Part shown: one piece after another, positions 1 to 39,495 of the stretch
Numbering within the stretch: position 1 is the stretch's first letter
Layout of the letters: each line of letters starts with the position of its first letter
Origin: a virus
Reading direction: 5' to 3' (one strand)
DNA: 39,495 nt
Virus record (IMG/VR): IMGVR_UViG_3300009788_000188
Location: 1 to 39,495 of that record
Position numbers and translations under genes: made by a program
The notes under the pieces: generated by a model
The model's input: only the letters and a program-made list of their open reading frames with translations
Told to the model about the DNA's origin: nothing
Database searches by the model: none

Positions 1-13
1 ACTCCGAATTACC
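1..13. repeat. Terminal direct repeat, left copy (assembly overlap)
   Basis: The 13 bases here are identical to 39483-39495. A coding frame continues across the join, so this is most simply a circular-assembly overlap and not a biological repeat. Confidence 0.85.
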
Positions 14-358
14 TACCGAATTAACGCCGCCAGAGGACCCGCAGGATGTTTTACGCCCCCCTTGACCCAATACGTTATTTATTTTTTTCGAGTTGTCCAG
101 GCGTACTACGGCCAGCCGTGGAGCCTCCGGGCAAGTATCGGATGCAAGATGCGCAGCAATTGTGTGATCGCGTTCAATCAGGACGATGTGCGACCCATCC
201 GAATCAAGCCGTGTGCCAATGTAATGCACCCCCGCCACTGGTTCGCCATCTATTTCGCAATTGATGTCTGCGTCCGGGCTGTAGAGGTCGATAACATCAG
301 CCCTCAGTAACGCCCGATATGTGCCGCGTGGATGTACTTCGAAATCGTAATCGCTCAT
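1..358 (-). CDS. Hypothetical protein, N-terminal part; gene crosses the circular junction
   Basis: An ATG at 358 follows TTGGTGGGAACC, the ribosome-site pattern used by other genes here. The frame (begins MSDYDFEVHPRGTYRALL) is open to base 1. Joining the identical ends (1-13 = 39483-39495), it continues through 39482-39343, giving about 165 residues and ending in an ATGA overlap with the gene at 39346. The first ~95 residues look like a normal soluble protein. After a run of seven A (bases 82-88 on the + strand) composition turns odd, and one base fewer there would give an immediate stop after DNSKK. The tail may thus be non-coding DNA read through because of a homopolymer error. Function not recognised. 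Confidence 0.6.
   Translation of the reverse strand, partial: MSDYDFEVHPRGTYRALLRADVIDLYSPDADINCEIDGEPVAGVHYIGTRLDSDGSHIVLIERDHTIAAHLASDTCPEAPRLAVVRLDNSKKINNVLGQGGRKTSCGSSGGVNSVGNSE
94..104 (+). repeat. Dispersed motif TGTCCNGGCGT, copy 1 (N=A)
   Basis: Exact match on the + strand. In the minus-strand gene it is read as codons for R-L-D (codon phase A|CGC|CTG|GAC). It lies close to the junction of the circular map. Confidence 0.85.
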
Positions 359-390
359 GGTTCCCACCAATTTCGCATCGTGCTTGGGGT

Positions 391-768
391 CTACTCTTGG
401 CCGGTACGGCCGATCATTTGCAGGCTGGTTTCAAAGATCGGCGTTGTTCCCGCAATCGTCACTTCTGCGCGAATGAACGGCCTCGCACTATCAATGTTGA
501 GATCGATTTCCTGCTCGGAGTCCGTCAAGCCGACCTGCGTGAAATTCACTGCCGGGACCATCGAGGCATACGCACCGCCCAACGTCAGGCCATCAGTAAT
601 CTCAATGTCCATCGTTCTGCTGGCACCGGATACTGAATCAACTGCAAGGCACAGCTTGACCATATCCTGAAACTCGGATACGTCGATGCCTGTCAGGTTA
701 ACCGTCACCGTCAACCGCTGCGGTGGAATCGGTGATGTCTTCAGTACACAATTTTCTAATCGGTTCAT
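391..768 (-). CDS. Hypothetical protein, likely structural (beta-rich)
   Basis: A 125-residue protein whose ATG follows AGAGGATAGG, the same ribosome site as the gene at 1776. It is rich in Thr, Val and Ile with alternating hydrophobic residues, suggesting a beta-sandwich. No catalytic motif or membrane segment is visible. It follows the minor-tail-like gene at 779-1417 after 10 bp. A virion or tail role is inferred from position only; no family recognised. Confidence 0.7.
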   Translation of the reverse strand: MNRLENCVLKTSPIPPQRLTVTVNLTGIDVSEFQDMVKLCLAVDSVSGASRTMDIEITDGLTLGGAYASMVPAVNFTQVGLTDSEQEIDLNIDSARPFIRAEVTIAGTTPIFETSLQMIGRTGQE

Positions 769-778
769 GTCCTATCCT

Positions 779-1417
779 CTATCGTGCAGAGCGCAATGCG
801 CTTCTGAAAGATCGCTCGAATATCCTCGGCCAATTGACCCGTATGGAGTTTTGGCCCCGTTCGAAAAACCTGTATCTCGGACGATAGACCGCTTGCCGTT
901 CATAGGCAAGTAGCAGTTGAAACTTACTGCCCTTGCGTATCTTGCCGCCCTTTGTTTTCGTAGGGGCCTTCCAGATACCCGCAACACCGTTGATCGTTGC
1001 AGAAAAGGCACCTCTCGCCAATTGTGCTCTTGCCATCTGACTTCTTGGCAGGTTTCCAAAGCGATTCAACTTGATTCGGCCAGGTCCCGGCTTAGCGGGT
1101 CGTAGCGCAAGGGCCACGCCCTTCGGTAACCGAATCCCTCCAAATATCTGGTATTGCAGGTACTCATTCTGCTTCGGCAAAATGAACAACCGTCCACGCA
1201 GCGTCTTCTTGTCAGCGCCATCAACCCTAAACCCGCGACGCGTGAACGGCACCGGATTCCGAATGTCCTTGTCGAGTTGTCGCAGCACATCCTTTTTTGC
1301 GACATTCAACGTCTGCGTAATGGCACGTGCGACCGCAAACGGTATCTGCTGTTTTTGAACATTCCGCAAAAACCGTTTTACCCGCTTCGTCTCGACTTTG
1401 ACCTTGATCTCGATCAT
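779..1417 (-). CDS. Minor tail protein, possibly lambda gpZ-like
   Basis: A 212-residue, strongly basic protein. The N-terminal part (residues ~20-60) is helical, with AVARAITQTLNVAKKDVLRQL resembling the start of phage minor tail protein Z or gpG-type virion morphogenesis proteins. The remainder is Arg/Lys-rich. The ATG overlaps the stop of the gene at 1414-1776 by four bases (ATGA). The gpZ-like assignment rests on the N-terminal pattern and basic composition. The position, far from the tape measure and among fibre-like genes, is unusual for gpZ. Confidence 0.55.
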   Translation of the reverse strand: MIEIKVKVETKRVKRFLRNVQKQQIPFAVARAITQTLNVAKKDVLRQLDKDIRNPVPFTRRGFRVDGADKKTLRGRLFILPKQNEYLQYQIFGGIRLPKGVALALRPAKPGPGRIKLNRFGNLPRSQMARAQLARGAFSATINGVAGIWKAPTKTKGGKIRKGSKFQLLLAYERQAVYRPRYRFFERGQNSIRVNWPRIFERSFRSALRSAR

Positions 1418-1776
1418 GTGTCGATAATGTTGTCGAGCAAATGGACCGTACCGTAAGCGACGGTCGTTTTCGATCCACCAGAGCTAGTCACACGCGCCTC
1501 GTGGTAGTAATCGCCTCCTGTGAAGCTTTCCGTATCCGTATCTTTAATTGCAACGGTGAATTTGCCGTTCGGGGCATCGGTGATCGTAATATCAGCAGGA
1601 CTAAGTAAATTGACCAAAGGTGTTTTGTTTTTTGCGGAATTAGACATCGACCATGCGATTGTTGCCCCTGAAAGATCGACTGCTATATCATCCTGATCGA
1701 GCACTGTGAAATTGAGGTTTTTATCGTTGCCAGAGACAAGCTCGAAGTCTTGAGGCACGAGTTTGAGAACGGTCAT
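1414..1776 (-). CDS. Baseplate upper protein-like (BppU/Ig-like) small protein
   Basis: A 120-residue protein. Residues ~10-95 have the pattern 'F-x-L-x-x-G-N-D-K-x-L-x-F-x-V-L-D-Q-D-x-x-x-V-D-L-S-G-A-T-I-x-W', typical of the small Ig-like domains annotated as BppU N-terminal or phage neck/fibre domains, ending in a strand set with Y-H-E-A-R-V. The ATG follows AGAGGATAG. It lies directly after the repeat-containing fibre-like gene and overlaps the basic gene downstream. A structural role in the tail appendage is inferred. Confidence 0.55.
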   Translation of the reverse strand: MTVLKLVPQDFELVSGNDKNLNFTVLDQDDIAVDLSGATIAWSMSNSAKNKTPLVNLLSPADITITDAPNGKFTVAIKDTDTESFTGGDYYHEARVTSSGGSKTTVAYGTVHLLDNIIDT

Positions 1777-1789
1777 TTTCTATCCTCTA

Positions 1790-3004
1790 TCAATTTCGTA
1801 TCACGCGGCCGGTTAGGTTCAGATTGCCATAATGCCGCGCATCGATGTCGATAGCGAGCAATCTGCCATCGAGGTCTGTATCATCGATGATTGTCACGCC
1901 ACCAGCAACAGCAGTGCCCGACGCGGTGATTGCAGGGGTATTCGGAGTTCCACTTGCGACCTTAACTGTCTTTGCTGTTCCCGCTGCAACGACACTCGAT
2001 AAAATACCGTTGCCAGAGGCAATATTGACGACAACCGCCGATCCGCTTGCTTCAATCGAGGCAATGACCGTCGCGCCAGATGCGAGGTTCCGAATTAAGG
2101 CAGTGCCCGCAGCCTGAATCGTCGGAACCGGGCCATCGCCCGACGCAGTATGTCCTGTCGCGCCCGAAACGTTTGCTGTGCCCGCCGCCTCTATCGCTGT
2201 AATCGCTGGCGAACCATTTGCGGTCTTTATGATTTTGGCTGTGCCAGCGGCCTGTATTGCAGCAAGATTCGGCGCACCGTCTGACGCAATGTTGATTATT
2301 GTAACAGTGCCAGCAGCGATGATTGCCGCAATGGTGGCAGCGCCACTTGCTGCGCGATGTACCGTGGCAGTGCCTGATGCCTCGACAGGGGGTATTGACG
2401 GTGTACCGCTTGCATCTTTTATTATCTGTGCTGTGCCCGCGGCCTCGATTGTTGGAACTGGCCCATCGCCAGATGCGGTGTGAATGATCGCGGCGTCGTA
2501 ATCGAGTATCAGTTCAATCTCGTCGATTTCCCATTGCAGACCATCAGGCCCCATGTCTTGATTATAAAGCCACTGGTAAATGTGAACGACCCAACCGTCG
2601 ATGTCGGCCGCGCTCGGCGCTACAACAGAATTGGTAAATTCCTTGTTTACGTAACCGTCACCATCCTCGGTGTCGGTCCATTCAAGTGTTGCTGTAGGCG
2701 CATTGGTTCCCTCAATTTCCATTCGCCAAGTTGATGTATCACCCTCGCCAGCAGCGGGCACTCTTGCTCTGATTTGTACTCTTATCGAATTGAACGAACT
2801 GAAATCGCCGGGTGCGTTGGTCAGGCCAAAAAGTATCTCGCCGTTTTGCGTGTTGTCTGATTGGTTCGTCCAGGCGTTGTTATTGCAAACAATCGGCGTA
2901 CCGGAAGGTGCGGCGATGGTGTTGTCAATATCGGTAAATGATCCAGACGTAATGTTGCTGGAAGCATCCGTTTGCGAAATAGGGACTAGACTAGCTGTTG
3001 CCAT
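1790..3004 (-). CDS. Repeat-containing tail fibre/appendage-like protein (9 x ~21 residues)
   Basis: About 404 residues; start chosen at the ATG at 3004 after GTGCGGGAA, inside the end of the Cys-rich gene. Residues ~1-170 look like a beta-sandwich domain (WRMEIEGTNAPTATLEW region). Then come nine tandem repeats of ~21 residues with consensus (I/T)ASGxPxIxxIxAAGTAxIIx (+ strand ~1898-2490), followed by a ~40-residue tail ending RVIRN. The repeats and tail are paralogous to the larger protein at 3260-5668. Alternating small and hydrophobic residues suggest stacked beta-turns, as in fibrous virion proteins. No enzymatic motif seen. Confidence 0.75.
   Translation of the reverse strand: MATASLVPISQTDASSNITSGSFTDIDNTIAAPSGTPIVCNNNAWTNQSDNTQNGEILFGLTNAPGDFSSFNSIRVQIRARVPAAGEGDTSTWRMEIEGTNAPTATLEWTDTEDGDGYVNKEFTNSVVAPSAADIDGWVVHIYQWLYNQDMGPDGLQWEIDEIELILDYDAAIIHTASGDGPVPTIEAAGTAQIIKDASGTPSIPPVEASGTATVHRAASGAATIAAIIAAGTVTIINIASDGAPNLAAIQAAGTAKIIKTANGSPAITAIEAAGTANVSGATGHTASGDGPVPTIQAAGTALIRNLASGATVIASIEASGSAVVVNIASGNGILSSVVAAGTAKTVKVASGTPNTPAITASGTAVAGGVTIIDDTDLDGRLLAIDIDARHYGNLNLTGRVIRN
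1898..2490 (-). repeat. Tandem 63-bp coding repeats (array B, about nine units)
   Basis: On the minus strand the segment encodes about nine units of 21 residues (one with a four-residue insertion) anchored by ASG near the start and AAGTA in the middle. Units differ by many substitutions, so this is an old, diverged array. It shares its consensus with the larger array at about 3350-4575. Confidence 0.8.
2867..2877 (+). repeat. Dispersed motif, copy 2 (one mismatch: CGTCCAGGCGT)
   Basis: 10 of 11 positions match, with C for the first T. It lies in the N-terminal part of the repeat protein and is read as N-A-W-T (phase AC|GCC|TGG|ACG). Confidence 0.75.
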
Positions 3005-3263
3005 TTCCCGCACCACATAGTTTGCAAGGCCCGCCCGCAGAAGGGTTCGGCCAGTCGCGGCAATTCATGCCTTTCGCACGATGTTTCGGCAATACCTGTT
3101 TGACGTAGCGTGGATCAGCAATTACCGCATTCCATGATCCGAGTTCTCGTCGCAAACCGCACGACCACCTGAAACCACGTTCCGTATTTTCCTCAAGAAA
3201 AATGCAAGGCTCACCATCAACGTAGCAACAATGGTCGTCCAAATTTCTGCCCTCGCATTTCAT
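2991..3263 (-). CDS. Small cysteine-rich protein
   Basis: A 90-residue protein with eight Cys (K-C-E near the start, H-C-C-Y, P-C-I, S-C-G, N-C-R, P-C-K-L-C near the end). The spacing suggests metal binding or disulfides. The ATG overlaps the stop of the repeat protein upstream (ATGA), and its end overlaps the start of the second repeat protein, so the three are translationally coupled. No signal peptide. Function not recognised; it could be a zinc-binding chaperone or a virion part associated with the fibres. Confidence 0.65.
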   Translation of the reverse strand: MKCEGRNLDDHCCYVDGEPCIFLEENTERGFRWSCGLRRELGSWNAVIADPRYVKQVLPKHRAKGMNCRDWPNPSAGGPCKLCGAGNGNS

Positions 3264-5668
3264 TTCACTATTCCCGTAAAGGCTCTGTCGATTATCCGTC
3301 CTATGATTTCCACTGTAATCTGTCGCCCCTCCAAAGCAGCCGATGTCACGACCACAACCCCGCCAACTCGCGCATCGCCAGATGCCGTAATTGCTGTAAT
3401 TGATGCAGCGCCGCTTGCTAATTTCAAAATCGTAGCAGTACCCGCAGCAACGATACTTGGCACTGGGCCGTTGCCAGAGGCGATGTTCAAAATCGTGGCA
3501 GTGCCGGCTGATTGTATGGTCGGAACGTTCGCAGATCCTGATGCGATTTTCCGAATGACAGAAACGCCAGATGCCGTAATTGGCGTAAGTGAGGCAGCGC
3601 CACTTGCCGTATTGATGATCGTCGCAATGCCCGCTGCTTCGATTGGCGCAATCGAAGGCGCACCACTCGCAGATTTTAGAATTTGTGCTGTACCGGATGC
3701 ATCAATTACAGGAATCGACGGTGTGCCTGATGCCAGCTTTTTGACGAGCGCAGCACCACTCGAATCGATGGCAGGGACTGGGCCATCGCCCGATGCCGTG
3801 ATCGTTCCGAGCACATCAGCCGTACCAGCCGCCTCGATTGCCGGGATCGATGGCGAGCCGCTTGCTGTGTTGATGATTAATGCTGTGCCAGTCGCCGTGA
3901 CAGCAGCAAGCGACGGCGAGCCGCTTGCCGTCTTGACGATGATACTAGTGCCAGCAGCCTCCACAGGAGCCAAGGTCGCGCCGCCAGACGCGATGTTGTT
4001 GACTAGCGCAGCGCCGGAAGCAACGATTGCTGTGATCGACGGTGTGCCAGAGGCCGACTTTTTGACAAGAGCATTGCCACTTGCCGTGATAGCAGGAACC
4101 GGACCATCACCCGATGCAGTTTTGCTCCCGAGAACATCGGCAGTACCCGCAGCCTCGATTGCTGTGATCGCAGGTGAGCCACTCGCGGTTTTGATAATCA
4201 AAGCGGTGCCAGCCGCCTCAATTGCGGCTATCGATGGCGCACCGTTGGCGTTGCGAATGAGGTCGACTGTGCCAGCCGATTCAATAGCAGCGATGCTCGG
4301 ACTGCCAGCAGCCGTGTTGATTATCAGTGCAGTACCAGCCGCTTCGATAGGCGCGATCGACGGTGTACCGCTGGCCGCCTTAATTACTTGCGCAGCACCC
4401 GATGCCTCGACAGGAGCGAGCGAACCTCCACCACTTGCGATATTCAGGATAATCGCAGCGCCAGCGGCAACGATAGCGGTTATCGATGGCGTGCCAGATG
4501 CGGTTTTACGAACGGTAGCGGTGCCAGCAGCCTCAACGGGTGCAATCGTGCCGCCGCCAGATGCGGTGATTATCGCTTCGGCAAATTGTATAACTTCCCA
4601 ATAGATACGCGATGCGCTAAATCCAGTACCGTTGCGCTCGAATTGCAGATTGTCGTCGGCACTGAGAATAGCCGACTGAATCATTAAAAAGGCATCATTA
4701 CCGGAGGTACTAGAATTGGTGGGAGGACGAACAGTATCGCCAGCGCAACCGCTACAATGGTGCGCGACGCTTCGCGTTCGATCCACGGCTGTGATCGATT
4801 GGTTCGTTATTGCACTCGCACCGGAGCTTAGGAATGTTGTGTTTCGCTGAACGTCATATTCGTTATTTGCGCACTCGACAATCTGCAACGTGTGCTCGGA
4901 CGAATTGCTATTGGAGGTAGCGCCCTGATTCCTTTCAAATTGGACTTCTGTCGTGCTCTCAAGGTGGGCGCTCCAAATAGCGTCCTTCATATCATCGGTC
5001 GCTTCATCCGTTTCGTAGGAATGCAGCGTGAAGCAATCGGCCATAACAACGGTCGGTGAGAAATCGATGTTTTTCGTTCTGATCGTTGTTGTTGTAGCAA
5101 CGAAGCTCTCGTCGTGATGGTGCGTGAACCACTCGTCACTGTCACAATCAACGACATAAACCGTGCCCTCAATCGTACCGCCTGACCCATTCCTAGATAC
5201 ATTCACGTTGGTCGTTGTGGTCAACACCAAACGCACAAGTGCGTCGTTCCAATCATCGTCAGACGCTGGCGGGCTGGTGTACTCGTAACTTGCGACAACA
5301 AATGCTTCATTGATGTCTGCACCGACTGACGCAGGACTGACGGTTGTCGATGTTCCCGTCATCGTAAATGCGAGCTGCTGGACGTTGATCGAGCTGTCGA
5401 ACTCGACAATGAATATCTTAATTAACGAATCGTCGTTATCCACACGAGCAGACGCAGTACAGCGAACGGCAGGGGTTCCAGCATTATCGATGATCTCGAC
5501 ATGAACCATGCGGTCTTGATGTTGGTCAGTGAGCGTGCCAGCCGCGCGAGAAGTCACCCAAGGAACACACTTTGTTTCGTCCTGTGACTTGCTCAAATTG
5601 ACAGTGACAGGCTCAAGTGTCGCGTCTAGCGTGACTTCAACAAATTCTACTGATTTCCAGATCGCCAT
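3260..5668 (-). CDS. Large repeat-containing tail fibre/appendage-like protein (19 x 21 residues)
   Basis: An 802-residue protein; the ATG is coupled to the upstream stop as TAATG. Residues ~1-370 are Ser/Thr-rich and beta-like, with two internally similar stretches (each with '...LQFERNGTG' or 'VQFERNQG'-type strands and 'xxVVDCDSDEW' or 'xxIVECANNEY' motifs). Residues ~370-760 are 19 tandem 21-residue units, consensus TASGxPSIxAIEAAGTAxIIx. The last ~40 residues are a cap similar to that of the smaller paralogue. Likely an elongated virion appendage. The family function is not known to me. Repeat number could change by recombination, given the phage's own annealase. Confidence 0.8.
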   Translation of the reverse strand: MAIWKSVEFVEVTLDATLEPVTVNLSKSQDETKCVPWVTSRAAGTLTDQHQDRMVHVEIIDNAGTPAVRCTASARVDNDDSLIKIFIVEFDSSINVQQLAFTMTGTSTTVSPASVGADINEAFVVASYEYTSPPASDDDWNDALVRLVLTTTTNVNVSRNGSGGTIEGTVYVVDCDSDEWFTHHHDESFVATTTTIRTKNIDFSPTVVMADCFTLHSYETDEATDDMKDAIWSAHLESTTEVQFERNQGATSNSNSSEHTLQIVECANNEYDVQRNTTFLSSGASAITNQSITAVDRTRSVAHHCSGCAGDTVRPPTNSSTSGNDAFLMIQSAILSADDNLQFERNGTGFSASRIYWEVIQFAEAIITASGGGTIAPVEAAGTATVRKTASGTPSITAIVAAGAAIILNIASGGGSLAPVEASGAAQVIKAASGTPSIAPIEAAGTALIINTAAGSPSIAAIESAGTVDLIRNANGAPSIAAIEAAGTALIIKTASGSPAITAIEAAGTADVLGSKTASGDGPVPAITASGNALVKKSASGTPSITAIVASGAALVNNIASGGATLAPVEAAGTSIIVKTASGSPSLAAVTATGTALIINTASGSPSIPAIEAAGTADVLGTITASGDGPVPAIDSSGAALVKKLASGTPSIPVIDASGTAQILKSASGAPSIAPIEAAGIATIINTASGAASLTPITASGVSVIRKIASGSANVPTIQSAGTATILNIASGNGPVPSIVAAGTATILKLASGAASITAITASGDARVGGVVVVTSAALEGRQITVEIIGRIIDRAFTGIVK
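3346..4575 (-). repeat. Tandem 63-bp coding repeats (array A, about 19 units)
   Basis: Translated on the minus strand, the segment gives 19 consecutive ~21-residue units. Two carry a two-residue insertion before a unit beginning TASGDGPVP, so a longer higher-order period (about five to six units) is also visible. The same bias keeps the opposite strand open for over 450 codons. Confidence 0.85.
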
Positions 5669-6051
5669 TATGGAGCCGGATAGTTAGACCAGCGTGTTTT
5701 GCCCGGCACAACGCTGTTCGCTTGCGCAATCATCGTCGCATCGACGACCTCTGCGACAATTGTATTCGCGTGGTTCGCAAGGTCATCGGCGGTAACACTG
5801 GAAAGGATAACGATTGCGTCGTCATAGATCGCATTGGGTCGCGCGACGATAGTAACGTCCGTGTAATCGCCCCATTTTTTGATGCGTTGCTCGGTAGCAA
5901 TCGAAGCCAAGTACGTATCCTGCGAATCGACCGTATCTTTGAACACGGCCCTCGCAACAACGAGCGAAGCATTGTGTATCTGTGTCAGCGTAAATGTCGC
6001 AAGCGCAGCCTCACCTGCCTGTAGAGCTTCTGCCCGGAATCTAAATCGCAA
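5668..6051 (-). CDS. Hypothetical protein, likely virion-associated
   Basis: 127 residues, mixed alpha/beta, no membrane segment or recognisable motif. It is the first gene after the terminator at 6070-6102 and is coupled by a TAATG overlap to the large repeat protein. A role in the same appendage is inferred from the coupling alone. If that terminator is efficient, a promoter for this transcript should lie in the ~50 bases before 6051; I could not pick one out. Confidence 0.65.
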   Translation of the reverse strand: MRFRFRAEALQAGEAALATFTLTQIHNASLVVARAVFKDTVDSQDTYLASIATEQRIKKWGDYTDVTIVARPNAIYDDAIVILSSVTADDLANHANTIVAEVVDATMIAQANSVVPGKTRWSNYPAP

Positions 6052-6069
6052 GACAATCCCCTGATAATC

Positions 6070-6102
6070 AAAAAGGCGCTGTCCCGCAGGATAGCGCCCT
6101 TT
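6070..6102 (-). terminator. Rho-independent terminator after the holin-like gene cluster
   Basis: On the minus strand the stem GGCGCT...AGCGCC (6093-6098 with 6075-6080) is extended inward by TCC/GGA across one mismatch, has a short TGCG loop, and is followed at once by five T. It sits between the stop at 6127 and the start at 6051. Confidence 0.85.
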
Positions 6103-6126
6103 AGAGTTTCGCGAAACCGCGCAGCG

Positions 6127-6498
6127 TTATGACGCTGGTACGGTGATCGTCAATGCAGTCAAATCAACTTGGTCAGTCGCGCCCACGATGGTCGAGCTGA
6201 TAATTATTTCCGTACCGGAGGTGCCGACAGTCAATTCCCACTGTTTCGTGGGTGTACCGTTGCGTCCAGAGAATTGAACAGTCGTGCCACCAGTTGCGCT
6301 CGCGTCTGAAAGGGTAACGCCGAGCAGCGTGATTACACCCGCCGCAGCAGCACCGAATGCAGGGTTCTGTACCGACGCCATTGTTGCGACCTCGGCATCG
6401 GCTGATGTTTCGAACAGCAGCGAGCCGGGGCCAGTGGTATTGAAATTGAGGTCTATCTCATCGGCGAGAAAATTTCGAAGTGCTGCTTCAAGGTTCAT
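6127..6498 (-). CDS. Hypothetical protein, beta-rich, possible structural protein
   Basis: 123 residues. A helical start (NLEAALRNFLADEID) is followed by Thr/Ser/Gly/Val-rich strands. Composition resembles small head- or tail-decorating proteins. The ATG overlaps the upstream stop (ATGA), and the gene is the last before the terminator at 6070-6102. No family recognised. Confidence 0.65.
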   Translation of the reverse strand: MNLEAALRNFLADEIDLNFNTTGPGSLLFETSADAEVATMASVQNPAFGAAAAGVITLLGVTLSDASATGGTTVQFSGRNGTPTKQWELTVGTSGTEIIISSTIVGATDQVDLTALTITVPAS

Positions 6499-6740
6499 GC
6501 TTCACCGCCTTCGCCTTCGGCTTCGGCTCGGAGAGCCTTTCTTTTCTCTTCGCCAGCCGCGCGTTTTGCATCATTGGCGTGTTTCTTCACGGCATCCATA
6601 ATTTCCGGATGTTCGTCATCGAACTCGATAATGTCTTGTTTTGCCTCGGCGCATTTTTCGCGCGCTTTTGCAATGGCATCGTTTGCGGTTGCATATACAT
6701 TTGCTAACGCGGCTCTCGCCTCGAAAAGTTCTTTGCTCAT
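6495..6740 (-). CDS. Small charged alpha-helical (coiled-coil) protein
   Basis: 81 residues, almost entirely Ala/Glu/Lys-rich helix with heptad-like spacing, ending in an acidic Gly/Glu tail. ATGA overlaps on both sides couple it to its neighbours. Function unknown; such proteins can act as small scaffolds or adaptors, but nothing in the sequence decides this. Confidence 0.6.
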   Translation of the reverse strand: MSKELFEARAALANVYATANDAIAKAREKCAEAKQDIIEFDDEHPEIMDAVKKHANDAKRAAGEEKRKALRAEAEGEGGEA

Positions 6741-6949
6741 AACTTGCCCTCGTTATACTGTCCAGGCGTAGAGCCAACACCGTAGCGTGCGTTTCCGTCT
6801 TCGTGGGCTCGAACAACGGCTGTGCCGCGAACGCGCACATTTGGCAACAAACCCCTGTTCCCGATTATCACATTCACCTGTGCCTGTTCACGAGGCGACA
6901 TATTGCCGAAGTCGCTGCTCTTGATGGTCTTGTCCTTTCCGCGGCCCAT
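6737..6949 (-). CDS. Hypothetical small basic protein
   Basis: 70 residues beginning MGRGKDKTIKSSDFGNMSPR; ATG at 6949. A central beta-like stretch (VRVRGTAVVRA) is preceded by a charged start. It overlaps the helical gene downstream (ATGA). One copy of the dispersed 11-bp motif lies in its last codons, read as S-T-P-G-Q. Not recognised. Confidence 0.6.
   Translation of the reverse strand: MGRGKDKTIKSSDFGNMSPREQAQVNVIIGNRGLLPNVRVRGTAVVRAHEDGNARYGVGSTPGQYNEGKL
6759..6769 (+). repeat. Dispersed motif TGTCCNGGCGT, copy 3 (N=A)
   Basis: Exact match, read in the minus-strand gene as T-P-G (phase ACG|CCT|GGA|CA), a different codon phase from copies 1 and 2. Confidence 0.85.
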
Positions 6950-6971
6950 TGCGCGAGTTTAACTCGGATCA

Positions 6972-7178
6972 TCAGGCTTTGGCAATCGGCAGCACCCTCT
7001 CTTTCTTGAAGTAACCAAATATGACCATCACGGCAGCGCAGAGGTGTGCTTCCGCGCCCGGATACATTTGCACCCTGCCATACATTTCAGGCGAGGCCAC
7101 GGCAAGCGCAATCAAAAGTAGCCCGGTGATCGTGCCAGAGATGCCAGCAGCAGTAATTGTACTCGAAGGTCTATTCAT
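6972..7178 (-). CDS. Holin-like small membrane protein
   Basis: 68 residues from the ATG at 7178 (GGGGACATTGTG upstream). Two hydrophobic segments are visible, residues ~8-28 (ITAAGISGTITGLLLIALAV) and ~44-58 (AHLCAAVMVIFGYF), joined by a short loop, with a basic end (KKERVLPIAKA). Size and topology fit a class II holin. It lies about 10 kb from the endolysin and is the first gene after the strong terminator at 7312-7333, so it is transcribed separately from the endolysin. Other small membrane roles are possible. Confidence 0.6.
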   Translation of the reverse strand: MNRPSSTITAAGISGTITGLLLIALAVASPEMYGRVQMYPGAEAHLCAAVMVIFGYFKKERVLPIAKA

Positions 7179-7181
7179 CAC

Positions 7182-7311
7182 AATGTCCCCTATTCAAAGT
7201 GCGGGACGCCAAGCCCACCAGCAAAAGCGCGGGTGGGAACGCGCGCAAAAGATTCCGGACCCGACGCCCCACTCGCAGGATGTTAGCAAATTGTCGATCC
7301 GGAAGGGTAGG
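7182..7311 (-). other. Intergenic region between early-block terminator and holin-like gene
   Basis: About 130 bp with no gene. It holds short GC-rich inverted repeats (CCCACC/GGTGGG and GCGCG/CGCGC around 7214-7250). As the only DNA between a strong terminator and the next minus-strand gene, it is the natural place for a promoter, but I see no convincing -35/-10 pair. Confidence 0.4.
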
Positions 7312-7333
7312 AAAAAAGTCCCGCCGAAGCGGG
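7312..7333 (-). terminator. Strong intrinsic terminator with UUCG loop closing the early block
   Basis: On the minus strand CCCGC-TTCG-GCGGG (7333-7320) is followed two bases later by six T (7317-7312). A UUCG tetraloop on a GC stem plus a U tract is a textbook rho-independent terminator. It follows the VRR-NUC gene by about 25 bp. Confidence 0.9.
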
Positions 7334-7358
7334 GCAGAATATGCGCACCAAAAGTATC

Positions 7359-7640
7359 CTACCGCAATCGAACTTCCAACAGTGCTTGCTCTTTTGTTTC
7401 AACTATTGGAATTTGCACAAAGGGGTGATCGCGCCGGTAGTCTCTCTGCTTCGGCGTCATGCGCCCGCCCCGCATTTTGACCTCAAGCACAATCCAATGA
7501 TTTGAGCGATGATTCCAGATAAGTAAATCGCCGGGGTTCCCGATCCGATGCACAATGAAGCCAGCCTGTTCGAGTGCCTTGACAATCTCTGGCTCGTTTT
7601 CGTCCCTCCGCGCATCCTGTCGCTGATTTTTTGCAGGCAT
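7359..7640 (-). CDS. VRR-NUC domain nuclease
   Basis: 93 residues; ATG at 7640 after AAGGAACCC. The core matches the small phage VRR-NUC (PD-(D/E)XK superfamily) proteins: an E in the first helix (ENEPEIVKALEQAGF), then G-N-P-G-D-L-L-I-W, then V-L-E-V-K-M-R-G-G, with D and E-x-K as the metal-binding residues, and an Arg-rich C-terminal helix. Family members act on branched or flapped DNA. It is the last gene of the recombination block and is followed by the terminator. Confidence 0.85.
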   Translation of the reverse strand: MPAKNQRQDARRDENEPEIVKALEQAGFIVHRIGNPGDLLIWNHRSNHWIVLEVKMRGGRMTPKQRDYRRDHPFVQIPIVETKEQALLEVRLR

Positions 7641-7649
7641 CAGGGTTCC

Positions 7650-7946
7650 TTAATTGACAACGGGACCACCGATCTTTTCGGTTCCCGGTGGAATAGGCAC
7701 AAGTACCTGCTCGAACTCGGTAGGGTGACAATCTGGTGATCGCATACTGTGATCCGAAACCAGCGCGGGAGTCATCACATTGCGAAACCACTCCACAACG
7801 TCCTCGCCACACCGCGCGTGAACATACACTTCCTGCTTTTTGATTCCGCAGTCAGCACAAGTATATTGGCAAGCGATCATCCCGCCAGCAGACAGCACCG
7901 ACTTTGTTCCGGTCATCGCAGGTTTCTTTCCAAGTATCTCGCTCAT
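7650..7946 (-). CDS. Hypothetical small protein with zinc-ribbon-like Cys
   Basis: 98 residues, ATG at 7946. C-x2-C at residues ~30-33 (TCADCG) is followed by further Cys at 'ARCGED' and 'PDCHP', a plausible zinc ribbon. It abuts its neighbours. Function not recognised. Confidence 0.6.
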   Translation of the reverse strand: MSEILGKKPAMTGTKSVLSAGGMIACQYTCADCGIKKQEVYVHARCGEDVVEWFRNVMTPALVSDHSMRSPDCHPTEFEQVLVPIPPGTEKIGGPVVN

Positions 7947-8159
7947 TTATGCTTTGGTCTGCTCTGCAAGCGCGCACAATAACTTGTGAGTGTCCTCGTC
8001 ATTGAAACTCGACGCCCAGCTCGCCTTGCGATCAAACGACTCTGGCCCATCGATAACCACACAAAGGTATTTGAATCCCGCCATGTTTGGTTCAGCGGTA
8101 GTGTGTTGCAGCACCATCAAATTATCACGATGTCTCTCTAGCGTGTGTAGAATTTTCAT
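7947..8159 (-). CDS. Hypothetical small protein
   Basis: 70 residues. Start at 8159 chosen because GGAGGTGGGAACC precedes it, the phage's strong ribosome cassette, although this lies inside the end of the Ref-like gene. An acidic, mixed alpha/beta sequence with FKYLCVVIDG in the middle; no motif recognised. Confidence 0.65.
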   Translation of the reverse strand: MKILHTLERHRDNLMVLQHTTAEPNMAGFKYLCVVIDGPESFDRKASWASSFNDEDTHKLLCALAEQTKA

Positions 8160-8514
8160 GGTTCCCACCTCCAATTGTTTGCGACTCAAAGGCCGCGACG
8201 TACTTATTCGTCAATGATAGCAATTCAGCATCCGATCCGAACTGTTTGGCAAAGGCTTTCTTATGCAGCTTACGCGATGGGCCGAAGGCTTTTCGCATTG
8301 CCCTGGTTGTTGTTCCGGTAAGGCACTCGCCCATATGATGCCACGGACATTCGGGCGTCACGTCACTGTGGCCGATACGGTAACCGCGTAACAAATGGTT
8401 AGCCTGTGCCGGCACGTAATAGCCGAATTTCATCCGACAACAAATGCACCCGACCTCGTGAGTTATGATATCGAATCGCCGCTGTTCAACTTTTGTTGGC
8501 AACTTTCCGCGCAC
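8125..8514 (-). CDS. Ref-like RecA-dependent/HNH-type nuclease
   Basis: About 129 residues (GTG at 8514; a TTG at 8502 is equally possible). Near the start E-V-G-C-I-C-C, then N-H-L-L-R-G-Y-R-I-G-H-x-x-V-T-P-E-C-P-W-H-H matches the nuclease core of the phage P1 Ref family: a zinc-binding Cys pair, His residues, C..HH. The C-terminal part (KAFAKQFGSDAELLSLTNKYV) is also typical. P1 Ref cleaves DNA at RecA-formed D-loops. It sits in the recombination block. Start uncertain because it overlaps the gene upstream. Confidence 0.75.
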   Translation of the reverse strand: MRGKLPTKVEQRRFDIITHEVGCICCRMKFGYYVPAQANHLLRGYRIGHSDVTPECPWHHMGECLTGTTTRAMRKAFGPSRKLHKKAFAKQFGSDAELLSLTNKYVAAFESQTIGGGNHENSTHARETS

Positions 8515-8695
8515 GTTTCTTCGGTTCCTTCGGAACTCGATCACTGAGAACATTCGCAATCGCAATTCGATACAGGCAGGTCTGTGTTTTGAGTTCCTCG
8601 ATCAATGGGCCTTCGTCCGGATGTTCGTCGAGGTACTTCCCAAACGCCGTCGCTCTCCGGTACTTTTCCTCAAGCAAAATCTGCGAGGCGCTCAC
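8486..8695 (-). CDS. Hypothetical small helical protein
   Basis: About 69 residues from a GTG at 8695 that overlaps the upstream stop as GTGA, preceded by AGGGCGAG; an ATG at 8731 is the alternative. A charged helical protein with a Lys/Arg-rich end (PKKRARKVANKS), consistent with nucleic-acid binding. No family recognised. Confidence 0.55.
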   Translation of the reverse strand: MSASQILLEEKYRRATAFGKYLDEHPDEGPLIEELKTQTCLYRIAIANVLSDRVPKEPKKRARKVANKS

Positions 8696-9024
8696 AGCAA
8701 CTCGCCCTGCAGGGGAGTATGTGTGTTCCATTTCGCAGCAACAGTCCATAGGTGTTCGGGCTTTCCATAGGGTCCGACAATCATAGTGCTCAATTTTACC
8801 AGATCACCGCGAATCGTGAGGCTCGTCATTGCTCTACGAACCGAGGTGAGCAGAATATCATTGTCGAAAACGTCACCGACAATTGCGCTAGGTGCAACGC
8901 TGTAACCCTGCCGACAGCCGATCATAAACCGCAAAATTCTCTGCTCTTGGCTCAATGCAGCCTGTTGCGCGTCAGACAATTCTCTCGCCTCAAGATTGAT
9001 CGTGTTGTAAAAGCTAGAATCCAC
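8692..9024 (-). CDS. Putative winged-helix DNA-binding protein
   Basis: 110 residues; GTG at 9024 after an ideal AGGAGG. Residues ~25-95 read as a winged helix: EQRILRFM helix, SAIVGDVF turn, a recognition-like helix LLTSVRRAMTSLTIRGDLVKL, then a beta wing (IVGPYGKPEHLW). A regulatory or replication-initiation role is possible; no exact family identified. Confidence 0.6.
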   Translation of the reverse strand: MDSSFYNTINLEARELSDAQQAALSQEQRILRFMIGCRQGYSVAPSAIVGDVFDNDILLTSVRRAMTSLTIRGDLVKLSTMIVGPYGKPEHLWTVAAKWNTHTPLQGELL

Positions 9025-9187
9025 CAGTGAACCTCCTAATAAAGTTAGCCTCGCGTTTACGTTTCTCCTTGCGCTGCCTGTTTATCATGATCTGTTCCGA
9101 GCGATCACACTCAGAAACAATGAACTGGCGCTTCGCGATGGCTGCGCGCTTTTTATTTTTCCTCGATTTGTATCTGCCGAACCTCAT
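9014..9187 (-). CDS. Very basic 57-residue protein
   Basis: Starts ATG at 9187, overlapping the upstream stop (ATGA), and reads MRFGRYKSRKNKKRAAIAKR at the start, ending RRFTGGF. About a third of the residues are Lys or Arg, with one Cys. It overlaps the downstream GTG by 11 bases and carries that gene's AGGAGG. It fills what would otherwise be a 160-bp gap. Probably nucleic-acid binding by composition; function unknown. Confidence 0.65.
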   Translation of the reverse strand: MRFGRYKSRKNKKRAAIAKRQFIVSECDRSEQIMINRQRKEKRKREANFIRRFTGGF

Positions 9188-9393
9188 AATCCCGGCACCG
9201 TGATTGTGTCTCCATCCCGCTTAATTGGCACTAGAGCATGATTGTGTCTGAGCCATTGCTTCAACGGCATACTGTAAAGTGCGCTTTTCGCAGCCTCCAA
9301 ATCCATAGGCTCTCGTGTGTCCAGATATTCTTGGTAGTGCACGACTGCACTCACCAATGCGCAAATTATTTGAGTGTCATTTGTGGTGGTCAT
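9184..9393 (-). CDS. Hypothetical small protein
   Basis: 69 residues; ATG at 9393 overlaps the upstream stop (ATGA). Two helices (CALVSAVVHYQEYL and AAKSALYSMPLKQWLRHN) are followed by a beta end. Not recognised. Confidence 0.6.
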   Translation of the reverse strand: MTTTNDTQIICALVSAVVHYQEYLDTREPMDLEAAKSALYSMPLKQWLRHNHALVPIKRDGDTITVPGL

Positions 9394-9650
9394 ACTATTT
9401 TTCCTCCGTGTACCGCGGTCTTGAAATCGTCCAGTTGCTTTTCGAGTTCCTTCGCCATTGCGTGAAACTTACGCGCAAGGTGCATGGCGTCGCAGAAGGT
9501 GAACTCGATTGGCTGGTTGATCCATGTAGTGCGCTTGTCTGTTTCGATTGTGTAGCAGATTTTGGCGCTGATGGCTCGATGGCCAACTAATTTTATGTCG
9601 GTAAAGCATACCTCCCGCTTTGGCATTTTCTTGCTTCTACTCTCAGCCAT
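9390..9650 (-). CDS. Hypothetical protein
   Basis: 86 residues from the ATG at 9650 (TAATG overlap; AGGAG shortly upstream). A basic start (MAESRSKKMPKREV), beta strands, then a helix with A-K-E-L-E-K-Q-L. No family recognised. Confidence 0.6.
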   Translation of the reverse strand: MAESRSKKMPKREVCFTDIKLVGHRAISAKICYTIETDKRTTWINQPIEFTFCDAMHLARKFHAMAKELEKQLDDFKTAVHGGKIV

Positions 9651-10063
9651 TACATATTCACTCCTATTCGTAGGTTTGCATTCAGCGTTTGCCATCCACT
9701 GAATTTTTTCTCAGCAGCACTCCGCAGCCCATACAGCAGCGTTTCGTGATACATCGCTTCCTCGAGGTCGCGCAACACGCGCAGATAAGCAATCGATTTT
9801 TTTGCGATCCGCGTTTTATCAGCAGCGGTGCCAGTACCGGCCTTGGTTTCCTCCATCGCTAAAACGATGCCGATGTACTTGTCCAGGAATCGGCGCCGCG
9901 AGCTCCAAGCAGCGTGCGACTCTGCGCTCTGCGCCAAGAAAAAAAGACACCGCTCCGCAGTCTCTCGATTGATTCGCTTGGCTTCCGGAACCTCACGGTC
10001 TTCGTAGTGAGTTTCGTATTGATAATTTCGATCCTCGACAGGACCGCCTTTGTCGTCCTTCAC
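9650..10063 (-). CDS. Hypothetical helical protein
   Basis: 137 residues from a GTG at 10063 overlapping the upstream stop (GTGA); an ATG at 10102 is the alternative. A charged N-terminal segment with many Tyr/Glu is followed by a mainly helical body (residues ~30-125). No motif recognised. Confidence 0.6.
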   Translation of the reverse strand: MKDDKGGPVEDRNYQYETHYEDREVPEAKRINRETAERCLFFLAQSAESHAAWSSRRRFLDKYIGIVLAMEETKAGTGTAADKTRIAKKSIAYLRVLRDLEEAMYHETLLYGLRSAAEKKFSGWQTLNANLRIGVNM

Positions 10064-10392
10064 TTGAACGGCATCAGACGTATGTCCGATTCCTTTTTGC
10101 AATCATGGCAAAACCAAACGCCATCGCTTTCATTCGGCCCGGGGCCAGCACGATAGACAGAATTGAAATGCGAACAATGCCCTGTCTTGGTCAGAGCATC
10201 TTGTGCAGCGTGCGAGGCGATTCCCGCCTGACAATTCGCAATTGATATCAATGTGTCCCTAAATCTCCGCAGACAATTCGCGGTTAGTTGAAGTCGAATC
10301 GATTCGACGGCATGTTCGGGTGCATCCGAAGTCCCATACACCACGGATTGTTCCTCGAGAACCTCGATCAGTTGTACAACATCAATTTCCAT
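10060..10392 (-). CDS. Hypothetical protein with C-terminal zinc-ribbon-like segment
   Basis: 110 residues; ATG at 10392 with the GAGGTGGGA cassette. The N-terminal ~65 residues are helical. The C-terminal part has H-C-S-H-F ... V-W-F-C-H-D-C-K-K, a possible C-H-C-C zinc site. Its leader contains the 10-bp inverted repeat at 10418-10458. Function unknown. Confidence 0.65.
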   Translation of the reverse strand: MEIDVVQLIEVLEEQSVVYGTSDAPEHAVESIRLQLTANCLRRFRDTLISIANCQAGIASHAAQDALTKTGHCSHFNSVYRAGPGPNESDGVWFCHDCKKESDIRLMPFK

Positions 10393-10417
10393 AGTCCCAC
10401 CTCGTTTGCTCAGATTC

Positions 10418-10458
10418 GGGAGCGAGGCCCCAAAATGCATCGCTCAGACCTCGCTCCC
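10418..10458 (-). promoter_or_regulatory. Perfect 10-bp inverted repeat in a gene leader
   Basis: GGGAGCGAGG (10418-10427) and CCTCGCTCCC (10449-10458) are exact complements separated by 21 bases. It lies in the 110-bp gap upstream of the ATG at 10392 and ends about 14 bases before the ribosome site. It could be an operator or a leader-RNA stem. There is no U tract, so it is not a classical terminator. Confidence 0.7.
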
Positions 10459-10503
10459 GCTGTGATCGAGTCACCGTCAATACGATTCGATCACGTTGGT
10501 TTG

Positions 10504-11082
10504 CTAGATTAGCTTCGGTTGATCCGCATCCGGCTTGATGTCCTGCAACCCCTGCATGAACACCCCGGGATCAGACAGAACCAGCACGACATCACGAGTA
10601 GCATAGTCCGCCAAGTCGTGTTTCATATCCGAATTGGGCGCAACAGTCACCACAGCGCGAACGCCATCCTTGAACGTCACAGAGAACAGATTGCAGATCA
10701 CCGCCTTATGCCCAACCGCTGACATCACCTGAACTGCTTGCTGCATCGCGTTGTAAACCCGATCCGACAATCGAGCAATCACCACGGACTGTTGTGCCTC
10801 CGATGTGTGATGCCACGGTTTGTCGAGCGCCCGAATTTCATCGAGCAAGGTTTCCGTGACTTGAGCAGCCAATCCCGAAGCAGCGTAATTCCGCGAACGT
10901 TCCAGTGCCTTTTTCGCGACCGTCACCCGCTTCCGTGCAGACTCATTGCGATCCGTCGCGGCATTCGCGGCATTGTCGGCCTTCGTTTGCTTTTTGCTTT
11001 TCTTAGTTGTCCTGGCGTCCTTCCCGGGGGCCGCAGCCTTTTTCAATTTCGATTTCTTGCTCGATTTTTTCTTTGTTGCCAT
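10504..11082 (-). CDS. Hypothetical protein with a lysine-rich N-terminal tail
   Basis: 192 residues; ATG at 11082 with GGAGGTGGGAAAC. Residues 1-60 are a Lys/Ala/Ser-rich disordered tail with KK-SS-KK-SK repeats, like H1 or HU-type extensions. Residues ~60-190 are a folded alpha/beta domain. One copy of the dispersed 11-bp motif lies in the tail (read D-A-R-T). The tail suggests DNA or RNA binding; the folded part is not recognised. Confidence 0.7.
   Translation of the reverse strand: MATKKKSSKKSKLKKAAAPGKDARTTKKSKKQTKADNAANAATDRNESARKRVTVAKKALERSRNYAASGLAAQVTETLLDEIRALDKPWHHTSEAQQSVVIARLSDRVYNAMQQAVQVMSAVGHKAVICNLFSVTFKDGVRAVVTVAPNSDMKHDLADYATRDVVLVLSDPGVFMQGLQDIKPDADQPKLI
11008..11018 (+). 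repeat. Dispersed motif TGTCCNGGCGT, copy 4 (N=T)
   Basis: Exact match, read on the minus strand as D-A-R-T (phase AC|GCC|AGG|ACA). Confidence 0.85.
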
Positions 11083-11097
11083 GTTTCCCACCTCCAA

Positions 11098-11388
11098 TTA
11101 GTGGTTGATTGTATCCTCGCCCGACACAAACGCCTGAGCGAATCTCTCAAATTCGGCATACAATACTTGCCATGCCTTCTCGCACTCGTCCTCGTTTTTG
11201 TCCAACAAATCCGCGAGTTCCTCGACCGAATCCAAACACGATCTAAACCCGCAAAAAAAAGCGTGCCTCTGGTTGTTCCTCTGGTCTGCACCGATCCGCG
11301 TGACAAGGTGATTCACGCAATATTTTGCGAACTCCTGCTCAATTGATGGGGTCATGCGACGCCTCGCAAAATCGTAAATGGTTTTCAA
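11098..11388 (-). CDS. Hypothetical small protein
   Basis: 96 residues from the ATG at 11388, or 85 from the ATG at 11355, which has a GAGG six bases upstream and may be the true start. A helical, acidic protein (ELADLLDKNEDECEKAW). It follows the 356-bp structured gap. Not recognised. Confidence 0.6.
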   Translation of the reverse strand: MKTIYDFARRRMTPSIEQEFAKYCVNHLVTRIGADQRNNQRHAFFCGFRSCLDSVEELADLLDKNEDECEKAWQVLYAEFERFAQAFVSGEDTINH

Positions 11389-11744
11389 GTTTTCGGGGGG
11401 CGGGAGGCAAAACGAGGCCCACAGGATTTAGCCTGTTTGCCTCGCTTCTCGGTACGGCGGTATGACGTTCTGCGAGCCGGGTTCCTGACAGCATCTTGCC
11501 GATTCTCATTTTTCGTGCCGGTCCCCGAATCGCCCTCGGCACAAACTGATCCCCGGTCGGCGTGACTGTGGCCATCCCTGTGACTGATGCACCGACTCGA
11601 TTCGGCTTGTAATGCGGGAACGCGGGAGGCAGAATTGGTGTCTGAACTGCTGATCCCTCGCCGGATCGCACTCTAAGTCCGAAAGGGGCCTGTTCTCCGA
11701 CAGGCCCCGGACGGCAACATTGATACCACCTCCACACCTCAACG
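11389..11744 (-). other. Structured intergenic region with two strong hairpins
   Basis: The largest gene-free stretch, about 356 bp. Hairpin 1 (11404-11443): GAGGCAAA pairs with TTTGCCTC and CAGG with CCTG, with a 10-base bulge. Hairpin 2 (11685-11708): GGGGCCTGT pairs with ACAGGCCCC around a six-base loop, followed on the minus strand by only three T. A reading frame does cross the region on the minus strand (to 11830), but it has an Arg/Pro-rich translation, no ribosome site, and runs through both hairpins, so I do not accept it. A promoter, attenuator, small RNA or origin is possible. Confidence 0.5.
11685..11708 (-). terminator. Possible weak terminator hairpin
   Basis: A perfect 9-bp GC-rich stem (11685-11693 with 11700-11708), six-base loop, followed on the minus strand by TTTCGG. 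The short U tract makes efficient termination doubtful; it may be an attenuator or a 3' end stabiliser for the gene ending at 11745. Confidence 0.45.
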
Positions 11745-12095
11745 TCAAAGGCCAGCCACGTGCGAGTGGCGGGCTTCCGGTAAGACGCCCTCAGCGTCCG
11801 TAGGAGCGATTTCCGCTGCACCCGACGCAACTACGTCCCCGCGATCCTTTTGATCGCCTGTGGGCTGCAAGGTAGGCCACGGCTGCGATAAACGGCGTTT
11901 CCCTAGCCTAGTGCAGACAATTCGACCTCTGGACCGGGTATCGACCATGCCGCGCTTTGCGAGACTGCGGATCGAACTCAGGTTTATGTCCGTATACCAA
12001 AGCAGGACGCCGCGACGACCATGCTTCCGAATCGTCTCCAAAACCTCTAGCTGTCGCCGCGTCATCCACGCGGCTTTCGTTTTTCCTCCAAACAT
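11745..12095 (-). CDS. Putative winged-helix transcription factor
   Basis: 116 residues from the ATG at 12095 (AGAGGTAAC upstream). Residues ~10-65 (MTRRQLEVLETIRKHGRRG ... SSIRSLAKRGMVDTRSRGRIVCTRLG) have the MarR-like order: helix, turn, recognition helix, short wing, then TRLGKR. The C-terminal ~45 residues look unstructured. It follows the exonuclease gene by ten bases and precedes the hairpin-rich gap, so a regulatory role on this block is plausible. Confidence 0.65.
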   Translation of the reverse strand: MFGGKTKAAWMTRRQLEVLETIRKHGRRGVLLWYTDINLSSIRSLAKRGMVDTRSRGRIVCTRLGKRRLSQPWPTLQPTGDQKDRGDVVASGAAEIAPTDAEGVLPEARHSHVAGL

Positions 12096-12105
12096 ATTGT
12101 TACCT

Positions 12106-12795
12106 CTAATCAAAAAAACTCGGCACTCCGGATTGAATCTGCGGAACAGTCGGGCGAGTGCCAGCCCGAAAATGCGTTAAAAACCGATTGAGTTCGGCAT
12201 ATAGAAAATTCGAATAGATGATATCGAGTTCCACTTCGATAATGACAATGCGGGCAGAAACGTCCGGATAGTCAGGGCAATACGACACGTAATCGCAGAG
12301 CGTCATTCCCGCGCACATCATGTGCGTGTAAACCTGATCCTTGTCTTCCGGAAGCAAGCCGCGCTGCATCGCGTACTCGTGTTTCGATTGATCGGTTCGG
12401 GTCTTGCCTTCACCAGTTCGACCATTGCACTGGCCGACCTCAAGCCAATCAGGACTGCTACCAAATTCCTTGATCGACGGATGCCGAATAAATCCGGGTC
12501 GGTCGATCTTTGGTGCAGTACCCCATGCCTGTTGCACCATTATTTCATAGCGGGCGATCAGCCAATCCTCGCGCTCCCTTCCGAGTTTGATCGCCGCCGG
12601 CGTCGCGAATCCGAATCCCTCCATGTATTTTTCCAGCGCCTGATCTGGGTGATTGATTTCCCATTCCATCGTGTCCAAGAGTTTCGTCTGCGCCGCTAGA
12701 GTGCCATGTGCGACGGTTTTAAGCCGTGTCGATGTGACGACTCCAAGCCGCAACTCGAACCACTCACGGCTGCGCTGCTCAATGTAATATCGCAT
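12106..12795 (-). CDS. YqaJ-type (lambda Exo-like) recombination exonuclease
   Basis: 229 residues; ATG at 12795 after CGAGGTGGGAAT. The start MRYYIEQRSREWFELRLGVVT-S matches the YqaJ/lambda-exonuclease pattern (Q-x-S-x-E-W-x-x-x-R-x-G-x-x-T-A-S). Next come A-I-K-L-G-R-E-R-E, F-G-S-S-P-D-W-L and G-E-G-K-T: the acidic residues E..D..E-x-K of the PD-(D/E)XK metal site. It resects double-strand ends 5' to 3' to make 3' tails for the annealase. The RecT gene lies just upstream, the usual pairing. Confidence 0.85.
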   Translation of the reverse strand: MRYYIEQRSREWFELRLGVVTSTRLKTVAHGTLAAQTKLLDTMEWEINHPDQALEKYMEGFGFATPAAIKLGREREDWLIARYEIMVQQAWGTAPKIDRPGFIRHPSIKEFGSSPDWLEVGQCNGRTGEGKTRTDQSKHEYAMQRGLLPEDKDQVYTHMMCAGMTLCDYVSYCPDYPDVSARIVIIEVELDIIYSNFLYAELNRFLTHFRAGTRPTVPQIQSGVPSFFD

Positions 12796-12815
12796 ATTCC
12801 CACCTCGTCTTGCTG

Positions 12816-13022
12816 TCAGTAAATCCAAACAAAAATGCAGTCCGTCAGATTGCAGACTGATACAAGTTCGCCGCCCTCGGCTTTCGCTGCTTCGATTTCC
12901 TCGGCGGTCATGCTTTCGTATCGATCCTGCCAATATTCCTCTGTCATCGATGCGCAGCCGAAAAGGGTAATCAAGCAAACGCAGATAAGTGCGGTGATAA
13001 TAATTCTCGCAGCATATTTCAT
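12816..13022 (-). CDS. Small lipoprotein
   Basis: 68 residues; ATG at 13022 coupled to the upstream stop (TGATG). A Lys-Arg start, a hydrophobic stretch IIITALICVCLITL, then the lipobox L-F-G-C at residues ~20-23, followed by a ~45-residue acidic domain with two more Cys. The mature form would be a membrane-anchored periplasmic protein. It lies between the recT-like and exonuclease genes, an unexpected place for an envelope protein. Superinfection exclusion is a possibility but is not shown. Confidence 0.75.
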   Translation of the reverse strand: MKYAARIIITALICVCLITLFGCASMTEEYWQDRYESMTAEEIEAAKAEGGELVSVCNLTDCIFVWIY

Positions 13023-13189
13023 CAGTACGGTCCTCCACCCGGTGGATACTTCTGACAGGCATTCGTCAATCGTTCCTGTTCGAGTCGTAATTTCTTGACT
13101 TCAACGCGAAGCGACTCGATTCCTTCGCTCTGTTTTTCGACAGCAAGTAGTAAATCGTGAACGGCGTGTCGCAGGATCATGTCGCTCAT
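13022..13189 (-). CDS. Small coiled-coil protein
   Basis: 55 residues from the ATG at 13189, overlapping the RecT stop (ATGA). Residues ~10-42 form one charged coiled coil (LLLAVEKQSEGIESLRVEVK), ending PPGGGPY. Not recognised; possibly an accessory to the annealase/exonuclease pair by position. Confidence 0.6.
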   Translation of the reverse strand: MSDMILRHAVHDLLLAVEKQSEGIESLRVEVKKLRLEQERLTNACQKYPPGGGPY

Positions 13190-14061
13190 ACCGGCGCAAC
13201 CATCCGTACAGCTTCGTCGAAGCACTTCTCAGGAATCAACGACAGTGACACTACTCCGAATGCACGACACACGGTATCAGTGGAAATGTTGTGTTCCGAG
13301 CAAAGGTCGGTGAGTTGATTGGTCTGGCTTCGGCTGATGATTCGAACGGCCTCGCCCTCGAAAGTCACAGGTTCGATTGTGTCCATGACCTCGATTGCTC
13401 GCTGCATCTTGCCCTCTGCATCGTGAGGCCAATGTTTCCATCCTCGACGGATCACAGCCTTTTTTCGCATTTCGTCTTTGAACGGGCCGCGCCAAACGGC
13501 ACCGCCGCGTTTTCCACTGCGTTGCTTTTTCTGTGCGTGTTCCTCAACTGCATCGAGTTGTTCGCGATCCATTACCTCGACGTGCTGTTTGCCATTTCTG
13601 AACTGCGCGATGCAATAGGCGTGAGTGACTTCGCCGCGATCCTTTCGTGCTTCCTCGTGCATGATGTACCGACCATCCGGACCTGTGCCGACTCGGAACA
13701 CTGGATCATTCTCGCAAGCGAGCGCCGCCTGTATCGCGATCACCACGCCGGTTCCAAAAGCCATCTGCTCCATGCCGCGATAGCCGATGCAGAGCGTCGC
13801 TTTGTCTCCGTAGGGTATTAGGTACAGAAGCGACTGCGACGGTGCTAGAGTCAATCCTGTGTACGCCACATCGAGCAGCGCATTGTGTATCGACTCCGGA
13901 CTGCACTTGCGCAAATACTCGCTGCCTTGAATGATCTGCAACGCAAAATTCCGCTGCGCGGAAAATTTGAGAGTCTTGTCGGGTCGCCCTGCGTTGAATC
14001 GTGCGATTAGTGATCGGTCGGTGAGAATTTCTTTGTATTCCTTTAATGCGTGTGTCGTCAT
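13186..14061 (-). CDS. RecT-family single-strand annealing protein
   Basis: 291 residues from the ATG at 14061 (AGGAACGG upstream). Features of the RecT family: an N-terminal helical part, S-I-H-N-A-L-L-D-V-A-Y-T-G-L-T-L-A-P, then Y-L-I-P-Y-G-D-K-A-T-L-C-I-G-Y-R-G-M, and the later region FKDEMRKKAVIRRGWKHWP. RecT proteins bind ssDNA, anneal complementary strands and, with the partner exonuclease, drive phage recombination. ATGA coupling downstream leads to a coiled-coil gene, a lipoprotein and then the exonuclease. Confidence 0.9.
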   Translation of the reverse strand: MTTHALKEYKEILTDRSLIARFNAGRPDKTLKFSAQRNFALQIIQGSEYLRKCSPESIHNALLDVAYTGLTLAPSQSLLYLIPYGDKATLCIGYRGMEQMAFGTGVVIAIQAALACENDPVFRVGTGPDGRYIMHEEARKDRGEVTHAYCIAQFRNGKQHVEVMDREQLDAVEEHAQKKQRSGKRGGAVWRGPFKDEMRKKAVIRRGWKHWPHDAEGKMQRAIEVMDTIEPVTFEGEAVRIISRSQTNQLTDLCSEHNISTDTVCRAFGVVSLSLIPEKCFDEAVRMVAPV

Positions 14062-14083
14062 ATTTCCGTTCCTGTTGTTGTGT

Positions 14084-14305
14084 TCAGTCGTCGTCCAGCT
14101 CGCACAAGAACTCGATAGCAATCGCCTTTTCAGGAGTGAATTTCTCGCCCTCGTCCTCTGCCATTTGAGCGCAAAGTTCTCGCTCTGCTTTCTCTGCTTT
14201 ACTGACCGCTTCCGTCAGCGTGCGCGCACAGACATTTTTCGTGCTGCCGTGTCTGGCTGGATACTTCATGTCTCCCATTTTTACTTGCCATACTTTCGTT
14301 TTCAT
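14084..14305 (-). CDS. Hypothetical small protein
   Basis: 73 residues; the ATG overlaps the csrA stop (ATATGA). A beta start (KVWQVKMGD), then a helix with acidic residues and ELDDD at the end. Tight coupling to the CsrA homologue suggests co-regulation. Not recognised. Confidence 0.65.
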   Translation of the reverse strand: MKTKVWQVKMGDMKYPARHGSTKNVCARTLTEAVSKAEKAERELCAQMAEDEGEKFTPEKAIAIEFLCELDDD

Positions 14306-14493
14306 ATTCGACCCTCTGCTTTTTTTGCCTCGTAGATTTCCTCCCGATCAATCAGGAAGGTCTTCTCGGCATCGATGCCCAAATAGACTTGCCAATTGCG
14401 ATGCACGTCGAGCACTTCAACAGTGATCTTGTCGCCCGACTTTTCGTGCGTGATGATAATTTTCTCGCCCTTGTTTCTGGTAAGTTTTAGCAT
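14302..14493 (-). CDS. csrA: CsrA/RsmA-family RNA-binding regulator
   Basis: 63 residues, the usual CsrA length. It opens MLKLTRNKGEKIII (host CsrA: M-L-I-L-T-R-x-x-G-E) and has V-x-V-L-D-V-H-R-N-x-V-Y-L-G-I-D-A and the end I-D-R-E-E-I-Y-E-A. The Arg at position 6 and the Arg of R-E-E-I correspond to the two RNA-contacting arginines. CsrA dimers bind GGA in hairpin loops near ribosome sites and repress or stabilise mRNAs. The leader has a strong hairpin with GGA in its loop (14514-14548) and a GGAG ribosome site, so auto-regulation is likely by analogy. A phage copy could reprogramme host or phage mRNA. Confidence 0.9.
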   Translation of the reverse strand: MLKLTRNKGEKIIITHEKSGDKITVEVLDVHRNWQVYLGIDAEKTFLIDREEIYEAKKAEGRI

Positions 14494-14513
14494 GAACGCT
14501 CCGTTGTGAAAGT

Positions 14514-14524
14514 TGTCCAGGCGT
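14514..14524 (+). repeat. Dispersed motif TGTCCNGGCGT, copy 5 (N=A)
   Basis: Exact match in non-coding DNA, so amino-acid coding cannot explain it. Confidence 0.85.
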
Positions 14525-14537
14525 CAGGATTTCCCCG

Positions 14538-14548
14538 ACGCCCGGACA
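14538..14548 (-). repeat. Dispersed motif TGTCCNGGCGT, the only inverted copy (N=G)
   Basis: Exact match on the minus strand, 13 bases from copy 5 and forming a palindrome with it. All the other copies are on the + strand. Confidence 0.8.
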
Positions 14549-14555
14549 CCCCTTG

Positions 14556-15722
14556 CTATGCCGCTATGGCAACGGGTACGGCTTCTACCATCCGTTTCCA
14601 ATTGGCATTGGTGATGTCGATCAGCTTGGAGCCGATCACTTCAAGGTCTGCTGCCCTGTCGTAATCAACCACCTCACTGTTAGCGACTTTCGTAACCGCG
14701 TTGACCACTCCCCACCTCGAATAGTCCCGGTCCTCGATCAAGTTCTTGAGCACTTCGTCTGACTCGGTTTGATTCAAGCCATGATCCTTCGCCAATAATT
14801 CGATTGCCGGAATCGGATATTTGATTCCGTCACCTTCCCGCAAACTTCTGAGTTTGTCGCCCATCTGGTTGACGAACTCCGGTGTTGCAATCGCGTGCAT
14901 GACATCATGCACTTGGCTGAGAATCGTTTCGTCCTCATGTTTCTTGCTCTTGTCCGACAGCACCTCGAAATCAACGCCCTCGATCAATGCACCGCCGAGG
15001 TGAACACGCTTGTATTCGAAGGCGTCTGTCTTCCCGAACACGCAACCGTTGTAGCAAAAACTCCGATAGAAAAACGCTGCTATCGACACCGAGCCAGAAC
15101 CAATCTCCGAATTGCGGAGACAGAAACCCGGCTGAACAATGTCCGGTGTTCCATCGCGAGTCTTGCCAATTTCCTGTTTCATATCCTCGCCGGTCAAAAG
15201 CACTTTGACGTAAAGGTTACGGTCGGTCACTTGGGAACTGAGCAAAATTGTTTCCAGATCGCCTTTCACGATAGCGGGCAACGCGGCTCCGAGCACTTGG
15301 TCATTATCTATCCTCTTGTAGCGGTTCGACAAGAATGCTCTCAGCTTATTGTCCATCGTTCGCAATAGGCGCGTTCCCGGCTCACGTTCGAATAACTTGT
15401 TGACCGAATCCAAAACGATATCGGTATGGTCTTCAAGCATCCGAGCGTAAAACTTCCACGGTATCTGCAACCGACCAGCAATCTGTCGATGTGCGTGTTC
15501 CGTTATCTCAAGCCGTTCGAGACATGGAAGCCCAACAGCCGGGTAATTTTCGGCAACTTCCGATTCCTGCCCCTTCTGCAAAACGACAGCTACGTTACTT
15601 GGGAATCCGGGCATCGGCACCATTCGAACATCGTTCTGTGTCGATGCGACGTAATCCTTTTTCGCGCGTGACTGACGTTGCACTTCCGTAAGCAGCTCTT
15701 CGATTGTCATTCCTCGTTTCAT
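14556..15722 (-). CDS. DUF932 (phage/plasmid-like TIGR03299) protein
   Basis: About 388 residues from the ATG at 15722 (AGGAG nine bases upstream); in-frame starts further upstream lack a ribosome site. It fits the DUF932 family: L-x-I-T-E-H-A-H-R-Q-I-A-G-R-L, LRTMDNKLRAFLSNRYKRID, then VKVLLTGEDM and QPGFCLRNSEIGSGSVSIAAFF. DUF932 proteins are common near phage recombination genes; their biochemical role is not established. The leader contains a small hairpin at 15763-15782. Confidence 0.8.
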   Translation of the reverse strand: MKRGMTIEELLTEVQRQSRAKKDYVASTQNDVRMVPMPGFPSNVAVVLQKGQESEVAENYPAVGLPCLERLEITEHAHRQIAGRLQIPWKFYARMLEDHTDIVLDSVNKLFEREPGTRLLRTMDNKLRAFLSNRYKRIDNDQVLGAALPAIVKGDLETILLSSQVTDRNLYVKVLLTGEDMKQEIGKTRDGTPDIVQPGFCLRNSEIGSGSVSIAAFFYRSFCYNGCVFGKTDAFEYKRVHLGGALIEGVDFEVLSDKSKKHEDETILSQVHDVMHAIATPEFVNQMGDKLRSLREGDGIKYPIPAIELLAKDHGLNQTESDEVLKNLIEDRDYSRWGVVNAVTKVANSEVVDYDRAADLEVIGSKLIDITNANWKRMVEAVPVAIAA

Positions 15723-15762
15723 TTTTTCTACTCCTATTTTCGGCATCCCAATTGACACCAGA

Positions 15763-15782
15763 GAGCACCCCACGGGATGCTC
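15763..15782 (-). promoter_or_regulatory. Leader hairpin upstream of the DUF932 gene
   Basis: As minus-strand RNA, GAGCAUCCC pairs with GGGUGCUC (one G-U pair or bulge) around a GUG loop, in the 75-bp gap before the start at 15722. There is no U tract. It could be a terminator remnant or a protein-binding site. Confidence 0.5.
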
Positions 15783-15797
15783 AAGCTATCAACTGTA

Positions 15798-16040
15798 TTA
15801 GCCACGAATCGAATCGACAACAGTCTGAGTCCTACAGTGAAAAATCGTTGCGACATAGCGAGTGTAAACATTCAATTCGATTTCCGAATCAAAAGCAGAA
15901 CGACTAACATCGCAATTCGAATCCTCTCGGTCGCCACTCAAAAGCATTGGAGCTGACTGCAACATCGGCAATTCGTTGAATCGCACCATCCGTACAAAGC
16001 AGCCATAGTCCGGTGCGGGTTTCCAATTATTAAATTTCAT
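15798..16040 (-). CDS. Hypothetical small protein
   Basis: 80 residues; ATG at 16040 overlaps the upstream stop (ATGA). Begins MKFNNWKPAPDYGCFVRMVR; two Cys in the second half. No family or membrane segment recognised. Confidence 0.55.
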   Translation of the reverse strand: MKFNNWKPAPDYGCFVRMVRFNELPMLQSAPMLLSGDREDSNCDVSRSAFDSEIELNVYTRYVATIFHCRTQTVVDSIRG

Positions 16041-16534
16041 GAGGTCACCCGATCATCATTTTTCGGGAAAGGCTTGCCGAGAAAACCGGCAACGAAACAA
16101 ACTGAGGCAGAAATACTCGGCTCGAATTTATTTTCGACAACCGCCTGTCGGTAAGCAGGATAAGCAGCATCACGGTCGAGCGTTTCCATTTCCTCGCTGG
16201 CGGCGTGTCCAGCGTTGAAAGCCCAGTGGTTGTGACTCAGGTTCTTTTTGTGATCCGCTTTGATTTTCATGGCGGTATCGACTTCATCCTTCGCCATGTG
16301 TATCGAGCACCAGAGGTCGGTAACTTCGTCCTTGAAATCAGGGTGACTGCATTTTTCGATTCCCTTATCGATACATTCGAGCAGATAGGTGAGGTCGAAA
16401 AAATCAAGGTTATCGATCTGAGCAGCAGGATGGTCGCCGCTTCCGAAAACATTGATGGCGGTTGCGATTAGCTCTTTGTCGTGAGCAGTGAGGTCTAGAA
16501 CGATCAGGTGTGACAATTTGATTTCGTGTGACAT
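16037..16534 (-). CDS. Hypothetical protein
   Basis: 165 residues; ATG at 16534 after CACGGAGTAAAG. Mostly helical and acidic, with several His and Cys (ECIDKGIEKCSHPDF, HKKNLSHNHW). The final ~35 residues (ASVCFVAGFLG) are mildly hydrophobic. It is the first larger gene of the early block after the spanins. Not recognised. Confidence 0.65.
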   Translation of the reverse strand: MSHEIKLSHLIVLDLTAHDKELIATAINVFGSGDHPAAQIDNLDFFDLTYLLECIDKGIEKCSHPDFKDEVTDLWCSIHMAKDEVDTAMKIKADHKKNLSHNHWAFNAGHAASEEMETLDRDAAYPAYRQAVVENKFEPSISASVCFVAGFLGKPFPKNDDRVTS

Positions 16535-16549
16535 TTTCTTTACTCCGTG

Positions 16550-16648
16550 TTAGGCAATCAGAAAAACGATTGCGTTGAACTGGTTCGAATGAGCCAGATA
16601 AAAATTGATTAGTTGGACCAGAGAGAGGGGGTTTGCTGCCTTGCTCAT
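16550..16648 (-). CDS. Possible 32-residue microprotein
   Basis: ATG at 16648 preceded by AACACGGAGTACGGCAAA; the same AACACGGAGTA string precedes the next gene at 16534. It encodes MSKAANPLSLVQLINFYLAH and 12 more residues, with a hydrophobic end (AIVFLIA). Too short to classify; the repeated ribosome site is the main support. Confidence 0.45.
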   Translation of the reverse strand: MSKAANPLSLVQLINFYLAHSNQFNAIVFLIA

Positions 16649-16788
16649 TTTGCCGTACTCCGTGTTTGCTGGTTTTTGGGCTCAGCTCAAATATTACTCC
16701 GCTGACCATAGAACACCAGCAACTGTCCACTTTTCCGACCGTTTTTTTGGACGCCGCAGAGCCGTTAGCAGACCACGATCACAGCGGC
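16649..16788 (-). other. Intergenic region between lysis and early blocks
   Basis: About 140 bp without a gene between the outer-spanin stop and the microprotein. On the minus strand there is an A run and TAATAT about 40 bases before the microprotein start, but no well-spaced -35 element. A promoter here would separate the late (lysis) and early blocks; I see no clear terminator. Confidence 0.35.
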
Positions 16789-17100
16789 CTATTCGATGGG
16801 GTGGACGACCTGTGCATCATACCAGAGCCAAAATGCGGAGATTCGCGCGTTACATTTGTCGAGCGTTTGCAGCAGCATAAGATACGCGCCGGGAAGGTCT
16901 AGCCACTGTGAATCAAACGCAGGTAATTTGACACGATCACAAGCGGGTAATTTCTCTTTCGGGATTTCAATCGGCGTCGGTTGCGGTACTCGGATTATTT
17001 CGAGTTCGGTTATAGGTGGTAACCGCGTCGCGCATCCCGACAAGTTGAGCAGGAGCGACAGGCTCACTAGCACAAAAAAAGTCTTCATCGTCGATTTCAT
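16789..17100 (-). CDS. Outer-membrane spanin lipoprotein (Rz1-like)
   Basis: 103 residues from the ATG at 17100 (GGAGGTCG upstream); a second ATG at 17088 is possible. A signal sequence MKSTMKTFFVLVSLSLLLN leads into the lipobox L-S-G-C, then a Pro-rich segment (RVPQPTPIEIPKEKLP) typical of o-spanins, and a C-terminal helical part longer than in lambda Rz1. The first half overlaps the inner spanin in another frame. The pair fuses inner and outer membranes at lysis, which implies a Gram-negative host. Confidence 0.85.
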   Translation of the reverse strand: MKSTMKTFFVLVSLSLLLNLSGCATRLPPITELEIIRVPQPTPIEIPKEKLPACDRVKLPAFDSQWLDLPGAYLMLLQTLDKCNARISAFWLWYDAQVVHPIE

Positions 17101-17446
17101 TTGTCGCGACCTCCAATGCGGCCAGTTGTTTCTCGTGTTCGATTTCCTTTGAGCGAAGCGCGGCAGCATTTCTTTTATTGGCAATCCGTGTTTGATCTTT
17201 TCTGAATTGCTCGGACGCGGAAAGATCTGCTCGGATCCGTTCGAGTTCAGCGGTAACGATAAGGTTGTGATCGTTGGCATCCCGTAGCGCCTGATTTTCA
17301 CACTCAAGCACGGCAGTCGCATTTTTCTTCCAAGCCGACTTGAGTAAATACCCGGTGAGCGCATTCGAAACGAACAAGCCAAGAATAACGTAAACCAGAA
17401 CAGGCCCGGACAATCGACCGACCAAACCGGCGAGCATTCCAATCAT
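16967..17446 (-). CDS. Inner-membrane spanin (Rz-like)
   Basis: 159 residues; ATG at 17446 overlaps the upstream stop (ATGA). One N-terminal transmembrane segment (residues ~12-35, GPVLVYVILGLFVSNALTGYLL), then a long charged coiled coil (~45-120) in the periplasm: the i-spanin layout. Its 3' third overlaps the o-spanin gene in another frame, as in many Rz/Rz1 pairs. Confidence 0.85.
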   Translation of the reverse strand: MIGMLAGLVGRLSGPVLVYVILGLFVSNALTGYLLKSAWKKNATAVLECENQALRDANDHNLIVTAELERIRADLSASEQFRKDQTRIANKRNAAALRSKEIEHEKQLAALEVATNEIDDEDFFCASEPVAPAQLVGMRDAVTTYNRTRNNPSTATDAD

Positions 17447-17850
17447 GCGTGAGCAACGCCGCTTTGCAATATTCCAAGTTTCAGAATGTTTGCGGTCGTG
17501 GCGACTCCGAGCACGGTAACAAAATCACCGACACCAGCATCGGCTTCTGGCGCAATTCCACCGGGACTAACGCCGACAATATAGGTTTGGCCGATTGCGA
17601 GAATCGCGCCCATGTCGATTGTGCCGGTGATCCCATATTCAACAGGCTGGTCTAGGGCAGCATCGTTCAAGGCGACACCAATAGCAGCGGCATCTGCGGC
17701 AGTAAGGTCGTGTTCAGCCAATTCGATTTGGCCATCCGTCGCTTTGAAAACAGAATCGCCAGCGGTAATCCCCTCACCCGCGATTCCGCGTTTGGTAACT
17801 AAATCCGATCCCGGTTTTACGTTCGCGGCAACAACAACTAGGTCAACCAT
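17443..17850 (-). CDS. Small beta-rich protein, possible capsid decoration (DUF2190-like)
   Basis: 135 residues rich in Val, Ala, Gly and Asp. The pattern 'TKRGIAGEGITAGDSVFKATDGQIELAEHD ... GVALNDAALDQPVEYGITGTIDMGAILAIGQTYIVG' resembles DUF2190-type capsid cement proteins. Its position between endolysin and spanins is unusual for a head protein. No signal peptide. Confidence 0.5.
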   Translation of the reverse strand: MVDLVVVAANVKPGSDLVTKRGIAGEGITAGDSVFKATDGQIELAEHDLTAADAAAIGVALNDAALDQPVEYGITGTIDMGAILAIGQTYIVGVSPGGIAPEADAGVGDFVTVLGVATTANILKLGILQSGVAHA

Positions 17851-17873
17851 TTTCCTGCCCTCGTGATTTCAAT

Positions 17874-18323
17874 TCAGAGCAATCGCCTGATGCTCAAAAT
17901 TCTCGATATATCATAGCTCGATATCCTAACACTGTTCGATTGGTTCCCGCCAAGCAACTGTACGAAGTTCCCTGCCTGTCCTGCGTAGAATCCCACGTGT
18001 CCAGGCGCACTTGTATTCTCGATTCCCGGCTGGTCGCCTGATCCGCGCTTTAGCACCACGATATCGAACCCGGCCTTCGCACTCGGTAATCCGATTTCCT
18101 TTCCGACCGTCAGCCATGATCGAGCGAGCAGGCTTTTCGACCGGGGCAATCGCAGCAACTTGCAAATGTAATTGACGAAGGCAGAACACCACGGCACCTC
18201 GTCATTCTCGGGCCACTTATTATCGAGTTTCAGCATCGCAAGGATTTGCGGATTGTCCATCGCACCGCCGACTTCCTCCGTACCGACGAACACCTGCGCA
18301 ATATCAAAGGCCGTGACATTCAT
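17874..18323 (-). CDS. Endolysin, TIGR02594/CHAP-like cysteine peptidase or amidase
   Basis: 149 residues; the ATG overlaps the upstream stop (TAATG). Matches the TIGR02594 pattern: G-T-E-E-V-G-G near the start, D-E-V-P-W-C-S-A-F-V-N with the nucleophile Cys at ~46, and G-H-V-G-F-Y-A-G with the His at ~109, then L-G-G-N-Q. Such proteins cut peptidoglycan peptide bonds. No signal peptide, so release depends on a holin. It follows a membrane protein and precedes the spanins. A dispersed-motif copy lies within it (S-A-P-G-H). Confidence 0.85.
   Translation of the reverse strand: MNVTAFDIAQVFVGTEEVGGAMDNPQILAMLKLDNKWPENDEVPWCSAFVNYICKLLRLPRSKSLLARSWLTVGKEIGLPSAKAGFDIVVLKRGSGDQPGIENTSAPGHVGFYAGQAGNFVQLLGGNQSNSVRISSYDISRILSIRRLL
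17998..18008 (+). repeat. Dispersed motif, copy 6 (one mismatch: TGTCCAGGCGC)
   Basis: 10 of 11 positions match, with C for the last T. Read in the endolysin gene as A-P-G-H (phase GCG|CCT|GGA|CA), just before the catalytic His. Confidence 0.75.
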
Positions 18324-18691
18324 TAGATTTCATTCTCCACCCGGCAACCATCGGTTCGGTGACAGGCAATTTTTGTGTCGAGTTCCGTGATATCTGACTC
18401 GATTTCGTCAACGTCTTCCGCAGCATCTTCGTCGTCCGGGTTTCTGCGAACATCGCGCTTCGCCTCTCGTAACTCACTCTGTAATGCAGACTTCCTGATG
18501 TTCAATATTTGCACCGCAGTGCTACTCTGATACGAATCAATTTTTTGTTCAATCCGATTCAAGTCAGCCGCAAACAACGGGCGACCGATTCCGGATGCAG
18601 CCCAAAGGCCGACGATGATTGTGAGCAGCGTACCGATACTCATTCCGACAACCGTGTTCTTGGTAATCTCGTGTCCCGCAATTTTGGCCAT
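18323..18691 (-). CDS. Membrane protein with coiled coil, possible holin or lysis accessory
   Basis: About 122 residues from the ATG at 18691. One transmembrane segment (residues ~13-35, VVGMSIGTLLTIIVGLWAASGI) is followed by a long charged helix (SELREAKRDVRRNPDDEDAAEDV) and two Cys near the C-terminus. It is immediately before the endolysin (TAATG), the usual place for a holin, but one segment plus a long soluble domain is atypical. It could also be an antiholin or a second spanin-like protein. Confidence 0.6.
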   Translation of the reverse strand: MAKIAGHEITKNTVVGMSIGTLLTIIVGLWAASGIGRPLFAADLNRIEQKIDSYQSSTAVQILNIRKSALQSELREAKRDVRRNPDDEDAAEDVDEIESDITELDTKIACHRTDGCRVENEI

Positions 18692-18703
18692 GATTAGTCT
18701 CAA

Positions 18704-18784
18704 TTCGCATTTGCGATTATGCCACCGGTCAATTCGTTTTGCACTCTGGAACGGTTACAGGCGTCGTACCATGATTTTCGAACC
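18704..18784 (-). other. Short intergenic region upstream of the lysis genes
   Basis: About 80 bp. On the minus strand there are TTGACC and CATAAT elements, but their spacing does not fit a standard promoter. A short inverted repeat TCGCA-TT-TGCGA is also present. A lysis-gene promoter here is only a possibility. Confidence 0.3.
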
Positions 18785-20701
18785 CTAAACATCAACCAGT
18801 ATGAAAACGGCGCACTCCAGAGCACTGCAGTCGTAAGTAGCACCGACATCAGTGCCGTCGTTTAGGGCTGCACCGCGCAAGATTCGCTCATTGGTATCAA
18901 AGTCGGTCGGCCCCAAGTTGAAGAATTTGCTGCTAGTGTCAGGGTTGACATAAGTCGCCCGGTTCAACATCTGATACTTCTTACCGGATGGGGCTGCTGG
19001 CATGGTGAACCGATCCTTCGATACGTCGATCGGCTGACCACTTGGCAAGTATGAAGGAATCCAAGCATTAGCGGGCGTTGTCATCTTCCTCAGATTGATG
19101 ATGATGCCGATGTTGCCAAACTTGAAAAAATATCCGTGCGTGCCGAAGTCGGGAGCACGCCACGTAAACACTCCCGGACTCGTCGGCGTCGGGTCAATTG
19201 GATCATAGGTGCCGAAGTTCCTAGTAGTGATCGGATTGCCAGCGGAAATAATCTGTTCATCAATCATCACCGGCTCGTCGTGGCCGGAATCCATTTCAAC
19301 CTGCGGCATGACGTTGGTCATGCACCACGACAGACAACACCAAAAGAGGTCATATGCATGATCGAGTTCAGCCAGACCATCGTACTTCGCGGCGGTATTG
19401 TTGGACCCAGCCGGTTCCCGCGTCTGCGCATTCATCCAAACGCACGGATAACCACTTGCCGATTGTACGTTGGCCAGTAGAGATAACTTGTCGTACTCAA
19501 TGTTGCGCATAGCACGATCGGGGTCCCACGCACTACCACCCTCTGACCCGCCAGGCGGGTCTTGAAACGTCGTGTGATACTCGGTGTCATTAGTCTGGAA
19601 AAAGCCGAGCCGCTCACCACACCGTTCGAAATGTCCAAAACCAAAGAAACCAACATATTCAGACGGGTGGGCTGGGGCTGTGCCGGCCTCTTTGCGCATT
19701 CTCGAATAACCGTTGAAGACAGGATCAACAACGGCACCCTTGGTCAGCGCTGTCGTTTTTACGCGGTCAAAGAAATTTTTAATGCCAATGCGCATTTGCG
19801 CTTTTGTAATCTCGCCCGGGCCGTTGTTGCCACCACCAAACTTCCTGAACAGATAAAACTCATCGCCACTACCGACACTTATTTGTTCAAGTGAGATTGC
19901 CAAACGTATTCTGTCGGTATCACCATCAATAACCTTATGTCCGGTTATCTTTGCGTAGTCTCCGGCTGTGTGAGTCGACTCCACCGCCACAATATTGGTT
20001 TCGTTTGTCAACGACGTATAACCCGCGCCATCTGGGCCACCACTCAGACCGACGCCGCTCCATGTTGGAATATCAATCTCTGTTGATGATTCTTGGCGCT
20101 GAATCGAACCACTGTGCTCCACATCACGTTGGCGATTCTCACCTTCTGTGATGTTGTCGTGCATAATGTTGAATGTGTGGGGGCCAAGCACAGGATTAGT
20201 GCCATCAAAATCGGTATACTCATCGATCTGGCCGTCGACGATTCGCTGCATAACTGTGTCATTACAAGCCCAATTAAGCGCTAGCCCTGTAGCTTGTTCA
20301 TGGTGGAATGACAAGAATGGTCCGGCACCAGTGTCACGCAGCAAATACTCGTCGTAATCTGACGAGTTAGCCCATAACTGAGTTGTCAACCACTTCTTTG
20401 CCAGCCCACCATCGGCGTCAAAATCGAACTTAATCAAATTCATGTCGATGTGAATATTGATAATAATGCCCGGATTGGCTGCAACTAATGTGTCAAATCT
20501 TACTTTGGTCGCTGCGCGGTCCGATGTCGAGCCAAAGAATAGACCTTGATGCACAAAGCAATTATTGGCTTCGATGATGCCCTTGGCAGGGTGGCTGTCC
20601 AAGCGGTCATTGACATCAGCAATCGCAAATGCACAGCTAACAAACGGCCAATTGTCCATTAGTGGTAGCAGAAGGTGGGCATTCGCCCTACCGACTAACA
20701 C
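18785..20701 (-). CDS. Large tail appendage, possible glycoside-hydrolase-like tailspike
   Basis: 638 residues from a GTG at 20701 touching the upstream stop. The body (~1-480) is Trp/Tyr/Asp/His-rich with alternating strand and helix segments, as in (beta/alpha)8 glycosidase folds. The C-terminal part (~490-638: 'HGYFFKFGNIGIIINLRK', 'YQMLNRATYVNPDTSSKF', 'AALNDGTDVG') resembles the beta domain of glycosyl-hydrolase-like proteins. It follows the tail-tip protein, where receptor-binding spikes usually lie. Surface polysaccharide binding or cleavage is inferred; catalytic residues cannot be named with confidence. Confidence 0.6.
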   Translation of the reverse strand: MLVGRANAHLLLPLMDNWPFVSCAFAIADVNDRLDSHPAKGIIEANNCFVHQGLFFGSTSDRAATKVRFDTLVAANPGIIINIHIDMNLIKFDFDADGGLAKKWLTTQLWANSSDYDEYLLRDTGAGPFLSFHHEQATGLALNWACNDTVMQRIVDGQIDEYTDFDGTNPVLGPHTFNIMHDNITEGENRQRDVEHSGSIQRQESSTEIDIPTWSGVGLSGGPDGAGYTSLTNETNIVAVESTHTAGDYAKITGHKVIDGDTDRIRLAISLEQISVGSGDEFYLFRKFGGGNNGPGEITKAQMRIGIKNFFDRVKTTALTKGAVVDPVFNGYSRMRKEAGTAPAHPSEYVGFFGFGHFERCGERLGFFQTNDTEYHTTFQDPPGGSEGGSAWDPDRAMRNIEYDKLSLLANVQSASGYPCVWMNAQTREPAGSNNTAAKYDGLAELDHAYDLFWCCLSWCMTNVMPQVEMDSGHDEPVMIDEQIISAGNPITTRNFGTYDPIDPTPTSPGVFTWRAPDFGTHGYFFKFGNIGIIINLRKMTTPANAWIPSYLPSGQPIDVSKDRFTMPAAPSGKKYQMLNRATYVNPDTSSKFFNLGPTDFDTNERILRGAALNDGTDVGATYDCSALECAVFILVDV

Positions 20702-23700
20702 TAGCCGTACGCTACGCCGTTAATGTACCAAGTCGTTCCACCATCCCATGTGGACAAGTAGTAAATTGTGATCGAGTCAGCGGCGGGTGACGGCTCAACT
20801 TCTATGGCACCGGGCCATATGAACGTGCCGCCGGCCCACGTTAATGTGCGCGCTGCCGTTGTGTCCTGCTGAATCTTGACTATCATTTCGCCATACGTGC
20901 CGGACGGCGGGCCACCACTGATCGTAATGGTGACGTTGCCTGTGGCAGCTTCAAGGTCTAACTCATACGACTGCGCCGTAGAATAGGTCAGTGTGACCGC
21001 GTTCGCGACGACCACTGCTGTGGCGTTGGTGATCGAGTAGTCGTCAATTTCTGCTCGTATTATAAGGTTATCGTTCATGAGCAAATCGCAACCACCAGAC
21101 AGTGCGAATTGATCGAAGCCGCTGACATCCCAGTTAGCCGTACTTGTGCCAATTGTGTTGAAATCGACCCCGTCATTATTGAAATCGACATGGTCTACGT
21201 TGGTTGAATCAAATATGCGCAGGATAGAACCGGCTCGCACATCGAAATTCACACCATCCCATGTTAGTAGGCCAGCCGTGTCGATCCAGTTGCCGGCGCT
21301 TCGGAACAAAAGGTCATTATCAGCAGCGCCGGTGAGGTCTACGTCTGTAAGATCATCGAAGGCAGCCGCCATTAACGATTTAGTCACTCCATTGATGCGA
21401 GCCAAAATATCGGTGGTTGTAACCCAAATGTCGCCATCGACCGGGGCCGAAGGCGCAACGCCTTCGAGGATTCGTATGCTCGCGCCGCCAGCAACACTCG
21501 CACGGAATGTTTGCAGCACAGAATAAATTGTTGCGCGATCAGCATAGTCGGCAATGTTGGCGACAACCACGCCGGTACGCCCTTCAAATGAATCGACACC
21601 GCTACCTGTCGGCGTTCCCCACGATCCGTCACCCTGCAAAAACAAACCTTGTTGGCTGACTTGTGCCTTTGGCACCGGACCAGCCATCGTTTCGCCTTCG
21701 ACATTTACTGTGCCGAACTCAGGCCCGATAGATTGCACGCTGATCGAATCAATGCGCAGCGTGTCAGCAGTTCCCTGATTGCCATTGATTGAAAACTCGA
21801 AGGTCAGAAAATTAAAGTCGGTCGCATTTATATGCCAAACAACGTCAAAGGTTTTCCAGACACCAACAGACGTTCGAGGCATTGTGAATTTCGGACTGCC
21901 CATGCAACTAAGTGCGCCGCCAAATTCAGTAACCGATGTGCAAGTAAAAACCTGGCAGTTGTCATGGTCTAAAGCGTCGGCGACTCCCTCGGTTCGGTAC
22001 TTTATCTGAAACAGGAAAGAGCCTTCATCACCGCGCCAAGTTTGCTTTTTCTTCATTCGCAGTTGCGCGAATCCAGCACTGTCGTTTTTCTGGTCGAGGT
22101 CAATCGCATTCGAGCCATTCTGACCACCACCAGTAATAAAGTCGCCGGTCGAAGTGGTGAACGTGGTAAAAATCCAAAACTCATTTTGCGATCCGTTCCC
22201 ATTACCGACCCACGGAATGCCAATGTCGAACTCAGGGTCGAGAATCCAATTCTTTCGCTCGCGAAACGGCTCGGCAGAAGCAGTTGTTGTTGATGTGTCA
22301 GGTTCGAATAGGCTGACGTTGCCATCCAGATCAGCAGCACGAATCCAATAGTAGCGAGTGCGCTTCGCAACATTGTCTAGCGACTCGACGTGCTGCTCGC
22401 CCTTCGTCGTAGCAATCATTATCGCGTCGGCCCGAACATTGGTATCGCTGCCCCATATTTCTATGTGGTCGAACGATCCGGGTTCAGGGTTTGTCCAATC
22501 GATTTTAACGCCCTCGAATATGCTTTCCGCAGTAAGCCCGGTCGGAGGTGGCAAAATTATTGCTTGGTCGTCTTCCGGTGTCACATCGCAAGGCAAGAAT
22601 GAAATCCTGAAATTGACGCCCGACTGATCGAATCCGCTGATCCGAAAAAACGGCATGAAAGGGGCCATGTTTTTCTGCGGCGCATTAGTTTGCGACAGGC
22701 TCCTGTTCTGACTGCTTGCCGACTGCCCTTCGCCTTGAAGCGGCAACGCGAACTGAGCAGGAACATCACCAGTGATCGCAAAAAAGTGTCCCGCAATATC
22801 CGGAAACGTCTGCGCCGATCCATCGATAAGCCACAACAACGCGCCCGGACATCCGGCACCACCCGCACCGCCGTAAATGTGGAAGGTAGGATTCGGTGCA
22901 GTGACGAAAAAGCCGGTTGGTTCTAAAGCATCGTCACCATCGAGCCGAATCTCTCCGGACACGCCGAAGTCTCCACCCCGACAAACGATAACCAGAGCAG
23001 CACCACCAGCACCGCCAGCACCGCCGATATTTTTTTGATGAGTGCGACCAGTGAGGCCAATTTTTAGGCCGGCTCTCGGGCCTGCAGGACCGCCGCCGCC
23101 GCGCATATCGGTAGGTATTCCAATGATTGAACCGCTGCCAGCATCATCGACTTCAAGCACGAGGTTAGGGAATGCATCGAACCGGCCGGTCTGCGAATAC
23201 GGTGCCGTGACCCAAACCCATTTTGGTATGCCGCCATCATCAGGCTCACGAAACAACAAGCCAAAATGCGAACCGCTGTTACCAATGAATCCCTCTGTAC
23301 CGAAATTGATGCCCGAAGTAAAAAAGTAGTGTTCATCAAAAACAAAATTGTCGGTGCCTGCTGCGAGTCCTTGCCCTGTGCCGATAATCGATCCATCGAT
23401 GGTCAAAAAACCTCGGACTCTAAGCTGTACGTTGTCCTCAATATTCAGCGTCGTAGTGGAACTTATTGTCAGCGGAGCATCGTGATAGAAAATTGCGCCC
23501 GCCGCATTCATGTCGGGATCACCGACCAGTGTAAATGCTCCTGCGTTGGTGACATTGCCTGTCATTAATCCCGGCACACTCGACAGCGCAGTACCGGCCT
23601 GCGGATAGAACGCATCAGGCAAACAGGTCGTCGCGGTGATCGGTGGAATTTCGTCGGCCCTTTCGGAACTACCGAACAACTTCAGCTTGACGCCCTTTAG

Positions 23701-25263
23701 CCAATCGACAGTCATTCCATGCACGACCATTGTTCGAACGAGGTTCGATCCTGCTTGGCTGTAATCTCTGATATTCGACAGATTGACGCGAACGGCGTCG
23801 CCAACCTCAAGCGGGTTCATCAAATGGAATCCGTCGATGTCCAGGCGTAGTGGTGGCCCCGTATACATATCTCGCAGCGAGGTAAGCAACTGTCGCAGCA
23901 CTTGCTCCGTGAATCGTGTCCCGACCAGCCCGCGAAAACTCATTCGCTTTTCGGGGGCCTGTCCGTGCTTTGTGATCGACGCGGAGTCAACAATGATGGT
24001 CGAGCGAATAAATCGATCACCGTTCCAATTCCAATCGACACGCATATTATTCTGCATCGACTCCATGTCGTGACGCAGGTTGCTCGATCCGATTGCGTTG
24101 CTGTCATTCACCTCGAACTGGTAAGGCGAATCCGACAACGAAGGCACCATGCGTTTGAGGCCGAGTTGTCCATCTGCATATACCGGCGAGAACAATCCGA
24201 GCAGCAGGTAAATCTCTGTTTCCAGAAATCTCTTGGCATCTTGTTTATCGATTCCACTGAATCGCAAAACAACTGCCGCTGTGTCGTCGGTCGGCACCCA
24301 CAGGTCGTCGCCAATTGTCTTGAAGTCAGTCAGTCGAACGAACGATGTCGAAACTCCCGCGTGCCAATTGCTCGGCAGGACGTTAGCCGTTCCCTCGATT
24401 ACGCCGGTCAGGATCGCGTAGGCCAATTTGACAGCAGGTAATTCAAGGTAGACGTATTCCTCTACCTTCGGCCTGCGGTCGCTCAGGCTCGCTGGATCGA
24501 CCTCCACGGCCTTTGCAGTCGTTCCCAAAACTCCGCGGGTGACAGTCGTAAAACTATTGCCGCTGATTCCAGAAACCGGGCAACGAATGATTTCCTTTGT
24601 CTGGTCAATCTGAATATAAATTACGTCGAGACTCGGAGCATCCGTGTAACTTGTTCCGTGGAAATTCCCCTCGAATCCTGACAAGTCGAGCACTGGAATG
24701 GTCGTCGCAACATCGGTGATCGAACTTGTGAGATAGGTTAGTTCTAACTCGAAAATCGTTGTCTTAGTTTGCCGCTGGATGTCGGCGCACTTGATCGAAT
24801 ATTTGCCTTCCTTTGTTTCGATGCTCTGCACAATCTGTGTTTGAAACAGCACAAAATTATCGAAGTCTGGATTATCGTCGGTGCTGGTCCCATCCAAGAT
24901 GCCCGCGCCATCTTGGTCAGTTTTGTAGCCAACGTAAAATTTCACCGTACGACCGCGCAGCCCGATATCGTTTGTGGTTAATTGAGTTCGAACGACATCG
25001 GTGAAGGCATTCGCAAGGTCAACAATGTCGAACGACATACTGCCAATCGTTGCGTTGGCACGATCCGGATTCAACGTTTGGCTGGTCGCGCTGATTCCTA
25101 CAATTGCATTCTGTATAACTGGCAGCGCAGCCGGTACATTCGCAATGTCGTCGTGCGAGGTGATGTGCTGCAATGTGCCATCGAAATCAATGCTAACGAC
25201 ATAGCGCGGCTGTTTCGAGCCGTCCACATTGTCAGTTGAAAAAAGGGTGTTATCAGCTCTCAC
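20701..25263 (-). CDS. Tail tip / host-specificity protein (lambda gpJ-like role)
   Basis: 1520 residues; GTG at 25263 overlapping the upstream gene. The N-terminal ~560 residues form a globular tail-hub-like region. Then come a beta stretch, a Gly-rich segment (~700-830, GGGGPAGPR, GGAGGAGGAAL), a fibronectin type III-like domain (~905-1000, PPPTGLTAES ... YYWIRAADLDGNVS), a jelly-roll-like carbohydrate-binding region (~1004-1180, starting WILDPEFDIG), and a C-terminal fibre part (QGLFLQGDGSWGTP, then EGRTGVV). Large size, position after the tape measure and FN3 content match central tail-tip/host-specificity proteins. Confidence 0.8.
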   Translation of the reverse strand: MRADNTLFSTDNVDGSKQPRYVVSIDFDGTLQHITSHDDIANVPAALPVIQNAIVGISATSQTLNPDRANATIGSMSFDIVDLANAFTDVVRTQLTTNDIGLRGRTVKFYVGYKTDQDGAGILDGTSTDDNPDFDNFVLFQTQIVQSIETKEGKYSIKCADIQRQTKTTIFELELTYLTSSITDVATTIPVLDLSGFEGNFHGTSYTDAPSLDVIYIQIDQTKEIIRCPVSGISGNSFTTVTRGVLGTTAKAVEVDPASLSDRRPKVEEYVYLELPAVKLAYAILTGVIEGTANVLPSNWHAGVSTSFVRLTDFKTIGDDLWVPTDDTAAVVLRFSGIDKQDAKRFLETEIYLLLGLFSPVYADGQLGLKRMVPSLSDSPYQFEVNDSNAIGSSNLRHDMESMQNNMRVDWNWNGDRFIRSTIIVDSASITKHGQAPEKRMSFRGLVGTRFTEQVLRQLLTSLRDMYTGPPLRLDIDGFHLMNPLEVGDAVRVNLSNIRDYSQAGSNLVRTMVVHGMTVDWLKGVKLKLFGSSERADEIPPITATTCLPDAFYPQAGTALSSVPGLMTGNVTNAGAFTLVGDPDMNAAGAIFYHDAPLTISSTTTLNIEDNVQLRVRGFLTIDGSIIGTGQGLAAGTDNFVFDEHYFFTSGINFGTEGFIGNSGSHFGLLFREPDDGGIPKWVWVTAPYSQTGRFDAFPNLVLEVDDAGSGSIIGIPTDMRGGGGPAGPRAGLKIGLTGRTHQKNIGGAGGAGGAALVIVCRGGDFGVSGEIRLDGDDALEPTGFFVTAPNPTFHIYGGAGGAGCPGALLWLIDGSAQTFPDIAGHFFAITGDVPAQFALPLQGEGQSASSQNRSLSQTNAPQKNMAPFMPFFRISGFDQSGVNFRISFLPCDVTPEDDQAIILPPPTGLTAESIFEGVKIDWTNPEPGSFDHIEIWGSDTNVRADAIMIATTKGEQHVESLDNVAKRTRYYWIRAADLDGNVSLFEPDTSTTTASAEPFRERKNWILDPEFDIGIPWVGNGNGSQNEFWIFTTFTTSTGDFITGGGQNGSNAIDLDQKNDSAGFAQLRMKKKQTWRGDEGSFLFQIKYRTEGVADALDHDNCQVFTCTSVTEFGGALSCMGSPKFTMPRTSVGVWKTFDVVWHINATDFNFLTFEFSINGNQGTADTLRIDSISVQSIGPEFGTVNVEGETMAGPVPKAQVSQQGLFLQGDGSWGTPTGSGVDSFEGRTGVVVANIADYADRATIYSVLQTFRASVAGGASIRILEGVAPSAPVDGDIWVTTTDILARINGVTKSLMAAAFDDLTDVDLTGAADNDLLFRSAGNWIDTAGLLTWDGVNFDVRAGSILRIFDSTNVDHVDFNNDGVDFNTIGTSTANWDVSGFDQFALSGGCDLLMNDNLIIRAEIDDYSITNATAVVVANAVTLTYSTAQSYELDLEAATGNVTITISGGPPSGTYGEMIVKIQQDTTAARTLTWAGGTFIWPGAIEVEPSPAADSITIYYLSTWDGGTTWYINGVAYG
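23838..23848 (+). repeat. Dispersed motif TGTCCNGGCGT, copy 7 (N=A)
   Basis: Exact match within the tail-tip gene, read as R-L-D-I (phase A|CGC|CTG|GAC). Confidence 0.85.
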
Positions 25264-25654
25264 GAATCACGAATGCGTAGCGGTGAAATTTCTTGGCCTG
25301 TTCAGTTTCCGGAAAGGTAGCAGACACCATCAAGCATGAAACCGGATTGTCAGGCACAGCGATCGTGCCGTACCGATCAAACGTGAACAATTCGGCATTC
25401 TCAACCGATGCCATAAACTCAAGCAGTCGCGCCTCGTCCAAACTGCGCGGCTCAATGGCCTGCGACTGACAGGCATAATGCTTCTCGCTTCGCAGCAATA
25501 GAGATTCAACCGAACCACTGAGCGATGTGTTTTGTCGTATTTTCGCACGTCGCGTCAGCCGCCTTGACAATAACCGAAAATCTCGAGTGACAAGTTCTAG
25601 GTTGGATGTTCCGGGCGACAATTCGCGCCTCGCAGTGTAAGTGAAAATGCTCAA
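25253..25654 (-). CDS. Minor tail protein (distal tail-like position)
   Basis: 133 residues from a TTG at 25654 overlapping the tape-measure stop (TTGA). A mixed alpha/beta sequence with a basic N-terminal half (LSRRLTRRAKIRQ) and a C-terminal 'AVPDNPVSCLMVSATFPE' segment. In lambda-like order this place holds gpM/gpL/gpK or a distal tail protein. The family is not recognised with confidence. Confidence 0.65.
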   Translation of the reverse strand: MSIFTYTARRELSPGTSNLELVTRDFRLLSRRLTRRAKIRQNTSLSGSVESLLLRSEKHYACQSQAIEPRSLDEARLLEFMASVENAELFTFDRYGTIAVPDNPVSCLMVSATFPETEQAKKFHRYAFVIRES

Positions 25655-27516
25655 CCGTTTGCTCCCGCTAGTAATTCGGCGTTGCGTCCTTGTCCAGAGA
25701 CAACAATCACATCGCGATTTTCGGATGCCTCGCGCAACGCGTCAGCAATCGCATCGACAGCATCCGGCGTGATCCCGAACACGTTCGGAAATATCAACTG
25801 CACGACTCCCTGCTCTTGCACTCCCGCGCCGCCAGAGCTTGGAGCAGAGTCATTCGCCGCGCCACCGCCGCTGAACTCCCCTGCACCGAATCCTGCGCCG
25901 CCACCTAGACCACCTAGACCACCGCCACCGCCAATCGCTCCTACGCCCGTTAGAGCAGTCGCAGCAATCAATCCGATTTGTGCGGCTCCAAATGCACCGA
26001 TAGCGGCAGCGGCGGGCGGTCCAGCTATCGGACCTAAATCAGCAAGTGCTCTCACCTGTGCGGCAGCCGTGTTTTGAACCGTGCGAGCAATCGCCAATCC
26101 TTTTTCGACAAGAAACAATACACGCGAGACGGTCTTGTTTTTACCAACAAGCGTTTGCAATATTTGTATGCTGGTTTGCGCAGTGGCCTGTCGCAACCTG
26201 ATCGTATTTTGCGCAGAACGTAATTCTAATCTGCCTTGCGCCCGCGCCGCGCGCTGCTCTTCGCGAGCCTCATTAAATCGAATCCGACGAAAGGCTCGCG
26301 CACGATCAAGTTCGCCTTCGATGAATGACGCGGTTTCCTCTTTTTGTTTTTCAATTCGAGCCTCAAACACCTCTTGCGCAGACTCACGCTCTTTTTCTAA
26401 TGCGGCGAGGCGGGCTTCCTCGATTTGCGCGGCTTTTGTATCAGCCAATTTCTGCTCAGCATCCAAAATAATCTGCGCACGGCGCTCTTGTTCCTCGGTC
26501 ACTTGCGCCAGTCGCGCTTCAATCGCAGCAGCCTCAATCGCGAACTGCTCCCTTTGCCACTCGACCAATCGCTGCTTTCGCAATTGTGTAACCGTGGCCG
26601 TTTCTTTATCGGCGGCCTCTGTCGCCTTTGTTATTTTCGATGCGTTGAATTTATCGAGATCGCCCTGCACTTCCGCAAGGTCATCCTCGGCAACGATTAC
26701 TCGCACACTGAGTTCAATATCTGACAGGCCGCGCACATTGTTTTGCAGTATTCCTAATTGCTCGAACAGCAACGCCATCGCAGGAATAAAGTCGCGCCGA
26801 ATTGTGACGATGAAATTCGCAGCGCTCTCGTTCGCGTCCTTCATTCCCGGTGCGAATCGCCGAGCAAGATCGAAGCCAACACCCTTGATGCTTTCCTTCA
26901 AATCGGTAAATGCGTCATTGGCTTCCTCGACGCTCGCGGCATCAACAGCCGATATCGCCGTGCCGAACCGCCGTGTCTTTTCTTCTGCTTCCTCGAATGC
27001 GTCTCGACCCGCTTCGAGCGTGCGCAGCAAAGCAGCACCACGACCACCGAACAACTCGTAAGCAGCGAGCACCTTTTCCGATTGCGTGTTGACGCCCTTC
27101 ATAGCTTCGGCAATTTCCAGAAACTGCTCGTCCGGGCTTAGCTTCGACAGGGCAACCGACTCTAGGCCGAGTTTTTTCAGGGTGTCAACAGCAAGCCCGG
27201 TTCCCTCTGCCGCCTCCGCAACGACTCGCGTCACATTGATCAGCGATTTTTCGAGAGTCTTCTGCTCAACTCCGGTTTTCTCTGATACCAATTGAAATGC
27301 AGCAAGTTTCTCGGTGGTGATTCCGAGCAATTGAGACTGTTTCGCCAGAGCATCAATTTGTTTCAGGCTGGCACGAGTCAGCAACGCGAGTCCCGCAACT
27401 CCACCAGCAAGGCCGACAGCGGCAAATCGTCCGAGGTTTTTATTGACCGCACGGAACGCGGATTTCGTTCGGTCCCTCGCTGTCAGGACTATTTCTGCTT
27501 GGTTGCGTCGAGCCAT
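25651..27516 (-). CDS. Tail tape measure protein
   Basis: 621 residues; ATG at 27516. An N-terminal basic region (residues 1-30) is followed by a hydrophobic Gly/Ala stretch (FAAVGLAGGVAGLALL) and long charged helices (~250-420) with many E/R/Q. A second hydrophobic region (~470-540) has Ala and Gly runs, then a Gly-rich end. This is the usual tape-measure pattern, and it lies next to the frameshifted chaperones. From the family rule of about 1.5 angstrom per residue, the tail would be near 90 nm (estimate). Confidence 0.9.
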   Translation of the reverse strand: MARRNQAEIVLTARDRTKSAFRAVNKNLGRFAAVGLAGGVAGLALLTRASLKQIDALAKQSQLLGITTEKLAAFQLVSEKTGVEQKTLEKSLINVTRVVAEAAEGTGLAVDTLKKLGLESVALSKLSPDEQFLEIAEAMKGVNTQSEKVLAAYELFGGRGAALLRTLEAGRDAFEEAEEKTRRFGTAISAVDAASVEEANDAFTDLKESIKGVGFDLARRFAPGMKDANESAANFIVTIRRDFIPAMALLFEQLGILQNNVRGLSDIELSVRVIVAEDDLAEVQGDLDKFNASKITKATEAADKETATVTQLRKQRLVEWQREQFAIEAAAIEARLAQVTEEQERRAQIILDAEQKLADTKAAQIEEARLAALEKERESAQEVFEARIEKQKEETASFIEGELDRARAFRRIRFNEAREEQRAARAQGRLELRSAQNTIRLRQATAQTSIQILQTLVGKNKTVSRVLFLVEKGLAIARTVQNTAAAQVRALADLGPIAGPPAAAAIGAFGAAQIGLIAATALTGVGAIGGGGGLGGLGGGAGFGAGEFSGGGAANDSAPSSGGAGVQEQGVVQLIFPNVFGITPDAVDAIADALREASENRDVIVVSGQGRNAELLAGANG

Positions 27517-27668
27517 TTGTCATGCACCGAATATGGCGATTCACCTTTGATTGCGAAGTATGCCATCCACGCGCGAAATTCGGTAGCAGACAGGGCCCGA
27601 ATTGATTCCAGAGAACGGCCTAGCTTTTCAGCACACCAATGCTGAGCGAATAGCTCAGGGTCATTGCT
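27489..27668 (-). CDS. gpT-like tail assembly chaperone extension, reached by frameshift
   Basis: Directly after a run of nine A at the end of the upstream gene, the +1 (equivalently -2) frame is open for about 60 codons: SNDPELFAQHWCAEKLGRSL, ... F-R-A-W-M-A-Y-F-A-I-K-G ... ending TKQK, with its stop inside the tape-measure start region. F-x-A-W-M-A-Y resembles the phage tail T domain. There is no in-frame start codon with a ribosome site, so expression should depend on slippage, producing a G-T fusion of about 180 residues as in lambda (there -1) and Mu (-2). Confidence 0.75.
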   Translation of the reverse strand, partial: SNDPELFAQHWCAEKLGRSLESIRALSATEFRAWMAYFAIKGESPYSVHDKWLDATKQK

Positions 27669-28035
27669 TATTTTTTTTTAGTTCCTCGGTGAAGGTCGAA
27701 TTTTCACCATTCAGCGCGACAAGTATTCGCCCAATGATGTCGGACGGTTCATTCAGCAAAGCCGGTTTGTCGACCAGAGTGAAGTACGGATCACCTTTTC
27801 CGTCGAGGCATTGGCGAATAATCTGCATGACGTTCTGCTCGGCGTTGCTGTGGTACACGTGGTCGAGCGATATCACATCGTTGACGGTCAGCGGATAGGC
27901 ATACAGCAGCAGAGGTCTGCGTTTGGTCCCCCACTCCGGAACCTTAATCACGCGCACCTTTTTGGCGGCTTGGCGTTTCGCGTGTATTTTCCCGAATCGA
28001 GTCTCGTCCGGGTGAACGGCTTGCTCGTCACTCAT
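27661..28035 (-). CDS. Tail assembly chaperone (gpG-like)
   Basis: 124 residues; ATG at 28035 with GAGGTGGGAAT. It lies between tail tube and tape measure, the conserved chaperone position. A basic N-terminal region is followed by a helical domain, and it ends ELKKNKQ on a run of nine A at 27672-27680. The homopolymer allows slippage into the gpT-like frame. It binds the tape measure during tail assembly by family role. Confidence 0.85.
   Translation of the reverse strand: MSDEQAVHPDETRFGKIHAKRQAAKKVRVIKVPEWGTKRRPLLLYAYPLTVNDVISLDHVYHSNAEQNVMQIIRQCLDGKGDPYFTLVDKPALLNEPSDIIGRILVALNGENSTFTEELKKNKQ
27672..27680 (-). promoter_or_regulatory. Frameshift slippery site (nine A)
   Basis: On the minus strand CTAAAAAAAAATAAG: frame 0 reads CTA AAA AAA AAT AAG CAA TGA. 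A -1 shift would hit TAA at once; only +1 or -2 opens the gpT-like frame. A sequencing error in the run length could mimic this. Confidence 0.7.
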
Positions 28036-28060
28036 ATTCCCACCTCAGTTGATATCAAGT

Positions 28061-28071
28061 TGTCCAGGCGT
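28061..28071 (+). repeat. Dispersed motif TGTCCNGGCGT, copy 8 (N=A)
   Basis: Exact match lying almost wholly in the 35-bp gap after the tail tube gene; its last base is part of that gene's TAA stop. Confidence 0.85.
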
Positions 28072-28463
28072 TACGGGACCAGATCGCGAACAACTGAACC
28101 ACTGGCAATTGCATAGTTGAACGACTGCGGCAGAATTTCATCGATGGCACCGGATGTACTCCGACCCGTAATCTGCACGGTAAGCGTGACTCGCGGTTGG
28201 CCGGTCGTGTTTCCTTTCGGGAATAGAATCAAAACTCCCTGCGTAGCAGCATCCATACCTTCTTGCACAGAATCGGCTTCGTCGTAATGAACCTCGATGG
28301 TTCCATTCGCGGTTGGCAGTCCAGACTTCGAAGTCCGGTTTGTGTCACCCATTGCCGTGTCATCGATCTGCTCTGCACTTTCCTCAAGCGACCACGACTT
28401 TAGTTCGGTGATTGCACCCGCAGCAAAGCTGAGTGATCCGGAATTGCCTGTCGCTGTAGTCAT
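28071..28463 (-). CDS. Major tail tube protein
   Basis: 130 residues. The pattern 'GSLSFAAGAITELKSWSLEESAEQIDDTAMGDTNRTS...' followed by G-T-I-E-V-H-Y-D-E-A-D and 'PRVTLTVQITGRS' is that of siphophage tail tube proteins (gpV/TTP_1-like): an N-terminal strand, an alpha-helix replaced by an acidic loop, and a beta-sandwich. It sits between tail terminator and assembly chaperone. Confidence 0.85.
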   Translation of the reverse strand: MTTATGNSGSLSFAAGAITELKSWSLEESAEQIDDTAMGDTNRTSKSGLPTANGTIEVHYDEADSVQEGMDAATQGVLILFPKGNTTGQPRVTLTVQITGRSTSGAIDEILPQSFNYAIASGSVVRDLVP

Positions 28464-28475
28464 CTTCGTTCCTCG

Positions 28476-28922
28476 TTATCGAGCAATGTCGGGTGTCCCG
28501 GCCCGAGTTCGGTAAGTGTATAGAAATTCCATTTCAATTGCACCGTGTGGCTGATCGGAATCGTCGCCCTCAAGCGTTGTCGTGGTCCGTTGTATGCCGT
28601 GGTAGATTTTAGCCAGATTCCCGACTTTCGCAAGCGAGTCCATTGCGATTTCCACTTCAAGCGCAATGTCGTCCAGCTCGTCCTCGATCCGATCACTGAT
28701 CGCAACAAGCCCATGCACAACCAGCGCAAGATCGCGCATTGTTTCGGTCGGTGATTCCTCGCGAGCAGAATCCTCCTGCGGCGTATAGATGCACAATCCC
28801 GGTAACTGCGCTTTGGCAAGCGGATACACGCGGCCCTCGTACACTCGATCACCAGTAGTCGCGAGTCCCTGCAATTCCGCAAGCACCGCCTTTCGAATTT
28901 GTTGACGGACGTGTTTAGCCAT
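28476..28922 (-). CDS. Tail terminator protein (gpU-like)
   Basis: 148 residues. The start 'R-x-x-I-R-x-A-V-x-x-x-L-x-G-L-x-T-T-G-D-R-V-Y-E-G-R-V-Y-P-L' and a later 'L-P-G-L-C-I-Y-T-P' are typical of the gpU tail-terminator family, which caps the tube once it reaches tape-measure length. The ATG overlaps the head-tail joining gene by eight bases. Confidence 0.8.
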   Translation of the reverse strand: MAKHVRQQIRKAVLAELQGLATTGDRVYEGRVYPLAKAQLPGLCIYTPQEDSAREESPTETMRDLALVVHGLVAISDRIEDELDDIALEVEIAMDSLAKVGNLAKIYHGIQRTTTTLEGDDSDQPHGAIEMEFLYTYRTRAGTPDIAR

Positions 28923-29226
28923 TGGCCTGCAAAGTGAGCGTTGTCATTCCGAACCCATCAGGTTCGATTGTGACCATCGTTCCCGAAAACACTGTGCCGT
29001 CCTGCCGGGTGATATCGATTGGCTCGCCCTCCTGAGCGTCCTTCGGTATTTTGACGGATTGGCACATAAATACCGGATCGGTTGTTTGCATTGCAACCGG
29101 CCCGACGCCCTCCACGAACTCGGTGCGTTCGTCAAACTGTCCCGGGACATCTAAGCCACGAATGGTTGCGAGTTCCGCATCATCGAAAAACGACGCACGG
29201 TCGGCTTCGGATTCGATAGGCGGCAT
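28915..29226 (-). CDS. Head-tail joining protein (gpFII-like)
   Basis: 103 residues with a helical start (FFDDAELATIRG) and a beta-barrel rest (PVFMCQSVKIPKDAQEGEPIDI ... TMVTIEPDGFGMTTLTL). Size, fold pattern and position between capsid and tail terminator agree with the phage attachment/gpFII-type joiners that connect the head to the tail. Confidence 0.7.
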   Translation of the reverse strand: MPPIESEADRASFFDDAELATIRGLDVPGQFDERTEFVEGVGPVAMQTTDPVFMCQSVKIPKDAQEGEPIDITRQDGTVFSGTMVTIEPDGFGMTTLTLQANG

Positions 29227-29228
29227 TG

Positions 29229-29435
29229 TTATTTCTTTTTGACGGCCTCTTTCGAGCCAGCAACTTTAGGCTTGCCTGTCTTCCGATCCCAGTTACGATC
29301 CTTGCAACGCTTTTCCCACGCAGCAACTTCCTCGTCATCGGGCTTGTAACCCGGCTTTTGCCATCGACCGCAGACACGAATCATCGGCAGACGTACTGGT
29401 CTTTCCGGTGGTTTCTCTTTTGCTTTGTTCGCCAT
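29229..29435 (-). CDS. Small basic protein
   Basis: 68 residues from the ATG at 29435 (GGTGAGG upstream). Lys/Arg/Pro-rich throughout (MANKAKEKPPERPVRLPMIR), with W-x-K-P and D-R-N-W-D-R-K motifs and a KKK end. It lies just after the capsid gene. Possibly a minor head component or DNA binder; not recognised. Confidence 0.6.
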   Translation of the reverse strand: MANKAKEKPPERPVRLPMIRVCGRWQKPGYKPDDEEVAAWEKRCKDRNWDRKTGKPKVAGSKEAVKKK

Positions 29436-29456
29436 TTCCTCACCTATTTTAGAATT

Positions 29457-29481
29457 GGGGCGGGCCAGTAATGCCCGCCCC
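29457..29481 (-). promoter_or_regulatory. Perfect 9-bp GC hairpin downstream of the major capsid gene
   Basis: GGGGCGGGC (29457-29465) pairs with GCCCGCCCC (29473-29481) around a seven-base loop. On the minus strand AATTCTAAAAT follows, so there is no true U tract. It probably acts as a partial terminator or 3' stabiliser raising capsid mRNA relative to the genes downstream. Confidence 0.75.
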
Positions 29482-29521
29482 GTTCGCAAGTTCAGCGTCA
29501 TGCTTCACTCGTGTGTTGTGC

Positions 29522-31561
29522 TTACGGCGTGTCGTTCTCGAATGCAAACGACTCCGGATGCCTCACGGCAAAGTCGGTCGTCCAGAAAGCGATCACTCGC
29601 GTGTTGCCTCGTGCCGACAGTGTGTATGGGTCGATCAATACATCAAGACCGCCCCATGCACCTTGCAGCAAATCGGACCAGTTGGCGAAAAATACATCGC
29701 CATCTGTAATCTGATTCGAGACTTCCGTGCGATGCCCGTTGAGCGTGTTTCCGGCCTCCCAAATAAACTGGCCGGTCGTCGCAACCTTTTCGGCAGATTT
29801 CAGGCTTCCGCGCATTCCGGTATCGACTGCATAAGCAAGCGATGCCGTTAACGCATTGGCCTGCGCGACAACTGTCTCAAGCGAAATAACCTCGGCAAAG
29901 GTCGGCACCGCGGCAGCGAATGTACCCGGTGCGCCGATGCCTGCCGTATTCGCAACACCGGTCGGTTGTCCACCTGCACCAGTGCCGTAGAGTCCAGCCA
30001 AGTCAACCGCAATCGCCAGCACCGTAGCGATATCGCTTCGCACTAGTGCCTCGATTGCAACGCTCGACTGCAACAGCAATTGTCGCGTGAACACGGACAA
30101 CGCGCCGACATTACGCGGAATCAACGTGACCTGATCTAACGTCTGCGTTGCTTCGGTGATATCGGTTTCGTCCGTGGCCAGCCAGAAAGCCGTGCCACCG
30201 CCTGTCAGTCTCGGAATGGCAACGTCACCATCAAGCCCGTTCAGCATCGTCGCGCCGAGCGCAGACAGGATCATCCGGTTGCGCAATAGATCGATAAACG
30301 ACCCGGCAAGCAGGTCCTCAGCAATCGTTGACGCTCCCGCAACAGCCTGTGTCAAGACACGAGTCTGCATCAATTCCTGAATGGCACGAACTGCCCGCCA
30401 ATCCCGCGACGCATCGTGGTTTTGGTAGAGCAAAACATCATTCGGGATTATCAGCCCGCGCTGCTTCCGGTTGTCTTTCTTGGCTTCCTCACCAGCAACC
30501 TTGCATACCTCAAGTTCAAAAGCGGCTTCCTTGATGAACTCTGGCTGGTCGTGGCCATACGTGCGCGCACGAATCAGTCGCAAAAACTGGAATCGCTTTA
30601 TCTCTTTTCCGTCGAGGCCGATATTCACATCGGAGTCAGAGCGTGTTTCCGGCGTATAACGTTGTGCGCCCGGTAGCGCATCGAGCAACATCGCATTGAA
30701 CTCGGCCAGCGATTTGTTTTCGGCAATACACTTCGTTGCCAAATCGACTTGGCCGTACTTCGCACCGACTTCCGTCATCAACCTGATTCGAAGTTGTTCT
30801 GCGGCGCGAACATCGTCAGCATTGACCGGATCAGCGACGGCAGCAACAACTGGCGCAGGAGCCGAGGCAGCAGCAACAAACGGCGTACCATCCTCTCGCT
30901 TCGCAGTTCCCGCAGCAATCGCAGCGCGATCTTCGTCTGTTTCGGCAATTGGGTTGCCATTCGTGTCGAATTTCATAGTCTTGGTTTCCTTTACAGGTAC
31001 ATCGATAACAATCGTGTCATGTTCCTCTGACGATTCCGGTTGCCATTCGCGGGCCTCCCGGCCTACTCCGACAGATGTGTCAGCGGGCATAGACACAAGC
31101 GACACCTCGAAAGGCTCCCAATCAGTAGCGCGATATATATCCACTGAATCGTCGCTGGCTTCTTCGAGTTTCATCCGGTGAATGCGGTAGCCCACGCTCA
31201 CACATCGCCTGATTCCGTCCTCGATATCCGAAAGGATTGCGTCGCGTTGTTTTCCTTTTCCAAAGCGAACGACCGCGCGTCCAACGCGGTCTTTATCAAT
31301 CGATGCAGATTCAATCGTGCCGATATGATCCCGGCTGTCGTGGTTCAGCAGCAGAGGCCCTACTGATCGAAGTCGATCCAATCGAACAGAGCCTTTGCCG
31401 TGATCCAAAATTTCATCGCCAAACCATCGTGAAACGGGCTGCTCGCTTGAAAATGCAAGCTGAACTGTCCTGGCGTCCATGTCCAGTGTCCCGCGATCAA
31501 AATACGCGATGCGGTCGAGCCGCGTCGTGCGTATCTTTTTCGACTTCACTTTTTTGGGCAT
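29522..31561 (-). CDS. Prohead protease / major capsid protein fusion (HK97 type)
   Basis: 679 residues. Residues ~15-175 are an HK97-type prohead protease (U35): H74 in LLLNHDSRDHIG, S122 in RRCVSVGYR, and an acidic residue in EPFEVSLVSMPAD. Residues ~175-300 are a Glu/Ala-rich linker that may act as scaffold. Residues ~310-679 are an HK97-fold capsid protein (IPRLTGGGTAFWLATDE, VGALSVFTRQLL, LYGTGAGGQPTGVANTAG). The protease would cleave itself off and trim the capsid protein. Fused proteins of this type are known in proteobacterial phages. A dispersed-motif copy falls at codons 29-32 (D-A-R-T). Confidence 0.9.
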   Translation of the reverse strand: MPKKVKSKKIRTTRLDRIAYFDRGTLDMDARTVQLAFSSEQPVSRWFGDEILDHGKGSVRLDRLRSVGPLLLNHDSRDHIGTIESASIDKDRVGRAVVRFGKGKQRDAILSDIEDGIRRCVSVGYRIHRMKLEEASDDSVDIYRATDWEPFEVSLVSMPADTSVGVGREAREWQPESSEEHDTIVIDVPVKETKTMKFDTNGNPIAETDEDRAAIAAGTAKREDGTPFVAAASAPAPVVAAVADPVNADDVRAAEQLRIRLMTEVGAKYGQVDLATKCIAENKSLAEFNAMLLDALPGAQRYTPETRSDSDVNIGLDGKEIKRFQFLRLIRARTYGHDQPEFIKEAAFELEVCKVAGEEAKKDNRKQRGLIIPNDVLLYQNHDASRDWRAVRAIQELMQTRVLTQAVAGASTIAEDLLAGSFIDLLRNRMILSALGATMLNGLDGDVAIPRLTGGGTAFWLATDETDITEATQTLDQVTLIPRNVGALSVFTRQLLLQSSVAIEALVRSDIATVLAIAVDLAGLYGTGAGGQPTGVANTAGIGAPGTFAAAVPTFAEVISLETVVAQANALTASLAYAVDTGMRGSLKSAEKVATTGQFIWEAGNTLNGHRTEVSNQITDGDVFFANWSDLLQGAWGGLDVLIDPYTLSARGNTRVIAFWTTDFAVRHPESFAFENDTP
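31466..31476 (+). repeat. Dispersed motif TGTCCNGGCGT, copy 9 (N=T)
   Basis: Exact match near the start of the protease-capsid gene, read D-A-R-T. Confidence 0.85.
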
Positions 31562-31562
31562 T

Positions 31563-33167
31563 CTATTTCCCCTCGGCCAACTCGCCTACCGCAATTTCAA
31601 GTATCGCAATACGGTCGTCAGCCGAATCTGAGCCGAGTTTAGCATCAACTTCCGTGGAATCAATGCCAAGCGTGGTCATTAGCTCATTCTCGGTAGCGAT
31701 TTCCTGAAATACTTCGGTCGGTTGCCGCCCGCGTTTTCGAATCCGTTCGGATCGACTCATGGTTAAATCTTGCTGCTGGAAACGATCGGCAGTAGTGTCT
31801 TTTAGCGGGTCTATCCAATCCCAACGGCGAGGTTGCCACTCGTGTTCCAAAAACTTCTCAAGGCGTTCGAACGGTAACGGCACACCATTCCTGTTGGTGA
31901 TCGCTCGCGCCTGTAATCCGGTTTCAAGCCAGTTCGCGTAGATCCTGTCAAATGCTTCCTCGATCAACCACTGCTGCAAGCCCATCCACACAGCGCGTTC
32001 ACTCAATGCGCCCTGTCGCAGACTTCCGAAACTAACGCCCTCGAGGTCTTGCGCAAATTGGTTATACGACTCTCCGAGTGCAGCCGCGATTCCGCGCAGG
32101 TTGACCTTTACAAAATCGCCGAATATCGCGTTCGGGTGATCCGGATTAAAGCCAGTAAACGTCTGCCCGCGCTTGAGTCGTCCGATCATTCCCGGCTCAA
32201 ATTCCTCGATCAAATAATCGTCGTCGGAGTCGTCTTCGTCGTCGTCCCCGGTATATCCGGTGCCATCTTCGCCATCGGTGATAAAGCCCATCTTGCTCGC
32301 GCCGCCACGAGCAGATACGAGTTCGGCTTCCTCGTATTTGTTAAGTTGATTAAAGCGAAGCAGCGCAGGGTGAATCCACGGAACACCGCGAGTCTGCCAA
32401 ATCCCATCATTCAGAAATAGGTGAATAATTTCATTGCTTGGCACTCGAATATACTTCCGCCCGGTCGATGCGTGAATGAAAAACTCGACATCGCGCTCGC
32501 TTGCGAGAACGTGATAGGCCACCGGAAATCTGTTCGCGTCATACTCGACACCCATTCGAACAACATTGCCAGCAGCAACATTTACTCCGGTCACGGTTCC
32601 CGAATTTTGTTCCGTGTTCACATTAACATCGACGCTGCCCGGCTCCATTAACCGCAGGGAATAGCGGTACGGGTTGAACCTCTCGCCCTTGCGTTCCCAA
32701 ATAAAAACCTCGCCATCTTGCGCGGCAGATCGAATCACCAATTTGCAAAAATTTTTGAATCCCATGCCCGAAACTTCCGGGCGCATTTCCTTTGTCTGCC
32801 AGATTTTCCAGTGACGTTCGATACTATTTTTCGCTTCAACGTCAACCGTAGTGTCCGTGTCCATAGGTTTGCTGATTAACTGGAAGCCTTGAGCTCCGAC
32901 TACGTTTTCCTGTAAATCGCGCAAGAATCCTTTGTAGTAGCCATTGTTTTGTGCTTCCTCTCGCGACCGGGCGCGCAGCGCAGTTAGCCCTCCGCGAATA
33001 TCGGTATCGATAAGCGCAGGCTGCGTAATCCAACCCTGTTGCAGTCGGCCAATTTGCGCAGCAGCATACTTCCGCATTGCATGGCTCGCGGTTTTCTTGC
33101 TGACAGGAATTAGCTTTTTCAATCGATCAAGGAATCGCACTACTGAACCTCGCACGGACGTTGGCAT
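31563..33167 (-). CDS. Portal protein (lambda gpB family)
   Basis: 534 residues; ATG at 33167. 'TDIRGGLTALRARSREEAQNNGYYKGFLRDLQENVVGAQGFQL' near the start and later 'DGEVFIWERKGERFNPYRYSLRLMEPGSVD' are hallmarks of the lambda-type portal family (A-R-x-x-x-R-N-x-x, G-x-G-F). An acidic loop (EDDDSDDDYL) lies in the middle. It forms the dodecameric packaging portal. It overlaps the gpW-like gene by 40 bases. Confidence 0.9.
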   Translation of the reverse strand: MPTSVRGSVVRFLDRLKKLIPVSKKTASHAMRKYAAAQIGRLQQGWITQPALIDTDIRGGLTALRARSREEAQNNGYYKGFLRDLQENVVGAQGFQLISKPMDTDTTVDVEAKNSIERHWKIWQTKEMRPEVSGMGFKNFCKLVIRSAAQDGEVFIWERKGERFNPYRYSLRLMEPGSVDVNVNTEQNSGTVTGVNVAAGNVVRMGVEYDANRFPVAYHVLASERDVEFFIHASTGRKYIRVPSNEIIHLFLNDGIWQTRGVPWIHPALLRFNQLNKYEEAELVSARGGASKMGFITDGEDGTGYTGDDDEDDSDDDYLIEEFEPGMIGRLKRGQTFTGFNPDHPNAIFGDFVKVNLRGIAAALGESYNQFAQDLEGVSFGSLRQGALSERAVWMGLQQWLIEEAFDRIYANWLETGLQARAITNRNGVPLPFERLEKFLEHEWQPRRWDWIDPLKDTTADRFQQQDLTMSRSERIRKRGRQPTEVFQEIATENELMTTLGIDSTEVDAKLGSDSADDRIAILEIAVGELAEGK

Positions 33168-33690
33168 GTGATTTCCCGCCCGACTTTCTGCGGGCCTTTT
33201 GCTTCTCGTCGCGCACCTCTACTCGCAATGTAGATCGCCATTCGGTCAGCTCGTCAATCGAATACCTCGACAATGCCCGACCATTCAGCGAGTAGCTAGT
33301 CTGATCCTTCGTTGCCTTACCTTTCAGCAGGGCTTCGACGGCCTCCAAAGCAATTTCAGAATAACTGCGCCGATCTACTCCGGTCGTGTCGGCCGATAAA
33401 TCCGGATCGACATCAAGGATGCCACTCTCAAGCGTGAACGTCTCCGCGCCATCGGTGACTTTCTTTGTCCAGGCGTAATGGCCTTCCTCGAGGTCGGTGG
33501 TAACAATGCTGATTCTGTGATCGTCAACCACAGCAGCGTGTGTGCTGTTGAATCGCGCATCCGGACTGGTGAAGCTATATGTGACGACCCACGACGCGCT
33601 CGCAGGAAAGTCGCCAAGCGTTTCGTCCCATGTGATCGTGTCACCAATGGTGATTCGACGCGGTAACTCGACAATCTCGTGTCCGGGCAT
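33127..33690 (-). CDS. gpW-like head-joining domain fused to an N-terminal beta domain
   Basis: 187 residues. Residues ~1-100 form an Ig-like beta domain (RRITIGDTITWDETLGDFPA ... VVTYSF ... HYAWTKKV). Residues ~115-170 (A-L-E-A-V-E-A-L-L-K-G-K-A-T-K-D-Q-T-S-Y-S-L-N-G-R ... E-L-x-x-W-R-S-T-L) match the gpW pattern: helix, beta-hairpin, helix. The end is very basic. gpW normally closes the head and is a ~68-residue free protein; here it carries an extra domain. Located between the terminase and portal genes, as in lambda. Confidence 0.7.
   Translation of the reverse strand: MPGHEIVELPRRITIGDTITWDETLGDFPASASWVVTYSFTSPDARFNSTHAAVVDDHRISIVTTDLEEGHYAWTKKVTDGAETFTLESGILDVDPDLSADTTGVDRRSYSEIALEAVEALLKGKATKDQTSYSLNGRALSRYSIDELTEWRSTLRVEVRDEKQKARRKSGGKSHANVRARFSSAIP
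33466..33476 (+). repeat. Dispersed motif TGTCCNGGCGT, copy 10 (N=A)
   Basis: Exact match in the gpW-like gene, read Y-A-W-T (phase AC|GCC|TGG|ACA). Confidence 0.85.
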
Positions 33691-35606
33691 TAGCTCAAGC
33701 CTCCAACAAAGCCAGAGCGACGCTTACGTCTTTTTTTGCGTCGCTTTTTTTCAGGTTTTTCATCGTCATCCGCTTTCGCTTCCTCCGGTGGTTCGGATTC
33801 TAGCCTTTTTTGCAACGCACTCCAAACAGGATTAAGAATTGCAAGGCAAGCAAATTGATAGACCCGAATGTCTAGAGGTTCATTCGCAACGCCCGGTGGT
33901 TTCCTCCACACGAGTTTCGGGAAGCCTTTCGTGTAAACGGTGAGTGCTTTTTCCGCGGTAAGCCCCTCGAAAAACGCCTCGGTATAGTCCGTGTGGAAAT
34001 GGCAGTAGCCCGGTCCCGGCCTTCGCAGCTTCAATCTCGCGTAAATGCTTGACTTCGCCTGATCCGTTCCGACTGTGTAGAGATCGACTGGCATTCCCGG
34101 TATCGTTGTTTTTTTCTTGGTCGGTGGTGAAGCGATTGGCACTCCCTCACCGCCTCTGCCCTTCATGGCCCACACACGACGCAGCGATCGTTCCGCGCAG
34201 AATCGATACACGGTATTGGTCCGGTGTCCTGAATCGACCCCAGTCGCTGCAATTTTCAGAATGTGGCCGGACTGGTGCTTATAGGTCACTTCCAGTCGCT
34301 CCGAAAGTTCCTGCCACACCTCGTCAGACTCCGTATCTCCCGGTATTTTCCAATGGTCAACTCCCCACCACTCTTCGCCGCGCCCGAAGCCAGCGACCTC
34401 GCCCTCGATCCAATTTTTCTGTATATCGATTCCCGCGATCAGCAACAGAACATCCTTCGGCACAACCCGCTCGCCATCACCATCGACCGGATATCGCTCG
34501 CGTCGATGAAATAATTTATTGCTCGACAAGGTTTCGCCGCTTTCCTCCCAGCTCTCAGCAAGCACAGTGTTCACGAACGTTTGAAGCTTTAGCGGGTTTT
34601 CCTTTGCTGCGTAAAACGCTTCAACAATTTCGTCCATCGTTGACCACGGTGAATAGATTTCCCAAATGGTGAACGAACGATGCCCGGCTGCGCAATTCTT
34701 GTTCGTTGCGATCCAGCCGCCACCCTCTACGTCTTCGGCTCGCGCAACATTCTTTCGCTTTTGCGCTTCATTCCAATGCGTTTTGCAACTGATGCACTGG
34801 TAATACGGATCGACCCGCTTGTCGGCCTTTTTGAATTTGACCTGCTTCCAGACCAGTTCCTGACAATGGCCGCACTTGTGGCACGGCACGAAGTATTTTT
34901 GCATGTCACCAGCCTTGAAGCGAGCCTCGATTCGGCTCAATCCTTTAATCGTCGGAGTCGAAGTATCGATGCGCTTCTTGTTGTAGAAAGTCTGCGTTCG
35001 TTTGAATGCCAACTGCTCCGGGTCGCCCTCTTCGCCAGCACTGTAAGGGAATCGATCAACCTCGTCGCACAGCACGACTCGGATAGGCCGCGAACTCAGC
35101 GAAGCAGGACTATTCGCGCCACTGATCGTCACGTGACCGCCCGGAAACGATTTGTGCAGTACGGTGTTTTCCTTTTTCTTCGATCCGGACTGCGCGACCT
35201 TCGTATCAAGACCGCTGTCACGGATCATTGGGTCCAGCCGATCCTTTGAGTACGCCTGTCCGATTTCCTTTGTCGGAAACACGATCATCAGCGGGCAAGG
35301 GTCTTGGTCGATGTGGTATCCGAGCACGTTGTTTATGATTTCAGTCTTGCCGACCTGCGACGAAGTCATGAAAGTAACGTCGGTCGAATCCTCGTCGCAA
35401 CAAGCATCCATCATGCCCGGTTGGTAAGGCGCTCTACTGTTCGACCAATTACCCGGCTCTGCGCTGCTTTCGCTTGACAGTTTTCGATTTTTTTCGGCCC
35501 ACTGGCTTATCGTCAAGTCGGGAGGTGGTGCCAGATAGGAACTGCTCAAGGTTTCCGAAATGCTTTGCGGGAGGTTCGTACTGTGATAATTCTGCCAAAC
35601 ATTCAT
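33690..35606 (-). CDS. Terminase large subunit (lambda gpA family)
   Basis: About 638 residues from the ATG at 35606; a TTG at 35549 is an alternative, and a longer frame extends to 35654. D-L-T-I-S-Q-W-A-E-K-N-R-K-L near the start, a Walker A-like S-S-Q-V-G-K-T, Walker B 'VVLCDEVD', a zinc-like C-H-K-C-G-H-C ... C-I-S-C-K-T-H-W, and the nuclease-domain region 'AGIDIQKNWIEGEVAGFG' fit the gpA-type ATPase-nuclease that cuts and packages DNA. The C-terminus is Lys/Arg-rich. The 5' end overlaps the small subunit by ~160 bp. Confidence 0.9.
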   Translation of the reverse strand: MNVWQNYHSTNLPQSISETLSSSYLAPPPDLTISQWAEKNRKLSSESSAEPGNWSNSRAPYQPGMMDACCDEDSTDVTFMTSSQVGKTEIINNVLGYHIDQDPCPLMIVFPTKEIGQAYSKDRLDPMIRDSGLDTKVAQSGSKKKENTVLHKSFPGGHVTISGANSPASLSSRPIRVVLCDEVDRFPYSAGEEGDPEQLAFKRTQTFYNKKRIDTSTPTIKGLSRIEARFKAGDMQKYFVPCHKCGHCQELVWKQVKFKKADKRVDPYYQCISCKTHWNEAQKRKNVARAEDVEGGGWIATNKNCAAGHRSFTIWEIYSPWSTMDEIVEAFYAAKENPLKLQTFVNTVLAESWEESGETLSSNKLFHRRERYPVDGDGERVVPKDVLLLIAGIDIQKNWIEGEVAGFGRGEEWWGVDHWKIPGDTESDEVWQELSERLEVTYKHQSGHILKIAATGVDSGHRTNTVYRFCAERSLRRVWAMKGRGGEGVPIASPPTKKKTTIPGMPVDLYTVGTDQAKSSIYARLKLRRPGPGYCHFHTDYTEAFFEGLTAEKALTVYTKGFPKLVWRKPPGVANEPLDIRVYQFACLAILNPVWSALQKRLESEPPEEAKADDDEKPEKKRRKKRRKRRSGFVGGLS

Positions 35607-36036
35607 GTATGGCCGACTGTAAAGTGGACTGGCACTTGCGGAAGCTGTTCTCATGCTGGACTAGCGGCGCAGTTTTTTTAGGCAGATTGAGAAGTTTAGC
35701 GCGAAACGCGCCTGTCATGTGGTTCCAACTGTAGGCAACGATATCGACCGGGATCAAATCACCCGCGAGCGTCGCTGCTTCCATGATCGCTTTGTCGGCA
35801 TCGGCGCGCATTTTTTGTGTCCTGGCGTCACCGTAAGCGGTTTCTCCTACTTGCGTTGACTCTCGATCCGATTTCAAAAAAGCGATGTAACTAATCAATG
35901 AATCGATGAACCGATATCGCCCGCGCCCCTCTTTGAAAATGATGCCATCCGCCGCAAGAATCTGAATGTAACGCTCAGTGACTCCGAAAATATGAGCGAG
36001 CACTTTGCCGGTGACGTTTGTCTCTTGTCCAGCCAC
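35449..36036 (-). CDS. Terminase small subunit (Nu1-like)
   Basis: 195 residues from a GTG at 36036 directly after the upstream TGA. The N-terminal ~50 residues (VTGKVLAHIFGVTERYIQIL, then G-R-Y-R-F-I-D-S) are a Nu1-type winged helix that recognises the packaging site. A helical oligomerisation region and a basic end (GRKKSKTVKRKQRRAG) follow. A Nu1/gpA pair usually packages cohesive-end DNA, so a cos site is expected; I could not locate one. A dispersed-motif copy is within it (D-A-R-T). Confidence 0.85.
   Translation of the reverse strand: MAGQETNVTGKVLAHIFGVTERYIQILAADGIIFKEGRGRYRFIDSLISYIAFLKSDRESTQVGETAYGDARTQKMRADADKAIMEAATLAGDLIPVDIVAYSWNHMTGAFRAKLLNLPKKTAPLVQHENSFRKCQSTLQSAIHECLAELSQYEPPAKHFGNLEQFLSGTTSRLDDKPVGRKKSKTVKRKQRRAG
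35818..35828 (+). repeat. Dispersed motif TGTCCNGGCGT, copy 11 (N=T)
   Basis: Exact match in the small-terminase gene, read D-A-R-T (phase AC|GCC|AGG|ACA). Confidence 0.85.
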
Positions 36037-36783
36037 TCAGACACCAGCAATCGGAACGCGCACGACCGGGTTAATGTCCCAATTGGTGCGCTTTTTCTGG
36101 TTCACTTGACCACCCTGCGTATCGATCCGCACGATGTCGCTGCCCCACTTCTTTTGCAGCATCACAAACTGCTTCCGTTCTCGATCCATTGTCCGATACG
36201 TAGCGCAGCCGCCGACATTCGTGTGCTGGCCGCAAACGTAGTGGTACATGTTGAATCGCAATGTGCGCCGATATTTGTTCAGCACTTGCAAACTCAAATC
36301 GTAGTCTTCCTTCAATGGCAAGGATTCATCATAGCGCAAATCCATGCCGATAAACCCTTGCACTGGGCCTAGAATCACGGATCGCATTGCCAATGGTGTG
36401 TACTCGCGATAAGCGCCCTTGTCGGGGAGCAAATTCATGCCCCACATTCTTGTCCCGAGTGACTTGGCAAGAATGAACGCGTGCTCGATAAATTCCATTG
36501 CTTCATCGGTATCGAGCTTCAAATTCTTCTGCTGATTCCATCGACCGAAGCGACGAATGTCGTCGTCGAGAATTAGAACGGGGTTGAAATTTTCGAGTAT
36601 GTAATTGCGGACACGGCAGACGTTGCCCTGCACACTATTCGGAACGGCAATAACGCGCCTTCCTGCGCGCTCGTAAGCCTTTTTCTCGGACTGTGCAACG
36701 ACATAGGTGCAAGCGGGTAAATAATCCTGCGTAGATGATGTCTCGGCGCGACGGTATGACGGTGACAATATCTCAACTTTCAT
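36037..36783 (-). CDS. TET-associated glycosyltransferase-like (TAGT) protein
   Basis: 248 residues from the ATG at 36783. GT-A features: 'EILSPSYRRAETSSTQDYLP' at the start, then 'VVAQSEKKAY', 'VPNSVQGNVCRVRNYILENF', the D-D-D motif in VLILDDDIRRFG (metal and nucleotide-sugar binding), and 'HYVCGQHTNVGGC'. This is the pattern of the TAGT family, predicted to glycosylate hydroxymethylated bases in phage DNA. I find no TET/JBP oxygenase in the window, so the substrate is uncertain. Neighbours are a ParB-like protein and the terminase genes. Confidence 0.75.
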   Translation of the reverse strand: MKVEILSPSYRRAETSSTQDYLPACTYVVAQSEKKAYERAGRRVIAVPNSVQGNVCRVRNYILENFNPVLILDDDIRRFGRWNQQKNLKLDTDEAMEFIEHAFILAKSLGTRMWGMNLLPDKGAYREYTPLAMRSVILGPVQGFIGMDLRYDESLPLKEDYDLSLQVLNKYRRTLRFNMYHYVCGQHTNVGGCATYRTMDRERKQFVMLQKKWGSDIVRIDTQGGQVNQKKRTNWDINPVVRVPIAGV

Positions 36784-37066
36784 CGTCTTCCGAGTCGAGC
36801 GAATCGATCCCCGGCATAGCCTCGTCATCTAATTCCCGCGTCGCAACTTCCGGATCATTGTGCAGCACAGTTTCAGCAACAGGCGGCGCAACATATCGTA
36901 AAAACCTCTTGCGATTGACAGCCTTGTCGGCTTCATCCGTACACTCAACGTACTCGGTATCCTTGTCGTAGCCGCCGATGTAGATTTCAGCACGACCATC
37001 TGCGAACTGCCTGTGCAGATTTCCTCTTGCATCCGTGTACTCGCTATCTTTTTTTCCGACTGACAT
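36773..37066 (-). CDS. Hypothetical acidic protein
   Basis: 97 residues from the ATG at 37066 with GGAGGATTACG. Begins MSVGKKDSEYTDARGNLHRQ; a beta N-terminal half (AEIYIGGYDKDTEYVECTDE) and an acidic end (SLDSEDDES). It overlaps both neighbours (ParB-like, TAGT-like). Not recognised. Confidence 0.65.
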   Translation of the reverse strand: MSVGKKDSEYTDARGNLHRQFADGRAEIYIGGYDKDTEYVECTDEADKAVNRKRFLRYVAPPVAETVLHNDPEVATRELDDEAMPGIDSLDSEDDES

Positions 37067-37676
37067 TTTTCGTAATCCTCCGCAGGTATTTAGCACCATC
37101 GACAACGCGCCCGATGCCCTTGCTCCACGGCTTTCCGTTGCACCGCTTACTGTAAACCGACTTCAATTTGAAATGTGTCCGGGCGTTAAGCCAATCAACA
37201 TCGTTGTCGAAATATAGCACAACGTAATTCCGTGACTCCAAAAGTTCCTGACTGAACTCCACCTTGCCAGCAACCGGAACCGAATCCTCCGCAGCACCGA
37301 GCAATTCGTCTAGCTCTTCGTCGCTAAAGGCAGTCGATTTCCTTTGGTCGGGTTTCAACGCAAGCAGCTCTTCGGCCAATTCCACTTCGAGCCAAAAGCT
37401 ATTCTCGTTGGTGCGATTATCCGCGATCCGGTATGCGCGAATCTGCGCCTTCGTCAGATGCTTGCAGTCGGTCACAGGGACTTTAGTCAACCCGAGAAGC
37501 AGCGCCGCAGAGTGCCGCGTGTGACCGACAACGATCACGCCCTTGTCCTCGACTATGGGCTGGTTAAATCCGAAGTCCTTGATGCTCTGCGCGACAGACT
37601 CGATTGCTTTCGAGTTATCGCGCGGGTTTTTCTTGTACGGCGTCAGCGACTTGGGCGATAGCATTCTAATTCTCAT
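37044..37676 (-). CDS. ParB/sulfiredoxin-fold protein (phage ParB-like)
   Basis: 210 residues from the ATG at 37676, overlapping the HNH stop (ATGA). The N-terminal ParB domain: L-x-P-Y-x-x-N-P-R-x-N, I-x-x-x-A-x-S-I-x-x-F-G-F-N-Q-P-I-V, V-I-V-V-G-H-T-R-x-x-A-A-x-x-L-G (GHTR box), V-P-V, then L-T-K-A-Q-I-R-A-Y-R-I-A-D-N-R-T-N-E. The C-terminal ~75 residues (WLNARTHF, YSKRCNGKPWSKGIGRVVDG) are a conserved phage-type extension. Roles in this superfamily include CTP-dependent DNA clamps, nucleases and modification accessories; which applies here is not known. A dispersed-motif variant lies inside (N-A-R-T). Confidence 0.8.
   Translation of the reverse strand: MRIRMLSPKSLTPYKKNPRDNSKAIESVAQSIKDFGFNQPIVEDKGVIVVGHTRHSAALLLGLTKVPVTDCKHLTKAQIRAYRIADNRTNENSFWLEVELAEELLALKPDQRKSTAFSDEELDELLGAAEDSVPVAGKVEFSQELLESRNYVVLYFDNDVDWLNARTHFKLKSVYSKRCNGKPWSKGIGRVVDGAKYLRRITKNVSRKKR
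37176..37186 (+). repeat. Dispersed motif TGTCCNGGCGT, copy 12 (N=G)
   Basis: Exact match with a CCGGG core, inside the ParB-like gene, read A-R-T (phase AC|GCC|CGG|ACA). Confidence 0.8.
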
Positions 37677-37999
37677 AGTTCGAACATTTCCTCTGCCAAG
37701 CCATGCCGTCTGGTCATGTAGGCGGTTTCTGCGTGATGCTTCGCATCGTAGGTTAGATGGCAGCGCTGGCACCAGTGCTTTAAATTCTTCGGATCGCAAT
37801 TCTCTGGTGTGTGATCCAAATGCCCCGTAGTCAATACGACCTTTGAGCCTGTCACCGGATGCGGCTCGCCGTTTGCAGCGCGGCAATCTGGGTAAGCTGG
37901 CGATCCCTCGCACCGATTGCCTGATCGTTCACGAATAGATGCAACTATGTCAGTCCAATCGTCCGGGTATCGGCTCTTGTTTTCAGGACGAATAGGCAT
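37673..37999 (-). CDS. HNH endonuclease
   Basis: 108 residues from the ATG at 37999 (one codon earlier also possible; AAGGTGCG upstream). The motif V-L-T-T-G-H-L-D-H-T-P-E-N-C-D-P-K-N-L-K-H-W-C-Q-R-C-H-L-T-Y-D reads as a beta-beta-alpha-metal HNH core: Cys pairs, then the catalytic H of GHLDH, N-L and C-x2-C-H. Phage HNH proteins often assist terminase in DNA cutting or are mobile. Here it overlaps the methyltransferase gene and is coupled by ATGA to the ParB-like gene. Confidence 0.85.
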   Translation of the reverse strand: MPIRPENKSRYPDDWTDIVASIRERSGNRCEGSPAYPDCRAANGEPHPVTGSKVVLTTGHLDHTPENCDPKNLKHWCQRCHLTYDAKHHAETAYMTRRHGLAEEMFEL

Positions 38000-38750
38000 C
38001 ATCGCACCTTCGGTAAACCATCGGCGGGATGCCGAGGCCGCGCACTTTGACCTTTTCGAATCCCTGCGCTGCCATGAATTTGTTGAACTCGCGCTTTGTG
38101 TACACCGTGTGAGCATGGTTCTTTTCCGATTTCCCGAACGGCGCATAAACGATCACGAGCCGAAAATTCTGAACCCAGCCATCGAGCCAATATTCCAGAT
38201 CGCGGATGTGTTCGAACACGTCCGAACTGTACAGCCAATCGACCGGCGCGAAATGACGATGTGAAAGTTCCTTTGTTGTCGCCGACAGATCGACAATTGT
38301 TAGCTTGACCATCGCAAGGTCGCGCATTTTCGCGATCATATGCAATGAATGTTTATTGATTTCCGCAAGATAAGCGCAATCGAACCCGAGTCTAGCAAGC
38401 GCAACGCCGTCCGTGCCGATCCCGGCACCGACTTCGCAGAAGCGATTCATGCCAAGTTGTTTTGCGATGGTCCCTGCGTGGATTACTCGACGCAATCGCT
38501 GACCGTTGCGCTCCTGATGCCATGCCGCGACTTCCTCTGTGACCAACATCGAGTCACGATAAAAACGAGTGTATTCGGCCTCTGTCTTCGGCCCGACCTG
38601 ATCCCACTCGGCACTTAGCAATAACTCAGACACTCTGCGAGGCCGGTAGCCAAACAGAAGTTTGAACGCGATGCCGGTGTTCAGGTACAGGTATCGAATC
38701 GCTTCTGGGTCCAACAGCCCCGGCTGGAATCTAATCTCCGTGGAGGTCAT
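37983..38750 (-). CDS. Class I SAM-dependent methyltransferase
   Basis: 255 residues. SAM-binding motif I F-C-E-V-G-A-G-I-G-T-D-G (~residue 107), acidic motif II in 'CAYLAEIN', and later 'LYSSDVFEHIRDLEYWLDGW', as in Methyltransf_23-type enzymes. No (D/N)PPY or PC motif is seen, so it is not an obvious DNA adenine or cytosine-5 methylase; small-molecule, protein or modified-base substrates are all possible. It lies in the putative modification cassette with TAGT-like, ParB-like and HNH genes. Confidence 0.8.
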   Translation of the reverse strand: MTSTEIRFQPGLLDPEAIRYLYLNTGIAFKLLFGYRPRRVSELLLSAEWDQVGPKTEAEYTRFYRDSMLVTEEVAAWHQERNGQRLRRVIHAGTIAKQLGMNRFCEVGAGIGTDGVALARLGFDCAYLAEINKHSLHMIAKMRDLAMVKLTIVDLSATTKELSHRHFAPVDWLYSSDVFEHIRDLEYWLDGWVQNFRLVIVYAPFGKSEKNHAHTVYTKREFNKFMAAQGFEKVKVRGLGIPPMVYRRCDDAYSS

Positions 38751-38922
38751 TCCACCACTGATCCCGCGTGTCGCGCAACGCGTTCGCCGTTAGCTCGATA
38801 TTGACCAGCATATCAATCCGAGTGTTGAAGCCCTCCGAACTCGAATCAACAATTTCGCCGTTGGCAGCGCGGATTCGCCACCGATGTTTTTGCGCCTTGT
38901 CCCTGAAATAAGTCAGCTTCAT
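38731..38922 (-). CDS. DUF1508 (YegP-like) protein
   Basis: 63 residues with the single-repeat DUF1508 pattern: Y-F-R-D-K-A-x-K-H-R-W-R-I-R-A-A-N-G-E-I-V-D-S-S-S-E-G-F-N. ATG at 38922 overlaps the upstream stop (ATGA). The family is widespread in bacteria and phages with no established biochemical role. Confidence 0.75.
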   Translation of the reverse strand: MKLTYFRDKAQKHRWRIRAANGEIVDSSSEGFNTRIDMLVNIELTANALRDTRDQWWNDLHGD

Positions 38923-39146
38923 TTAAGCCCCGTTAGTCTGAATTGAACATGTTCGGCAAGTTGTTTCCAAATCGTTTCTCGTCGATACTGGTTTCGCCCA
39001 TTCCAGCCACGGTCCCACTCAACGTAGCGATGGCCGAGGCTATCCGTCTTGATTCGATCCGGATACTTACCGTGCTTCTCGTACCACTCGACCTCGTAGG
39101 CCATTTGTTCAATGCGAGTGCAACACGCTTTCCTACGTCTGCCCAC
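38919..39146 (-). CDS. Hypothetical small basic protein
   Basis: 75 residues from a GTG at 39146 with GAGGGAAAA upstream; an internal ATG 14 codons in is possible. Tyr/Trp/Arg-rich (VEWYEKHGKYPDRIK, VEWDRGWNGRNQYRRE). Not recognised. Confidence 0.6.
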   Translation of the reverse strand: MGRRRKACCTRIEQMAYEVEWYEKHGKYPDRIKTDSLGHRYVEWDRGWNGRNQYRRETIWKQLAEHVQFRLTGLK

Positions 39147-39163
39147 TTTTCCCTCAACCAGAG

Positions 39164-39346
39164 TTAAAATCTCTTGCTTGCTAGTTCCTCATTCTCTTTT
39201 GTAGCAAGTCGGGTACTCATCCCTGCAACTTGCCTCAAGCAACCCTGAGCAATAGTGGCGATTTGATACTGTCCGGCGTCATTACAAATACCGGCTAATT
39301 TCGCAAGGTCTTTCTGTATTTCCGATACCTTCTGTGCAACTTTCAT
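39164..39346 (-). CDS. Hypothetical small helical protein
   Basis: 60 residues; ATG at 39346 overlaps the stop of the junction-spanning gene (ATGA) and follows AGGAGCACGAT. A single helical, charged protein with two Cys (MKVAQKVSEIQKDLAKLAGI...). Not recognised. Confidence 0.6.
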   Translation of the reverse strand: MKVAQKVSEIQKDLAKLAGICNDAGQYQIATIAQGCLRQVAGMSTRLATKENEELASKRF

Positions 39347-39495
39347 ATCGTGCTCCTATGGTCGTTCCCCAAATAATGTTTGTACTCGCGCCCGCCGACG
39401 TTCGAAAAAACTGCCAGCGTCATCACCAGCACAAAGCGAAGCGAACTCGCCGCCCGGGAGCAGAGACTAAACAAATTAGGCCACTCCGAATTACC
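39343..39495 (-). CDS. C-terminal part of the junction-spanning gene
   Basis: Continuation of the frame that starts at 358 and leaves the window at base 1. After the 13-base overlap it runs from 39482 to a TGA at 39343-39345, giving a possible hydrophobic segment (LRFVLVMTLAVF) near the end. The composition (Ser/Arg/Gly-rich) is less convincing than the N-terminal half, and it may be read-through of non-coding DNA. Its exact ATGA overlap with the next gene supports reality. Confidence 0.45.
   Translation of the reverse strand, partial: GNSEWPNLFSLCSRAASSLRFVLVMTLAVFSNVGGREYKHYLGNDHRSTI
39483..39495. repeat. Terminal direct repeat, right copy (assembly overlap)
   Basis: Identical to bases 1-13; see the left copy. 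It implies a unique circle of about 39,482 bp. Confidence 0.85.

Follow-up and report, generated by a model that had tools for sequence, protein, structure and literature searches.

Two 21-residue-repeat proteins and a predicted garland-fold neighbour in an uncultured phage: a putative adhesion module

IMG/VR record IMGVR_UViG_3300009788_000188, whose 39,495 nucleotides are the window analysed here, encodes two neighbouring proteins, A and B, that carry arrays of a diverged 21-residue unit. The question raised by this locus is what such proteins do for a phage and what maintains their repeats. It is probable that A and B form the large subunits of a virion adhesion-appendage module, in which a variable N-terminal domain is followed by a repeat shaft and a C-terminal cap. 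The observed basis for this assignment is the repeats themselves, the cap common to A and B, the near-saturated silent sites and the linkage of the genes; the fold predicted for a 123-aa partner and, by analogy, the recurrence of this pairing in phages whose virions have been analysed by proteomics point the same way.

Architecture of the repeat proteins

A preliminary description of this DNA had reported two proteins with 19 and 9 repeat copies, and the same unit counts are found in A and B (Table 1). The span it gave, 1898-4575, is right at its ends to within a few bases, but also takes in non-repeat sequence, namely the A C-terminal cap, the B N-terminal domain and one small ORF. When all 28 units are aligned, with one B unit's extra residue taken out beforehand, column 2 is alanine, columns 4 and 15 are glycine and column 11 is isoleucine or valine in 28/28, and column 13 is alanine in 25/28. 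Identity at a lag of 21 residues is 0.44 in A, where the largest of 2000 shuffles gives 0.20, and 0.33 in B, where the largest shuffle gives 0.23. The higher-order period that had also been proposed holds in A, whose units five apart are more alike than in permuted order in both protein (0.578) and DNA (0.607; 0/3000 permutations each); in B the signal is marginal in the protein (p = 0.055) and absent from the DNA (p = 0.53).

Table 1. Features of the repeat-protein locus and the annealing-protein gene
Feature	Position	Strand	Basis
Minor tail protein (phrog_1924 E 3.5e-37), downstream neighbour of BppU-like gene	779..1417	minus	
120-aa BppU_N/Ig-like protein (phrog_1084 E 3.5e-17), presumed adaptor, downstream of array	1414..1776	minus	
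Protein B, 404 aa counted from the ATG; the ORF is open from a GTG at 3016	1790..3004	minus	
B C-terminal cap, 37 aa	1793..1903	minus	alignment vs shuffles
B repeat array, 9 units of 21-25 aa	1904..2479	minus	
B N-terminal domain, 175 aa, predicted beta-sandwich (low confidence)	2480..3004	minus	
90-aa cysteine-rich ORF between A and B; overlaps B start by 14 bases	2991..3263	minus	
Protein A, 802 aa	3260..5668	minus	ORF
A C-terminal cap, 34 aa, common to B	3263..3364	minus	alignment vs shuffles
A repeat array, residues 368-768, 19 units of 21-23 aa, five-unit super-period	3365..4567	minus	
A N-terminal part, residues 1-367	4568..5668	minus	all-beta appearance by eye
127-aa ORF between garland-fold gene and A	5668..6051	minus	
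123-aa protein, predicted garland/T4 gp8-like fold, presumed fibre connector	6127..6498	minus	AlphaFold2, Foldseek, VIA-align, profile
RecT-like annealing protein	13186..14121	minus	E 4.6e-43

The two proteins end alike and begin differently, as had been suggested. Their caps align with a score of 38, which none of 500 shuffles reaches (shuffled mean 1.7, s.d. 6.1); their N-terminal parts show no likeness beyond shuffles, 160/300 of which reach the observed score. The B domain exists alone as a 202-aa protein in locus L004 (66% identity), and as this stand-alone homologue begins at the matching residue, B probably starts at the ATG at 3004. Its AlphaFold2 model weakly matches carbohydrate-binding folds (7kwc Z 8.7). 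Protein A has no Pfam family down to E 0.1, its N-terminal part included, and its PHROG matches are weak (best E 0.0032). Domain swapping, part of the earlier proposal, is borne out at the N terminus by a LamG domain ahead of the array in locus L006, by globular stretches between units in L003 and by the stand-alone domain of L004. A cap common to other phages was considered and dropped, and the A-B cap alone is retained, since comparisons of the window's caps with L031, L025, L024 and L034 do not clearly beat shuffles (best cross-phage scores: B against L025, 1/500 shuffles; B against L031, 4/500; A against L025, 14/500).

Among the loci compared, the unit sequences match only L003, L006, L007, L008, L010 and L011 (E 1e-3), and tblastn against 50,697 phage records, with A, B and the repeat proteins of L003 and L011 as queries, gives no matches. 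We found no Pfam model for short tandem-repeat phage proteins of this class and no description of these repeats in the open-access literature searched. Two scans of genome contigs, one using the 123-aa alignment and the other the L006 array, return no relatives, and thus no prophage or host was found.

Neighbouring genes and counterparts in other phages

The gene upstream of A and B encodes a 123-aa protein modelled by AlphaFold2 with a pLDDT of 85.6. Foldseek (E 4.5e-4) and VIA-align (Z 11.5) match the model to the 7-7-1 garland protein 9rkv_A, and a sequence profile of 16 family members searched against the PDB finds the same chain (E 9.7e-4). Further VIA-align matches are the Sf14 neck chain 9c39_K (Z 9.3; the structure includes whiskers) and the Bas63 connector 9mt4_K (Z 9.1), followed more weakly by GP4 fibre I 8jou_a (Z 6.2), A511 gp105 (Z 5.7) and the T4 baseplate chain 5hx2_B (Z 5.1). 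Proteins with the garland/T4 gp8-like fold are known as dimers that attach fibres to the virion. The 123-aa protein is a predicted member of this fold; its dimerisation and contacts are likewise putative, and its role as a fibre connector is presumed. The protein itself gives a weak PHROG match (phrog_3758 E 0.014) and its relatives strong ones; no Pfam family is matched at E 0.1, and so neither is Gp80 (PF23140). Downstream of the array, the 120-aa protein scores 16.5 bits against BppU_N (PF10651), under the Pfam gathering score of 23.1. The PHROG label for both partner families is that of head proteins, and any placement of the module on the virion is thus tentative.

Repeats and partners are linked in other loci too. 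With a periodic ORF defined by a lag of 15-30, a z of 5 or more and 0/100 shuffles, such an ORF starts within 4.5 kb of the 123-aa-family gene in 14/16 loci with at least 4.3 kb of downstream sequence (L014 and L015 being near-identical contigs, and L013 and L017 left out as too short). L009 is a fifteenth, with frameshifted repeats seen by eye in another frame; L018 has the family without a periodic neighbour; and in L007 the true frame gives z 20, the linkage script having taken an overlapping one. Most of these neighbours have no recognisable sequence similarity to the window's units, with place and period alone in common. Overall, 32/253 ORFs of at least 200 aa are periodic, and 22 of the 32 sit in the slot beside a 123-aa or BppU-like gene. 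The BppU-like gene has a periodic ORF immediately upstream in 9/12 loci with enough sequence, L025-L028 sharing one repeat protein as judged from its length, position and lag, or in 10/12 with L021, whose coding strand shows a lag of 23 where the script took the opposite strand; L020 and L032 have no periodic ORF. These counts leave out L022, L029 and L030, which are too short, together with L033 and L035. By eye, a 102-aa gene of Vibrio phage K354 (L033:10426..10734) resembled BppU, but neither profile nor Pfam bore this out. As for the Gp80 family, phiCbK has such a gene beside a non-periodic gp73 (z 1.4), and CRP-4, Lietuvens and phiM5 (3/6 Gp80 isolates) have no ORF with a z of at least 5 among the genes tested.

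A close parallel in a cultured phage is 7-7-1, which like the window has 123-aa-family genes and 21-aa repeat proteins in one cluster. This cluster lies upstream of the large terminase and holds a tail fibre, two 123-aa-family proteins and two repeat proteins. In a set of eight proteins, gp103 and tag 000105 match the family profile with E 4e-8 and 4e-14, and the latter (profile E 3.7e-14; phrog_3758 E 2.8e-37) is gp106 by mass. The repeat proteins are gp108 (best lag 41, then 21; z 7.1) and gp109 (lag 21, z 16.7). According to Table 1 of PMC3517404, gp103, gp106, gp107 and gp108 are virion proteins by mass spectrometry, so that the particle contains one repeat protein and both garland-family proteins; gp109 is absent between gp108 and gp111 in that table. 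A scan of eight genes of the cluster shows no BppU-like gene. Milano carries homologues of both repeat proteins (57% for gp108, 47% for gp109) upstream of its terminase; its linear record has the repeat proteins at its start and the garland gene at its end. Both phages differ from the window in that they are contractile-tailed Agrobacterium phages and in that their repeats are not recognisably related to its own. An extended gp108 would be about 112 nm long, within the 88-114 nm reported for the 7-7-1 capsid fibre, and could be taken for that fibre. This idea was set aside, because any protein of about that size fits the length and because Milano keeps homologues of gp108 and gp109 though, according to its authors, no long curly tail or head fibres were identified there.

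A second parallel is the three-protein LSH1 virion module, described (PMC13243795) as a payload, a GP4-fibre-like dimer, an Ig fold and one poorly predicted region left unexplained. Like the window, with its connector gene, two large modular genes and Ig-like gene (Table 1), LSH1 gp34-36 combine a large protein, whose N-terminal domain resembles a binding domain or an enzyme and whose C-terminal part is poorly predicted, with a small dimeric fibre-like protein and an Ig-fold protein, and the LSH1 products are all detected in the virion. The gene order differs, and the LSH1 dimeric partner matches the GP4 fibre protein. Repeats in this module are raised by the authors as a possibility only, and Slicko01 is named as carrying related payload domains. 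In Slicko01 a repeat protein (lag 20, z 14.5) is directly followed by a BppU-like gene and then by a weakly Gp80-like gene; this repeat protein is a candidate for the one meant in that paper. Gp80-family genes also lie near repeat proteins in several phages, and the fold predicted for the 123-aa protein, which has no Pfam match of its own, resembles that of GP4 fibre I (gp80, PF23140, 8JOU).

For a phage known from its genes in an uncultured record, we infer the presence of A and B in the virion, as the preliminary description had supposed, from the gene module and the proteomics of relatives. In the adhesion appendage, the variable N-terminal domain would probably bind a ligand, most likely a sugar in the case of B; the shaft would be built from the 21-residue units, with the array setting its reach; and the common cap presumably docks on the particle. 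The array itself would be kept by selection on the unit rather than by ongoing recombination. T4 Hoc, which is attached at its C terminus and displays a variable N-terminal string, resembles this proposed layout in polarity alone; it consists of Ig domains strung together and sits on the hexamers of the capsid. An appendage of this kind would join three loose ends: the tandem-repeat phage proteins, the poorly predicted region of the LSH1 module and the unidentified garland string of the Agrobacterium phages. A simple search rule would follow as well: in uncultured phages, a 21-residue repeat protein encoded after a garland-fold gene would mark an adhesion module.

Fold and partner of the repeat units

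It may be, and we suggest this tentatively, that the shaft is a right-handed parallel beta-helix rod with one unit per rung, which would be about 9 nm long in A and 4 nm in B. Rods of this kind occur in phage depolymerases, and 21 residues is a usual length for a beta-helix rung. AlphaFold2 models the repeats as a beta-helix, with about three strands per unit in B, and residues about 170 to 375 of the B model match the beta-helix proteins 7vul (Klebsiella phage depolymerase; Z 12.4) and GH87 (Z 11.6). However, these values lie under the Z of about 13 below which, by the structural aligner's own note, matches are not diagnostic for repeats, and the pLDDT is 57-70 apart from one block at 40, so that the stacked beta structure anticipated earlier is weakly supported. 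Foldseek with the repeat model finds no match at E 1e-3, strongly hydrophobic residues make up only 18-32% of the eight arrays measured, and AlphaFold2 is reported to predict unrealistic beta-solenoids from repeats (PMC11795689). A beta-propeller was also considered, as the PDB sequences matched best are those of designed Pizza propellers (E 0.05 with A alone, 0.002 with the profile), and dropped because a 21-residue unit with a five-unit super-period does not correspond to a 42-residue blade.

A somewhat doubtful alternative is that the array is a docking string, in which each unit is an extended peptide that threads or augments a 123-aa garland-fold dimer and the unit count fixes the number of beads and the fibre length. 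Precedents exist: A511 proteins of the garland/gp8 fold class are strung on an extended chain, the gp30 chain threads the Sf14 whiskers, and the Milano authors call the glue or string of the garland unclear and name gp126 as a possible candidate. The linkage of bead and repeat genes and the repeat proteins beside the 7-7-1 garland genes would also be expected. In addition, the period seems to track the partner and not the repeat sequence, being 21 in 13/15 contigs of the 123-aa family (7-7-1 included) versus 18 (twice), 20 (three times) and 23 among six Gp80-linked loci (Fisher p 5e-4). In L016, periods of 21 and 23 score nearly equally depending on the windowing; counting it as not 21 gives 12/15 (p 0.0015), and adding the Gp80 loci PVJ1 (20), DB2 (22) and Nigel (20) gives 12/15 versus 0/9 (p 3e-4). 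However, the loci of this test are not independent of one another, the Gp80 match is below the Pfam cut-off for L025, Slicko01 and L021, PVJ1, DB2 and Nigel are assigned by tblastn alone, and L019 (lag 20) is left out, no partner having been identified. The beta-helical AlphaFold2 models also speak against extended units.

The full form of this proposal, a programmed string with each unit captured by one garland/gp8-fold dimer, is rather unlikely. If true, it would describe a beads-on-a-string fibre whose length is written in repeat number; the bead would dictate the period and so conserve it, even as the sequence of the repeats changes past recognition. Under this model, the repeat proteins that 7-7-1 and Milano encode near their garland genes would become candidates for the string which the authors of the Milano study were unable to identify. 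Both phages are grown in the laboratory and have cryo-EM maps, which makes the binding partner of the repeats directly testable.

An unlikely model is a trimeric beta-spiral shaft, as in the adenovirus fibre and some phage fibres. The short beta-turn units, the conserved glycine and the fibre-like character of the proteins would fit, as does the adenovirus-like model that the 7-7-1 authors propose for its capsid fibres. The adenovirus repeat is about 15 residues, however, and the 21-residue unit is longer.

Age and length of the arrays

The preliminary description had seen ancient duplication here, with which the silent sites agree: between units of the window they are 0.38 identical versus 0.32 expected from codon use, and thus nearly saturated. 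It had also raised the possibility of length variation driven by the phage's annealase (Table 1), which finds no support, as the units share little annealable DNA. An exonuclease gene does accompany that of the annealase, and unit number ranges from about 4 to 21 among relatives, which are distant phages; in two of these, L008 and L011, silent-site identity is modestly raised, and L011 has an exact repeat of 29 bp. A recombination-driven array of variable length is nevertheless highly improbable for the window. TRF detects no array of unit length there, and exact DNA repeats reach at most 18 bp inside A, 12 bp inside B and 15 bp from one to the other. Units A7 and A12 are 90% identical in protein and 25% identical at silent sites.

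The repeat proteins and their relatives

The window encodes a tailed phage (a 39,495-base IMG/VR virus record), with terminase, portal, capsid, tape measure and tail genes, and it includes two genes for proteins A and B, which carry arrays of 21-residue units. With 19 and nine units respectively, a higher-order period in A, a C-terminal cap common to A and B and N-terminal parts that differ, the repeats are as the preliminary description had them. Some units are longer than 21 residues by one to four, and three positions (A2, G4 and G15) are invariant over the 28 units. The lag-21 identity of the arrays is far greater than that of shuffles. Units five apart in A are alike above chance in both protein and DNA (0 of 3000 permutations); in B, the protein signal at this spacing is marginal and the DNA signal is absent. 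Neither protein has a Pfam match at E 0.1, and PHROG matches are weak. The cysteine-rich ORF between them matches no Pfam or PHROG family.

Coordinates of the features discussed (L numbers are compared loci)
Feature	Position	Strand	Description
Protein A	window, left end, 3260..5668	minus	802 aa; 19 units of 21 residues
Protein B	window, left end, 1790..3004 (ATG at 3004)	minus	404 aa; nine units
Cysteine-rich ORF	window, 2991-3263		90 aa; between A and B, overlapping the start of B
BppU-like gene	window, 1414..1776		120 aa; Ig-like
123-aa gene	window, 6127..6498		123 aa
Protein with a different repeat	L004:9782-13261		1159 aa
N-terminal domain and repeat array	L009:10773-11700		in different frames; break near domain junction
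ORF after repeat gene	L010:11857-20366		2836 aa
ORF after repeat gene	L011:13349-20366		2339 aa
Sphingopyxis phage VSN-002 ORF	L034:5956-7422 (MZ127829)		488 aa; unannotated
Octadecabacter DB virus 2 gp11	L047:6708-8234		annotated ribonuclease E
Mycobacterium phage Nigel gp28	L048:3321-4481		minor tail protein

Among the loci compared at that stage, six IMG/VR contigs (L003, L006, L007, L008, L010 and L011) contain sequence relatives of the units; here about 4 to 21 units are joined to different N-terminal parts. No unit relatives were detected in named phages by tblastn of the A, B, L003 and L011 repeat proteins against 50,697 phage records. The N-terminal part in L006 is a LamG domain (Pfam E 1.4e-16), and in the 2132-aa repeat protein of L003 the units are interrupted by globular stretches. 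The B N-terminal domain has a stand-alone homologue of 202 aa in L004 (66% identity). AlphaFold2 predicts this domain, at low confidence, to be a beta-sandwich, and the model weakly matches sugar-binding folds, including the surface glycan-binding protein 7kwc (Z 8.7) and a CBM32 (Z 7.0). Separated by one gene from the stand-alone homologue is a large protein whose repeat is of another kind (lag 44, VLAGQIP motif) and which has, by eye, a LamG-like stretch. In L010 and L011, a long ORF directly follows the repeat gene and reaches the locus end.

Partner genes and neighbouring repeat proteins in other phages

The 123-aa protein is 71% identical to its relative in L003; for the BppU-like protein the figure is 35%. 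The AlphaFold2 model of the 123-aa protein is good (pLDDT 85.6) and matches a protein in 9rkv, the phage 7-7-1 tail-fibre structure (Foldseek E 4.5e-4; Z 11.5), which is gp103 by sequence and agrees with the garland protein that PMC12796354 describes. The next matches are an Sf14 neck chain (Z 9.3), a Bas63 connector (Z 9.1) and GP4 fibre I (Z 6.2), with A511 gp105 (Z 5.7) and the T4 baseplate (Z 5.1) lower. As described in PMC10811340, the Milano garland proteins, T4 gp8 and A511 gp105 have a common fold, and dimers of these proteins help to join the baseplate to receptor-binding proteins. The same paper describes three such dimers in A511 as beads on a string, each crossed by an extended chain belonging to another protein. 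A single chain is reported to thread two of the Sf14 whiskers (PMC11821841). Since PHROG places both partner families in head and packaging, the module may sit at the baseplate, neck or head.

Eighteen loci of the 123-aa family were taken, 16 of them with at least 4.3 kb downstream. A periodic ORF (period of 15-30 residues, z 5 or more, 0 of 100 shuffles) begins within 4.5 kb in 14 of these 16; among the 14, L014 and L015 are near-identical, and in L007 the true frame is periodic, the script having picked an overlapping one. L018, also of this family, has no periodic neighbour. In L009 the repeats are in a different frame from the N-terminal domain, and the break is either a sequencing error or a real frameshift. 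A periodic ORF is directly upstream of the BppU-like gene in 9 of the 12 loci with enough upstream sequence, or in 10 if L021 is included, the coding strand of which shows lag 23; L025 to L028 share one repeat protein, as judged by its length, position and lag. The BppU-like genes of L020 and L032 lack a periodic ORF directly upstream. Among all 253 ORFs that reach 200 aa, periodicity is seen in 32, of which 22 are beside a 123-aa gene or directly before a BppU-like gene. Outside the six related contigs (and, by eye, L009), repeats in these slots bear no recognisable relation to the window units. The VSN-002 ORF, located in a gap of the deposited annotation, combines a glycine-rich N-terminal part with a period of roughly 23 residues.

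A further partner family is Gp80 (PF23140, GP4 fibre I family). Phage phiCbK has a Gp80-family gene (E 1.7e-16), yet the next gene is not periodic, and in three of six Gp80 isolates none of the ORFs tested reaches z 5. In Octadecabacter DB virus 2, gp11 has a 22-residue repeat (z 30) and is encoded three genes downstream of a member of the Gp80 family; its ribonuclease E label is probably wrong. Nigel gp28 has a 20-residue period (z 7.8) and is directly upstream of a Gp80-family gene; the pairing of partner and repeat protein may thus extend to well-studied mycobacteriophages.

According to the account in PMC13243795, phage LSH1 has three virion proteins that always co-occur among LSH1-related IMG/VR genomes: a payload, a dimer that resembles the GP4 fibre protein, and a protein with an Ig fold. 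The payload combines a lyase-like N-terminal domain with a poorly predicted C-terminal part, in which the authors raise the possibility of a hidden repetitive motif, and related payload domains are said there to be carried by Slicko01. One Slicko01 protein, 1843 aa long, has repeats at lag 20 (z 14.5) and is presumably the one meant; it is followed directly by a BppU-like profile match (E 5.9e-7) and then a weak, below cut-off Gp80 match (E 0.0036). A version of the LSH1 module is probably present in the window, as judged via Slicko01 and not from LSH1 itself.

In phage 7-7-1, a cluster upstream of the large terminase comprises the tail fibre gp102, the garland protein gp103, gene 104, tag 000105, gp107, gp108 and gp109. 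Tag 000105 belongs, like gp103, to the 123-aa family (phrog_3758, E 2.8e-37 for tag 000105), and repeats are present in gp108 (lag 41, then 21; z 7.1) and gp109 (lag 21; z 16.7). The virion proteins identified by mass spectrometry include gp102, gp103, gp106, gp107 and gp108, and no entry for gp109 stands between those for gp108 and gp111 (Table 1, PMC3517404). The mass listed for gp106, 14,221, is 18 below that computed for the tag-000105 product; because the masses listed for gp102, gp103, gp107 and gp108 are similarly 17 to 19 below those computed, gp106 is this product. Counterparts of all four of gp107, gp108, gp109 and gp106 occur in Milano, where each except that of gp109 is annotated as virion-associated. 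The Milano garland string was not known to its authors, who name gp126 as a possible candidate (PMC10811340); the repeat proteins nearby are further candidates.

Probable working and possible structure of the array

In the arrangement we consider most likely, the N-terminal domain of A or B would bind a ligand on the host or in its surroundings, the repeat array would supply reach, the C-terminal cap would dock, and the garland-fold and Ig-like proteins would attach these parts to the particle.

The array may be a docking string for garland dimers, and for this model the repeat period is the most telling number. In contigs with a 123-aa-family partner and repeats, the period is 21 in 13 of 15 (the window, L006, L007, L008, L010, L011, L012, L014, L015, L016, L033, L035 and 7-7-1), with L003 (22) and L034 (23) as exceptions; lags 21 and 23 score nearly alike in L016, their order depending on the stretch scored. 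Gp80 partners accompany periods of 23 (L021), 18 (L024, where lags 18 and 20 are almost tied, and L025) and 20 (L031, Slicko01 and C72C1). Period 21 is associated with partner family at Fisher p 5e-4, or 0.0015 if L016 is not counted as 21; with three added Gp80 loci (periods 20, 22 and 20), the strict count is 12 of 15 versus 0 of 9 (p 3e-4), a lead only, given that the loci lack independence and that several are weakly assigned to Gp80. Garland-like connectors are already known from phage adhesion modules; the literature searched yielded no description of period being linked to partner.

It may instead be that the array forms a beta-helix rod, as in the AlphaFold2 model, which resembles a phage depolymerase (Z 12.4). 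However, pLDDT is 57-70 over most of the repeats, Foldseek gives no significant match, and AlphaFold2 reportedly produces spurious folds of this kind (PMC11795689). A trimeric spiral is also possible.

Age of the array

The age of the arrays was assessed from unit pairs with an identical four-fold degenerate amino acid, comparing base agreement with that expected from codon use. Silent-base agreement among the window units is 0.38 versus 0.32 expected, and the most alike pair, A7 and A12, has 90% protein identity and a silent agreement of 0.25. Exact DNA repeats reach at most 18 bp within A, 12 bp within B and 15 bp between the two, and no array of unit length is detected there by Tandem Repeats Finder. 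With silent sites near saturation, exact repeats short and no such array, the window units are old and kept alike by protein selection. Length variation driven by the phage annealase had been suggested earlier; despite the RecT-like annealing protein and exonuclease genes in the window, its DNA gives no sign of an array still being shuffled. Silent sites are also near saturation in L006 (0.311 versus 0.308) and L007 (0.372 versus 0.395). Modest excesses are seen in L008 (0.492 versus 0.420), L011 (0.465 versus 0.380; exact repeats up to 29 bp) and L010, whose array is very short (0.652 versus 0.610). In L006 (units 10 and 20) and L011 (units 3, 6, 9, 14 and 17), a two-residue extension recurs at the unit end, just before the next unit; in L008 the recurring extension is one residue.

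Follow-up and report, generated by a model that had tools for sequence, protein, structure and literature searches.

A conserved sense-strand RNA hairpin in front of a phage csrA gene, probably of terminator ancestry

The DNA analysed here, referred to as the window, is a virus record of 39,495 bases in which the minus strand carries nearly all genes. It harbors a hairpin which is a real, conserved, sense-strand RNA element located in front of a phage csrA gene, exactly at the originally predicted positions 14514-14548. By ancestry the element is probably a terminator. We lean, by a modest degree, towards an intercistronic terminator or attenuator that limits read-through into csrA and recT and that would have decayed in this phage to a hairpin without U-tract. 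The genes and RNA features concerned are the following.

14556..15728, minus strand: DUF932-like gene (phrog_1362), upstream; its stop codon lies 8 nt ahead of the GTCC stem
14514..14548, minus strand: RNA hairpin with a 15-bp stem (5' arm 14548-14534, 3' arm 14528-14514) and the loop GAAAU (14533-14529)
14530..14539, minus strand: 10-mer GTCGGGGAAA, invariant across three csrA leaders and occurring once per phage record
14532..14534, minus strand: GGA at the hairpin apex, with the first G paired and GA in the loop
14494..14513, minus strand: leader from hairpin to csrA, ACTTTCACAACGGAGCGTTC, with an eroded U-tract and a Shine-Dalgarno GGA at 14500-14502
14302..14493, minus strand: csrA, 63 aa, CsrA family (Pfam PF02599, 55.1 bits at a cut-off of 27; matches to CsrA in the PDB)
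13186..14061, minus strand: RecT family gene downstream of csrA (PF03837, 90.7 bits), in the same order in relatives

The encoded protein has the CsrA domain and retains the RNA-contact residues L4 and R50, the latter corresponding to R44 by alignment, as is characteristic of the CsrA family. It resembles other phage- and plasmid-borne csrA genes in being a CsrA-family gene in a phage; 30 csrA-positive phages have been listed (PMC7366521). Compared to E. coli-type CsrA, the lineage of the window has an insertion of 5-6 residues (around THEKSGD) which is not found there, and it shares less than 50% identity with the CsrA proteins from isolated phages.

The hairpin lies within the 62-nt gap between the stop codon of the DUF932-like gene (14556-14558) and the start of csrA (14493). 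The original prediction had described 12 pairs, including one G-U, around a loop of 11 nt, GGGGAAAUCCU. These pairs are present, but most of the loop is closed: three further pairs (G-U, G-C, G-C) form within it, so that the minimum-energy structure has 15 bp and the loop GAAAU, and the GGA is not free. The transcript thus contains a stable, G+C-rich hairpin. Its stability of -29.3 kcal/mol is unmatched by any other uninterrupted hairpin in the window, and 60 shuffles of the whole window reached -26.0 kcal/mol at best. Folding of the minus-strand csrA leader, which had been suggested as a check, gave a z-score of -4.8 relative to its own shuffles, none of which (0/200) was equally stable, placing the hairpin far beyond chance. 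No Rfam family matched the window at the gathering score, and nothing came near that score in 13500-16000 or in the related loci L006 and L008.

Relatives were found with the DUF932 protein as query and comprise L002/L005, L006, L007 and L008. L002/L005 are 99.97% identical to the window and provide no independent evidence, while the leaders of L006 and L007 (G002/G003) are identical to each other and were counted as one lineage and L008 (G004) as another; the number of independent leaders is therefore three. Identity to the window in L006/L007 and L008 is 91% and 84% for DUF932, 85% and 75% for RecT, and 60% and 51% for CsrA (14302-14493), which diverges much faster than its neighbours. The order DUF932, hairpin, csrA, RecT is retained, and the spacing is nearly constant in the three lineages, as the hairpin starts 7-8 nt past the DUF932 stop codon and ends 16-21 nt ahead of csrA, with 16-18 nt in the two relatives. 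Searches of viral contigs with csrA, DUF932 and RecT yielded four close records only, plus distant RecT matches at 31%. Two scans of bacterial genomes returned no further relatives and the isolated-phage collection no similar leader; in Vibrio phage 431E45.1 the annotated csrA overlaps the preceding gene and has no comparable intercistronic leader.

A comparison of leaders in related phages had been proposed, in which the absence of a conserved stem or loop would have spoken against the proposal; each of the three lineages has retained the stem together with GGGGAAA. Standard pairs are preserved at all 11 aligned stem positions: both bases differ in one of them (C-G, G-U, A-U), four show wobble variation, and a whole pair is gained or lost, the aligned stem of the window having the additional one. 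As MAFFT did not align the three leaders correctly, the pairs were counted from a structural alignment made by hand, which is biased towards structure and holds three sequences only, so that the conserved pairing is support rather than proof. The strand on the 5' side, GUCGGGGAAA, is invariant and occurs a single time in each record, and within it GGGGAAA is unchanged while the strand opposite varies. In the sense orientation the three lineages give folds of -32.0, -23.6 and -27.2 kcal/mol, versus -22.0, -8.2 and -13.9 kcal/mol (same order) in the antisense orientation, and some G-U wobbles in the stems pair only as csrA-sense RNA. Since the hairpins of the opposite strand are much weaker, it is the csrA-sense RNA, not the DNA, that appears to be conserved. 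In the G004 record, too, no other uninterrupted hairpin is as stable.

The terminator ancestry is suggested by the relatives. In L006 and L008 the stem runs directly into a U-tract (AUUUUU and UUUUU), and the eroded stretch of the window leader aligns with the UUUUU of the relatives. L006/L007 and L008 share with intrinsic (Rho-independent) terminators and attenuators a G+C-rich hairpin, a GNRA-type loop and the U-tract that follows. Using the d'Aubenton-Carafa score d, L008 obtained 27.0, the best value of its record, which none of 100 shuffles reached. L006 obtained 2.2, a value reached by 1 of 1000 leader shuffles but by 15 of 100 whole-genome shuffles, and hence unremarkable genome-wide. 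The copy in the window, with the tail AACUUUC, has no U-tract and fails the score (d from -26 to -20). Unlike typical intrinsic terminators, the element lies 16-21 nt ahead of a start codon inside a cluster and not at its end. A full terminator would be odd in an apparently continuous gene cluster, which counts against this reading.

If the terminator or attenuator reading holds, the hairpin would act on the transcript running on into csrA and recT. The ancestral form would have let only part of the transcripts pass, and expression of csrA and the following genes would have been lower or conditional. As the base of the hairpin is only 7-8 nt past the upstream stop codon, a ribosome finishing translation of DUF932 could conceivably impede folding and allow read-through. 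In the window phage, with its eroded U-tract, termination is probably weak, and the hairpin, one pair longer inside, may by now chiefly determine how abundant or how stable the two parts of the message are.

A different role was foreseen in the original prediction, in which the phage CsrA regulates its own mRNA through a GGA in the hairpin loop. The E. coli glgC leader, with one site in a hairpin and one at the Shine-Dalgarno sequence, is the model for bridging by CsrA, and the E. coli protein is also a repressor of its own translation. The phage leader resembles those of glgC and E. coli csrA in its near-apex GGA, the GGA-containing Shine-Dalgarno sequence just downstream and the CsrA gene itself. 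A dimer of phage CsrA could accordingly bridge the apical and the Shine-Dalgarno GGA and block translation, which we consider rather unlikely. It would explain the constancy of GGGGAAA in three lineages opposite a varying strand, and it fits with the retained residues L4 and R44, with a Shine-Dalgarno GGA in all three leaders, although most Shine-Dalgarno sequences contain GGA anyway, and with the distance of about 22-29 nt between both GGAs, which is within the bridging range of 10-63 nt (PMC7652899). The structure of the hairpin argues against it. None of the three lineages has an unpaired GGA in the apical loop: its first G is paired in each, the joint probability of the GGA being unpaired is 0.002 in the window, 0.0016 in L006 and 0.0036 in L008 versus 1.0 in a consensus CsrA control hairpin, and freeing it costs about 3.8 kcal/mol in the window and 3.5-4.0 kcal/mol across lineages. 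In contrast to the glgC and E. coli csrA leaders, all three leaders have GGGGA and not ANGGA, and the putative site sits on a very long stem of 11-15 bp. Selected CsrA ligands mostly have no more than 4 contiguous pairs; CsrA prefers ANGGAN loops, binds less well when the GGA is paired, and may be disfavoured by highly stable structures (PMC7652899). A GGA lying within the paired terminator stem of CsrB was likewise suspected to be no authentic CsrA site (PMC5027483), and a GAAA loop with a G-rich 5' strand fits the apex of a terminator equally well. What stands of the proposal is that autoregulation through the Shine-Dalgarno sequence is quite possible, given its GGA at bridging distance and the conserved RNA contacts; the hairpin is not needed for this. 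A CsrA-controlled intrinsic terminator, with the phage CsrA binding the GGGGAAA apex of this attenuator in the leader of its own gene and so turning transcription towards csrA and recT on or off, is distinctly improbable. Alternatively, the element could be a plain intercistronic hairpin that protects or trims the message, as a barrier to 3'-exonucleases or an RNase III site, and adjusts the relative expression of the two genes, neither termination nor CsrA being involved. The missing U-tract of the window copy is consistent with this, as is a second strong hairpin of the same phage, which has neither a U-tract nor a GGA in its loop:

29457-29481: hairpin GGGGCGGGC-N7-GCCCGCCCC in the gap behind the capsid gene, about 20 nt ahead of the start of the gene that follows, kept in G002 and G004

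Its conservation implies that intercistronic hairpins in these phages need not involve CsrA. Such a plain role would leave the U-tracts of both relatives and the invariant GUCGGGGAAA strand unexplained, and we regard it as doubtful.

A reading at the DNA level was also considered, as the arms of the hairpin carry two copies of a dispersed motif, ACGCC[T/A/C]GGAC, and had been thought to be built from them.

14515..14524, minus strand: sense copy of the motif, ACGCCTGGAC, in the 3' arm; the same arm of L006 and L008 is without the motif
14538..14547, plus strand: antisense copy, ACGCCCGGAC, complement of the 5' arm

The motif is nearly confined to the minus strand, where [AG]CGCCNGGAC occurs 12 times; on the plus strand there is one exact copy, ACGCCNGGAC. 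The antisense copy was noted as the only one of its kind, which is correct for exact matches, but a looser plus-strand variant, GCGCCCGGAC, is found at 22841, and the copy is no independent fact, since a motif in one arm of a hairpin forces its complement in the other. That the motif would create a special palindromic protein-binding site in the DNA at this place is hardly credible. The motif is enriched beyond codon shuffles, the 11-mer ACGCCTGGACA occurring 6 times (tail genes left out) versus at most 4 times for any 11-mer in 200 codon shuffles. The relatives, however, have the hairpin without the motif, their arms being CCGGGGUC/GGCUCCGG and CCGGAGUC/GGCUCCGG, and show no enrichment of it; their wobble pairs break the DNA symmetry and their arms pair well only as sense RNA, which contradicts a palindromic DNA site. 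The inverted pair is thus a by-product and its presence in the hairpin incidental; the simplest view is that the hairpin predates the motif copies in the arms and does not depend on them. Most motif copies are missing at the corresponding positions in two related phages, while the intergenic copy at 28062-28071 is kept in G004 and the coding copies at 35819 and 23839 are fully or mostly kept in G002. The noncoding copies at 95-104, 14515-14524 and 28062-28071 have 14 bases in common, ACGCCTGGACAACT; in G004, 10 bases of the copy at 28062 follow a stop codon. A 30-bp repeat in G002/G003 which shares TCCTGACGCC is a tandem array and unrelated.

Phage csrA genes have been listed but hardly studied. 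A conserved hairpin at a fixed position in front of one suggests selection at the RNA level on csrA expression, and the leader offers a small, inexpensive system in which to study phage control of a global regulator, be it by attenuation, by autoregulation or by both. Should the element be no more than a terminator-like hairpin, it would belong to the usual make-up of phage operons.

Hairpins of -20 kcal/mol or below were found in 11 of 50 distinct viral csrA leaders and in 9 of 274 leaders taken as controls at the same loci, which is only a lead, as three of the 11 come from the family of the window, the leaders are non-independent and some controls lie inside coding sequence. A search for GGGGAAA combined with a csrA start retrieved the unrelated L023, L026 and L029 and a Pseudomonas-type rsmA (L027). 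In L023 (3894-3919, minus strand), L027 and L058, unrelated csrA or rsmA genes lie behind hairpins with a GGGGAAA or GGGGGAUA apex, L023 and L027 having been picked by the GGGGAAA pattern; the hairpin of L023 is terminator-like (d=12.2). Bulged hairpins 17-25 nt ahead of csrA were seen in the further csrA phages L045, L069, L075, L079, L080 and L083, where similar ones also precede other genes.

Elsewhere in the window, about 365 nt at 11393-11760 (minus strand) are without a convincing reading frame and form long hairpins, a candidate structured noncoding RNA. It had no Rfam match, and a CsrB-like sponge was dropped as an explanation, GGA being not obviously enriched when counted by eye. The window and G002 (L087:9870-10245) resemble each other more in this region than in the genes on either side of it, and their copies differ by indels of 1-3 nt.
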